Shown: piece by piece, positions 1-39,701 of the stretch
Position numbering within the stretch: position 1 is the stretch's first letter
How the letters are laid out: the number at the start of each line of letters is the position of its first letter
From: a virus
Strand: one strand, 5' to 3'
DNA: 39,701 nt
IMG/VR virus record: IMGVR_UViG_3300023240_000044
Span: 1-39,701 of that record
Notes under the pieces: generated by a model
Told to the model about the DNA's origin: nothing
Databases searched by the model: none
What the model saw: only the letters and a program-made list of their open reading frames with translations
Made by a program: the position numbers and the translations under genes

Positions 1-119
1 AAAAGACCTATTCCTTTAACATGATACCACTCCCCAACAATTAAATCCTCTTTTAACTCTGCCAAACGTTTCTGCCATTTAGCTATTTTATTCTCACATT
101 CTGATTTTGTATATTTCAT
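1..119 (-). CDS. Hypothetical protein, 3' end beyond window
   Basis: An open frame starts at an ATG at 119 and runs off the left edge; 39 codons are visible, beginning MKYTKSECENKIAKWQKRL. The visible part is rich in Lys and Glu and probably helical. The start follows an A-rich leader like that of its neighbours. I do not recognise a family. Confidence 0.55.
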   Translation of the reverse strand, partial: MKYTKSECENKIAKWQKRLAELKEDLIVGEWYHVKGIGL

Positions 120-135
120 AACCTTTATTATTTTA

Positions 136-315
136 TTATTTTAATTTTAACATTGAAAACCCAAAACTTGCCTTAGTCATACCTGCTTTATCTGCAAATT
201 GTTGAAGTGAGGATTGGAATTGAGCATTATATTGGGTTGGTGTTAATTCACCTGATGCTACCTTTGTCATTAAATCTTTTTTCACCACTAAGAATTGTTT
301 TTGTAATGTTTTCAT
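136..315 (-). CDS. Small hypothetical protein, 59 aa
   Basis: Starts MKTLQKQFLVVKKDLMTKV and ends FSMLKLK. The ATG at 315 sits directly behind a copy of the recurring promoter-leader module (AAAGGTTATG), which is the main reason to accept so short a gene. It is mostly charged and Gln-rich, probably helical, with no membrane segment and no recognised domain. It reads toward the partial gene at the window edge with a 16-nt gap and is probably co-transcribed with it. Confidence 0.6.
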   Translation of the reverse strand: MKTLQKQFLVVKKDLMTKVASGELTPTQYNAQFQSSLQQFADKAGMTKASFGFSMLKLK

Positions 316-360
316 AACCTTTATTTTATTATCCGGGTCAACATTAACCCTTTATTACCC

Positions 361-375
361 CGTAAATATACGAAC
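361..375 (-). promoter_or_regulatory. Promoter-like motif, copy A
   Basis: On the minus strand this reads GTTCGTATATTTACG, 46 nt upstream of the ATG at 315. The core TATATTTA resembles the Bacteroidota -7 box TAnnTTTG. The same 15-mer recurs ahead of several other genes here. The promoter role is inferred from recurrence and position. Confidence 0.55.
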
Positions 376-387
376 ATTTAGCCGCTC

Positions 388-407
388 CTCCACTCAAGTG
401 CGTGGAG
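388..407 (-). repeat. Conserved hairpin upstream of promoter copy A
   Basis: On the minus strand CTCCACGC-ACTT-GAGTGGAG forms an 8-position stem with one mismatch. A sister copy lies at 1192..1211, where the equivalent pair is a G-T wobble instead of A-T. Both sit about 15 nt upstream of the promoter-like motif, so this may be the terminator of the preceding unit or an operator. Confidence 0.4.
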
Positions 408-413
408 ATAGTT

Positions 414-575
414 CTAATAATTCACCTTTTCTTTCTTAGCTTCTTCAGCCACTCTCTGCCAATAGTAGTACTCAGCGTACCACTCCATCATGTCACCAAT
501 CTCCCTCTCATAATGCTCTTCTGGAATGTTTGTGTTTTCCATATTGTCTTTTAAATACTCTGAACCTGATTTCAT
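414..575 (-). CDS. Small hypothetical protein, 53 aa
   Basis: Begins MKSGSEYLKDNMENTNIPEE and has an aromatic-acidic stretch WYAEYYYWQRVAEEAKKEK. The ATG at 575 lies directly behind leader copy B (promoter motif 619..633). It looks like a short amphipathic helical protein. No family is recognised; it is accepted on the strength of the conserved leader. Confidence 0.55.
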   Translation of the reverse strand: MKSGSEYLKDNMENTNIPEEHYEREIGDMMEWYAEYYYWQRVAEEAKKEKVNY

Positions 576-938
576 AATCTTTATTTATTATCCGGGTCAA
601 CATTAACCCCATTTACCCCGTAAATATACGAACGCTTGGTTGGGGAGCCTAATATCTATGCATGAGTCGTTAATAATCTTAGACAACTGTAGGCCCCAAT
701 ATGGCGCCTTTCCCTTAAATTTCATTACCTTTATTTCACTTTATACTACTTATGTGAATAATATTTAAACCTGCGACGTATCTGGCGGTGCTTAAAGCGG
801 TGCTGTGTTATCTAACATTATTGACGGTGATACATATAACAAATAAGGTAGATATGCACGGAAGTACTAACAACTCCTCGAGGAGAGGTGGGGGCATAGG
901 CTAACCCCACCACTCCAATCGCTTCCCCACATGAGAGC
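576..938. other. Noncoding stretch with promoter-leader copy B and inverted repeats
   Basis: The left part (576..~680) is promoter-leader copy B, including an upstream block (GGCTCCCCAACCAAGCG on the minus strand) that recurs near 5976 and 10790. From about 726 to 938 I see no credible gene. This part looks richer in G and C than the rest. It holds a 12-bp perfect palindrome CTCCTCGAGGAG at 874..885 and a 9-bp inverted repeat GCATAGGCT / AGCCTATGC at 894..902 and 936..944. Confidence 0.5.
619..633 (-). promoter_or_regulatory. Promoter-like motif, copy B
   Basis: Same 15-mer as copy A (GTTCGTATATTTACG on the minus strand), 44 nt upstream of the ATG at 575. Confidence 0.55.
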
Positions 939-944
939 CTATGC
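894..944 (-). terminator. Possible terminator hairpin overlapping a gene end
   Basis: GCATAGGCT (894..902) and AGCCTATGC (936..944) are exact inverted repeats about 33 nt apart. The TAG stop of the preceding gene (939..941) lies within one arm. There is no clear T run after it, so termination is only a guess. Confidence 0.3.
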
Positions 945-1121
945 TCTGCTGTAGGGTCCATTGTATTCAAACAATAACCCTAAAGATGGGTGTTGAATGG
1001 TATTACCTTTGACGATGAATTCAGCTAATCCCTGTGATAACGCAACCATCTTCAATGCCGTAATAAATAATCTACCGTTGATTAATTTACTATTCTTCAT
1101 ATTTACATTAATTCTTTTCAT
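939..1121 (-). CDS. Small hypothetical protein, 60 aa
   Basis: Starts MKRINVNMKNSKLINGRL directly behind leader copy C. It has a mildly hydrophobic centre (LFITALKMVALSQGLAEFIV), too interrupted for a confident membrane helix. The stop lies in the arm of a hairpin. No family is recognised. Confidence 0.55.
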   Translation of the reverse strand: MKRINVNMKNSKLINGRLFITALKMVALSQGLAEFIVKGNTIQHPSLGLLFEYNGPYSRA

Positions 1122-1164
1122 AACCTTTATTTATTAACCGGATCAACATTAACCCTTATTACCC

Positions 1165-1179
1165 CGTAAATATACGAAC
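1165..1179 (-). promoter_or_regulatory. Promoter-like motif, copy C
   Basis: Same minus-strand 15-mer (GTTCGTATATTTACG), 44 nt upstream of the ATG at 1121, preceded by a conserved hairpin. Confidence 0.55.
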
Positions 1180-1191
1180 ATTTAGCCGCTC

Positions 1192-1211
1192 CTCCACGCA
1201 AGTGCGCGGAG
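1192..1211 (-). repeat. Conserved hairpin upstream of promoter copy C
   Basis: On the minus strand CTCCGCGC-ACTT-GCGTGGAG pairs over 8 positions with one G-T wobble. It is the sister of the hairpin at 388..407. Pairing is kept despite base changes, which favours a real structure. Confidence 0.4.
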
Positions 1212-1557
1212 ATAGTTTAAATAAATAATCATTTGTATGCATTCCGTGTGAGGGTAGTATATATTTTGTCGAGGGGGAGAGGTTGGAGGCGATGTGGAAA
1301 GGGGTTAGGGTAACCTATCCACCGTACCACATTCCCAACCCACCGTCTTCCACACGTTATCACCCACCCCCTCATCTCTTCCACACGCTATGGTGTGTTG
1401 GGCATACTTGGCTATCACCTACGCTTAATCCTCGATTTAATACATTATTTACCCGACCACCATTGACTATTATCTACCTCTCCTTCCTCCTCCTTCCATC
1501 ACCCACACCATCCGCTTTCGTCTCCTGAGTATCATTTCTCCTCCCCGATTTATCTTA

Positions 1558-2265
1558 CTATCTCTCCTCAACAGCCTCCCATTTAAAGTCTTTAATTATG
1601 AATCGTGAGTTGGGTGGTGTTTGGAGATCTACTTTATTAGTAACACCATTGTTTATAACAACATTCATATTAGTTTTATTTATTTGGTCCATTATTTTCT
1701 TATCATCCATTTTTCTAACTAATCTACCGTCATAGTAGAATTTAAGTGATTCTCGTGTCCAGTCTAATGAATATTTAATGAAGTTTTTAGTAGGATCTTT
1801 AAATCCAAAATAATGTGTTTTACTACCAATCGTTTTATTATCATAATTTCTCCTATAATGTACATTTGTTTGTATATTCCAGAACCCTAAGGGTTTTCCT
1901 AATCTAAGCTTAAAAAAGTTAGAGTTATTATTTGAATATCCCTCAAGTATATCTATTTCAGGAGGCCATGAATCAAAAGACCACATCCAAAATGCAGGCC
2001 AAAGATTTTTACCATAAGGCAATTTTGCTTCAATTTCAAATCTGCCAAACTTGAAACTTTCAGTACAAGATACTAATCCAACTCCGATTGTTGAACTTAT
2101 TCCAAAATCATCAAAATATTTTACCTTCTTTCTTGTTAATAAGTTTAATCTATCATCATCATCTATGAATGATGATTCGGGGTCATACCACCAGTGAGGT
2201 TTATCAATATGTATTTGCCCCCACCTTTCTTGCTGTAACCACTTATACCCCTTCCACTCTATCAT
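1558..2265 (-). CDS. Glycoside hydrolase family 16-like protein
   Basis: A 235-aa protein with the hallmark GH16 signature EIDILE (residues 103-108), where the two Glu are nucleophile and acid/base in known laminarinases, agarases and carrageenases. Supporting GH16 features are FGRFEIEAKLPYGKNLWPAFW (split here: FGRFEIEAKL, residues 73-82, then WPAFWMW, 89-95) and the late SLDWTRESLKFYYDGRLV. It is close to the size of a bare catalytic domain and has no signal peptide. It probably cuts beta-linked polysaccharide, perhaps from outside the cell as part of a virion or after lysis; substrate cannot be told. It overlaps the next upstream gene by 4 nt (ATGA). Confidence 0.82.
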   Translation of the reverse strand: MIEWKGYKWLQQERWGQIHIDKPHWWYDPESSFIDDDDRLNLLTRKKVKYFDDFGISSTIGVGLVSCTESFKFGRFEIEAKLPYGKNLWPAFWMWSFDSWPPEIDILEGYSNNNSNFFKLRLGKPLGFWNIQTNVHYRRNYDNKTIGSKTHYFGFKDPTKNFIKYSLDWTRESLKFYYDGRLVRKMDDKKIMDQINKTNMNVVINNGVTNKVDLQTPPNSRFIIKDFKWEAVEER

Positions 2266-2516
2266 ATTACAACTTTTATAAATTGACCCTCTAGGTTATT
2301 TAAAACTGATAGTGAGTAGTATCTATCTATGTGCTTTAGAATAACAGCCTTATTAGACTGGAAATGTATTTGAATCAACTGCTGAAAATCGTTGATATTA
2401 ATAGGAGTTCCCCTCAATTCAATATAGTAATCATACAACCATTCAATATTATACTTATCAGTGCTTCGCTGTTGAATCCACTGTTGCTTCATTTGTTTAA
2501 ATTTATTATCTTCCAT
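2262..2516 (-). CDS. Hypothetical protein, 84 aa
   Basis: Starts MEDNKFKQMKQQWIQQRS; charged, with no signal or membrane segment. Translationally coupled to the GH16-like gene through a 4-nt ATGA overlap, so the two may work together, possibly as a chaperone or attachment partner. That is inference from position only; no family is recognised. Confidence 0.65.
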   Translation of the reverse strand: MEDNKFKQMKQQWIQQRSTDKYNIEWLYDYYIELRGTPININDFQQLIQIHFQSNKAVILKHIDRYYSLSVLNNLEGQFIKVVI

Positions 2517-2554
2517 ATTATATATTGATTAGTATTTATTTTCTATAATCGTAC

Positions 2555-2857
2555 TCATAACATATTAATTAATAAGGGTGCTACTTTATATCCAGTAAAC
2601 GCACCCAAAGCTGTTGGAAGTGGGAATATTATAAATTTACCCAATGATGTTACGTATTTAGGTCGATTTATTACCTTACCCACAAAGAAATAATATAGTA
2701 AGTATGCAATCAATACAGCAATATCAATTCCTGATGTTATTGTTACGATTATCATACTCCCTAATAACCCATATACAAAATTAGATATAACACCATCTAC
2801 CCACATTTCTTTTGGTGTAGTACGTTTATACTCGTCTATTAGATTCTTCGGCTTCAT
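2555..2857 (-). CDS. Small inner-membrane protein
   Basis: A 100-aa protein with about three hydrophobic segments: around residues 26-42 (VYGLLGSMIIVTITSGI), 45-60 and 75-98. Charged residues sit at the N-terminus (DEYKRTTPKEMW). This is typical of a small integral membrane protein. It has no resemblance I can name; a holin is possible but the topology alone does not show it. Confidence 0.65.
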   Translation of the reverse strand: MKPKNLIDEYKRTTPKEMWVDGVISNFVYGLLGSMIIVTITSGIDIAVLIAYLLYYFFVGKVINRPKYVTSLGKFIIFPLPTALGAFTGYKVAPLLINML

Positions 2858-2889
2858 ATTATTATATTTATCTTACCTTGTGTTTTCAT

Positions 2890-2997
2890 TTAATCGTTAA
2901 TTGATTTATTATCTTTTAGTAACATTAGTATTGTTATTAATACACCAAGGCCAGCGGTTGCTAACGTAGTTAATGCTATCATTAATATTATTATCAT
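2890..2997 (-). CDS. Single-pass membrane microprotein, 35 aa
   Basis: Begins MIIILMIALTTLATAGLGV and ends LLKDNKSIND: one hydrophobic helix of about 26 residues, then a short charged tail. It fills the gap between the CHU_C protein and the membrane protein, in the same direction. Short phage membrane proteins often act in lysis or superinfection exclusion, but nothing here decides that. Confidence 0.5.
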   Translation of the reverse strand: MIIILMIALTTLATAGLGVLITILMLLKDNKSIND

Positions 2998-3004
2998 ACC
3001 TTTC

Positions 3005-3328
3005 TTAATTTATTGAAGTAATACTACCCGTTTTAATAACAGCACCAATAAATCCTTCACATTCCATATAAAATCTATAGATATAAATAGTATCAAATGG
3101 TAATCCAACCCAGGCAACATCGGGGTCATTTGATTGGAATACTAGAACTCCAAACCTATCATATATTTCTAAATTATAATATTTAACTTTAAGTATATCG
3201 TTAAATATGGGTATAAAAACATCATTAATTCCATCCCCATTCGGGGAAAATGCATCAGGGATGTAAATATTTTGAGATATGATATTCATACTGAATATTA
3301 ATGTTATAATTGTAAGTAATTTTTTCAT
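3005..3328 (-). CDS. Secreted protein consisting of a CHU_C / type IX secretion C-terminal domain
   Basis: Residues 1-19 (MKKLLTIITLIFSMNIISQ) are a clear signal peptide. The rest matches the gliding-motility-associated C-terminal domain (CHU_C, T9SS type B sorting signal): YIPDAFSPNGDGINDVFIP (residues 22-40), then YNLEIYDRFGVLVFQS, and a C-terminal strand ending IKTGSITSIN. In Bacteroidota this domain normally caps a large secreted protein and directs it through the type IX secretion system. Here it stands alone at 107 aa with no cargo domain. It may anchor or decoy the host T9SS or decorate the cell surface during infection; that is inference. The family call is strong. Confidence 0.85.
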   Translation of the reverse strand: MKKLLTIITLIFSMNIISQNIYIPDAFSPNGDGINDVFIPIFNDILKVKYYNLEIYDRFGVLVFQSNDPDVAWVGLPFDTIYIYRFYMECEGFIGAVIKTGSITSIN

Positions 3329-3334
3329 TATTAT

Positions 3335-3682
3335 CTAGTTAAAAAGTTTTTTATATATATTTAGTTGGAATTTTTCCCACTTTGTTGTATTATTATATTG
3401 CCCCCTCCACATTATACTTTCACTTAAATTATTTAAAATCTTCCATAAAAAATATCGCACAAATAAAATATCCCAATCATCTATTGTAAATTGTCTTATA
3501 TTTGTTTTGTTAGGTAATCTAAATTTAAATGCTAGTAAACTATATTTCCTATAGTTTATATTAAGTGTAAATAACCTAAAACCCCACGAGTCATTTCCAT
3601 TGTGGAGTAATAGATTTAATAATTCAATTTCAAAATTAATTTTTCTAGTTAACCACGATATTCTTTCTAATAATCTTTTCAT
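3335..3682 (-). CDS. Hypothetical protein, 115 aa
   Basis: Starts MKRLLERISWLTRKINFEIEL; basic and aromatic-rich, no signal peptide or membrane segment. It lies 6 nt upstream of the CHU_C gene and is probably in one operon with it. No family is recognised. Confidence 0.6.
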   Translation of the reverse strand: MKRLLERISWLTRKINFEIELLNLLLHNGNDSWGFRLFTLNINYRKYSLLAFKFRLPNKTNIRQFTIDDWDILFVRYFLWKILNNLSESIMWRGQYNNTTKWEKFQLNIYKKLFN

Positions 3683-3697
3683 AATCTTTTATTTTTT

Positions 3698-3994
3698 TTA
3701 ACTGTAAATATACTCCATAATCTCATTCTCAACAAAGAAAGAATCCTCGCCATCGAGCTCTATCTGTTCCCTCAGAAATGGTAAAGATATGTCTCGTTGT
3801 AAATTATCTGCATAACATACCATTTGAAAATCAATCATTGCCTTATCAATTCTTAATTCGTTTGTGTACTCCGAATAGACCTCTTGTTCAACGGATGTTT
3901 TAACAGCATCATGATGCAATTGGTTATAATGGGTGTGTAACCATTGGTCAATTCCCAATTTCAATTCAGAAATACTTATTATTTCTATCATCAT
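3698..3994 (-). CDS. Hypothetical acidic protein, 98 aa
   Basis: Starts MMIEIISISELKLGIDQWLH; acidic, with the C-terminus ending GEDSFFVENEIMEYIYS. Its start overlaps the stop of the metallophosphoesterase gene by 4 nt, so translation is likely coupled. No family is recognised. Confidence 0.62.
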   Translation of the reverse strand: MMIEIISISELKLGIDQWLHTHYNQLHHDAVKTSVEQEVYSEYTNELRIDKAMIDFQMVCYADNLQRDISLPFLREQIELDGEDSFFVENEIMEYIYS

Positions 3995-4707
3995 ATCTCT
4001 AATATGTTACCATTACTGCTTAATTTTCCGAACTTCCCATCGGTTAATACGGATCCGTTTGAAAATACTGTATCCAAACCATCAACAGTTCGAGTCCCAG
4101 CATTGATAATGTCTTTACAGTTATGTATGTGACCGAACAACATGAGTTGAGGGTTGATTAATTTAACAACGTTCCATAAACTTTTACACCCACAAAACTC
4201 CATTACGTTCATTCTATCAATACCCATATCCAATATTCCTTTTGGTGGGCCATGGGTTACAATAATATCCACATCCTTATCAATTATATCCCTCCAAATT
4301 CTATCTAATTTGTTTCTTGCTTTGTTGAATGACCAACCATTACCAAATGATGGTGTTAATGGTGAACCAAATATTTTGATTCCTTCAATAGTAATATGCT
4401 CATTCTCTAAGTAGTGAATACCATTCACTTGAATATCAGATATGGATACCCATCCTTTTTCAATTGAGGTGTCGTGGTTACCTGCTACAAATATTTTATG
4501 TTTTATAGGTAAGTTTTTGAACCAATATATAAACCCTCTAACTTCTATCTCATTAAGATATGGTTCTTGTGGGTTAGAACAATCACCGCTAAAGATAACC
4601 ATATCAATTCCCGTAGGTATTGTTAGTAGGCTGTGGTATGTGTGAGTATCACTAATATGCCAAATCCTATGAATAGAGCAGACGGGGTGTGTTGTTTTTA
4701 TTTCCAT
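3991..4707 (-). CDS. Calcineurin-like metallophosphoesterase
   Basis: A 238-aa protein with the full set of metal-binding motifs of the calcineurin-like superfamily in order: SDTH (residues 19-22), GD (41-42), GNHD (76-79), THGPP, and GHIH near residue 190. The short loop pattern and the second half (GCKSLWNVVKLINPQLMLFGHIH) recall the MPPED/UPF0046 type phosphodiesterases. It probably hydrolyses a phosphodiester or phosphomonoester with two metal ions; the substrate (nucleotide, RNA 2',3'-cyclic phosphate or protein) cannot be told. It is preceded by a leader that closely resembles those at 5662 and 8600. Confidence 0.88.
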   Translation of the reverse strand: MEIKTTHPVCSIHRIWHISDTHTYHSLLTIPTGIDMVIFSGDCSNPQEPYLNEIEVRGFIYWFKNLPIKHKIFVAGNHDTSIEKGWVSISDIQVNGIHYLENEHITIEGIKIFGSPLTPSFGNGWSFNKARNKLDRIWRDIIDKDVDIIVTHGPPKGILDMGIDRMNVMEFCGCKSLWNVVKLINPQLMLFGHIHNCKDIINAGTRTVDGLDTVFSNGSVLTDGKFGKLSSNGNILEI

Positions 4708-4747
4708 TTTAAAATATTTTAAGTGTTTCTTATAACGTTGTTAGCAA

Positions 4748-4999
4748 CTATAAATTGCCTTTCAAATACTTGTCAACCGCCAAAGACCGTTCTTCTTTAG
4801 TATGTAAATCGCAATCATTAATCATTACTAGGTCTGCAAAGTCAATTAACAGTTCCCTTCGGTTGCTAACAACGTGTATAGATAATTGCTTTTGTTCGTG
4901 TTCTTTTAACAACCTTCTGCATTCAGCATCGCCTTTACTATGTCTAATTCGGTCATATAATTTAGTATCAATACTTCCAATAAATTCTGTTATAGTCAT
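4748..4999 (-). CDS. Hypothetical protein, 83 aa (cassette-like gene)
   Basis: Starts MTITEFIGSIDTKLYDRIR. The C-terminal part (VSNRRELLIDFADLV...VDKYLKGNL) resembles the end of the protein at 6926..7207 (VSQQRELLLAYEEF...VEDYLANNCA), a tail pattern I associate with small Bacteroidota proteins. Right after the stop comes TTGCTAACAACGTTATAAG, one of the shared spacer motifs of this region. Function unknown. Confidence 0.6.
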   Translation of the reverse strand: MTITEFIGSIDTKLYDRIRHSKGDAECRRLLKEHEQKQLSIHVVSNRRELLIDFADLVMINDCDLHTKEERSLAVDKYLKGNL

Positions 5000-5067
5000 T
5001 TCTTTTTTATTTAATTCTGTTATTAATTATTCAGCAAAAATACATACACGAGTACGTTAGGTGTAAT

Positions 5068-5307
5068 TTATTTCTTAACCCAACGTATTTCTGTACCTCT
5101 CCGTAAATGAACAAATTTAAGTTCATACCCTTTGTTCATCATTTTCTCTATCTCTTTAATTTCGTTTAATTGTTTGTCATTAAACTTTTGCTCATTTCCT
5201 TCTTTGTCTTTTACTACACAGTATTGTTTTGCAAATTCATAAAAACTACTCCTAACACTTGGTATAATGCATTGCTCGGTTTCTGTTTCTTTATTATCTG
5301 TATTCAT
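5068..5307 (-). CDS. Hypothetical protein, 79 aa, with shared N-terminal header
   Basis: The first ~20 residues (MNTDNKETETEQCIIPSVR) nearly match those of the gene at 7586..7801, after which the two proteins are unrelated. The remainder is basic and charged (FNDKQLNEIKEIEKMMNKG). An ACCTAAC core-like site (5056..5062) lies 5 nt after the stop. Function unknown. Confidence 0.6.
   Translation of the reverse strand: MNTDNKETETEQCIIPSVRSSFYEFAKQYCVVKDKEGNEQKFNDKQLNEIKEIEKMMNKGYELKFVHLRRGTEIRWVKK
5251..5307 (-). repeat. Shared 5'-coding header, copy 1
   Basis: 57 nt at the start of the gene nearly identical to 7745..7801. Similarity stops at a GTTAGG-containing point (codons for SVR), which resembles an integron core site; see the findings. 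Confidence 0.55.
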
Positions 5308-5310
5308 AAT

Positions 5311-5661
5311 TCAAAGTTTTGTAAATTGTAGTTCTTTACCTGTTAATGCGAAATATAGGTTTTGTAATTCATGAACGTGCTTAATAACTCCGTATCTTTT
5401 TGCCAATACAAACCCTCTTTGTCTATGGTGTATTTTTACAACCCCTAAATAAAAACAATCTTTACCCCACCTTTTAAACCCAAACTTTAACAACCAATCC
5501 TCTGTCAATGGTATTGGCTCAAAGTCTTCTACATCTGGAAATTCCCAAGTAACTTCCTTAATGTCTACATAATCCTCCCCTAATCCTTTGACTTCTGAAT
5601 ACTCTAACTCTCCAAACTTATGATTTACAAGATTACCTATTCTCAATTCTTTTACTTCCAT
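5311..5661 (-). CDS. Conserved Bacteroidota phage/prophage-type protein, 116 aa
   Basis: Starts MEVKELRIGNLVN, a beginning I associate with many small proteins of Bacteroidota phages and prophages. Residues 45-60 contain FEPIPLTEDWLLKFGF, also typical, and the end (HVHELQNLYFALTGKEL) matches the same pattern. Function is unknown. It lies 3 nt upstream of the 5068..5307 gene, in the same direction. Confidence 0.7.
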   Translation of the reverse strand: MEVKELRIGNLVNHKFGELEYSEVKGLGEDYVDIKEVTWEFPDVEDFEPIPLTEDWLLKFGFKRWGKDCFYLGVVKIHHRQRGFVLAKRYGVIKHVHELQNLYFALTGKELQFTKL

Positions 5662-5705
5662 TTTTAAATATTTTAGTGTTTCTTATAACTTTGTTAGCAT
5701 TAATA

Positions 5706-5918
5706 CTACAAATCAAACTCTATCATTGGTCTTGTAATATCAAATGTTTCTTTGTCGTGTTGTTGGTTAAGTGTAACCTCAATCACATCGTATTCCATAT
5801 AAGCCCTACCTCTTTGGTCTAGGTTTATTTCAGCATCGTATTTATCAAGTAAAGCTTGTAATTCATTTCTAAATTCTTGTTCAATATTTTGTTCTATTGA
5901 ATTTATCATTTTTACCAT
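5706..5918 (-). CDS. Hypothetical acidic protein, 70 aa
   Basis: Starts MVKMINSIEQNIEQEFRNEL. The first eight residues are identical to those of the gene at 12461..12841 because the repeated promoter-leader module reaches into the coding region. The rest is acidic and unrelated to that gene. Driven by promoter copy D. After its stop follow GCTAACAAAG and GTTATAAG, the spacer motif of this region. Confidence 0.62.
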   Translation of the reverse strand: MVKMINSIEQNIEQEFRNELQALLDKYDAEINLDQRGRAYMEYDVIEVTLNQQHDKETFDITRPMIEFDL

Positions 5919-5976
5919 AACCTTTATTTATTAACCGGGTCAACATTAACCCTTATTACCCCGTAAATATACGAAC
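5894..5976 (-). repeat. 83-bp promoter-leader-start module, copy D
   Basis: Identical over 83 bp to 12817..12899. It covers the promoter-like motif, the untranslated leader and the first eight codons (MVKMINSI). Confidence 0.75.
5962..5976 (-). promoter_or_regulatory. Promoter-like motif, copy D
   Basis: GTTCGTATATTTACG on the minus strand, 44 nt upstream of the ATG at 5918 and part of the 83-bp module. Confidence 0.6.
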
Positions 5977-6116
5977 GCTTAGCTGAGGAGCCTAATATCT
6001 ATGCATGAGTCGTTAACAAATTGTTAAGTTTTTATAATTCAATGATTATCTATTATCTGCTTTTAATTCAACTTCTACTTCTAAGTTCTTAGATTTACTC
6101 ATATATTTGACGTTAT

Positions 6117-6434
6117 CTACAACACTTGGTCGTAGGTTTGAACGAATATTTCATTCTTACAAGGATAGAAATCTCTGTCACCTGTTGGAAAAGGCTCTTT
6201 AATAATCCAATCTCCAACAAGTGCTTTCATAGAACCTTCTTTTGTTTCTATTAAAATACTGAATTTCGGGGAACCTTTCCCGGCTAAATAAGCAGTTTCG
6301 GTTTCTAATTCTTGTGGTAGTTTTTTACCTACAAATTTTTCAATTTCCATTCTGTTTAAGTTGTTGTATTGTATTGCTTCAATCTCAACGGGTTTCTTTT
6401 TAAACTTTGCCATTTTATAAGTTATTAATTTCAA
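6117..6434 (-). CDS. Conserved small phage protein of the 'KKPVEIEAIQY' type
   Basis: The core MAKFKKKPVEIEAIQYNNLN, then LIETKEGSMKALVGDWIIKE and a C-terminal FYPCKNEIFVQTYDQV, matches a small beta-rich protein widespread in phages and prophages, whose function is not known. The real start is more likely the ATG at 6413 (MAKFKKK), because that is where the family begins; the upstream ATG at 6434 adds seven residues. Genes of this family occur in phages of many hosts. Confidence 0.7.
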   Translation of the reverse strand: MKLITYKMAKFKKKPVEIEAIQYNNLNRMEIEKFVGKKLPQELETETAYLAGKGSPKFSILIETKEGSMKALVGDWIIKEPFPTGDRDFYPCKNEIFVQTYDQVL

Positions 6435-6449
6435 CTCTCAAAATATAAA

Positions 6450-6548
6450 ATGAATAGCCCCAGATACAAGCGGTTTACACATTCGATTGTGAACCATTAA
6501 ACTTAAACCAAGTGCTTGCTTGCGGTCTGTTCCGCTTGGGCTACTCAT
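6450..6548 (-). repeat. Imperfect long stem between cassette-like genes
   Basis: The arms ATGAATAGCCC (6450..6460) and GGGCTACTCAT (6538..6548) pair with one wobble, and inside them AAGCGG (6468..6473) pairs with CCGCTT (6532..6537) across a one-sided 7-nt bulge (6461..6467). The stem follows ~20 nt after the stop of the gene at 6573, which itself is followed by GCATAAC. The layout resembles an attC hairpin. Confidence 0.45.
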
Positions 6549-6572
6549 CTTATACAATTGTTATGCGTAATG

Positions 6573-6884
6573 CTATTCGTCCTCATCACCATAGTTCTCA
6601 CTACACATTTTGCATTGGTCATCAAATACCATATCATCTGTAATTATTCCTAAGTAACTACATCCATTATACCTACGCCCTAAAGTCTTGTAATACTTGC
6701 AAGGGTTTATGTGATATGTATTAAAGTTTTTATTTGATTTGTTCTTTTCTATATCAGGGCTATAACAGTACATTCCTTTAGGTATAGGCAACGCACTACG
6801 CCTAACACCAAATAAAAATAATAGCTTCCACCATAGCATATTAACTAAGTTTTTCGCCCAATATAAGTAATGTCTAATTTTCAT
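6573..6884 (-). CDS. Hypothetical Cys-rich protein, 103 aa
   Basis: The N-terminal third has a hydrophobic stretch (MLWWKLLFLFGVRRSALPI) that may be a membrane or signal segment. The C-terminal half has several Cys (MYCYSPDI, NPCKYYK, GCSYLG, DQCKMCSEN), suggesting metal binding. It is flanked by cassette-like spacers. No family is recognised. Confidence 0.58.
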   Translation of the reverse strand: MKIRHYLYWAKNLVNMLWWKLLFLFGVRRSALPIPKGMYCYSPDIEKNKSNKNFNTYHINPCKYYKTLGRRYNGCSYLGIITDDMVFDDQCKMCSENYGDEDE

Positions 6885-6925
6885 AATTTTGTCTTTTTAA
6901 TACGCAACTACGCATAGCCAAATCG

Positions 6926-7207
6926 TTAGGCACAATTATTAGCTAAATAATCCTCAACCATTTGCTTCGATATTCTCTCTGTCTTTTTGCCTAAAACCTT
7001 ATAGCTTGTAAATTCTTCATACGCTAATAACAGTTCACGTTGTTGGCTAACATTATGTAAACCCAATAATTTTAACTTATCTTGGTGGTATTCTTTCATC
7101 GCATCGCTTATTGCTAAGTGTAGGTGTCCTGTTTCGTAATATGTAGTTCCCATATTTCTTTCAAGCACTTTTAATCTTTCTTTATGTTCTATTGTTTCTT
7201 TGTTCAT
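6926..7207 (-). CDS. Hypothetical protein, 93 aa (cassette-like gene)
   Basis: Starts MNKETIEHKERLKVLERN; helical and charged. The tail SQQRELLLAYEEF...VEDYLANNCA resembles that of the 4748..4999 protein. The TAA stop is itself part of GCCTAAC (6925..6931), which fits the integron inverse core RYYYAAC: the gene ends inside the recombination-like site, as many cassette genes do. Function unknown. Confidence 0.62.
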   Translation of the reverse strand: MNKETIEHKERLKVLERNMGTTYYETGHLHLAISDAMKEYHQDKLKLLGLHNVSQQRELLLAYEEFTSYKVLGKKTERISKQMVEDYLANNCA

Positions 7208-7318
7208 TTCGTTTTATTTAATCGTTAAATTTTCTAACCATACCCAAACCGTTATAATTTAAATTTATCTAACTCACTTTTGAAAGATTCCAATATATTC
7301 ATAACAGTTTATGAAACT

Positions 7319-7348
7319 CATTCGCTTTGCTTCACGAACTTTATAAAC
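7319..7348 (-). repeat. 30-nt spacer repeat, copy 1
   Basis: Identical over 30 nt to 9035..9064. With the flanking bases it folds: GTTTAT and TTCG on the minus strand pair with CGAA and ATAAAC. It lies between two cassette-like genes. Confidence 0.65.
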
Positions 7349-7361
7349 TTTTTATGCTCAA

Positions 7362-7574
7362 TTAAGTAACACCTAACCAGTCTCCATCTTCATCACACAA
7401 AACCATATCATTGCTGAAATAAGCTGAAACTCTATCTTCTTTTTTATAAGGTTTAAAGTATAGTTGACCATCTTCTTTTTTGTAAACTTGATGTACTCCA
7501 ATTTTTTGCACATCTACAAAATCTCCATCTTTTACTTCGTTTGAGAATTTATCTCTACATTTTACATATTTCAT
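7362..7574 (-). CDS. Hypothetical protein, 70 aa
   Basis: Starts MKYVKCRDKFSNEVKDGDFV and has a QVYKKEDGQLYFKPY centre. It looks beta-rich; similar small proteins are familiar to me from Bacteroidota genomes, with unknown role. It is followed by the 30-nt spacer repeat. Confidence 0.62.
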   Translation of the reverse strand: MKYVKCRDKFSNEVKDGDFVDVQKIGVHQVYKKEDGQLYFKPYKKEDRVSAYFSNDMVLCDEDGDWLGVT

Positions 7575-7585
7575 ATTATTTAATT

Positions 7586-7801
7586 TTAAAAGTGCCTAAC
7601 ATCATTCGGGTTTACATATCTTCTATCTCGTGGTAGTCTTTGTATTAACCTAATTATTTTTTGCCACCATTTATAGTTTACTTTTTCCTCAAAGCAATTA
7701 CCAGATATCATCAAGTCTTTTTGTAGTTGTAAATAATAACTACGCCTAACACTTGGTATAGTGCATTGCTCGGTTTCGGTTTTTTTATTATTTGTGTTCA
7801 T
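7586..7801 (-). CDS. Hypothetical protein, 71 aa, with shared N-terminal header
   Basis: The header MNTNNKKTETEQCTIPSVRRS is nearly the same as in 5068..5307; the rest is unrelated and ends basic (IRLIQRLPRDRRYVNPNDVRHF). The codons for SVRRS contain GTTAGGC, a perfect GTTRRRY core. It may be a chimera of a constant start and a swapped-in body. Function unknown. Confidence 0.58.
   Translation of the reverse strand: MNTNNKKTETEQCTIPSVRRSYYLQLQKDLMISGNCFEEKVNYKWWQKIIRLIQRLPRDRRYVNPNDVRHF
7745..7801 (-). repeat. Shared 5'-coding header, copy 2
   Basis: Sister of 5251..5307; nearly identical 57 nt from the start codon to the GTTAGG point. Confidence 0.55.
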
Positions 7802-7833
7802 ATCTCAAATTTTAATGCTAAACTAATAGCTTT

Positions 7834-8106
7834 TTAAGAGATTGAGAAACCATTTTTAACTGTCGCCACTTTATATCTGTTTTCATAGTCTTCTATTAAG
7901 TCTCTTAATTTCTTACGAATAACTTTGTATTTTGAATCTTCTTTAGAAAGAACTCTTAATTTTCTATCCGCAATCAAAGCTCTTTCAAAATCTAATTCAT
8001 TTTGAATTTTTCCGAATTCCAATAATTTTGATATGCCAAGTTGCAATTTAGTGTCTTTCAACTCCTTTATGTACTCTGCTAATATTCCTTGTTCTTTTAG
8101 TTCCAT
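7834..8106 (-). CDS. Hypothetical helical protein, 90 aa
   Basis: Starts MELKEQGILAEYIKELKDTK. Very rich in Lys, Glu, Leu and Arg with a likely coiled coil over residues 15-75. No signal or membrane segment and no recognised family. Confidence 0.6.
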   Translation of the reverse strand: MELKEQGILAEYIKELKDTKLQLGISKLLEFGKIQNELDFERALIADRKLRVLSKEDSKYKVIRKKLRDLIEDYENRYKVATVKNGFSIS

Positions 8107-8172
8107 TTCAATTTAGTTTTATATGTTAATAACCCGCACTACACACAACAATGTATATAGTTTATAAGCCTA

Positions 8173-8424
8173 TTAATATTCGTTTTTAATTGTAAATTTA
8201 GTTTCTCGTTCCAATTTTTCATTTATCGCATCAACAAACCACGCTCCCAATTCATCTTGGAAGTCCGCTGCTTTTTGTACATTACCTTTAAATAAGTTTT
8301 GGATTGATCCCCAACCTCTTACATCTAATATCATTTGTAGTTCTCCTTTTTCGTTCTCTCCAAATATTTGCGTGCCATCTTCAAAGTAGGTCGCTTTCTT
8401 TCCAATAAATTCTTGTGGTCTCAT
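8173..8424 (-). CDS. Hypothetical protein, 83 aa
   Basis: Starts MRPQEFIGKKATYFEDGTQI; mixed alpha/beta composition, with FQDELGAWFVDAINEKLE near the end. Small proteins of this sort, with a repeated ELGAWFVDAIN-like segment, occur in phage and Bacteroidota genomes. Function unknown. Confidence 0.62.
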   Translation of the reverse strand: MRPQEFIGKKATYFEDGTQIFGENEKGELQMILDVRGWGSIQNLFKGNVQKAADFQDELGAWFVDAINEKLERETKFTIKNEY

Positions 8425-8647
8425 ATCGTTTCTGTTTATAAATCGGCCTTAACTCTCAACCCTTATTACTACGTAAAGATAAGATTAATACCTGGTTATT
8501 CCTAATTTTTAATGTTAACAAATTGTTAAGTTTTCTAATTATCTAGGTGTTGGTTTGTGGTTACAAATGTCTACAATCACCGACTTTATTGATTCTGTCA
8601 TTGGTTCAATTTTTTGAATGTTTCTTATAACCTTGTTATATTTAATG
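8425..8647. other. Spacer with degenerate leader and repeats
   Basis: Holds a decayed copy of the promoter-leader (around 8450..8485), a 21-nt repeat GTTAACAAATTGTTAAGTTTT at 8514..8534 shared exactly with 6012..6032, and a spacer motif TATAACAAGGTTATAAG near 8630. A 20-codon open frame (MTESIKSVIVDICNHK...) is present but not supported enough to call. Confidence 0.45.
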
Positions 8648-8980
8648 CTACGATAGTGCTTCTTTTTTAAATGCTTCAGGGTGTTTAATTTTAGTTAATT
8701 CTATCAGTCTCTTAAACTCTTCGGTATTTCCTTGCATTGTTAGTTGTAAATTCATAGACATTTGAAACCACCCTTCAGCAATAAGCCACATATAATAATT
8801 TTCTTTTAATTCAATAGGTAAATAAACCTCTTGTCTATAACCCTTTATTTGGTCATAAGCGTTTTTCAGTTCTACACTACCGAATTTTTCTTTTACTTCT
8901 TTTTTGAAGTCTATTTCAAGTACTCTACTATCATCTTCGTAATCATATCCGAAGTACATTAAATCCATTGTTTTTTCCAT
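8648..8980 (-). CDS. Hypothetical protein, 110 aa
   Basis: Starts MEKTMDLMYFGYDYEDDSRV; acidic N-terminus, aromatic middle (ENYYMWLIAEGWFQMSMN) and a basic end. Soluble, with no recognised family. It ends 1 nt before ATTAAATATAAC and the TAACAANGTTATAAG spacer motif shared with two other genes of the region. Confidence 0.62.
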   Translation of the reverse strand: MEKTMDLMYFGYDYEDDSRVLEIDFKKEVKEKFGSVELKNAYDQIKGYRQEVYLPIELKENYYMWLIAEGWFQMSMNLQLTMQGNTEEFKRLIELTKIKHPEAFKKEALS

Positions 8981-9034
8981 TCTATTTTGTTTTTAGGTAA
9001 TTAACCGCACTAAAATATAGCACGGTATAAAATT

Positions 9035-9064
9035 CATTCGCTTTGCTTCACGAACTTTATAAAC
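9035..9064 (-). repeat. 30-nt spacer repeat, copy 2
   Basis: Identical to 7319..7348. Here TATAAA pairs with TTTATA and outer CACG with CGTG, giving a stem that closes over the repeat. It sits 15 nt after the stop of the gene at 9080. Confidence 0.65.
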
Positions 9065-9079
9065 GTGTTAGCAACAAGG

Positions 9080-9256
9080 CTACATTTCGTCTTCGATATG
9101 ATTATACATTAACTGCATAACCCAAACGTTTTCAAGCTCATACATACCACAAGTAGAACAAGCATTATCCATTGTGTCGTAGTAGTTTATTTTACCTTCT
9201 TCGTTTTTCATAAAGTCCATATTTCTAAGGTCTATGATTACATATTGTCCTTTCAT
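9080..9256 (-). CDS. Small CxxC protein, 58 aa
   Basis: Starts MKGQYVIIDLRNMDFMKNE and contains ACSTCGMYE, a single CxxC that could bind metal or a thiol, then WVMQLMYNHIEDEM. The ATG at 9256 follows an A-rich leader. Too small to assign. Confidence 0.5.
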   Translation of the reverse strand: MKGQYVIIDLRNMDFMKNEEGKINYYDTMDNACSTCGMYELENVWVMQLMYNHIEDEM

Positions 9257-9337
9257 AATTATATTTTTAGTTATTAATTAAGTTCTTGCTGTGAGGTCGC
9301 AGCGACACCATACCATATCCGTTATAAGCAATAAAAA

Positions 9338-9475
9338 TTACTTGCGTTCTCGTTCCAATCGAGCTTTCAGTTTATCTATATGCTTTTCAATTTCTTTAAT
9401 CCTTTCATAAGCATCTTGTTTAATTTTAACTACTCGATTTTCATATTCCCTTATTGTACCTTCAAGTGTTGTCAT
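9338..9475 (-). CDS. Small coiled-coil protein, 45 aa
   Basis: MTTLEGTIREYENRVVKIKQ then KEIEKHIDKLKARLERERK. It is almost entirely a charged coiled coil. It lies between two cassette-like spacers in the same direction as its neighbours. Function unknown. Confidence 0.48.
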   Translation of the reverse strand: MTTLEGTIREYENRVVKIKQDAYERIKEIEKHIDKLKARLERERK

Positions 9476-9503
9476 ATCCGTAATTTTTACAGCTTATAAC
9501 AGC

Positions 9504-9590
9504 ACCTAACAAAAATGGCTGAATAAGCATTTGTTTATAATTTGAAGTTTTATTTAATCAGCCACTTCTGTTAGCTGCAAACCGTTAGGC
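9504..9590 (-). other. attC-like site (integron cassette recombination site)
   Basis: Read on the minus strand it begins GCCTAAC (fits RYYYAAC) 6 nt after a stop codon and ends GTTAGGT (fits GTTRRRY), 87 nt in all, within the usual attC range. The two ends are complementary with one wobble. Inside, CTAACA / TGTTAG and GGCTGA / TCAGCC pair, separated by 5-nt unpaired spacers (gaagt / atttt), the arrangement of R and L boxes of an attC. No integrase gene is in the window. Confidence 0.5.
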
Positions 9591-9596
9591 TTAATA

Positions 9597-9773
9597 CTAG
9601 GCTTCGTTATCCTTTAATGTATTTATAGCACAAGCCATATTTACTATTGCTTTATTCCTCCACTCAATTTCCTGACCATTTAGTGAGCTGTCTCCAATAT
9701 ATCCATTAGCTAAATCATTTTCATAATCTCTAATTAATTCCTCTAATTCTTCAATCGTTTCCGTAAATATCAT
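9597..9773 (-). CDS. Small acidic protein, 58 aa
   Basis: Starts MIFTETIEELEELIRDYEND and ends NMACAINTLKDNEA. Acidic and helical, with no recognised family. It is followed by the best attC-like site in the window. Confidence 0.52.
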   Translation of the reverse strand: MIFTETIEELEELIRDYENDLANGYIGDSSLNGQEIEWRNKAIVNMACAINTLKDNEA

Positions 9774-9774
9774 T

Positions 9775-9933
9775 CTATTGTATTTTAGCTGTTAATAATC
9801 CGTACATAAGGGTGAATTGATTATAGTTCAAAACCCATTCAACGATTCCTTCTTCTTTTGGAACTCTACCTTCTAGATCTATGTAAGGATTACGTAAATC
9901 ATCTAACCATAATATTTTTTTCGTTTTTGTCAT
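9775..9933 (-). pseudogene. Truncated cREC-type receiver-like domain
   Basis: The 52-aa frame begins MTKTKKILWLDDLRNPYID and continues to EWVLNYNQF. The LWLDDLRNP...W-V-x-x-Y-x-x-F pattern marks the 'cyclic-phosphate receiver' (cREC) family of roughly 85-110 residues often found in phages. Here the domain ends at residue 40 and runs into a leader-like sequence (GTACGGATTATTAACAGC), so about half is missing. It starts with a 4-nt overlap with the stop of the 9930..10499 gene. Probably a remnant cut by insertion of the downstream cassette. Confidence 0.55.
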
Positions 9934-10499
9934 AATGTTACTTTTATTTTATCTGAATCTTTAGTTCTCAGCATAACACTAGAATCAACTGTGATATTAC
10001 TTCGTTTTTCATCAGATTTCCAAAACTCATGTCTAATAACTTGAATGATATCATATGCCTCTCTACAAGTTTCATCTACTTTTGGATTAAAAATACCCCA
10101 ACTTCCATTTCGTGGATGGAGTGGTTCTTGCATCAATATATTTCGTGGTTGAATTAACATTGTGTCAATTGAATCTCTAACTGTGTGGAATCGTGTGTAA
10201 TCAGTAGTGTATTCAATATTATCTACATCGGTCCATTTCTTTATCTCTTCACCATTACCCCAACTTCCTTTGGTTTTAATCCACTTTCCTTTTGGGCCTA
10301 TTTCAACAATCTCACCTCGTGCAGTTTGATTACCAACCTCAAATGGGCCTGACCCTAATGAAAATTCTTTATATAAATGTTTTTCAAATGTTGGGTGGTC
10401 TTTTATTACATCAAATTGACCAATACCTATTCGCGAATAAAAATCTAATGCTTGTTGGATTAATCTCAACTGTTCGTTGTTTACTTCTAAGGTTGCCAT
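9930..10499 (-). CDS. Conserved hypothetical phage protein, 189 aa
   Basis: Starts MATLEVNNEQLRLIQQALDF, a pattern I associate with phage proteins beginning 'LxxxQLxLIQxALDFYSRIGIGQ'. The middle (GPKGKWIKTKGSWGNGEEIKKW) is not recognised. The end holds REAYDIIQVIRHEFWK, also typical of that family. Function unknown. First gene upstream of the cassette-like region. Confidence 0.72.
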   Translation of the reverse strand: MATLEVNNEQLRLIQQALDFYSRIGIGQFDVIKDHPTFEKHLYKEFSLGSGPFEVGNQTARGEIVEIGPKGKWIKTKGSWGNGEEIKKWTDVDNIEYTTDYTRFHTVRDSIDTMLIQPRNILMQEPLHPRNGSWGIFNPKVDETCREAYDIIQVIRHEFWKSDEKRSNITVDSSVMLRTKDSDKIKVTL

Positions 10500-10529
10500 A
10501 GTTTTATTTTTATTTATTTAATCTACTAT

Positions 10530-10742
10530 TTAGTCTACATCAATGTTGTATTCTTGCATCAACTCATATAATGCGTCTTTGTAATTATCTAAGGTAAAGT
10601 TAGTTTCATCATGTTTCCACTTTCTCCAAAAGTTATGTTTTAATTGCCATATAAACATAGCCATATCTGTAGATTTAATACATCTCATATGGTTTACTCT
10701 ATCATCATCATCCTCTAAATCAAATTTTAAGGTTGCTTTCAT
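10530..10742 (-). CDS. Conserved hypothetical phage protein, 70 aa
   Basis: MKATLKFDLEDDDDRVNHMR then MAMFIWQLKHNFWRKWKHD. The acidic DLEDDDD start with H-x-x-C and the following amphipathic helix recall small proteins that recur in phages of many hosts, often next to the family seen at 9930..10499. Function unknown. Confidence 0.68.
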   Translation of the reverse strand: MKATLKFDLEDDDDRVNHMRCIKSTDMAMFIWQLKHNFWRKWKHDETNFTLDNYKDALYELMQEYNIDVD

Positions 10743-10772
10743 CTTCCTTGCCTATATTTTTATTTATTACCC

Positions 10773-10787
10773 CGTGAATATACGAAC
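10773..10787 (-). promoter_or_regulatory. Promoter-like motif, copy F
   Basis: GTTCGTATATTCACG on the minus strand, one base different from the commonest form, 31 nt upstream of the ATG at 10742. The upstream block GGCTCCCCAACCAAGC also matches copy B. Confidence 0.55.
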
Positions 10788-10824
10788 GCTTGGTTGGGGA
10801 GCCTAATATTTGCGCATAAGTTAT

Positions 10825-11460
10825 TTAGTCCCACCACCCAAGAATATTATCTTCCATTATCTTAAATAATAACTTATGTGCTCGCACCTGGTTAATGTTT
10901 CCTATATTCATTGCAATTATTTGTTTATCTTCTTCTCTACCCTTTTTAATAAATACACCTTCACCATTTAAGACTCTTTTATGAATTAATGGATATTTAG
11001 CGAAATAATCATCGAAGTTTTCTTCTAATAATCTAGATTCCCATGTTGATGAGCCATCGTTATCTTCTGTTGGTTCAAACCAATATTTTGTTTCATAGTA
11101 ATCTAAGTTTTCGCTAGCGTAAAAATCATCTTGGATTAATTTCATTAACTTAACACATATTCTCATATTTCTAGCATCATGTTGTGCTCGTGTGTGTATA
11201 TCTCGTTCTGATATATAATTTGCTTGTGCCGTCAATTTATGTTTCAAGATCTCAAAGATATAATGAGAATCCCAGTTACGATCTTTCCATATGATAGGAA
11301 ACCAGTATACAATATTAACTACTCCTATTTTAAAGTTACGATACATAAACTTACCATCATGAGCCCACCACAATTGGATGAATTCTAGTTTATTTCTAAT
11401 CCATGACTTAGCATCTCTTTCGTCATCCCATTGTTTAAATATGTCTTTTTCTGGTTCCAT
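10825..11460 (-). CDS. Conserved hypothetical phage protein, 211 aa
   Basis: Starts MEPEKDIFKQWDDERDAKSW. Contains YWFPIIWKDRNWDSHYIFEI and DARNMRICVKLMKLIQDDFY, segments that I associate with a phage-specific family with no known function. Rich in Trp and Tyr, soluble. It ends just upstream of promoter copy F. Confidence 0.7.
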   Translation of the reverse strand: MEPEKDIFKQWDDERDAKSWIRNKLEFIQLWWAHDGKFMYRNFKIGVVNIVYWFPIIWKDRNWDSHYIFEILKHKLTAQANYISERDIHTRAQHDARNMRICVKLMKLIQDDFYASENLDYYETKYWFEPTEDNDGSSTWESRLLEENFDDYFAKYPLIHKRVLNGEGVFIKKGREEDKQIIAMNIGNINQVRAHKLLFKIMEDNILGWWD

Positions 11461-11514
11461 GTTTATTTATTTTAAATTAACATCACATAACGCACTGCTA
11501 CTCACAATTTAGTT

Positions 11515-12207
11515 TTATAAGTTTTCTTTAATCCATTGATCTAATTCTTCAATAGTTCTGTTTATACCTTCAAATTCAAAGGTATGTTTATTTATTAAAT
11601 TAATAACTTCATTTCTGCCATACATCTTCTCTTTAATCAAGTGTACTATTACTTCATTGTTAGGTGTTATAATAAGTGGGTGAGTTTCATAAATCAAATC
11701 ACTTCCCATTACATTTTCTTTTATCACTTCATGCTCCAACTCAACTTTATCAATACCACCTTGCTTTACATATTCTTCTAAAAATGATTGAGGTATTTGT
11801 GGTATAGGATTATGCCAACTATTCTCACCAGACTTTTCAACTGCAATAGTAAGTTTTACATCTGATGTTGCTATGATTTTCTTACTGTATTGAGAATAGT
11901 GTTTCCCAATATACGTGTAAAATTCTCCTTCTTTAATATCAGATTTTAATGGTTTAACCGAATGACCCTCATGTCCTGCGATAGATGTAAACTTACCAAC
12001 TTTATATATAGAATTAGTATTTTTATTATAAGCAAAGTCACCTTCTTTAATTTCGTTATCTGATGTGAGATAAAGATGTTGATTCCCATTATTCTCATAA
12101 GGATTATTACCATTTAATATATCTAAATATTTTAGAGAATTACCATGTTTAAATATGTGAGTTTTATCTTCAGTTGGTAACATTATTACTCTTACTTTCT
12201 TTTTCAT
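11515..12207 (-). CDS. Hypothetical protein, 230 aa
   Basis: Starts MKKKVRVIMLPTEDKTHIFK. The central part repeats short beta-like units (DFAYNKNTNSIYKVGKF, GEFYTYIGKHYSQ), the end is helical (EGINRTIEELDQWIKENL). MLPTED-type starts are seen in small Bacteroidota phage proteins. No catalytic motif is visible. Confidence 0.66.
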   Translation of the reverse strand: MKKKVRVIMLPTEDKTHIFKHGNSLKYLDILNGNNPYENNGNQHLYLTSDNEIKEGDFAYNKNTNSIYKVGKFTSIAGHEGHSVKPLKSDIKEGEFYTYIGKHYSQYSKKIIATSDVKLTIAVEKSGENSWHNPIPQIPQSFLEEYVKQGGIDKVELEHEVIKENVMGSDLIYETHPLIITPNNEVIVHLIKEKMYGRNEVINLINKHTFEFEGINRTIEELDQWIKENL

Positions 12208-12234
12208 TTCGTAGTGTTTTAATTGTTAATAAAT

Positions 12235-12428
12235 AAAAATATAAATTCTTTGTCCAAATTTCAGTGGAATGGTGTTGGGAATTGTACCCAATCTAGTATG
12301 GCTAACCGTATGACTCTTCAATGTCTTACACCACCTCTACAATAAACACAACTTCTGATAAAGTCTTACTACCTCCGTTCCGTTAAGAGCTATAGCTGTT
12401 TATCTTCAAGCAAAAAATTTATATTTTT
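12235..12428 (-). ncRNA. Possible structured RNA, about 194 nt
   Basis: The ends AAAAATATAAATT (12235..12247) and AATTTATATTTTT (12416..12428) are exact inverted repeats, extended inward by five more pairs to about 18. Inside on the minus strand lie a hairpin TTGGG-TACAATT-CCCAA, a GTGGTGT / ACACCAT helix enclosing it, and a small GAC / GTC hairpin: a tRNA-like layout without a proper anticodon arm. There is no protein frame of note. Bases are less AT-rich than the neighbours. No known family fits. Confidence 0.4.
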
Positions 12429-12460
12429 AATTTTCTACAAATATTATAATGTCTTATATT

Positions 12461-12841
12461 TTAGTATACTTCCTCATCGTATTTAGTTTCGATATTATAA
12501 TCAAATTCATCTTCCGGACAATTCCATGAATCTTCAAGTTTTAATCTATTTGGGTCTTTATCATCTCTCCATGCAATTTCAGGAAGTAACCCAGCTTTTT
12601 CAATTAAGGACCAAATACGTTCTTTCCATAAATCCATTTTTTCACCCTCAACTACACAATTCCACCCAAATGTGTGGGTTAATTCACTCATTAAGTCTAT
12701 GAATTCAGTACAAAGTTTATCTAACTCACCATTGATTTTGAAATTACTACCATATCTAATAGAGCCGTTGGTTCCAACTTCATACATTGCTTTAATCTTA
12801 ACCCATTTAGGTTCTACTATTGAATTTATCATTTTTACCAT
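12461..12841 (-). CDS. Hypothetical protein, 126 aa
   Basis: Starts MVKMINSIVEPKWVKIKAMY; the first eight codons belong to the repeated promoter-leader module shared with 5706..5918. The rest is acidic and Trp-containing, with no recognised family. Driven by promoter copy E. Confidence 0.65.
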   Translation of the reverse strand: MVKMINSIVEPKWVKIKAMYEVGTNGSIRYGSNFKINGELDKLCTEFIDLMSELTHTFGWNCVVEGEKMDLWKERIWSLIEKAGLLPEIAWRDDKDPNRLKLEDSWNCPEDEFDYNIETKYDEEVY

Positions 12842-12899
12842 AACCTTTATTTATTAACCGGGTCAACATTAACCCTTATTACCCCGTAAATATACGAAC
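12817..12899 (-). repeat. 83-bp promoter-leader-start module, copy E
   Basis: Identical to 5894..5976, so the promoter, leader and first eight codons were moved or duplicated as one unit. Confidence 0.75.
12885..12899 (-). promoter_or_regulatory. Promoter-like motif, copy E
   Basis: GTTCGTATATTTACG on the minus strand, 44 nt upstream of the ATG at 12841. Confidence 0.6.
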
Positions 12900-12935
12900 A
12901 ATATTTGGCTATTCCACATCATATTGTGGAAATTT

Positions 12936-13832
12936 TTAAATTACTCTTTTAAATATTGCTTGTTCTTTCATCTTAGCTTCAATAACAATATCAGGCTCTA
13001 AACCATATGTTTGAATTTTTTCATAAATTAAATCCGAATGAGCTTGGGGGCGAATTGATTCATCTAAAAATTCTTTACGTCTGCTTTCTGAGTAATGGCA
13101 ACATTGGGGTATACCTTTAGGCCAGGTGGTTGCAGCCATTTTTAATGCTTGTTCCTCACTCATACCACTATTATTAAATTTATGGTGGAAATAATCAAAT
13201 GTGATTGGGATACCTATGGATTTATAAATCCCTTCATATAAATCCTTAACAGAATATTCATTTGGGCTATCATCATTCTCGATTACTAGGCGTTTTCTAG
13301 TGTCAAGGCGTAATAGACTAAAATTCTCCACAAAACGCACCAACGTCGCATCTTTATCGCCGTAAGCACCACCAACATGAATATTGATTTTATTGTAATT
13401 TGAAGGTTCAAACCCAAGCATATTCATTTGTTCACTATGGAAATCGAGTTCTCGAACAGTCTTCTCAACAACTTTTAGGTTTGGTGAAGCAAGACAATTA
13501 TATGGACCTGGATGCATTGTGAGTCGTTGGCCTGCCTTAGTGGCAATTGCTCCTATTTCAAGCATTAATTTACAAATCTCATCATAATCTTTTAATGATG
13601 AAAATTCATACTCATCCTGCCATGGAAATATTTGGGATGATAAACGGAATAATTTTATTCCATGTTCATTATTCCACTCAACAATAGTTTTTAAATCTTT
13701 GACATTTAATAATGCTAAATCCGAAACATACTCTAAGCCTTTAGATTTAAATGTTTTCTTACGCATTGTGCGGTTTGTGAAAATTCCCTTTTCACTCATA
13801 ACTGTGCATAAGCACGCATATCCTAAATTCAT
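12936..13832 (-). CDS. uvsE: UV damage endonuclease
   Basis: A 298-aa protein of normal length for the UvsE/UVDE family. It starts MNLGYACLCTVM and shows family segments in order: FRLSSQIFPW, TMHPGPYNCLASPN, KINIHVGGAYGDK, RLVIENDD, ITFDYFHHKFN and CCHYSESRR, which carry the His, Glu and Asp residues that bind the metal cluster in the TIM barrel. Known members nick DNA 5' of UV photoproducts and some other lesions, starting repair. In a phage it would repair the genome after sunlight exposure and fits a surface-water lifestyle (inference). A leader AAATAAAGGTTATG precedes it. Confidence 0.93.
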   Translation of the reverse strand: MNLGYACLCTVMSEKGIFTNRTMRKKTFKSKGLEYVSDLALLNVKDLKTIVEWNNEHGIKLFRLSSQIFPWQDEYEFSSLKDYDEICKLMLEIGAIATKAGQRLTMHPGPYNCLASPNLKVVEKTVRELDFHSEQMNMLGFEPSNYNKINIHVGGAYGDKDATLVRFVENFSLLRLDTRKRLVIENDDSPNEYSVKDLYEGIYKSIGIPITFDYFHHKFNNSGMSEEQALKMAATTWPKGIPQCCHYSESRRKEFLDESIRPQAHSDLIYEKIQTYGLEPDIVIEAKMKEQAIFKRVI

Positions 13833-13893
13833 AACCTTTATTTTTTAATTAATATTTGAGTTTTTACCTTTTATTGACCCTTAAATAAACGAA

Positions 13894-13917
13894 GGGGGCT
13901 TAGAAAAATAAGCCCCC
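13894..13917 (-). terminator. Rho-independent-type hairpin
   Basis: GGGGGCTTA and TAAGCCCCC form a perfect 9-bp stem with a 6-nt loop, 34 nt downstream of the stop at 13952. The minus strand continues TTCGTTTATTTAA, a moderate T run. The strongest hairpin of its kind in the window; probably ends transcription before uvsE. Confidence 0.7.
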
Positions 13918-13951
13918 CTCAGAAGTATGTAATTTATATAATTACTTTCGG

Positions 13952-14431
13952 TTAAGAATCCATTCTATCTTGCATATAATTATCATAATCCTCCATCCAA
14001 TCCTCTTCACTATATGTAACATAATCATTATCACCGTTTAAACGGATATCATTAGATAATGATTTGATGTAAATTTTAAAATTGGGTAAATCTTTAAGAA
14101 TTAATGATGCTTTAGTAACTACATCAGTATCAATTGAATCTGAATCTTCAATTGATTTTATTAAATTGGATTCTTTTACTCTATAACTCATTACCATATT
14201 TCCTCTATAATTATCATGTTCAACAATATAAATATACTCACCATCTTTTATTTCTAGATTTTCAGGTTCATTCATGTAAACATTCCAAATAATGCCCTTA
14301 AAACCTTTACCTAGACCTGATTGGGGTGTTGGTGTAACTTTATCACCAATCTTGAATTTAGGTTCTGGTCTGATTTCTTCTTTTATAGTACCTTCTGCTA
14401 AATATTTTCTAAATGCGTTTAATTCTTTCAT
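13952..14431 (-). CDS. Putative virion internal protein with capsid-targeting-like N-terminus
   Basis: A 159-aa protein starting MKELNAFRKYLAEG, the same 14 residues as its upstream neighbour. The pattern (MK, then F, then a hydrophobic residue followed by AE and a small residue) recalls the capsid-targeting sequence of T4 internal proteins (MKTYQEFIAEA), which is cut after L/I-x-E by the prohead protease. Residues 23-80 (PEPKFKIGDKVTPTPQSGLG...EYIYIVEHDNY) look like a small beta barrel of KOW/SH3 type. The end is acidic. Packaging into the capsid is inferred from the N-terminus only. Confidence 0.6.
   Translation of the reverse strand: MKELNAFRKYLAEGTIKEEIRPEPKFKIGDKVTPTPQSGLGKGFKGIIWNVYMNEPENLEIKDGEYIYIVEHDNYRGNMVMSYRVKESNLIKSIEDSDSIDTDVVTKASLILKDLPNFKIYIKSLSNDIRLNGDNDYVTYSEEDWMEDYDNYMQDRMDS
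14391..14431 (-). repeat. 41-nt shared 5'-coding segment, copy 1
   Basis: Identical to 14633..14673; encodes MKELNAFRKYLAE. Downstream the two genes are unrelated. Confidence 0.75.
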
Positions 14432-14442
14432 GTTATTTTATT

Positions 14443-14673
14443 TTATTGGTTTTCTCTATAGGATTGGAGTATATCTCTAATAGTTTCTTTATCAATTTTT
14501 CGTTCTTTTCCATTGTCATCAACAACAAACCCCTTAGTATTCTTTCTAAATTCTGAGATATCAACCTCAAATTTTCCAAAATTAATTGAATCGGAGTCTG
14601 AGAAATCCCAGTCATAGTCTGACCAATCTTTCCCTTCTGCTAAATATTTTCTAAATGCGTTTAATTCTTTCAT
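14443..14673 (-). CDS. Putative small virion internal protein, 76 aa
   Basis: Starts MKELNAFRKYLAEGKDWSDY, sharing its first 14 residues with the next gene. The rest is short, charged and Ser/Asp-rich (DWDFSDSDSINFGKFEVDIS), ending in a helix. Like 13952..14431 it may be carried into the capsid. A second frame at 14433..14615 overlaps it and is not supported. Confidence 0.6.
   Translation of the reverse strand: MKELNAFRKYLAEGKDWSDYDWDFSDSDSINFGKFEVDISEFRKNTKGFVVDDNGKERKIDKETIRDILQSYRENQ
14633..14673 (-). repeat. 41-nt shared 5'-coding segment, copy 2
   Basis: Sister of 14391..14431. Confidence 0.75.
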
Positions 14674-14752
14674 TATGTTTATGTTTATATTGTTTTGTTT
14701 TATTTTATTAAATTGAAATTATTCATTATGTTTTACGGTTTTGTGATACATA

Positions 14753-15172
14753 TTATAAATTATACTTAGATTGCCACCTTCCAATAAACCCTTTCCCCAC
14801 CCCAAGCTCTAACACAACAGCATCATCAGGAACACCTGGTAGTTTTTGAGCAGTTAAAATATAATCAATGTTTTCATTCGCCCAAATTTTCATTTTAGTC
14901 CTAGCATTTGAGCGATTTGATGTTTTAAAAACCATTACTACAGGTTGGTTGCCATATGCTTTCCCCTTATCAACTTTTATCTTTAAGGGTTTTTCACATT
15001 TAGGATAAAATACTTCGGTTTTAAACGGACCCGATGTTGTTTTGTTATTGTCATAATGCCAGAGGGATTTACAACCTATTTCGGGTTTAGAGGGGTATTC
15101 ATAAAACTCTCTTACCCATTTCTCCTTTATCTCTTGAGGTGTATCTTTTGGTCTTCCTCTATATTCTATCAT
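14753..15172 (-). CDS. Hypothetical protein, 139 aa
   Basis: Starts MIEYRGRPKDTPQEIKEKWV. The middle reads QPVVMVFKTSNRSNARTKMKIWANENIDYI and the end VLELGVGKGFIGRWQSKY. The LELGVGKGFI piece looks like a glycine loop but the fold is too short and out of order for a methyltransferase. No family is recognised. Confidence 0.62.
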   Translation of the reverse strand: MIEYRGRPKDTPQEIKEKWVREFYEYPSKPEIGCKSLWHYDNNKTTSGPFKTEVFYPKCEKPLKIKVDKGKAYGNQPVVMVFKTSNRSNARTKMKIWANENIDYILTAQKLPGVPDDAVVLELGVGKGFIGRWQSKYNL

Positions 15173-15210
15173 AACTTTTATTATTTATTGGGCTCTCACC
15201 TCATTTACTC

Positions 15211-15225
15211 CATAAATATACGAAC
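15211..15225 (-). promoter_or_regulatory. Promoter-like motif, copy H
   Basis: GTTCGTATATTTATG on the minus strand, 39 nt upstream of the ATG at 15172. A TTTGG lies about 20 nt further up, close to the Bacteroidota -33 TTTG at a plausible distance. Confidence 0.55.
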
Positions 15226-15327
15226 AATGTTTGACTAAACCAAACATTTTAACATATATCTTTAAAGAGGTATTATAGGAGAAATAATCCTAGTTTACTT
15301 ACCACTTCTGAGGGGGGTTTAGTTAGC

Positions 15328-15504
15328 TTAATTAGTTATATAGGATTTAGGGGTAAATTCTTCTTTTACTAATTGGATATCTACTGATAATATAAGACAG
15401 ATATTATCTAGGATTTTAGGGGATTTTTGTATTAATTCAACCCACAACTCATCATCAAACTGGTCAAACACTTCTAGTGGTGACCCTAGATCATTAGAAT
15501 TCAT
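15328..15504 (-). CDS. Small acidic hypothetical protein, 58 aa
   Basis: Starts MNSNDLGSPLEVFDQFDDEL, with an acidic helical body. The ATG overlaps the stop of the transglycosylase gene by 4 nt (ATGA), a strong sign of coupled translation. It could be a small regulator or partner of the lysis-type enzyme; no family is recognised. Confidence 0.6.
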   Translation of the reverse strand: MNSNDLGSPLEVFDQFDDELWVELIQKSPKILDNICLILSVDIQLVKEEFTPKSYITN

Positions 15505-16031
15505 AAATGGGAGGTTGATGGTTTTTTCAATTGCTTTTGTACTTTAACCCAATATTTTTCGGTTCTTGGGTTTTTATAACCTCTCCCACCACCATTCCAA
15601 CATCTAGCTATTTTCTCCATCCCATCCTGTGAATGGTGGAATTTTCTCCATATCATAAACATATCAATTGATTTTTGTCTGTTAAATCTATCTTTTAATT
15701 TAAATTGTTTTTTTTTATCTTGTATTTTTAAAATACGATTTACTTCTCTAACCATAATAGGTCTAATTTGGAGTACGCCTATTGATGGAGATTCGAGGTG
15801 GGTATCACCAACTGCGTCGTCTTTCCCTCGTGATTCAACGTATATAAGCGCATCAACCAACCCATCTATAGGGTTATGTGTTGGTTTAACTGTTGGGGGT
15901 TTTAACGGAAAATCTTCTATAATTACCCTATCTTTAAATGGAGAGGGTGGTTCACTAGCTATAAACAAGGGTATTACTAACAATAATAATATTATTTTTT
16001 TCATATAATTTATATTTTGTTTACACTCCAA
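15501..16031 (-). CDS. Exported lytic transglycosylase (SLT-like)
   Basis: The likely start is the ATG at 16004 (MKKIILLLLVIPLFIAS), which gives a clean signal peptide; the ATG at 16031 adds nine residues. The body has ALIYVESRGKDDAVGD with the probable catalytic Glu at residue 66, then SIGVLQIRP, RFNRQKSIDMFMIW and ARCWNGGGRGY, the order of motifs in SLT-type lysozyme folds (ES, GxxQ, AxxxL-like helix, AYNxG-like). It would cut peptidoglycan in the periplasm. In a phage that means lysis or wall passage; the signal peptide favours host-exported lysis. Confidence 0.8.
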   Translation of the reverse strand: MECKQNINYMKKIILLLLVIPLFIASEPPSPFKDRVIIEDFPLKPPTVKPTHNPIDGLVDALIYVESRGKDDAVGDTHLESPSIGVLQIRPIMVREVNRILKIQDKKKQFKLKDRFNRQKSIDMFMIWRKFHHSQDGMEKIARCWNGGGRGYKNPRTEKYWVKVQKQLKKPSTSHL

Positions 16032-16039
16032 TATACTAA
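16029..16039 (-). promoter_or_regulatory. Weak promoter-like motif (TTAGTATATTG)
   Basis: A variant of the shared motif, 25 nt upstream of the preferred transglycosylase start. TATATTGG resembles the -7 box. Confidence 0.35.
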
Positions 16040-16075
16040 ACTTTTACATAATATCCAACCTCACTTTAGGGAAAT

Positions 16076-16249
16076 CTAAAATAAATCTAAAAAACCTTTA
16101 TTAATTACTTTATCTTTTAGTTTATTATTTTTATTATCTTCCTTTAACATCTTATTTGCAAGTTTTTCAAGGTGGATGTGTTTTTGTACATCATAATCAT
16201 TTATGATTATATCATGTTTGCTTCTTTTAATATCTCTTATTTTTTTCAT
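16076..16249 (-). CDS. Small basic hypothetical protein, 57 aa
   Basis: Starts MKKIRDIKRSKHDIIINDYD and is Lys/Asn-rich throughout (LEKLANKMLKEDNKNNK). The ATG overlaps the stop of the HNH-like gene by 4 nt. Could bind nucleic acid by charge; no family is recognised. Confidence 0.58.
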   Translation of the reverse strand: MKKIRDIKRSKHDIIINDYDVQKHIHLEKLANKMLKEDNKNNKLKDKVINKGFLDLF

Positions 16250-16872
16250 ATTCTTGAAATTATATCAAACTCTTTATCTTCTTCACCATCTAAACCTAAT
16301 TCTTTAAGGCGTTGGAGGTGGTAATTATCAACCTCCCATTCCACCTTACCCTGATTTACAGGTTTGTGGTCTTCTATACCTTCAATTTGTTTACTAGTAA
16401 ATATATCACCTACAGTAAGAAAGAAGTGATTGTAACATAACATTTCTAAGTTCTCTAAATGATAGTTTTTTTTATTATTATCTTTAAAATGTAATAATAT
16501 TGGAATTTTATAATCTAAAACTCTTCTTTCCTGGAACCCACATTGGGTACATTTTTCTTCTAAGTATCCCTCAGTAATTAATCTATACTTTATCTTTTCA
16601 GGTGTGAAGGATGAGGCATCAGCTCTACCTTCTATTAAATCTAATAACGCCGGTTCTTTACCACCAACTCTTAAAAATTTGGGGATACCTTTACCACATT
16701 GATTTAAATGTTCTTCAAATAAGCTTTTATGGGTTTTACTTTCATATATCTTAGCCCATTTTTTATAATGTTGATATGAAACATTTAAAAATCTACTTGC
16801 TGCCAAGTTTGATTTTGTTTTGTTCATGGCAGCAGCTATTAACTCCTTCCCTAATGGTTTAGCTTTAGGCAT
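16246..16872 (-). CDS. HTH plus HNH-like zinc protein
   Basis: A 208-aa protein. Residues ~10-40 (ELIAAAMNKTKSNLAASRFL) form a probable helix-turn-helix. Residues 108-149 hold CTQCGFQERR (Cys 108, 111), PILLHFKDNN, ENLEMLCYNH (Cys 146, His 149): a treble-clef HNH arrangement with its zinc pair and central His. It may be a nicking or homing endonuclease or a DNA-binding protein derived from one, common in phages. It overlaps the upstream zinc-ribbon gene by 8 nt. Confidence 0.7.
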   Translation of the reverse strand: MPKAKPLGKELIAAAMNKTKSNLAASRFLNVSYQHYKKWAKIYESKTHKSLFEEHLNQCGKGIPKFLRVGGKEPALLDLIEGRADASSFTPEKIKYRLITEGYLEEKCTQCGFQERRVLDYKIPILLHFKDNNKKNYHLENLEMLCYNHFFLTVGDIFTSKQIEGIEDHKPVNQGKVEWEVDNYHLQRLKELGLDGEEDKEFDIISRI

Positions 16873-17113
16873 CTTTATTATATGGATTGAATTTTGAACT
16901 TTTAAAAGAATCTATTTCAAATGTTGATGCTTGTTCAGGTGTTAGGATTTGAATTTCATTCCAAGTATTATCTCCTGTTCCTTTTACAGTATTAACAGCA
17001 GTATAAATTCCTACAGTTGAACAGTTTACACAATTTTTATACCCGTATATTATTAATCTAAGTTCAGGCATTGGGTTTTTACACTCTATGCAAGGTATTG
17101 TTTTATTTTCCAT
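16865..17113 (-). CDS. Zinc-ribbon protein, DksA/TraR-like
   Basis: An 82-aa protein with two Cys pairs, CIEC (8, 11) and CVNC (28, 31), around RLIIYGYKN. Arrangement and size suggest a small zinc finger of the DksA/TraR type, though the coiled coil of those is absent. The C-terminal half is unassigned. Overlaps the HNH-like gene, so they are probably made together. Confidence 0.6.
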   Translation of the reverse strand: MENKTIPCIECKNPMPELRLIIYGYKNCVNCSTVGIYTAVNTVKGTGDNTWNEIQILTPEQASTFEIDSFKSSKFNPYNKDA

Positions 17114-17199
17114 TTTTTAATATTTAGGTCTACACCCTTATTATAATTATAAACTTTTATCAAATATATGAAAAAACAATTGCTTTTCCAAGTGTAAAT

Positions 17200-17595
17200 T
17201 TATTTTATTTTATGTTTGATATAACTCCAAAGATCCCTAGGTGTTTCTAAAATAAATTCCTTATCATTTTCATCTATAACAGGATTTACATTCCCCTCGG
17301 TATCAGTTCTTTCAAAAAGGTACCACATTATTAACTCTGTATCCTCCCTCCCATATAAGAGTTTAAATAAATTTTCTATAACAAACCATAGGGGTTCTGT
17401 TATTTGAATTAAATCAATGCCCCCCTCCCAAAATATTTTATCTTCTAATATATTGGATTGTTCTATTTTATTAATTAAATTTACAAACACACTTTCTTCA
17501 GTGGAGTTGAAATTATCTTTAATCTTAACATCAGTTCCTAATATAAATTTAAAAAGTTTATTTACTTCTTCCGATTCATCTTTCCGACCACCCAT
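17200..17595 (-). CDS. Hypothetical protein, 131 aa
   Basis: Starts MGGRKDESEEVNKLFKFILG and is acidic and helical, with ITEPLWFVIENLFKLLYG and YLFERTDTEGN. Its ATG overlaps the stop of the upstream small gene (TAATG). Small phage proteins of this composition are common near structural or packaging genes but nothing assigns a role. Confidence 0.62.
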   Translation of the reverse strand: MGGRKDESEEVNKLFKFILGTDVKIKDNFNSTEESVFVNLINKIEQSNILEDKIFWEGGIDLIQITEPLWFVIENLFKLLYGREDTELIMWYLFERTDTEGNVNPVIDENDKEFILETPRDLWSYIKHKIK

Positions 17596-17756
17596 TATTT
17601 AAATTTTTTAATTTTAAAAAGTTCTTTAAAACTTTTAAGTGGTAGTTTTTTAACCTTACTAGCTATAACATAAGCTTCACCTATATTAAATGCTTTTATA
17701 TTACCCATAGTTTCTTGATTTAAATCATTTATTGAATAAAACTTCCAAGTTGTCAT
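17595..17756 (-). CDS. Small basic hypothetical protein, 53 aa
   Basis: MTTWKFYSINDLNQETMGNI then KLPLKSFKELFKIKKFK. Overlaps both neighbours: by 4 nt with the stop of 17753..18079 (ATGA) and by one base with the next start. The tight coupling supports a real gene. Function unknown. Confidence 0.62.
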   Translation of the reverse strand: MTTWKFYSINDLNQETMGNIKAFNIGEAYVIASKVKKLPLKSFKELFKIKKFK

Positions 17757-18079
17757 AGTTTATTTATTAAATTTTTAATTTTTTCACATTCTTCATAATC
17801 TTCGATTGATATAAAATAGTCAATTGCTTTTTTCAAAACTAGGTGATATTGGGTTTTATCTAATTCTATAGTTATAGACATATTAAATACATTAAATAGT
17901 TCAACCTTATCTAAACCACCTCTAATAGCATCAATGATAGAATTATAGGATTTAAGAAGAATAAAATTGGTGAAGAAGGGGTTATCACGTAAATATTCTA
18001 AATTTTGGGTACTATCCAATATTAACTCTATCCATGTTGCCTCTCCTTCTATGTTATTATTTATATTTTTATTATCCAT
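17753..18079 (-). CDS. Hypothetical protein, 108 aa
   Basis: Starts MDNKNINNNIEGEATWIELI and ends YFISIEDYEECEKIKNLINKL. The end resembles the tail of tetratricopeptide-like or small regulatory helices ('EDYEECAKIRD'), as seen in UvrB/C-motif proteins (EdYEkAaxIRD), and could be a protein-interaction helix pair. Start of a coupled trio. Confidence 0.6.
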   Translation of the reverse strand: MDNKNINNNIEGEATWIELILDSTQNLEYLRDNPFFTNFILLKSYNSIIDAIRGGLDKVELFNVFNMSITIELDKTQYHLVLKKAIDYFISIEDYEECEKIKNLINKL

Positions 18080-18114
18080 TATGGGGAGGGTTTAATTTGC
18101 TCTATGATAAATAT

Positions 18115-18912
18115 TTAAAATTTTATCCCTCTTATATTATTTCCTTTAGGTCGGTGGGAATTATTTTCAAATAAACTAGGAGGTATACCCCACTTATACA
18201 TAAACATATCACCGGCTGGGCCTTCGGTTGCTTTAAACCTAGCACCTTCTTTTCCATTTTTGGTAGCAGAACTGCCAAAGTGGTATAAATGTGCTTTATG
18301 AGTTCTACAAAATTTTAAACCTATTAAGTCTAATTTTAGGAAGAAATCCCAATCACAAATAAATGGGGATTGATACATTGTATCAAACCCACCAGCAGCC
18401 ATATAATATTTTTTATACATAGCAAATGGGAAAACACCTCCATCGGCTGTAACTTTATCTTCATTAATAGATGTTTCAAAATTAATAAATTCTTCATATT
18501 TAAAATCTTTAGGTAATTTACCTAAGTCTTTAACTGGGAAGTTAAATATACCAGGACCTGTAGGTTCGATTTGATTAACAGTCAATACTGTTTTTTCTCT
18601 ATCTTTAAGAATATCTAGTATAGCTAAATCATAATCTTTACAAAACACATTATCATCATTGACAATAAAGATAATTTCATTAGTAGCATTCATTACAGCT
18701 AAATTAAGAGCCTGTTGCATTCCTTGATTTTCACCTAAATCTAAAACTTGGATATTATCTTTATATTTATCTAATACTTCTTGACTTTCTTCAATAAAAC
18801 CATCTACGGCAACTATAATTTCATTTCCATTAGATTGTTGTTCGATTGCTGATTTTAGACATAAATCTAGATATTTAGGATTTCTGTATGTTGGTATTAT
18901 TATCGATATCAT
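18115..18912 (-). CDS. Family 2 glycosyltransferase
   Basis: A 265-aa GT-A protein. MISIIIPTYRNPKYLDLCL is the classic GT2 start, followed by IIVAVDG, and the acidic nucleotide-sugar/metal motif VNDDNVF near residue 85 (in place of DxD). The acceptor side includes ADGGVFPFAMYKKYYMAAGGFD and CDWDFFLKLDLIG. It transfers a sugar from a nucleotide donor; the acceptor is unknown. The last gene of the glycan block, 4 nt after the next glycosyltransferase-like gene. Confidence 0.85.
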   Translation of the reverse strand: MISIIIPTYRNPKYLDLCLKSAIEQQSNGNEIIVAVDGFIEESQEVLDKYKDNIQVLDLGENQGMQQALNLAVMNATNEIIFIVNDDNVFCKDYDLAILDILKDREKTVLTVNQIEPTGPGIFNFPVKDLGKLPKDFKYEEFINFETSINEDKVTADGGVFPFAMYKKYYMAAGGFDTMYQSPFICDWDFFLKLDLIGLKFCRTHKAHLYHFGSSATKNGKEGARFKATEGPAGDMFMYKWGIPPSLFENNSHRPKGNNIRGIKF

Positions 18913-18916
18913 ATTT

Positions 18917-19639
18917 TTATATTTTTTCCCAATCTGTTAAAGGGGATGTCCATAAAGCTTCACAATGGGTACTATATCCTGGGACTGAGCTTAAAACTGG
19001 TATTTCTTTGGTTTGTGATAATTCTGTAAAAAACCCAAATGAATCTGTAATGGTACCATTAGAATATTTCATAATCAAATCATAGTCTTTTTTTAATCTT
19101 GATACTCTACATGCAAAACTCATAACTGTGCTATTTGTTATTTTCCAATGTACTGAGTTTGATTTTATAAGCCTAGTTATTTCACCTTCACCTTCAATAA
19201 AATAATTACCACCATCCTCTTTATTTATGTATTTGTCAGGATGGTCATATAACGTCACATAAGCATCGTAACTAGTTATCCCCTCCATTAATATATCCTT
19301 TGATTTAGGTTTATGTAAGAAATCATCTTCAAGAAGATAAACAAAATCCCCATCATTGTTTTCATCTCTAGCTAAATTTAAGGCATCCCTAAATGTTCCA
19401 GAACCTGTCCCATTATCTACTTCTACTAACTTTAGATTTAAGGAAATTACAAAATCTTTTGTTTCTTTGTTTAATCTATCCCCTAAAATGGTGATATTTT
19501 CTCTCCCAAATTCTTTTATGCAATTTTCTAGACAGTGTTTTTTAGTTGCATTTGGGATTTTTTTCTTTGAAATACCAGCTTCTAAATTAGATAATCTATA
19601 ATATACTTGAATTGTTAATTTTTCTTTTAAATCTCTCAT
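18917..19639 (-). CDS. Glycosyltransferase-like protein
   Basis: A 240-aa protein. It starts with a DUF-like lead (MRDLKEKLTIQVYYRLSNLE), but residues ~85-115 read RDALNLARDENNDGDFVYLLEDDFL, where LEDD is a GT-A DxD-like motif at the usual point, and later SFACRVSRLKKDYDLIMKYS resembles an acceptor-side segment. It is probably a diverged GT-A enzyme of the same glycan pathway. It lies 4 nt upstream of the GT2 gene. Confidence 0.7.
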   Translation of the reverse strand: MRDLKEKLTIQVYYRLSNLEAGISKKKIPNATKKHCLENCIKEFGRENITILGDRLNKETKDFVISLNLKLVEVDNGTGSGTFRDALNLARDENNDGDFVYLLEDDFLHKPKSKDILMEGITSYDAYVTLYDHPDKYINKEDGGNYFIEGEGEITRLIKSNSVHWKITNSTVMSFACRVSRLKKDYDLIMKYSNGTITDSFGFFTELSQTKEIPVLSSVPGYSTHCEALWTSPLTDWEKI

Positions 19640-19651
19640 TAAAGTTATAAT

Positions 19652-20170
19652 TTATGCTGTTAAAAATTCAGTTTTGGGCTTTAGTGCTACAATTGTTTGA
19701 AGTCCTTCTCCCTTTACGGAAGCAACTTCAGTATACCAATCAAATACAACGTGATATTGTGGTCTATTCCAAAAATCGTGGATAAATATGATTGAATCTT
19801 TATGTAGATAGTTTAATGCATATTCTGCACACCATCCTCTTGCTCTACCATCAATTAATATCTTATCAAATTTATCCACCCCTAATTTATCTATGTGAGA
19901 AATATAGGTTTCAAATTGGGAACGTTGAGTTGGTATTGTACGTGGTGAATCCCAAGAAATTTTATGATACTCTACATTAGAAGGGAGGTTAGTCATTTTA
20001 CTAGCCCACTCATCATCATGTTCAATTGAGTAGTATTTATTAACAAAGTGTGGGAAATAATTTGTACTTCCTCCACTACCCCATTCTAACATTGTATCTG
20101 TGTAATAAAGGTGTTTTAATATAAGTAGGATTTCACTATCATCCATCCAAGGTTTCATTCCGTTTGACAC
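19652..20170 (-). CDS. Class I methyltransferase-like protein
   Basis: A 172-aa protein. MLEWGSGGSTNYFP (residues ~28-41) is a glycine-rich motif I of SAM-dependent methyltransferases; YYSIEHDDEWA follows as motif II with the acidic residue, and FDKILIDGRARG and IIFIHDFW as later strands. This type is found in sugar and O-antigen gene clusters. It may methylate a sugar; the substrate is not shown. Confidence 0.68.
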   Translation of the reverse strand: MSNGMKPWMDDSEILLILKHLYYTDTMLEWGSGGSTNYFPHFVNKYYSIEHDDEWASKMTNLPSNVEYHKISWDSPRTIPTQRSQFETYISHIDKLGVDKFDKILIDGRARGWCAEYALNYLHKDSIIFIHDFWNRPQYHVVFDWYTEVASVKGEGLQTIVALKPKTEFLTA

Positions 20171-20179
20171 ATTTTTATT

Positions 20180-21199
20180 TTATTTTTTAGTGTAATCTTC
20201 TTTCCAAAAACTATATAATCCCTTTTCAATTTCATATTCATCCCAAATAAATCTTTCCCTCATAGGTTGTGATTGAGCCCACTCCCACATCTTAATTAAA
20301 CCTTCTTTTAAGGATGTTTGATGCTTAAATCCTAAAATATCAACTGATTTTTCAAATGTTGGGACTGCTGTGTGAACTTCATGTCTTCCTTCTAAATGGA
20401 CGATTTCCCCTTTACCTACTATCTCCTGTAAAGCTTCAGCACATTCTAATATTGAATAATCTTCAATACCACCTAAATTAATTATTTGTTTAGATGCTTT
20501 AGGTTCAAGGTGAGCATTAAATAGAGGTTCAATTGAATCATCAATATAACTAAATGCTCTACGTTGAGTACCATCACCAAAAATTGTGATTGGTTGATCA
20601 TTTAATAAGTAATACATCCATATACCTAATACATTTCTATACTTATCCCAAATATTTTGTTTAGCACCATAAACATTGTGGGGTCTGATAATAGTATAAT
20701 CTAATCCATGTTGATGGTTAGCTACTTCTATATCCATCTCACATGCTGTTTTAGCAATACCATAAGGATCGATTGGATTTCTTCCCATATCTTCATGAAA
20801 TATCCCACCTTCACCATGACCATAAACAGCCATAGTGGATGTAAAAATTAACCTTTTAATATCATGTTTTATACATTCATTAACAATACGGGCCGTAGAT
20901 TTTAAATTATTATCGTAATTATATGCGCGTATAAACGGTGATAACCCTTCTGCAGCATAGGCTGCGAAGTGGTAAACATAATCGATTTTACACGCGTTAA
21001 ATACGGTATTAAGCGCACCATCTACTAAGCTTAATTGGTGGAATTCAACCTTAGGGTGGATGTTTTCTTTAAAACCACCACTTAGATCATCAATTCCTAT
21101 TACCTCATATCCAGGTTGATTTTCAATTATCCAATCTGCTAATCTACTCCCTAATAAACCTGCTACTCCTGTTATTAATACTGTTGTTTTACCACTCAT
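20180..21199 (-). CDS. NAD-dependent sugar epimerase/dehydratase
   Basis: A 339-aa extended short-chain dehydrogenase. The dinucleotide motif GVAGLLGSRL (residues 11-20; GxxGxxG) follows TTVLIT. FTSTMAVYGHGEG (119-131) holds the Ser/Thr of the catalytic triad, and PYGIAKTACE carries Tyr146 and Lys150. IRPHNVYG and SYIDD come later, typical of UDP-glucose 4-epimerase-like enzymes. It probably makes a nucleotide sugar (for example UDP-galactose type) for the neighbouring transferases. Confidence 0.88.
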   Translation of the reverse strand: MSGKTTVLITGVAGLLGSRLADWIIENQPGYEVIGIDDLSGGFKENIHPKVEFHQLSLVDGALNTVFNACKIDYVYHFAAYAAEGLSPFIRAYNYDNNLKSTARIVNECIKHDIKRLIFTSTMAVYGHGEGGIFHEDMGRNPIDPYGIAKTACEMDIEVANHQHGLDYTIIRPHNVYGAKQNIWDKYRNVLGIWMYYLLNDQPITIFGDGTQRRAFSYIDDSIEPLFNAHLEPKASKQIINLGGIEDYSILECAEALQEIVGKGEIVHLEGRHEVHTAVPTFEKSVDILGFKHQTSLKEGLIKMWEWAQSQPMRERFIWDEYEIEKGLYSFWKEDYTKK

Positions 21200-21201
21200 C
21201 C

Positions 21202-21426
21202 TTATAATGTATCATAGTATTTATTTTGTTTTTCTTGTTTTTCTATTGTTTTTGGGTGGTATAATGCTAACTCTTCCATAGCAGGTAGTGCAGAAAAACT
21301 TTTATGTCCTTCAAGGACTTCATGGACTTTATTTCTCCATCTAATTTCACCGTTATTTTTATAGATACGCATTTGATAATCAGCCCAATTTATAATGGGT
21401 GTGTAATATTTAACTTTTACTTTCAT
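21202..21426 (-). pseudogene. Glycosyltransferase, C-terminal fragment
   Basis: Residues 1-74 read VKYYTPIINWADYQMRIYKN...RWRNKVHEVLEGHK...ALPAMEELALYHPKTIEKQEKQNKYYDTL, the acceptor-side end of small GT2-type transferases, with the usual start missing. The donor half is at 21499..22035. Both are in the same reading frame, with a 72-nt stretch of several stops between them. It may be expressed as a separate piece or not at all. Confidence 0.7.
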
Positions 21427-21498
21427 TTTCTAACATTTTTTTAAGTTTGCTGAATGGGATTTTTAATACTCTCATACACTCCTCTTTACTTACGATAG

Positions 21499-22035
21499 TT
21501 AACCCTCCTCTATAATTAAATTGTTATCTTTTAAGAGATTATACTCAGCCAAATCTTGAGGATTATCCAAGTCAAATTCCTTTTCCTCTACCATACTATC
21601 TAATTTACTTACGTTCCATCCCCATTTTTGGATATGCTCATCAGTTAAACCTTCTACTGTATTAACTCTCGGTACTAAAACAACATCAACATCATTCTCT
21701 TCAAGTATTGCATGAATGTTAAGCATCAATGCTTCATTTGGAATTTCATCAGCATCTATGTTTATAATATAATCACCCTTACATGAATCTCCAAGTAGAT
21801 TTTTCCATCTACTAAAATCCCCATTAAAGTTTTGCTCTGATAATATTATTTTATTGTTGTAACTTAATTTATGTAAAAATCCTAATAGCTCGGATGTTGG
21901 TTTGTTTTTTGTTAAATCAACTAACACAACAACTTCATCTTGGGGTCTTTTGTGATCTAATAAAAAAATAAGTAATCTTTGAATTTCTACAAATTCGTCA
22001 CATACCGTGACCCCATATGAAATCTTTATTCCCAT
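21499..22035 (-). CDS. Glycosyltransferase, N-terminal (donor-binding) part
   Basis: A 178-aa protein with a GT-A fold: KISYGVTVCDEFVEIQRLL, VVVLVDLTK, and DYIINIDADEIPNEALM (the DxD metal motif DAD near residue 95). It ends LLKDNNLIIEEG just before the point where the family continues with VKYYTPIINW; that continuation is found at 21202..21426 in the same frame after 24 codons with several stops. Thus one transferase appears split between donor and acceptor halves. Confidence 0.78.
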   Translation of the reverse strand: MGIKISYGVTVCDEFVEIQRLLIFLLDHKRPQDEVVVLVDLTKNKPTSELLGFLHKLSYNNKIILSEQNFNGDFSRWKNLLGDSCKGDYIINIDADEIPNEALMLNIHAILEENDVDVVLVPRVNTVEGLTDEHIQKWGWNVSKLDSMVEEKEFDLDNPQDLAEYNLLKDNNLIIEEG

Positions 22036-22040
22036 ATTTT

Positions 22041-22496
22041 TTATTTTTCGAATATCCCTATATAATCTAATGCTTCAATATAATCACCTTCACCAAATTC
22101 TTTAATGGTAGTCATATCCATTCTCCATTCGTAATATTCATTTTTCTTATTGGGGATTGGATACTTTTCCTTTTCTTCTTCCTTAATAGGAACAGCTAAC
22201 ACACTAGCCCATTTCCAATCTTTTCCATTTTTACCATTAGCAAATACCATACCTTTTGAGGGTACATTTACTGTAGAAGGCATCCAGATTTTTCCTTTTG
22301 CATCTTCACCCATCAATTCTTTATATAAATTTGGTAACAATTCCATTTGTTCTTCAAAAAATTGTGAACCCTCTACTAACAATGAATTTGTTATAAAACC
22401 ACACCCATAACATTGGTAATTTTTTATTTTATCATTTACCTCTTGAACGTAGGCAGCATCTGAGCCACATCTATCGCATTCAATTAAATTATCCAT
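22041..22496 (-). CDS. Zinc-finger protein with glycan-block context, 151 aa
   Basis: The start holds CDRCGSDAAYVQEV and YQCYGCGFITNS, two CxxC pairs (residues ~8-35) of a zinc ribbon. The remainder (IWMPSTVNVPSKGMVFANGK, WASVLAVPI, YEWRMDMTTIKEF) is a phage-type domain I know from proteins of unknown function in T4-like environmental phages. Role unknown; it lies 2 nt downstream of a glycosyltransferase and 5 nt upstream of another, in one unit. Confidence 0.66.
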   Translation of the reverse strand: MDNLIECDRCGSDAAYVQEVNDKIKNYQCYGCGFITNSLLVEGSQFFEEQMELLPNLYKELMGEDAKGKIWMPSTVNVPSKGMVFANGKNGKDWKWASVLAVPIKEEEKEKYPIPNKKNEYYEWRMDMTTIKEFGEGDYIEALDYIGIFEK

Positions 22497-22498
22497 AT

Positions 22499-23803
22499 TT
22501 ATACTTTTTTCATTATTGGTAATTTTATTCCTTCTAATTTAGGAATCTTTAATTCTAATTGGGTGGGAACTTTTACATTTTTCTCCAAAATATCCATTAA
22601 TTGGGTTTTCATGCTATCAAAACCAAATGTCTTTTTTAACCTACTGGATTGAATTTTACTTTTTTTAATCCAATCCTTGTAATTTTTCTTAACATCAACT
22701 AAATAGTTACCTAGTTGACCATGATCCACCGAAAACCATTTTGATCCTTCAATTAGCATATCTTTTTGTTGGGCTGAAGGATGAATGTCTGTTAATGTCC
22801 CACCCATTAGAGCTGTGAATTTACTATCTAAAAAATCTACTTGACCTGACCAACCTGATGCTATAATAGGTTTTCCAGTTAATGCAAATTCTAGTAAAGG
22901 TCTACCGAATCCTTCTCCCTTTGTTGCTGATATCATTGCTTTAATTTTGGGGTGGTTATACATTTCATTCATTTCGGGGTCTGACAGATCCCCATGGATT
23001 AGATAAATATTAGGTATAGTTTTAGCATCTACTGTTTTCCTAATAGAGTGTATCCTCCTCATAACTTCTCTTCTATCCATATGAGAACTTTTTCCACAAC
23101 TTACCTTAAGAATTAAAGCAGGGGCATTTGATTTATTTTTAAATACTTCATAAAAAGCTTTAACCATTAAACCAACATTTTTCCTATCTTCCCCCATATC
23201 TCCTTGTAACCAATGTCCTACAAATAGATATGCAAATTTTTCGGGGATGGATTTTAAGTTTTGAAATAAAGAATCATTAGTCATGGGGGTTGATAGAGTT
23301 TTATAAACGTCTAAATCAACACCTTCAATTAAAACTTCAATAGGAGTTGTTAATTGTAAATCTTGTTTTTGATTTGTTTCTTTATTTTGCATTTGATATT
23401 TTGTAGATTCAAATACTTTTTTAGAATGTGTAGAAGATGTTAATATTAAATCCATATTATTACAACCCTCAATCCATTGGGGGGCGCACGCTGTAGTTTC
23501 AATACCAGCTGTTAATCCTATATTATACTTCCCTACTTTCTGAAATTCATTAGGTACTGTGATTTGACACCAAATATCAGGTTGAGATATAATTTGGGTT
23601 ACTATATAATTCTCCATAAATTTCCACTCAGGGAAATCACTTAAAAAACCTTTTCTAGTATTCCCCCATCTTTGAGATAAAATTTTAATATCATATTTAT
23701 CTGATTCTATAAGGGCTTTAACTAGGTCCCTTGATCGAGCTGAATATCCACTATAACAATCTATAGGGCAGCTTATATAAAATGTTAGTTTATTATTTTC
23801 CAT
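22499..23803 (-). CDS. Family 4-type glycosyltransferase (GT-B)
   Basis: A 434-aa protein. The start MENNKLTFYISCPIDCYSGY with SARSRDLVKAL is a typical acceptor-domain beginning; the donor domain has YLFVGHWLQGDMGEDRKNVG (near 195) and KAMISATKGEGFGRPLLEFA (near 290), the E-x7-E-like signature of GT4 enzymes, then PIIASGWSGQVDFL. It retains sugar stereochemistry in its class; donor unknown. It touches the next transferase at 23803 with the TAATG/ATG coupling typical here. Confidence 0.84.
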   Translation of the reverse strand: MENNKLTFYISCPIDCYSGYSARSRDLVKALIESDKYDIKILSQRWGNTRKGFLSDFPEWKFMENYIVTQIISQPDIWCQITVPNEFQKVGKYNIGLTAGIETTACAPQWIEGCNNMDLILTSSTHSKKVFESTKYQMQNKETNQKQDLQLTTPIEVLIEGVDLDVYKTLSTPMTNDSLFQNLKSIPEKFAYLFVGHWLQGDMGEDRKNVGLMVKAFYEVFKNKSNAPALILKVSCGKSSHMDRREVMRRIHSIRKTVDAKTIPNIYLIHGDLSDPEMNEMYNHPKIKAMISATKGEGFGRPLLEFALTGKPIIASGWSGQVDFLDSKFTALMGGTLTDIHPSAQQKDMLIEGSKWFSVDHGQLGNYLVDVKKNYKDWIKKSKIQSSRLKKTFGFDSMKTQLMDILEKNVKVPTQLELKIPKLEGIKLPIMKKV

Positions 23804-25128
23804 TAATAACTTAATTTATGTTTTAAAACTCTTGTTTTGAAATCGGTGTCCTTCAAAAATACAAAATTTTCTCGGGGGGACCAAGTTGTAAATAACTCTT
23901 CCATCCCCTCTGTAAAGGTTTTAGACATTTGCTCAGCAGTAAAACCTGCTTCATCTCCAATCGCCCATTTCCTCCCACTTTCACCTATTTTCTTTCTATC
24001 TTCACTCTTCATATTATAAAGTTCTAAAATACGAACAACGGCATCTTCGACATCACATCTATCATCCCAAATATAAGGTGTTGTTGGTGAACCCACTAAT
24101 GAAAGGGCTTTTGGGAAGATGGGTAATGCCCATTCTCCATGTGTTTTATATGTACCTTTATGGTTAGATGGAACATTTATATCATTATTATACCAATCAC
24201 CTTTTTCATCTTCAAATCTCATTTGATCTTGCATCCCCCCAGTTACATTAGCTATGATTGGGGTTCCTGTAAGTAATGCTTCTGTTAATGCTAACCCCCA
24301 ACCTTCGGCAGATGATAATAAAATCACACCATCAGCCATATTATAAAGATAGTTCATATATTCATGGTGGAGTTTCTGATTTGAAATCACAATACTTTTC
24401 TCGTTTTCACCAAATAGATATTCTATAACAGCCGTTAAATCTGTACCATGTTCACTAGTAGGCTCTGTATGGAGTATAAATAAACATTTATCCTTTTCTT
24501 CAGGTGTTAATTTATCAATAAATAATTTCCAAGCTACTAAAGTATCAGGTATTGATTTTCTCCTAATATTCCTAGAATTAAAAAACAAAACGAAATCTTT
24601 TTCTTTGTTATGGGTAATTTGGTTTTTAAATTTTAAATACTCTTCACTAATATCATCTATAGGGAAGAATTTTTTATCATCTAACCCATGAGGGACATAT
24701 TTAATAACCTTACCATCAGCTTTCCCCCCTAAAACAATTCTATTAATTGCTACGGTTTGTTTTGAAATACCAAATAAAGCATCACAAGACTCATAAAATT
24801 CTTCATTATATTGAGGTGCAGGCATATCATCCCAAATATTAAGATAAGCAATTGGAATTTTACTTCTAATTTCTTCCTCCATTTGGAATAACCACATAAA
24901 ATATCTTGGGTCTGTTATAAGTAAAATAGCATCCGGTTTTTCTTTTTTAATAACTTCTCTCAAAATATTTTCATCACCATACCCATCTACTGGGTATAAT
25001 TTAACATATGAATCTTCTATATTTCTCTCTTTATTAACCTCTTGGGATAAGTCTTGAATCTTACCCTTATCTGGGTGGGAAATTGATCCTGCTAATTGTA
25101 CCCAATTATAATGATCTGCCGTATTCAT
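23803..25128 (-). CDS. Family 4-type glycosyltransferase, start disrupted
   Basis: A 441-aa frame from the first ATG (25128). Donor-domain features: KDFVLFFNSRNIRRKSIPD (near 175), then GVILLSSAEGWGLALTEALLTGTPIIA (the GT4 E-x7-E region, near 270; full string not needed) and VTGGMQDQM. Upstream of this ATG the same frame continues without a start as IRVHSGVATIARELV, the conserved N-terminal acceptor loop. The preceding piece KKILLITDDI lies in another frame (25173..25256), so a short indel cuts off the first ~45 residues. A functional full-length product would need a frame change. Confidence 0.8.
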   Translation of the reverse strand: MNTADHYNWVQLAGSISHPDKGKIQDLSQEVNKERNIEDSYVKLYPVDGYGDENILREVIKKEKPDAILLITDPRYFMWLFQMEEEIRSKIPIAYLNIWDDMPAPQYNEEFYESCDALFGISKQTVAINRIVLGGKADGKVIKYVPHGLDDKKFFPIDDISEEYLKFKNQITHNKEKDFVLFFNSRNIRRKSIPDTLVAWKLFIDKLTPEEKDKCLFILHTEPTSEHGTDLTAVIEYLFGENEKSIVISNQKLHHEYMNYLYNMADGVILLSSAEGWGLALTEALLTGTPIIANVTGGMQDQMRFEDEKGDWYNNDINVPSNHKGTYKTHGEWALPIFPKALSLVGSPTTPYIWDDRCDVEDAVVRILELYNMKSEDRKKIGESGRKWAIGDEAGFTAEQMSKTFTEGMEELFTTWSPRENFVFLKDTDFKTRVLKHKLSY

Positions 25129-25172
25129 TACGAGCTCTCTGGCAATTGTTGCTACTCCTGAATGAACTCTAA

Positions 25173-25256
25173 TTAAATGTCGTCGGTAATGAGCAATATC
25201 TTTTTTCGATATTCTTGCTCAACCCGACGACTACTATTTTTTGGATTGTTTAACAT
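25173..25256 (-). pseudogene. N-terminal fragment of the glycosyltransferase (frame-shifted)
   Basis: A 27-codon frame from ATG 25256: MLNNPKNSSRRVEQEYRKK then ILLITDDI and TAA. ILLITDD is the first beta-strand of these transferases; the following IRVHSGVATIAREL is in the -1 frame. The sequence ATT-TA-ATT at the junction is consistent with a 5-nt insertion duplicating ATT. The region 25179..25231 folds into a long hairpin just upstream of the stop. Confidence 0.6.
25179..25231 (-). repeat. Long hairpin at the glycosyltransferase frame break
   Basis: On the minus strand GTCGTCGG (8 bp) pairs with CCGACGAC, then GAGCA with TGCTC and ATATC with GATAT over a 7-nt loop. Its 3' arm ends right at the ATTTAA stop junction. 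Confidence 0.6.
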
Positions 25257-25352
25257 AATTTTTTATTAATTTTTCTATTTTACTTATTTGGTTATACTTA
25301 ATTCTTAATAATTGGATATTTTAATTTTTTTTAACTCACCCTAAATAGATTT

Positions 25353-25547
25353 CTATTGATTTTCTTCTAAATCTAAGTTTATATGATTAGTAATCATTTT
25401 TCGAAAAACCTCATCTGTTAGGAAGAGATGGATTGCTCTATCTGAAAGTTTTTGGAATGAGAATTTTCGTTTGACGCAAGATATTTTGAATTCGTGGAAT
25501 AACTCACTATCTACTTTTACACTGGTTAATGTCATTTCTTTTTTCAT
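25353..25547 (-). CDS. Ribbon-helix-helix-like DNA-binding protein
   Basis: A 64-aa protein: MKKEMTLTSVKVDSELFHEF then KISCVKRKFSFQKLSDRAI. The pattern of a short strand (TSVKVDSELF) followed by two helices fits the ribbon-helix-helix fold of Arc/ParG-like repressors, in the size range usual for phages. It may be an early regulator of the phage. Alone in its interval between the nuclease and the glycan block. Confidence 0.68.
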   Translation of the reverse strand: MKKEMTLTSVKVDSELFHEFKISCVKRKFSFQKLSDRAIHLFLTDEVFRKMITNHINLDLEENQ

Positions 25548-25588
25548 AATTATTTTTTAATTGTTATATCCATACATACGTATTTTCT

Positions 25589-26557
25589 TCAAAAAGTCGC
25601 AGAACATAGGTGGGTTTTGTGGAAATGACACCATTTACAATTATCATTAGGGGTTTCAATCATCTCCTCCTCACTGAAACCCTCTTTTGTAAAGCAATTG
25701 TTTAGAAAATCTTGTAGTGATTTTGTTGCTCTATTAACTGATGTTTTACCTGAAGGGGGTCTAAATTGTTGTATGCGTTTGATTACAAAGTCTTGAGATT
25801 CATATAATTTTCTCTTAACAATAAAAAATTCAATTTCAATATTATCCAAAGGGATATTATACTGCTCTGCAAAGAATTTCTTATATAAAACTAATTGGTA
25901 TTGTTTTGATTTATCTTTTTTAGCTTTATCATTCCATCCCCGCGTAGATGTCTTTATATCGATTATAACGAATTTATCTGTGTCTTCATGGTATAACACG
26001 ACATCCAAGAAACCCATGTATTTAACGCGAGGTAAACGCAAATTAGGCGCTAATACTATTGGTATCTCACACCCTACTAATGACCATCCCCGTTTTGAAA
26101 AATACTTACCTCTATTCTTTTGTAAGTAACTTATAATCTGGATTCCATCATCATAAAATTCTCTAAGTTGTTCAGGTGTTGAAAAATGTATTTTTTTATT
26201 TTGCTTATAAGAATCAGCATAGCAGTTTCTCAACCTATCTTGGAAGTCTTCCTCTAAATTAATTCTATCAGCTTCAGCACCACTTTTATTATACATCACA
26301 TCTAGGTACATCTGTAGTGTCTCATGTAGGGCTGTACCAAATGTCATATGAATACTCTGCTCACGAACTTTATGACCATCTCTATAATTTAATGCCCATT
26401 TTTTGGGACATTGAGTATACATGGATAGTTGTGAGTATGAAATGTTTTTTTCAAATGCAAAATTAACGGGATCTGGAGGGTTATTTTGGATATCCCTTAC
26501 AACTTGTGGTAATTTTTTCATCTTCCCCAAACTATTTTTTCCACTTATTTCTACCAA
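25589..26557 (-). CDS. PD-(D/E)XK nuclease with Fe-S-type cysteines (Cas4/RecB-like)
   Basis: A 322-aa frame; the ATG at 26521 (MKKLPQVVRD) may be the real start because it lies just past the stop of the overlapping gene and begins the conserved part. Motifs: YSQLSMYTQCPKKW (Cys50), FGTALHETLQ, YMGFLDVVLYHEDTDKFVIIDIKTS (PD-(D/E)XK core, D...D-x-K) with QYQLVLYKKFF (motif QxxxY), and C-terminal CKWCHFHKTHLC. One N-terminal plus three C-terminal Cys match the Fe-S cluster set of Cas4/AddB-type nucleases. A DNA processing enzyme of replication or recombination. Confidence 0.85.
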   Translation of the reverse strand: MVEISGKNSLGKMKKLPQVVRDIQNNPPDPVNFAFEKNISYSQLSMYTQCPKKWALNYRDGHKVREQSIHMTFGTALHETLQMYLDVMYNKSGAEADRINLEEDFQDRLRNCYADSYKQNKKIHFSTPEQLREFYDDGIQIISYLQKNRGKYFSKRGWSLVGCEIPIVLAPNLRLPRVKYMGFLDVVLYHEDTDKFVIIDIKTSTRGWNDKAKKDKSKQYQLVLYKKFFAEQYNIPLDNIEIEFFIVKRKLYESQDFVIKRIQQFRPPSGKTSVNRATKSLQDFLNNCFTKEGFSEEEMIETPNDNCKWCHFHKTHLCSATF

Positions 26558-26960
26558 CCAGCAGACCGATTATCCCATAATTGGCAATATCAATAAATGT
26601 ATCTTCCATACCCTCACCAACAACAAACGATCTACCATTAATTAGGAGATTTTTTAAACGGGAAATTTTATCAGTTAATCTAATACATAACCCAGTTAGT
26701 GAAAATTGTTTATCATCGCTGTTATTAACGATATCTCCACCTAAAGCAATGTTATTCAATCCATAATCCATATGTTTAGCTGCAAACATTGCATACATTT
26801 CTATTTGAATTTGTTTGAATTCTTTAGATAGCTCTGGGTATTCTTTTTCAAATACTTTAATTGTTAATTTTTCTGAAATGCCTGGGTTATTGTTTTCGTC
26901 TATCATTTGTTGTTCAAGTATTTCTTCAGACTTTCTTCCCATTTTATCTAAATCTATCAT
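26532..26960 (-). CDS. DUF1599 / nucleotide-modification-associated domain protein
   Basis: A 142-aa protein. The conserved stretch KHMDYGLNNIAL, then GLCIRLTDKISRLKNLL and EDTFIDIANYGIIG, matches DUF1599 (nucleotide modification-associated domain 1), which has a metal-binding helical fold and is often in phages with altered DNA. Its activity is not settled. It overlaps the nuclease gene by 26 nt at the longer start. Confidence 0.78.
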   Translation of the reverse strand: MIDLDKMGRKSEEILEQQMIDENNNPGISEKLTIKVFEKEYPELSKEFKQIQIEMYAMFAAKHMDYGLNNIALGGDIVNNSDDKQFSLTGLCIRLTDKISRLKNLLINGRSFVVGEGMEDTFIDIANYGIIGLLVGRNKWKK

Positions 26961-26982
26961 AAGATATATTTTTATTTACCTT

Positions 26983-26993
26983 AATATACGAAC
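26983..26993 (-). promoter_or_regulatory. Promoter-like motif, copy J
   Basis: GTTCGTATATT on the minus strand, 22 nt upstream of the ATG at 26960, with the GCTCCCCAC upstream block also present in copies B and F. Confidence 0.5.
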
Positions 26994-27027
26994 TCTTTGT
27001 GGGGAGCCTACCTTTTGAGCATTTATT

Positions 27028-27246
27028 TTATATAACTTCTTTTACAATTAAGTATTTTTCTATGGCAGATAACCTATCGTCTGCTTCTACTAACATTAAA
27101 AGTGCTTCTTCAGCATTTTTATAAAAATCTGTTGTTGAATGGTCACCTATTCCTGCTGGGTGGTTTTCTAACAAATCTAGAGTTAATATTGCTTTTGCTT
27201 TATCAGCTAATGCTGATGTTTTTAACATATCTGTTAAACTACTCAT
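27028..27246 (-). CDS. Hypothetical protein, 72 aa
   Basis: Starts MSSLTDMLKTSALADKAKAI and is helical and acidic (NAEEALLMLVEADDRLSA). Overlaps the stop of the gp62-like gene by 4 nt. No family is recognised; position suggests a replication accessory. Confidence 0.62.
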   Translation of the reverse strand: MSSLTDMLKTSALADKAKAILTLDLLENHPAGIGDHSTTDFYKNAEEALLMLVEADDRLSAIEKYLIVKEVI

Positions 27247-27704
27247 AATTTTGCCTTTTTGATTATTTTTTTAATTTCTTTTTCTTCAACCCCCATTCCT
27301 TCTAAAATGTATTTAACATTTTTACCAAGAATGTTTATGTAACTATTAGCTTCACTACTAGAACATTCATAATACTTAGAAACATATCCTTCTAACTCTT
27401 GATATGTGTTTTTATTTTCATTTTTGATATACTTGGACCATGTTTTTTTTCTAGGAATCAATTCCTGGTAGATAGTATAAATTTGTTTCTTATTTTGGGG
27501 GCTAATTTTCTGGACATAGTTTACTATATCAATGTAGTCCCTATTCATACTTAACCACTTATGGATCATATAAGAATTCCACTGCTCCCATGAAGATTCT
27601 GAGATGGTGTTTGGGTGAGACTTTTTTAGAGTTATCTCACCCAACCACTCAAAAATATTGGAAATTTCTCTCTTAACCATCAATAATATGGTCTTCGTAA
27701 TCAC
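27243..27704 (-). CDS. Clamp-loader small subunit, T4 gp62-like
   Basis: The protein is likely to start at ATG 27680 (MVKREISNIFEWLGEI), since the longer form overlaps the upstream gene by 32 nt. Core pattern: WNSYMIHKWLSMN...DIVNYVQ, then YQELIPRKKTWSKYIK and LEGYVSKYYECSSSEANSYI, the order of conserved pieces in gp62-type subunits (including the 'PRKK/W-K' segment). In T4, gp62 with gp44 loads the gp45 sliding clamp. It lies downstream of the clamp-loader ATPase, as in T4-like phages. Divergent, so not named. Confidence 0.72.
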   Translation of the reverse strand: MITKTILLMVKREISNIFEWLGEITLKKSHPNTISESSWEQWNSYMIHKWLSMNRDYIDIVNYVQKISPQNKKQIYTIYQELIPRKKTWSKYIKNENKNTYQELEGYVSKYYECSSSEANSYINILGKNVKYILEGMGVEEKEIKKIIKKAKL

Positions 27705-27924
27705 CCCTTAAATCTAAAGGGATTGTATCTTTTAAGATTTTACATGAAATTGGGTCATAGAATATTGGAATAGGCATCACTGCATCTTCATCTGCTCCTA
27801 CTACGAATTTTGATACTTTACGTAAAATAACTCCTTGTTGGAAAACAACATTCCCTTCTGCTGTTTTTACTACTGTTGTGTTTTTTAAATCCACATTTGG
27901 ACCTGTTCTTTCTTGTTGTGACAT
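27673..27924 (-). CDS. Conserved small phage protein, 83 aa
   Basis: Starts MSQQERTGPNVDLKNTTVV, with a beta-rich middle EGNVVFQQGVILRKVSKFVV and an acidic end. It lies between clamp-loader subunits in the replication block and follows a clear promoter-like motif. Role unknown. Confidence 0.65.
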   Translation of the reverse strand: MSQQERTGPNVDLKNTTVVKTAEGNVVFQQGVILRKVSKFVVGADEDAVMPIPIFYDPISCKILKDTIPLDLRGDYEDHIIDG

Positions 27925-27945
27925 GATTTTTATTTTTTATATTCC

Positions 27946-27958
27946 CAAATATACGAAT
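27946..27958 (-). promoter_or_regulatory. Promoter-like motif, copy L
   Basis: ATTCGTATATTTG on the minus strand, 21 nt upstream of the ATG at 27924. TATATTTG is a full match to the Bacteroidota -7 box TAnnTTTG. Confidence 0.6.
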
Positions 27959-28024
27959 GGGATGTGTATTTTCCTAATTTGAGTTTGTCTCTTTTTCGGA
28001 GTTTTGTTAAAATAGATAAAGAAA

Positions 28025-28750
28025 TTAACCTTTCAATTCAATAAGACGTGCCACTAAACCTAAACAATTTATTTCTTTGTCAATACGAAAATTACTTTGG
28101 TACGAATATTCATTAAGGTAAATTGCAACCATTCCCTCATTTCCCGGGGCAAATTTAGTTGAGTTATCATAAAGGTAACGATAAAGTTCTTCAAAGTCTT
28201 GAGTATTACTGTTCGCGATAATTTGTCTAATTTCTTTCCAATTTGGTTTAACATCTGATAATTTTTTTACTACTTGATCCATATAATTAGATGATACAAG
28301 TATAGATTTGTCTATAATAAGCTTGTTATCTTGAGTTGACAGTTGTATTGTATTAAGACATCTACGTAAATCAGGATAAAATTGGTTTACAATTATTACA
28401 ATATCCTCCAATTCATATTCTGTATTTTCCTCATCCATAATCCAAGCAATATGTTTTGCAACACCCTTTCTAGAGGGTGGTAATATCTTAAGTACTTGAC
28501 ATCGGGATTGTAGAGGATCTATAATACGTTCAACATAATTACAAGTCATTATAAACCTAGTAGTACGAGAAAATGTTTCAATAACATTACGTAATGAAGC
28601 CTGTGCTTGTATGGTAAGAAAATCACAATTGTGAGTTAAAATATCTCCTTTACTTCCTATGTAAAAATTAGAGTTATTTTCTACAGACAAATCATAAACA
28701 TGATGTTTACTTCCTGTTCTTTTTATTGATCTTATTTTTAATTTCTCCAT
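28025..28750 (-). CDS. Clamp-loader ATPase C-half with intein C-domain at its N-terminus
   Basis: Residues 1-41 are an intein C-half (MEKLKIRSIKRTGSKHHVYD ... GDILTHN, block F and the terminal HN of block G) and Cys42 is the first extein residue. From residue 42 the extein continues CDFLTIQAQASLRNVIETF, TRFIMTCNYVERIIDPLQSR and later, with sensor-1 Asn (TCN) and the arginine-finger SRC motif of RFC/gp44-type AAA+ loaders. Joined to the N-half (30404..29775) by trans-splicing, DE|CDFLT restores the Walker B. The extein is 200 aa; the spliced protein would have 306 aa, near T4 gp44's 319. Its start overlaps the endonuclease gene by 44 nt. Confidence 0.9.
   Translation of the reverse strand: MEKLKIRSIKRTGSKHHVYDLSVENNSNFYIGSKGDILTHNCDFLTIQAQASLRNVIETFSRTTRFIMTCNYVERIIDPLQSRCQVLKILPPSRKGVAKHIAWIMDEENTEYELEDIVIIVNQFYPDLRRCLNTIQLSTQDNKLIIDKSILVSSNYMDQVVKKLSDVKPNWKEIRQIIANSNTQDFEELYRYLYDNSTKFAPGNEGMVAIYLNEYSYQSNFRIDKEINCLGLVARLIELKG
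28628..28750 (-). mobile_element. Split intein, C-terminal half (41 aa)
   Basis: Covers residues 1-41 of the downstream clamp-loader piece, ending in THN with Cys as +1. It has the typical Int-C block F (VYDLSVENNSNFYIGSKGDI) and block G. Int-C halves of natural split inteins are usually 35-45 aa, matching this. Confidence 0.9.
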
Positions 28751-29723
28751 TTATTCCTTTATATGCTTTGATGTAAAATTCGTTGTTTCTGCTATCTTTG
28801 TTATCATTCTCATCTATGTAATGTACTAAATTGTCTTCGTTTATCCAAATAAATTTATACCCTTCTTCAAAACACCATTTTATGGCTCCATCCATTTTAT
28901 TTTGTTGTTTAATAAAATTTCTCCGTGGTTTTAATTCATATATTATTTTATTTTCTTCGTCTATAAAATCAGGAATGTAAACCCCACCCTTACCATTGTT
29001 TTTTAAGTATTTTATTCTAAGGGTTTCATATTTTAGAGAGGGGTTTGACAGGAAAAATATAACTTCCCAACTACTTCTAAAAATATATTCTCTATCAAAT
29101 AAATAGCATGTGTTTTTTTTATAATGGTTATAATTTTTCTGGGGGTCAAAAGAACCCTCTAGTATATTTTTAATTTGAGAAATTGAAGATTTAAGGTTTA
29201 TTGCTTCTCTTTCTTTATCTGTTAAATTTGACTTCCACCTTTTAGTATTTACCTTATTAAATTCACCAACATTTTTACAATATTCCTCCCCCTCCGATGT
29301 AGCTAAAAATAATTTTCTTTTATTAGAACGTTTGATATTAGCCTCGGTACTATGACTGCCATTACCATCCAACCATTTTTTTTCTATGTAGTGTTTTTCA
29401 CACCAATTGGGTAATTGACTTACACTACGTTTTAATGGTAGGACAAAAGATTTTTCTATTTCACATCCACAATATAGGCATTTGTTACTATCTAGGTGAA
29501 GTTTTCTAAAGTAATAACTAAATATATATTTAGAATTAACCCCTAGTTTTCTATTAACCACAGACAAAAACCCCCTTTGGGTGTTGTATAAATTGGAGGA
29601 AAAGGGTGCATAATACTCGTTTATTATCAACCCTTTAACCCAACTTATTATCTCCTCTTCAGTATAATCTATATTATCACTCCAATAACTCCCAATGTTT
29701 TTCGTATTTTTAGGCTTACCCAT
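28707..29723 (-). CDS. Free-standing homing endonuclease inside the split clamp-loader gene
   Basis: A 338-aa protein between the two intein halves. Residues 82-111 hold a probable zinc site: CLYC (82, 85), C108 and H111. The C-terminal catalytic-looking part has SSWE (Glu220), YIPDFI (Asp252) and YELKP (Glu263, Lys265), an E...PDF...E-x-K order like Vsr-like/PD-(D/E)XK nucleases, with KWCFEEGYKFIWI after it. Dassa and co-workers reported free-standing endonucleases of a Vsr-like family between split-intein halves in environmental phage genes; this fits that arrangement. It should drive spread of the insertion by cutting uninterrupted clamp-loader genes (inference). It overlaps the intein C-half gene by 44 nt. 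Confidence 0.82.
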   Translation of the reverse strand: MGKPKNTKNIGSYWSDNIDYTEEEIISWVKGLIINEYYAPFSSNLYNTQRGFLSVVNRKLGVNSKYIFSYYFRKLHLDSNKCLYCGCEIEKSFVLPLKRSVSQLPNWCEKHYIEKKWLDGNGSHSTEANIKRSNKRKLFLATSEGEEYCKNVGEFNKVNTKRWKSNLTDKEREAINLKSSISQIKNILEGSFDPQKNYNHYKKNTCYLFDREYIFRSSWEVIFFLSNPSLKYETLRIKYLKNNGKGGVYIPDFIDEENKIIYELKPRRNFIKQQNKMDGAIKWCFEEGYKFIWINEDNLVHYIDENDNKDSRNNEFYIKAYKGINGEIKNKINKKNRK

Positions 29724-29774
29724 AATTATTTATTTTATTATAAATATATAGATTGGGCTCAAGAATACAAGGAA

Positions 29775-30086
29775 TCAACCTTTGGGGTTAAATATCTCCA
29801 TATAATCCTCTAACTCGGTTGTTTTGACAACCTTGGGATTACCCTCCTCATCTTCAACATACCATTTATGATCTGGGGTGCATATGATATTCTCTCCATT
29901 TTCAAATTCAATTTCATATGTTTCTTGTTCTCCTTTATCCCACAAATAAAAAGGCTTCCATTCTACTCTAGATGTTTTAATATTATATGACTTAACTAAG
30001 TCATTAACTTCATCTAATTCTTTAATGGGTATTAGATTTACTTCTCCTTTTCTAAGTACAGCTATTAGGGTGTTTTCATCTAAACA
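29775..30086 (-). mobile_element. Split intein, N-terminal half (103 aa)
   Basis: From Cys107 to the stop: block A CLDENTLIAVL and block B ICTPDHKWYV are clear, as is WDKGEQETYEIEF before it. The length is in the range of Int-N pieces of gp41- and NrdJ-type split inteins. Confidence 0.9.
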
Positions 30087-30404
30087 TTCATCTAAAATGA
30101 CCACTTTTAATGGTTTAAATGACATTGTACTCGCAAATCCCATTACTTTATCTCTTATAGTTTCTATACCTCTTTCATCACTCGCATTAATCATTAAATG
30201 GTCGCAATCTAAATTTTTAACTAATAACTTAGCTAAGGTGGATTTTCCACAACCTGCAGGACCATAAAATAACATATTAACAATATCATTTTGGTCTATG
30301 AAATTTTGTAATGTTTTTTTAATGTGTTCATTCCCAACAAACTTTTCTAAAACTTGGGGTCTATATTTCTCATTTAAGAGTGAATTATCTTCTTTATTTA
30401 TCAT
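29775..30404 (-). CDS. Clamp-loader ATPase N-half with intein N-domain at its C-terminus
   Basis: Residues 1-106 are the N-half of an RFC/gp44-like AAA+ clamp loader: LNEKYRPQVLEKFVG (the usual RFC box), Walker A FYGPAGCGKST (residues 47-56), INASDERGI, and KPLKVVILDE where the Walker B ends. Cys107 begins the intein: CLDENTLIAVL (block A) and later GENIICTPDHKWYV (block B, TxxH). The frame ends 103 residues later. It must splice with the partner at 28025..28750 to be functional. It sits upstream of the endonuclease with a 51-nt gap. Confidence 0.92.
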   Translation of the reverse strand: MINKEDNSLLNEKYRPQVLEKFVGNEHIKKTLQNFIDQNDIVNMLFYGPAGCGKSTLAKLLVKNLDCDHLMINASDERGIETIRDKVMGFASTMSFKPLKVVILDECLDENTLIAVLRKGEVNLIPIKELDEVNDLVKSYNIKTSRVEWKPFYLWDKGEQETYEIEFENGENIICTPDHKWYVEDEEGNPKVVKTTELEDYMEIFNPKG

Positions 30405-30409
30405 GATAT

Positions 30410-30420
30410 CAATATACTAA
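30410..30420 (-). promoter_or_regulatory. Promoter-like motif (TTAGTATATTG)
   Basis: A variant of the shared motif, directly upstream (6 nt) of the clamp-loader N-half ATG at 30404; the spacing leaves almost no leader, so its role is uncertain. Confidence 0.35.
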
Positions 30421-30442
30421 TTATTTCTTGTATCTCCAAATA

Positions 30443-30715
30443 TTATAACCCTTGAATGATATCTCCATAAAAACCATAGGTTTTGGTTTTTTCAACTGGA
30501 ATTTCATATTCTTCTTCATTAATAATATATAATTTACTATCTAGAGGATCTAATCTATATGAACCTTTAAATCCTGTATTATTAAAAAAAGCTTCTAAAG
30601 TATCTGTTAATGATATATGGGTTATACCTTTTGGATCATCCACTAATTTCCAACGATCACCTAACGGGACCCTCACCGCTATTAACTCATTACGTTCTAT
30701 TCTTTTTGTTTTCAT
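30443..30715 (-). CDS. Hypothetical protein, 90 aa
   Basis: Starts MKTKRIERNELIAVRVPLGD; a beta-rich small protein with KLYIINEEEYEIPVE. It lies between groEL and the clamp-loader genes and may be co-transcribed with the latter. No family is recognised. Confidence 0.65.
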   Translation of the reverse strand: MKTKRIERNELIAVRVPLGDRWKLVDDPKGITHISLTDTLEAFFNNTGFKGSYRLDPLDSKLYIINEEEYEIPVEKTKTYGFYGDIIQGL

Positions 30716-30732
30716 ATATTTTTAGGTAATGA

Positions 30733-30755
30733 AGGGGAGGAAATAAATCCCCCCC
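30733..30755 (-). terminator. Possible terminator after groEL
   Basis: GGGGAGG and TCCCCCCC arms around AAATAAA, 12 nt after the groEL stop on the minus strand; TT and A/T bases follow. Moderate evidence. Confidence 0.45.
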
Positions 30756-30766
30756 TAATTTAGTAA

Positions 30767-32383
30767 TTAATCCATTACTTCTTGTGATTCTTTAGGTGGG
30801 TTATCTACTACAACACATTCCGTGAGTAAAATAGTACCAGCTACTGAAGCTGCATTCTCTAATGCTGTTATTGTTACCTTAGATGGGTCTAAAATTCCTG
30901 CCACTTTCATATTAACAATTTTCTCTGTTTTAAGGTTATAACCTTTCCAAACATCCCTTGATTTTATATCTATTAATTGATGTTTACCAATCATTTGGGC
31001 GTCTGTTGACGTATAACCTGCGTTTAAAAGTATTTGCTCGAATGGTTTACCACAGGCCTCATATACAATTTTTGCCCCCACATTATTAAGATTAATATGT
31101 TCACGAGCGTATAATAAAGCAGCTCCCCCACCTGGGATTATACCTGCTTCTAGTGCTGCTTTAGTAGCATGTAAGGCATCATCAACCCTATCTTTTTTCT
31201 CTCCCATTTCAACTTCTGTGTGACCTCCCACATGAATAATAGAAACACCACCTACCATTTTTGCTAGGCGATTTTGTAGTTGTTCAGTTACAAAAGGTGT
31301 ATCTGATTTGTTAATTTGGGTTTGTAATTCACTAACTCTTAGGTTAATTGATTCCTCATCACCTTTACCATCAACTATAGTTGTTTGTTCTTTAGTGATT
31401 GTAACGGTTCTAGCTTCTCCAAACCAATCATAAGAAAATTTATCTAATTTCATACCTTTATCCTTATCAAATACAGTACCACCTGTTAAAGTAGCTATAT
31501 CTTCAAGAATTAATTTCTTGCGTTCTCCAAAATCGGGGGCTTTTACAGCAGCTACTTTAAGGATTCCTCTTGCTTTATTAACAATTAAAGTTGCAAGTGC
31601 TTCTCCATCTATATCATCGGAAATGATTAGTAAAGATCTATTAGTACTAGAAACACTCTCTAGAATAGGTAATAATTCTTTTACTTGAGTAAATTTATGA
31701 TCTGCAACTAAAATAAAAGGATTATCTAATGTGCAACTCATACTATTGTTATCTGTAACAAAGAAATGGGATTTATATCCTCTATCAAATTGCATCCCCT
31801 CTACAGTTTCAAGATAAGTTTCACCTGACTTACTTTCTTCAATATGAACTACACCATCTCTACCTACTTTTTCAATAGCAGTAGCAATTAATTTACCCAC
31901 TTCAACATCATTATTAGCTGAGATGGTTGCAATTTGTTTGAGTTGGTCTTCATTAGTAATTTCTTGTGAAATGCATTCTCTGATAAAAGCAATTACTTCT
32001 TTCACAGCAATATCAATATTGCGTTTAATCTCTACAGCATTCTCACCATTATTGAGATGTTTTAACCCAGCCTTAACTAACTCACGAGCCAGTAAGGTTG
32101 AGGTGGTCGTCCCATCTCCTGCCTTTTCGGCGGTTTGAAGTGCTGCTTCTCTTACCATTTGTACTCCTAAATTTTGGGTGAAATCTTCAACCTCAATTTG
32201 TTTTGCAACTGTTACACCGTCCTTAGTATGGAGGGGTTTTCGGGGTTGGTTTGGTTTTGTTACATCAATTAATACATTCCTCCCATTTGGCCCTAAAGTA
32301 CATACAACAGCATCCGCTAATATATTAATACCTTTCATTAGTTCTGCTCTTGCTTCGGTTCCGAATCTTACTTCTTTTTTCAT
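30767..32383 (-). CDS. groEL: Chaperonin GroEL-like (Hsp60)
   Basis: A 538-aa protein of normal size. Sequence features: VCTLGPNGRNVLID, KDGVTVAKQIEVED, KAGDGTTTSTLLA (ATP site), NDVEVGKLIATAIEKVG, the GIIPGGGAALLYA segment near residue 405 and ending NPPKESQEVMD. The usual C-terminal GGM repeat is absent. GroEL folds proteins inside a double ring with GroES. Phage-borne GroEL is known in some large phages and may serve capsid or enzyme folding. Coupled to groES, which ends 2 nt before its start. Confidence 0.93.
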   Translation of the reverse strand: MKKEVRFGTEARAELMKGINILADAVVCTLGPNGRNVLIDVTKPNQPRKPLHTKDGVTVAKQIEVEDFTQNLGVQMVREAALQTAEKAGDGTTTSTLLARELVKAGLKHLNNGENAVEIKRNIDIAVKEVIAFIRECISQEITNEDQLKQIATISANNDVEVGKLIATAIEKVGRDGVVHIEESKSGETYLETVEGMQFDRGYKSHFFVTDNNSMSCTLDNPFILVADHKFTQVKELLPILESVSSTNRSLLIISDDIDGEALATLIVNKARGILKVAAVKAPDFGERKKLILEDIATLTGGTVFDKDKGMKLDKFSYDWFGEARTVTITKEQTTIVDGKGDEESINLRVSELQTQINKSDTPFVTEQLQNRLAKMVGGVSIIHVGGHTEVEMGEKKDRVDDALHATKAALEAGIIPGGGAALLYAREHINLNNVGAKIVYEACGKPFEQILLNAGYTSTDAQMIGKHQLIDIKSRDVWKGYNLKTEKIVNMKVAGILDPSKVTITALENAASVAGTILLTECVVVDNPPKESQEVMD

Positions 32384-32385
32384 AT

Positions 32386-32706
32386 TTATACTTTTAATTT
32401 ATTAACTTTTACTAAGGCTAGTAATTGATTTTCTGGTCCAACCCAATACTCTTCACCATCATATGGTAATTTTGTGAAACCTTGAGTTGGTAATACAACT
32501 ACATCTCCAACTTTACTGATTGTTGGGATGAATTTTCCCATCAAAGTACTCTGACCGGGGCCAACTGATATAATTTCACCCATTTTGTTTTTTTCATTCC
32601 CCATGTCGGGGACAATAATTGAACCATGTTGGGTATCTTCAGCTTCTAGGGGCTTAATAATAACGGCATTAAATAATGCTTCTAATTCTTTAAATTCTTC
32701 TTTCAT
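32386..32706 (-). CDS. groES: Co-chaperonin GroES-like
   Basis: A 106-aa protein with AVIIKPLEAEDTQHGSIIVPDM, an unusual mobile-loop variant, and the beta-barrel motif GEIISVGPGQ, then GDVVVLPTQGFTKLPYDGEEYWV and QLLALVKV, the order and length of GroES. The mobile loop (near residues 22-36) is more acidic than in host GroES. It stands directly upstream of groEL. A few T4-like phages carry only a GroES-like gp31; here both are present. Confidence 0.85.
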   Translation of the reverse strand: MKEEFKELEALFNAVIIKPLEAEDTQHGSIIVPDMGNEKNKMGEIISVGPGQSTLMGKFIPTISKVGDVVVLPTQGFTKLPYDGEEYWVGPENQLLALVKVNKLKV

Positions 32707-33020
32707 AATCCTTTGTAGTTTTGTAATTTATTTAATTCGATTAATAATATATCCCATTTTTCAATATATTCTTTTATACTGTTATAGGAATTTCCTTTTT
32801 GATCCAGTTTTAACTTTGCGATGCATTGTAAAGCAGCACCGAAATTTTGATAGTGACCCTGTGGTTTTTCATAGACTATTCCTTTTTCTCCTTTTTCTAA
32901 GATATTTCCTGCTCTTGTTTTTTTAGGGGAGACTAATTCATATACTGTATAACAGTATGCATCTTTCCCTATAAAATAAGGTTCTAAAAGTGGATCTTTA
33001 ATTGTAGCATTGTTTGACAT
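32703..33020 (-). CDS. Conserved small phage protein, 105 aa
   Basis: Starts MSNNATIKDPLLEPYFIGKD and holds YEKPQGHYQNFGAALQCIA and IKEYIEKWDILLIELNKL. The 'YxNFxxAL...SIKEYI...W' pattern occurs in small phage proteins of many hosts, often with replication genes, and their function is unknown. It overlaps the groES start by 4 nt. Confidence 0.68.
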   Translation of the reverse strand: MSNNATIKDPLLEPYFIGKDAYCYTVYELVSPKKTRAGNILEKGEKGIVYEKPQGHYQNFGAALQCIAKLKLDQKGNSYNSIKEYIEKWDILLIELNKLQNYKGL

Positions 33021-33039
33021 ATAACTATTTTTTATTTGA

Positions 33040-33054
33040 CGTAAATATACGAAT
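33040..33054 (-). promoter_or_regulatory. Promoter-like motif, copy K
   Basis: ATTCGTATATTTACG on the minus strand, 20 nt upstream of the ATG at 33020. Confidence 0.58.
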
Positions 33055-33060
33055 AATACT

Positions 33061-33074
33061 GCGTGGGGGCACGC
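33061..33074 (-). terminator. Short GC hairpin ahead of promoter copy K
   Basis: GCGTG-CCCC-CACGC on the minus strand, a 5-bp stem with 4-nt loop, about 60 nt after the sliding-clamp stop and just upstream of the next promoter motif. A terminator or operator; weak. Confidence 0.35.
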
Positions 33075-33133
33075 TATTTTAATGGAACCTTTATTTTATT
33101 TTAATTAATTTTGGTTTTTATCCTTCCTCGGGT

Positions 33134-33868
33134 TTAAAAATTGGATTCGGCACGACGTACCATAAAATACTCACTAAAAACACCTTCATTTGAAAATTCA
33201 AGTTTTAACAATCCCATAGAACTAAGTAATAATTTACCACCCTCCATATCTTTATTAGCTTGTAGGATAGTTTTAAAAACATCTGAGTTGTAAGGTGTTT
33301 GTAGATTTAATTCGTCTATCTTACCTAATATCTGGTATGTAATCTTATTATTATGGCCTGCCTCATCACCAAATACAAATTCCACTATTCTTTCCTTATC
33401 TAAATTTTCAGTAGTAGTAATTAACATATTATCTACACCGGATAATGCACTTTTTGCTTTAATTAAATTATTGACATCTTCCGGGGTCAGATTCAATTCA
33501 ACCACCCAATCTTGAGTGTTTACAGTACCAACTTTATTAATAAGTAGAGGATCTGATAGAGCATATGTTAGGTTAAAATTTAAATCTGATATTTTTAATT
33601 TCGTATAGATAGCATTATTTTTTTCTAGCTCAAGAAGTAAATCTCCATTACATATAGATACTAAACTCTGAAGTTTCTTAGTATCATAAATAGCTAAATT
33701 ACTATTTTCCATTGAGAAATTATCACAAGTAACTTTACCAATAACATCCTTCGAGGGTGTCATAAAATTAATACTTAGGTTATTATTGTTAATAACCCAT
33801 TTTACTGATTCATTTAACCCCAGATAATATTTATCAATTATGCTCTGTAGTTGAAGTTTGTTTGTCAT
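33134..33868 (-). CDS. Sliding clamp, T4 gp45-like
   Basis: A 244-aa protein close to T4 gp45 (228 aa). It has the start of a clamp (LQLQSIIDKYYLGLNESVKW), the middle (IYDTKKLQSLVSICNGD), LITTTENLDKERIVEF and the typical end SMGLLKLEFSNEGVFSEYFMV. A trimeric ring on DNA holding polymerase. It lies directly downstream of the polymerase and upstream of groES, with clamp-loader genes further on. Family call from overall pattern. Confidence 0.85.
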   Translation of the reverse strand: MTNKLQLQSIIDKYYLGLNESVKWVINNNNLSINFMTPSKDVIGKVTCDNFSMENSNLAIYDTKKLQSLVSICNGDLLLELEKNNAIYTKLKISDLNFNLTYALSDPLLINKVGTVNTQDWVVELNLTPEDVNNLIKAKSALSGVDNMLITTTENLDKERIVEFVFGDEAGHNNKITYQILGKIDELNLQTPYNSDVFKTILQANKDMEGGKLLLSSMGLLKLEFSNEGVFSEYFMVRRAESNF

Positions 33869-33882
33869 TTTATTTTTATTTA

Positions 33883-34677
33883 TTATAGGTTAAAAAACAT
33901 TTGTTGAAAAGGATTGAGTGAGAGATTCCAGTTTAAATCTGAGTAAAGACCTTCTATTTTATTTAATAATATAGATTCAAATATCTTTTTCCTATCAGCG
34001 TATTGTTCTATAAACTTTTCAATTTTTGGTGGGAAATCATAATCTAAAAAAGCAATTGCATCAATTTGGTAGGGGTTTGGTTTTAGGTAAATCCATTTAA
34101 TTTTATCACCCTGTGTTATTGTGCTGTGTTTTTTATCTAACTCCCAGAATTTAAGTAAATCATTATATCTAATAACTGCTCTAACTGCAGCAGGTGCTCC
34201 TTTAGCTACTACTGTAAACATTTCTCCAGCTCTAGCTTTCCGTTCAGTATATTTATTTAAGGTTTTAACTGATGTTGGGTTACCTAATTCTGTAAGAGAT
34301 ATAGAACCATCAAGTATTTGAGTTTTAAATGATTTTACTCTACTATCAATTTCAGATTGAGGGGTACCTTTTAAAATATCTACTAATATCTTATGGAAAA
34401 ACTTACCTAATACTGGTGGGAAATTTGCTTTTTTAAATTCAAGACCTTTCACATCAAGTGTCTCTTTTACAATACCTTCCTGCTTAGTGATCCATTGAGC
34501 ATATCTTCGAGTTGCTCTAAAATAAGCTGCACGAATAACACATTCGGTTTTCATTTCTAATCTATGATGTGGAACATTGAAACAGTTTTTGGCTAAATCA
34601 CCATATGAGTCTGTAATAATATCTTGATATTTGAGTGCAATTACCTCTAACTTATCATCCTTCTCTCCACTAGACAT
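33883..34677 (-). CDS. Family B DNA polymerase, C-terminal part (thumb/palm)
   Basis: A 264-aa frame that continues the palm and thumb of a T4 gp43-type polymerase: KDDKLEVIALKYQDIITDSY, NCFNVPHHRLEMKTECVIRA, YFRATRRYAQWI, KGLEFKKANFPPVLGKF, and LSLNPFQQMFFNL at the end, like the clamp-binding C-terminus of gp43. The open frame extends upstream to 34740 as ADSIYIHAEPLLRYLNPSFD, so the second Asp of motif C lies just ahead of this ATG; no ATG, GTG or TTG precedes it. As a free protein from 34677 it would lack that catalytic Asp. Confidence 0.85.
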   Translation of the reverse strand: MSSGEKDDKLEVIALKYQDIITDSYGDLAKNCFNVPHHRLEMKTECVIRAAYFRATRRYAQWITKQEGIVKETLDVKGLEFKKANFPPVLGKFFHKILVDILKGTPQSEIDSRVKSFKTQILDGSISLTELGNPTSVKTLNKYTERKARAGEMFTVVAKGAPAAVRAVIRYNDLLKFWELDKKHSTITQGDKIKWIYLKPNPYQIDAIAFLDYDFPPKIEKFIEQYADRKKIFESILLNKIEGLYSDLNWNLSLNPFQQMFFNL

Positions 34678-34740
34678 TTCATCGAATGAGGGATTTAGGT
34701 ATCTAAGTAAAGGTTCGGCGTGTATGTAGATTGAATCTGC

Positions 34741-34818
34741 TTACGTATCTGAGTACGCGACGTAATTTACGTCAGTACCCAGACAGATATATTCAGGTGT
34801 ATCTTGTAAAAATTTCAT
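34741..34818 (-). pseudogene. Short polymerase segment between the two parts
   Basis: A 25-aa frame: MKFLQDTPEYICLGTDVNYV then AYSDT and TAA. YSDT is the first part of motif C (YSDT|DS); after TAA-GCA the same frame continues with DSIYI. Excising the 6 nt GTAAGC would restore ACA-GAT-TCA (T-D-S). It starts after an A-rich 55-nt gap following the stop of the N-part. Confidence 0.6.
34749..34782 (-). repeat. Hairpin just upstream of the interrupted motif C
   Basis: On the minus strand GACGTAA-A-TTACGTC is a perfect 7-bp inverted repeat, flanked by a further CTGGGTAC / GTACTCAG match with one mismatch. It ends 5 nt before the stop codon. Confidence 0.6.
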
Positions 34819-34873
34819 TTCTTGAGTTGTTTCTTTATAGTTATATTATTGTATTACTTTTATTTTTGTTTTT

Positions 34874-36556
34874 TTAAAGTTCTATTTCACCCCTCATAAC
34901 CTTGTTTATATGAAGATTGGCTGTTAATGCACTCTCACAAATAATCCGCTGACCACTTAAAGTTGTTGCTTCAGCTAATAATATACCTGAAAATCTGAAG
35001 CTTGAAACAGCCAAGGCGCCATAAAGTGAATTTAGTAGAATTTTTTGAGTCCATTGCCTCATATAAAACCTAGCACCTAATTCTTTATTGCCAGATTGAT
35101 ATGCTTCCTTCATTTTACTCTTATATAAAACACGTTCACCAAACCATTTTTTTAGGATGGTCGATAATACTGATTCCTTATCAGTTCTAAAAAATACACC
35201 ATTTGCTGACACTGATAATTCATTTTCAGTAATCATCCTAATCAGTTTAGCTACTGATACCTTAGTACGTTTACGTTTGGCATTTTCAACAATTAGCTCT
35301 TCCTCGGGATCTCGAGTTTTTAAATCATTTAACCCTAAACGATTATTTCTATCATCAGCATCTATGATTCTACCAACCATTGTTTCTTTACCAATATTGA
35401 TAGTCATTATAATTGAAGGGTATAGTGAGGTTAAATCCTCATCAAATACATAATTATATATACCTGCTTTTGGGCAAAATAAATACCCACCTGCATAGTT
35501 CTTTTTAGATAAAGGATTACGTTCTTTAGATGGTGGTATAATACCTTCACTTAATAGATAAGCTGAGATGGCACCATCCTGTGTTTTGGTATTAGCATAA
35601 ACCTCACTATAATTGTGTTTACCCTTATGTGCAAGATTTTTAACTAAAGATAAATATTCTAGTTTTTCATCTAACACCTTAAGTATTTCAACATCTCTAA
35701 AGTTATATTGAATGAATTTTAAAGGGTCTTTTTCAAATAAGTCATCTAAATTTCCGTCATATTCAATTTTATTTAACCCCGCGTATTTTTCACCAATAAC
35801 ATCTAACTTAAAGGATGGTTCATCTGCCCAACTAAACTTCTTATGTAAACGCATATAATCAAGTGATTCAACTCCTGCTATTTGTATGAATTGATCTTTA
35901 TACCAAGGGGTTTCTCTAACATACCCAATTGGGGATAAATAACGAGCTATATCTTGACCTAAAACATTACACATTCTGTAGTAAAGATAAGGAACATCAA
36001 AATAATCCCCATTCCAAGAAACAATAATATCAGGATCTATTTCCCTAAATTTTTCAATGAATTTCATCAATAATTCATTTTCAGTACGACATGGGATTAT
36101 TTCCCTATTTTTTGTTTTTGTATGTTTGAGATTATCCTTGGCATCTAATATTAAGATACCCCACAAATCAACTTGCTTATCATACCATGCTATTGATGTA
36201 ACCTTTTTAGGTGCTGATTTGATGTATTCTTCAGTAAGAGCACCACCCATTTCAATTTCAATATCAAAAAATATTTCTCTTTGAGTGGTTGAAGGGGTAT
36301 CATCAATACCATATTTTTCAACTAGGAATTTTTGATGTGCAGGCATATCATGGAAGTGGATTTTGCTGTCTTCGGGGTTCCAGTTTGAGGTTTTGCGTAG
36401 TGATTCACCATTTAACCCTATATGTGTTGCTTGAGAATCACCACACTCTAAATAAGCTTGACTTGTCCATTCTATTTTTTGGTAACCCTCATCATCCCAT
36501 AGATGGATTAGGTAATTATTACCCTTTAACCTTCTTGCAAATACCTTTTTATACAT
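34874..36556 (-). CDS. Family B DNA polymerase, N-terminal part
   Basis: A 560-aa protein of T4 gp43 type. Exonuclease: FFDIEIEMGG (ExoI Asp98, Glu100), VSWNGDYFDVPYL (ExoII, residues 179-191) and YNFRDVEIL (ExoIII, Asp288). Polymerase: DLTSLYPSIIMT (motif A, Asp374) and QKILLNSLYGAL (motif B, Lys505, Asn509). It ends at HINKVMRGEIEL before motif C, as the 43A/43B split genes of some Aeromonas phages do. The rest of the enzyme is in the next two frames. Exonuclease and motif A/B residues are intact. Confidence 0.92.
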   Translation of the reverse strand: MYKKVFARRLKGNNYLIHLWDDEGYQKIEWTSQAYLECGDSQATHIGLNGESLRKTSNWNPEDSKIHFHDMPAHQKFLVEKYGIDDTPSTTQREIFFDIEIEMGGALTEEYIKSAPKKVTSIAWYDKQVDLWGILILDAKDNLKHTKTKNREIIPCRTENELLMKFIEKFREIDPDIIVSWNGDYFDVPYLYYRMCNVLGQDIARYLSPIGYVRETPWYKDQFIQIAGVESLDYMRLHKKFSWADEPSFKLDVIGEKYAGLNKIEYDGNLDDLFEKDPLKFIQYNFRDVEILKVLDEKLEYLSLVKNLAHKGKHNYSEVYANTKTQDGAISAYLLSEGIIPPSKERNPLSKKNYAGGYLFCPKAGIYNYVFDEDLTSLYPSIIMTINIGKETMVGRIIDADDRNNRLGLNDLKTRDPEEELIVENAKRKRTKVSVAKLIRMITENELSVSANGVFFRTDKESVLSTILKKWFGERVLYKSKMKEAYQSGNKELGARFYMRQWTQKILLNSLYGALAVSSFRFSGILLAEATTLSGQRIICESALTANLHINKVMRGEIEL

Positions 36557-36585
36557 CTATAACTTTTATTTTTTAACTATTAACC

Positions 36586-37098
36586 CTATCCTTTTAATAA
36601 AGTATTAGCAATTTCTTCTTCAGTGAAAAATTGTGCTAAGTCAGGTCTAAAGTAATTAATAGATTTCATTACCTTATTGTCAGAACTTCTATACACAACA
36701 TATTTACCTTTACCATCACTTAAATGGTGACAAGGTTCACCTTGTTGTTCGGAGCGTAATTTAACAGTTTCTTCTGCTTCTTCTAATGTTTGGCATATTT
36801 TAGACATATTAGATGCTTGTACTTCAGCATAACCATCTAACATTTTATCCTTTAACCCAAATACTAAAGCCCCATTACCTAAACCTACATAGGCAATATC
36901 AAGTAAAGCATCAAATATTTCAATAATATTTTTTTCCTTAACTGCTACTTTTAATTCATCTAGTTCCTCTTCTATAAAATCAATTACAAATTGGGCATCC
37001 TTAGGATTTATTGTCGGGGTTGTTCGGTTTTGATAACTCTTCCCCATAACTTCATTAAATTCTTCTACTTCTGAAATGAACGGTATTTTATTTTTCAT
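36586..37098 (-). CDS. MazG-like nucleotide pyrophosphohydrolase
   Basis: A 170-aa protein. DFIEEELDELKVAVKEKNI (residues ~44-62) and IFDALLDIAYVGLGNGALV carry the ExxE...D/ExxD metal site of the MazG/PRA-PH all-alpha family. A second half, CHHLSDGKGKYVVYRSSDNK, is a family extension. It may cleave (d)NTPs or (p)ppGpp; phage versions are thought to adjust host metabolism. It lies upstream of the polymerase with a 29-nt gap. Confidence 0.82.
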   Translation of the reverse strand: MKNKIPFISEVEEFNEVMGKSYQNRTTPTINPKDAQFVIDFIEEELDELKVAVKEKNIIEIFDALLDIAYVGLGNGALVFGLKDKMLDGYAEVQASNMSKICQTLEEAEETVKLRSEQQGEPCHHLSDGKGKYVVYRSSDNKVMKSINYFRPDLAQFFTEEEIANTLLKG

Positions 37099-37122
37099 AA
37101 TTTTTTATATTTTTATTACTAC

Positions 37123-37134
37123 CAATATATGAAC
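37123..37134 (-). promoter_or_regulatory. Promoter-like motif, copy M
   Basis: GTTCATATATTG on the minus strand, 24 nt upstream of the ATG at 37098; one base off the usual core. Confidence 0.42.
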
Positions 37135-37156
37135 TATTTTTGGTACTTCCAAGCTA

Positions 37157-37185
37157 GGGTTGGGGTTTATATAATCCCCCAACCC
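37157..37185 (-). terminator. Terminator-like hairpin after folE
   Basis: GGGTTGGGG and CCCCAACCC form a 9-bp perfect stem around an 11-nt loop, 82 nt after the folE stop on the minus strand. A probable end of the folE unit. Confidence 0.6.
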
Positions 37186-37266
37186 AAAATTTTATTCCTT
37201 CTTCTGTGAAGTTAGATTTTAATTTATTAACCCTTTTACTTCCTCTTTAGAAAGAATCAGTCCTAT

Positions 37267-37917
37267 TTAAAATACCCCCAAATTTGAACTAATGGCATTC
37301 ATGAATTCTTCCCTTACTAAGTTATTGGGTTCCATAAATTTCCCAGAAAAACTATTTGTTGTCATGATAGATTCAGGATGTTTAATTCCTCTATTTCCAC
37401 AGCATGTATGTTTAGAACTAATTGATACTGCAATAGATTCACATTTTAAAACATTATTCAAATAATCATGAATTTGTTGAGTTAAAGATTCTTGCATATT
37501 GGGTCTTCTAGCAAACCAATCCACCACTCTATTAAGTTTAGATAAACCAATAACAGTTTCCTCGGGGATATAAGCAACTGAACATTTTCCATTAAATGCT
37601 AAATTATGGTGAGCACAAAGACTATTAACTCTGATTCCTGTTTGAATTACTACTCCACTAAATTTTTCTTCATTAGGGAAGGTTGTAATAGAAGGACCTT
37701 CAATAACAGAACCCATTGTAATATCTTTCAACCAACTTTTAGCCACCCTATTTGGGGTTTCAACAGTTTGTCTATCAGCCATATAATCCCAACCCCCAGC
37801 ATTTAGAAATTTACCATAATAGAAGGCCATTTCTTTTTGCATTTTTTCTAATTCTTTAGGAGTACGAACAATGTTACCATTTGCCTTTTTAAGTAATTCA
37901 ATTTTATTTTTTACCAT
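37267..37917 (-). CDS. folE: GTP cyclohydrolase I
   Basis: A 216-aa protein of usual length. LCAHHNLAFNGKCSVAYIPE holds the zinc ligands Cys101 and His104, then GLSKLNRVVDWFARRPNMQE and, at 162-178, IAVSISSKHTCCGNRGI with the third ligand Cys. Such enzymes make dihydroneopterin triphosphate for folate; in phages the same step feeds 7-deazaguanine DNA modification (via QueD, QueE, QueC), but no other genes of that pathway are in this window. It could serve either. A motif N promoter precedes it. Confidence 0.92.
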   Translation of the reverse strand: MVKNKIELLKKANGNIVRTPKELEKMQKEMAFYYGKFLNAGGWDYMADRQTVETPNRVAKSWLKDITMGSVIEGPSITTFPNEEKFSGVVIQTGIRVNSLCAHHNLAFNGKCSVAYIPEETVIGLSKLNRVVDWFARRPNMQESLTQQIHDYLNNVLKCESIAVSISSKHTCCGNRGIKHPESIMTTNSFSGKFMEPNNLVREEFMNAISSNLGVF

Positions 37918-37952
37918 AATTTTATTTTCTATTTATAACTTTTTATTTGATT

Positions 37953-37964
37953 CAATATACGAAT
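37953..37964 (-). promoter_or_regulatory. Promoter-like motif, copy N
   Basis: ATTCGTATATTG on the minus strand, 35 nt upstream of the folE ATG. Confidence 0.52.
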
Positions 37965-37991
37965 ATGTTTTATAGTACCCCAATTAAAATA

Positions 37992-39047
37992 CTACATTCC
38001 ATATCTTTCTCTTGTTGCTTCCCAAACTTGGTTTATTTCTTCATTTGAAAGCATTTTGTTGTATGTTAAAAAGGCTCCCATAGCGTTATTAGCTCTTGAT
38101 GGACCTGCATACCCACTCCCAAGTCGGATTTTTGAAGCAGGAATTAGAGCTATGTTACTTCTTGAAGTATAACTTTCTTGATAATTATTACCATTCTTTG
38201 AATGGAAGCCTCTTCTAGCCTCGGAGGTTAGTCCTGTACTCAGCTTAATAGACAACATATTCCATGACCCCTCTGTAAAATGGCCCCCAAATGCTGCATC
38301 GTAGCCTGGTGTTTTTCGACTAAAATATTGGAGTCTTTGATTTTTCTCCCAAGTTATTGCTATTTCCCCTTGAAAGGATGCACCCCCAACTCCAATTTTT
38401 TCAAATATAACACCTCTTTGAGGTCTTCCACCCTCACAGTATAACCACATGACAATGGTACAATCCCCACCCATATTAACTACCCCATGCTTATCAATAC
38501 TTCTAAATTCTCCGGAGTTTGCATGTCCTACTAATCCATTACATCTCCAGGCTTCATAACCTCCAACATTTTCTAGGTTTAAAGCCGTTCCAAAACTATC
38601 AAATACTAAACCATTCCCGCTTACATCTAACCATTTATTAGGAATACTAACACTAGCACTAATTTGAGAATCTACATACATAGATAAACCATCTATAGGC
38701 AAACCTTCTGGGAAGTTATCTGGTGGAGTATTTCCATGGAGTACAGTATAATTGGAATTTGATAGGAAGACTAAAGCTTCTGTAATTGTTATAATGAGAG
38801 TGGGGGGGGTTGGGGATGCTGTTGTATTGCAGAATAATATCAATTCTTCATCATTTGAAGGTAGGTAGTAATTGGGGGAGGTTCCATTATAGGCCTCAAC
38901 AATAGTATACTGGGAGTGTCTTAATCCCGCATACCAACCTGTTGATGACGTAGGACCATAATTACCATCACGCACAGCATGAACTGTGGAGCCTTTTTTA
39001 ATTGATTTTTCAGGGAGTGTTTGGGAGAATTTTACAGGTCTTGCCAT
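37992..39047 (-). CDS. Putative structural protein with LamG-like lectin domain
   Basis: A 351-aa protein. The first ~120 residues look like a virion attachment part (MARPVKFSQTLPEKSIKKGS, beta-rich). From ~125, LPIDGLSMYVDSQISASVSI then KWLDVSGNG are the lead of a LamG/concanavalin-like domain, followed by CTIVMWLYCEGGRPQRGVIF, EGSWNMLSIKLS and the end IRLGSGY...NNAMGAFLTYNKMLSNEEI, a pattern I know from T4-like and cyanophage structural proteins. It probably binds a surface glycan as a tail or capsid decoration; this is inference. It overlaps the upstream small gene by one base (TAATG). Confidence 0.75.
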   Translation of the reverse strand: MARPVKFSQTLPEKSIKKGSTVHAVRDGNYGPTSSTGWYAGLRHSQYTIVEAYNGTSPNYYLPSNDEELILFCNTTASPTPPTLIITITEALVFLSNSNYTVLHGNTPPDNFPEGLPIDGLSMYVDSQISASVSIPNKWLDVSGNGLVFDSFGTALNLENVGGYEAWRCNGLVGHANSGEFRSIDKHGVVNMGGDCTIVMWLYCEGGRPQRGVIFEKIGVGGASFQGEIAITWEKNQRLQYFSRKTPGYDAAFGGHFTEGSWNMLSIKLSTGLTSEARRGFHSKNGNNYQESYTSRSNIALIPASKIRLGSGYAGPSRANNAMGAFLTYNKMLSNEEINQVWEATRERYGM

Positions 39048-39277
39048 TATTGGGGTAGGATATTATTTATTATAGAGTCATAGTAGATATAAGCATCATC
39101 TTCAGTAGTATAAAATGTTCGGGTTGTTGTAATTAAAGGCCATTCATCAAAAACATCAATCCACCATTGATTTAAAATGGAATCGAAACCCATATTGCAG
39201 AAATAATTCATAATTTTATTATAAATATTAAAGAGCCCAAATTGAAGGTAAATTTCTATTATATCCTTTGTCATCAT
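39047..39277 (-). CDS. Small hypothetical protein, 54 or 76 aa
   Basis: The frame from 39277 overlaps the phosphoribosyltransferase gene by 50 nt; an internal ATG at 39211 (MNYFCNMGFDSILNQWWIDV) lies just past that gene's stop and is the better start, giving 54 aa. Trp- and Asp-rich end (YTTEDDAYIYYDSIINNIL). No family is recognised. Confidence 0.58.
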   Translation of the reverse strand: MMTKDIIEIYLQFGLFNIYNKIMNYFCNMGFDSILNQWWIDVFDEWPLITTTRTFYTTEDDAYIYYDSIINNILPQ

Positions 39278-39701
39278 CTAATCCTGCTCCAATTACCCAC
39301 TCATCTTTAATAGTAAAAGCGTGGTATGAGGGTTGTGGGGGAGTTGGACTTGTTTCTCTTACAATCAGGGTAGCTATTGATATTGAAGCGGGGTGTTTGA
39401 CTTCTAGATATTCAATAACTGCTTTCATTGTATTCCCAGTATCATAAATATCATCTACAATATAAATATGCTTACCTTTAATAGGTGTCTCTAGGTCTTT
39501 TGTGATTTGTATATCACCCTGTTTGCGCTTTATATACGATTTAACGCGCATAAAATCACACTCCACGTCAATGGGCATAGCTCGTACTAAATCGCTGTAA
39601 AACGCAAAACAACCGTTAAGAAGACCAACCATAACTACAGGTGTTTTATCACCTATATGTTCTGCTGATATTCGTTTTGCTAATATTTTGGTTTTAATAT
39701 C
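39228..39701 (-). CDS. Hypoxanthine-type phosphoribosyltransferase, 5' end beyond window
   Basis: The open frame runs through the right edge: upstream of ATG 39632 it continues ...AKRISAEHIGDKTPVV, the usual N-terminal part, so the start is outside. The PRPP-binding motif IYIVDDIYDTGNTM is complete, preceded by MVGLLNGCFAFYSDLVRAM, a classic HPRT segment. It joins hypoxanthine or guanine to PRPP to make a nucleotide, salvaging purines. It may work with folE and MazG in a nucleotide-supply set. Confidence 0.85.
   Translation of the reverse strand, partial: DIKTKILAKRISAEHIGDKTPVVMVGLLNGCFAFYSDLVRAMPIDVECDFMRVKSYIKRKQGDIQITKDLETPIKGKHIYIVDDIYDTGNTMKAVIEYLEVKHPASISIATLIVRETSPTPPQPSYHAFTIKDEWVIGAGLDDDKGYNRNLPSIWAL

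What the first reader, a model, noticed from the sequence alone, without database searches (positions are those of the whole stretch)
28025..30404. Clamp-loader gene broken by a split intein with a homing endonuclease between the halves
Seen directly: the first gene ends with an intein N-half starting at Cys right after KPLKVVILDE; the second starts with an intein C-half ending THN, then CDFLTIQAQ. Joining gives DE|CDFLT, the Walker B of RFC/gp44-like loaders, and a 306-aa protein. Between them, overlapping the second gene by 44 nt, is a 338-aa nuclease with a zinc-like CxxC and an E...PDF...E-x-K core. Known: Dassa and co-workers described 'fractured genes' of this layout, with a Vsr-like endonuclease, in environmental phage genes. 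Inference: the insertion sits in the catalytic Walker B, where uninterrupted copies are well conserved, and the endonuclease cuts those. A gp44 example with this endonuclease in a Bacteroidota phage appears at least uncommon.
Basis: partly seen in the sequence, partly recalled or inferred. Interest (0 to 1): 0.85.

Follow-up and report, generated by a model that had tools for sequence, protein, structure and literature searches.

The report
Clamp-loader gene fractured by mobile split intein
A phage's essential replication gene has been cut in two by a selfish element, and its two protein halves probably rejoin by protein splicing; many related phages show the same element arriving, losing its DNA-cutting gene, or fusing back into one piece.

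Summary
On the minus strand, a T4 gp44-like clamp-loader gene is broken at Walker B (ILDE|CD) into N-extein+IntN (29775-30404) and IntC+C-extein (28025-28750). A 338-aa nuclease gene (28707-29723) lies between and overlaps IntC by 44 nt. The joined extein is 306 aa. It is a "fractured gene" in Dassa's sense, but not with a Vsr-like enzyme: the nuclease is TnsA-like PD-(D/E)XK. Nor is it rare: 102 fetched loci (48 distinct inteins) carry this intein at the same site and 101 are empty. Homing is strongly indicated. L004 (cis intein) and L071 (empty) differ by 23 substitutions, all within 183 nt of the site, then only one indel in about 3.7 kb. In L028/L030 the inteins are nearly identical (dS about 0.05) in exteins with dS above 1.2. 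The nuclease family also sits in fractured UvsW, a SNF2-type helicase and TerL, at Walker B (DE|C) in nearly all. A promoter-like TATATTTATAATAA precedes the nuclease. Splicing and cutting were not tested.

The parts
30087..30404 (-). N-extein of gp44-like clamp loader (106 aa; Walker A GPAGCGKS; ends VILDE, first half of Walker B)
   Evidence: phrog_168 positions 5-109
29778..30086 (-). IntN, 103 aa, Cys1, B-block TPDH; stop codon at 29775-29777
   Evidence: (TIGR01445 44.6 bits, cut-off 24.5)
29735..29748 (-). Promoter-like TATATTTATAATAA, 11 nt before the nuclease ATG
   Evidence: core TA[TC]TTATA in 13/17 homologous spacers vs 0.75 expected; same motif 8-17 nt before ATGs elsewhere in a related phage record
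28707..29723 (-). Putative homing endonuclease, 338 aa: CxxC region, helical middle, C-terminal TnsA-like PD-(D/E)XK domain (E220, E233, D252, E263-x-K265 invariant)
28707..28750 (-). 44-nt overlap of nuclease 3' end and IntC start
   Evidence: overlap of 1-50 nt in nearly all homologous loci
28628..28750 (-). IntC, 41 aa, F block VYDLSV, G block ILTHN
   Evidence: (TIGR01443 32.5 bits, cut-off 15.6)
28028..28627 (-). C-extein of clamp loader (200 aa, starts CDFLT = second half of Walker B with the +1 Cys)
   Evidence: phrog_168 positions 107-306
27243..27704 (-). Neighbour: gp62-like clamp loader A subunit (weak match)
   Evidence: PF16790 E 0.0018

Best explanation
This is a mobile split intein in a fractured gene. 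Shown by sequence: a canonical class 1 intein (HINT fold) is split at the usual endonuclease position, its two parts are on separate genes, and a TnsA-like PD-(D/E)XK nuclease gene lies between. Inferred: the two precursors meet, the intein halves fold together, excise and ligate ...ILDE to CDFLT..., restoring a 306-aa clamp-loader subunit with a DECD Walker B (DEAD in most uninterrupted copies). The unspliced halves should be ATPase-dead. Inferred from comparative data: the nuclease, probably transcribed from its own promoter, cuts intein-free clamp-loader genes of co-infecting phages near Walker B; repair copies the intein, the nuclease gene and the +1 Cys codon, with about 100-200 nt of flank. 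The nuclease gene later decays, but its 3' end overlaps the IntC start, so what remains is first a nuclease-less split intein and sometimes, after a precise deletion, a fused cis intein.
For: Splicing residues are conserved in 48/48 distinct inteins, with purifying selection (IntN dN/dS about 0.07-0.08 for WIN/L002, L026/L033 and WIN/L160). The natural cis homologue L004 (intein about 80% identical to the window's) models as a HINT intein (pLDDT 95.4), matching NpuDnaE, NrdJ-1 and gp41-1; the best sequence match in the PDB is the split intein NrdJ-1. Nuclease: invariant RSSWE..E..DF..ExKP, dN/dS 0.15-0.28, TnsA fold. Mobility: in L004 vs L071, 23 substitutions all lie within 183 nt of the intein, with only one 1-nt indel in about 3.7 kb beyond, and the +1 codon is changed from GCA to TGT. 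L028/L030 inteins have dS about 0.05 while exteins have dS 1.27 or saturated. The window's extein groups with empty phages but its intein with L002, L004 and L005. Decay series: L005, L024, L028, L037 and L039 keep nuclease 3' tails. L004, L020 and L034 are fused at or near the IntC start codon, as 3 independent lineages.
Against: No protein or DNA experiment. All loci are assembled metagenome contigs and no reads could be checked. L004, the best case of recent arrival, has no nuclease gene now, so the enzyme that moved it is not seen; L002 resembles the donor (93% in the intein) but is not the donor itself. The promoter motif was found in the same spacers in which it was counted. The direction split-to-cis is inferred from nesting on an unrooted tree and from the relic start codon.
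Confidence: 0.88

Rival explanations
1. The split inteins are fixed passengers that no longer move: they splice, but the nuclease is a relic and the distribution reflects vertical descent.
For: Five lineages have lost the nuclease and some copies carry frameshifts or stops (L025, L178, L240, L241). Most intein-bearing exteins group apart from most empty ones.
Against: L004/L071 conversion tract; L028/L030 and L006/L010 inteins much closer than their exteins; window extein nested among empty phages; nuclease under purifying selection.
Confidence: 0.07
2. The two clamp-loader halves work unspliced as a two-chain subunit, as split NrdA of phage Aeh1 or the split gene 43 of Aeromonas phages do.
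For: Such split proteins are documented (PMC2988022), and this phage group has a two-gene polymerase without an intein.
Against: The break lies inside Walker B between the catalytic DE and the following D; intein residues are conserved in 48/48; cis-fused versions at the same site must splice to make a clamp loader.
Confidence: 0.03
3. The locus is a decaying pseudogene or an assembly artefact.
For: The same contig has an in-frame stop in the polymerase catalytic motif.
Against: The same three-gene order with the same kind of overlap recurs in many independent contigs; selection on all parts; no group I intron or other known RNA family there.
Confidence: 0.02

Closest known systems
Fractured genes with split inteins (Dassa et al. 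2009, NAR 37:2560; full text not held, content from memory; the layout is described second-hand in PMC7891396, and the paper is cited in PMC6892783 and PMC7090010)
   Same: Conserved enzyme gene broken by a split intein with a free-standing endonuclease gene between, mainly in phages; control elements near the endonuclease gene were reported there (memory)
   Different: The nuclease here is TnsA-like with an E..D..ExK core, not Vsr-like; host gene gp44; decay and refusion intermediates and a conversion tract are visible. I could not check whether gp44 is among the eight enzyme types of that paper
AceL NrdHF split intein (PMC7891396)
   Same: Fractured gene in a phage-like metagenome contig; 98+48 aa split at the usual site
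   Different: Class 3 intein with a GIY-YIG nuclease in nrdHF; here class 1 (C1) with a PD-(D/E)XK nuclease in a clamp loader
Split TerL of Krischvirus coliphages and Shewanella phage Thanatos-2 (L154-L156, annotated only as terminase/packaging enzyme)
   Same: Same nuclease family, intein at Walker B of TerL (IDE|CAF)
   Different: IntN is very short and is fused in frame to the nuclease in one ORF; IntC is long (resembles, from memory, the AceL-TerL type)
TnsA of Tn7 (1t0f, 1f1z)
   Same: Best fold match of the nuclease and best Pfam family (14/21 members)
   Different: TnsA works with TnsB/C in transposition; no transposase genes seen here; sequence identity about 13%
I-Bth0305I / Vsr-like homing endonucleases
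   Same: PD-(D/E)XK-superfamily core; family used as homing endonucleases in fractured genes (memory)
   Different: Much weaker fold match (probability 0.28-0.35 against 0.99 for TnsA); catalytic ExK retained here
MIJ3 PolB split intein with HNH nuclease (PMC6892783)
   Same: Jumbo-phage replication gene in three-ORF layout
   Different: HNH nuclease, other host gene, single case

Membership tests
Class 1 intein | Cys/Ser1, B-block TxxH, C-terminal Asn, Cys/Ser/Thr +1 | tested here: met
   48/48 distinct inteins have C1, TxxH, N and C+1; penultimate His in 38/48 including the window
Class 1 intein | HINT fold | tested here: met
   L004 cis homologue, pLDDT 95.4, 64 PDB matches at E<=0.001, the 50 listed being inteins or intein-like domains
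Class 1 intein | Autocatalytic splicing | not testable with these tools
   needs expression
Fractured gene (Dassa layout) | Host gene in two ORFs, each ending or starting in an intein half, with an endonuclease ORF between | tested here: met
Vsr-like homing endonuclease family of fractured genes (about half of Dassa's loci, from memory) | Nuclease of the Vsr-like type | tested here: not met
   TnsA fold probability 0.99 vs Vsr 0.35 and I-Bth0305I 0.28; Pfam TnsA-like N in 14/21 members
Homing endonuclease | Intact nuclease active site under selection | tested here: met
   invariant E220, E233, D252, E263, K265; dN/dS 0.15-0.28
Homing endonuclease | Spread of the element with co-conversion of flanks into intein-free alleles | tested here: met
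   L004/L071; in that pair the nuclease gene itself is absent
Homing endonuclease | Cuts the empty site in vitro | not testable with these tools
   needs enzyme assay
T4 gp44 / RFC small clamp loader | AAA+ with Walker A, Walker B and a phage clamp-loader profile over the whole length | tested here: met
   phrog_168 over both halves; gp62-like gene downstream (PF16790 E 0.0018)

The most novel reading that the evidence does not exclude
One TnsA-like nuclease lineage has specialised in carrying split inteins into the Walker B motif (DE|C) of several unrelated phage P-loop NTPases (clamp loader, UvsW helicase, SNF2-type helicase, TerL).
Probability: 0.5. Interest if true: 0.75.

Novelty: new variant of a known kind. 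Interest (0 to 1): 0.62.

Why it matters
How naturally split inteins arise, and whether they can be undone, has rested on few cases (from memory of the field). Here one insertion site shows every stage in many phages: empty, fractured with nuclease, fractured with only the nuclease's tail, fused again, and a recently arrived copy with its conversion tract. That makes the origin and reversal of gene fracture testable by phylogeny and by simple crosses. It also supplies about 48 distinct split or cis inteins of one family, including near-identical split/cis pairs (L002/L004, L011/L020), which would suit protein-ligation work, and a nuclease family whose members lie next to essential phage ATPase genes.

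Tried and rejected
Single-sequence scan of viral contigs with the nuclease found nothing (patterns too specific); the family alignment A1 did. A PDB sequence search with the nuclease gave only noise (taurocyamine kinase, I-CreI at E about 0.09), so the fold comparison was used. The Vsr-like assignment was tested and rejected. Group I intron or another known RNA element: no Rfam family at gathering score in the window, no tRNA. A search of the window's own record found one copy of the nuclease only. An apparent archaeal occurrence (Nitrosarchaeum and Methanobrevibacter MAG contigs) was rejected as cellular: L233 has a phage-type clamp loader followed by a gp62-like gene, and L234/L235 carry a phage UvsW-type helicase (read by eye from the translations); both are probably viral contigs in MAG bins. 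Scar test: no empty copy has Cys at +1 (94 A, 5 F, 2 S), so no sign of precise loss. WIN vs L074 gave no clear conversion tract. L202 looked like a UvsW case but no intein junction could be defined. Dassa 2009 is not in the library. The joined window intein was not folded, since only unchanged sequences may be submitted; the natural cis homologue L004 was used instead.

Full report
**Observation.** The three ORFs are present exactly as described, all on the minus strand. N ORF 29775-30404 gives 106 aa of clamp loader ending VILDE, then 103 aa of IntN beginning CLDENTLI. The C ORF 28025-28750 begins with 41 aa of IntC ending ILTHN and continues CDFLTIQAQ. The 338-aa nuclease ORF 28707-29723 lies between and overlaps the C ORF by 44 nt. 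Both halves match NCBI's intein models above cut-off, and the two extein parts match adjoining parts of the phage clamp-loader family phrog_168. Joined, they make 306 aa.

**The intein.** Related contigs were fetched with each piece and sorted by script. Of 203 clamp-loader loci, 101 are uninterrupted, 89 have the split intein with a nuclease, 3 have a broken nuclease, 5 have a split intein without nuclease and 5 have a fused cis intein. Several contigs appear twice; there are 48 distinct intein sequences. All lie at one residue, just after the DE of Walker B. Cys1, TxxH, terminal Asn and +1 Cys occur in 48/48. In empty copies the +1 residue is Ala (94), Phe (5) or Ser (2), never Cys, so the element appears to bring its own +1 Cys codon. 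The cis homologue L004 folds as a HINT intein (pLDDT 95.4) close to NpuDnaE, NrdJ-1 and gp41-1. The best PDB match by sequence is the split intein NrdJ-1.

**The nuclease.** An alignment of 21 members has the invariant core RSSWE220...E233...D252F...E263-x-K265-P. Fourteen of 21 match Pfam's TnsA-like family at E <= 0.01 (the window protein falls 0.1 bit short of its cut-off). The AlphaFold model (pLDDT 80.7) has TnsA as best fold match (1t0f, probability 0.99), against 0.28 for I-Bth0305I and 0.35 for Vsr. It is therefore not a Vsr-like enzyme. The Foldseek E-values are modest (best 0.02), so the family placement rests on fold, Pfam and motif together. dN/dS of 0.15-0.28 indicates selection for function.

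**Movement.** L004 and L071 are almost the same phage: apart from one 1-nt indel they are identical from 183 nt after the site onward over about 3.7 kb. L071 has no intein and L004 has the cis intein. Twelve substitutions fall within 175 nt to the left and 11 within 183 nt to the right, including GCA to TGT at +1. Spread evenly over the 4.15 kb compared, such a cluster would have a chance of the order of 1e-24 (simple arithmetic; the interval was taken from the data). This is the expected picture of a conversion tract around a recent insertion. L028 and L030 share inteins with dS about 0.05 in clamp loaders with dS 1.27 or saturated. On the extein tree the window sits among empty relatives (84% identical to L074), while its intein groups with L002, L004 and L005.

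**Decay and refusion.** The nuclease's 3' end overlaps IntC by 1-50 nt in nearly all loci. Accordingly L005, L024, L028, L037 and L039 have lost the nuclease but keep its last codons in front of or across IntC. In L004, L020 and L034 the two halves are fused at or near the IntC start codon. These are three separate lineages nested among split ones. L002 and L004 are 93-94% identical in DNA across the two intein halves and their near flanks. Direction split-to-cis is the natural reading, though the tree is unrooted.

**Own promoter.** Between the N stop and the nuclease start, 13 of 17 homologous spacers carry TA[TC]TTATA, against 0.75 expected from shuffles (the pattern was derived from these spacers). 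In the related 161-kb record of L160 the full motif TATATTTATAATAA (one mismatch allowed) occurs 11 times against 3 for the reversed control. At 7 of 9 other sites examined it lies 8-17 nt before the ATG of an open frame. In the window it ends 11 nt before the nuclease ATG; the window as a whole shows little or no excess of it.

**Other host genes.** A family scan places the nuclease in fractured UvsW-type helicase (e.g. L072, L214-L216, L220, L222, L224, L225, L234), SNF2-type helicase (L199/L200) and TerL (L229, L231, L154-L156). These host genes were named by eye from the translations and, for TerL, from the records' annotation. In every case where the junction could be read, the intein follows Walker B DE and the next residue is Cys or, in the C-extein, starts with Cys. 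In L202 no junction could be defined. In the TerL of Krischvirus and Thanatos-2 the short IntN is fused in frame to the nuclease. In L203, L205, L206, L217 and L228 the nuclease is found with an intact clamp-loader gene that has Phe at +1; in the three inspected it stands just upstream and overlaps the start. These nucleases form one clade.

**Host.** The contig encodes a T9SS type B/CHU_C domain protein, which favours Bacteroidota. The nearest isolate by polymerase and clamp loader is Microcystis phage Mel-JY01 at 36-40%, so the host is not settled.

**Literature.** Searches of the held library found no paper on a split intein in a phage clamp loader or on TnsA-like homing endonucleases in phages, judged by titles and abstracts. 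The library lacks Dassa 2009, so prior notice of gp44 there cannot be excluded. AceL NrdHF (PMC7891396) and MIJ3 PolB (PMC6892783) show that the layout is known with other nucleases.

**Verdict.** A real, probably active mobile split intein in a known layout, with a different nuclease family and an unusually complete set of intermediates. Splicing and cleavage remain to be shown.

Noticed in passing
window 33883-36556 (-), especially about 34740-34760: The B-family DNA polymerase is two genes, as in many relatives (L251-L260; second gene starts MKHLEDTPWWICD), without an intein. In this window a 6-nt insertion puts an in-frame TAA into the catalytic motif YSDT*ADS; assembly error, inactivation or readthrough not decided.
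   Followed up: partly
L203, L205, L206, L217, L228: Same nuclease family standing free beside an intact, intein-less clamp-loader gene with DEFD in Walker B; one clade on the nuclease tree.
   Followed up: partly
L154:1580-4727, L155:1130-4241, L156:467-3567: TerL of Krischvirus coliphages and Shewanella phage Thanatos-2 is a fractured gene with short IntN fused in frame to the nuclease and a long IntC; annotated only as terminase or packaging enzyme.
   Followed up: partly
L157 (LR756500.1, 462-kb uncultured phage): Fractured clamp loader with a strongly diverged intein and a nuclease with extra cysteine-rich segments.
   Followed up: partly
L233, L234, L235: Probable phage contigs binned into Nitrosarchaeum and Methanobrevibacter MAGs, carrying the fractured clamp loader or UvsW.
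   Followed up: partly
L160 record (161 kb): TATATTTATAATAA lies 8-17 nt before several ATGs, suggesting a phage promoter class with very short leaders.
   Followed up: partly
window 3005-3328 (-), 1558-2265 (-), 12936-13832 (-), 30767-32706 (-), 37267-37917 (-): T9SS type B/CHU_C domain protein, GH16 hydrolase, UvdE endonuclease, GroEL and a short GroES-like gene, GTP cyclohydrolase I on the same phage contig.
   Followed up: no
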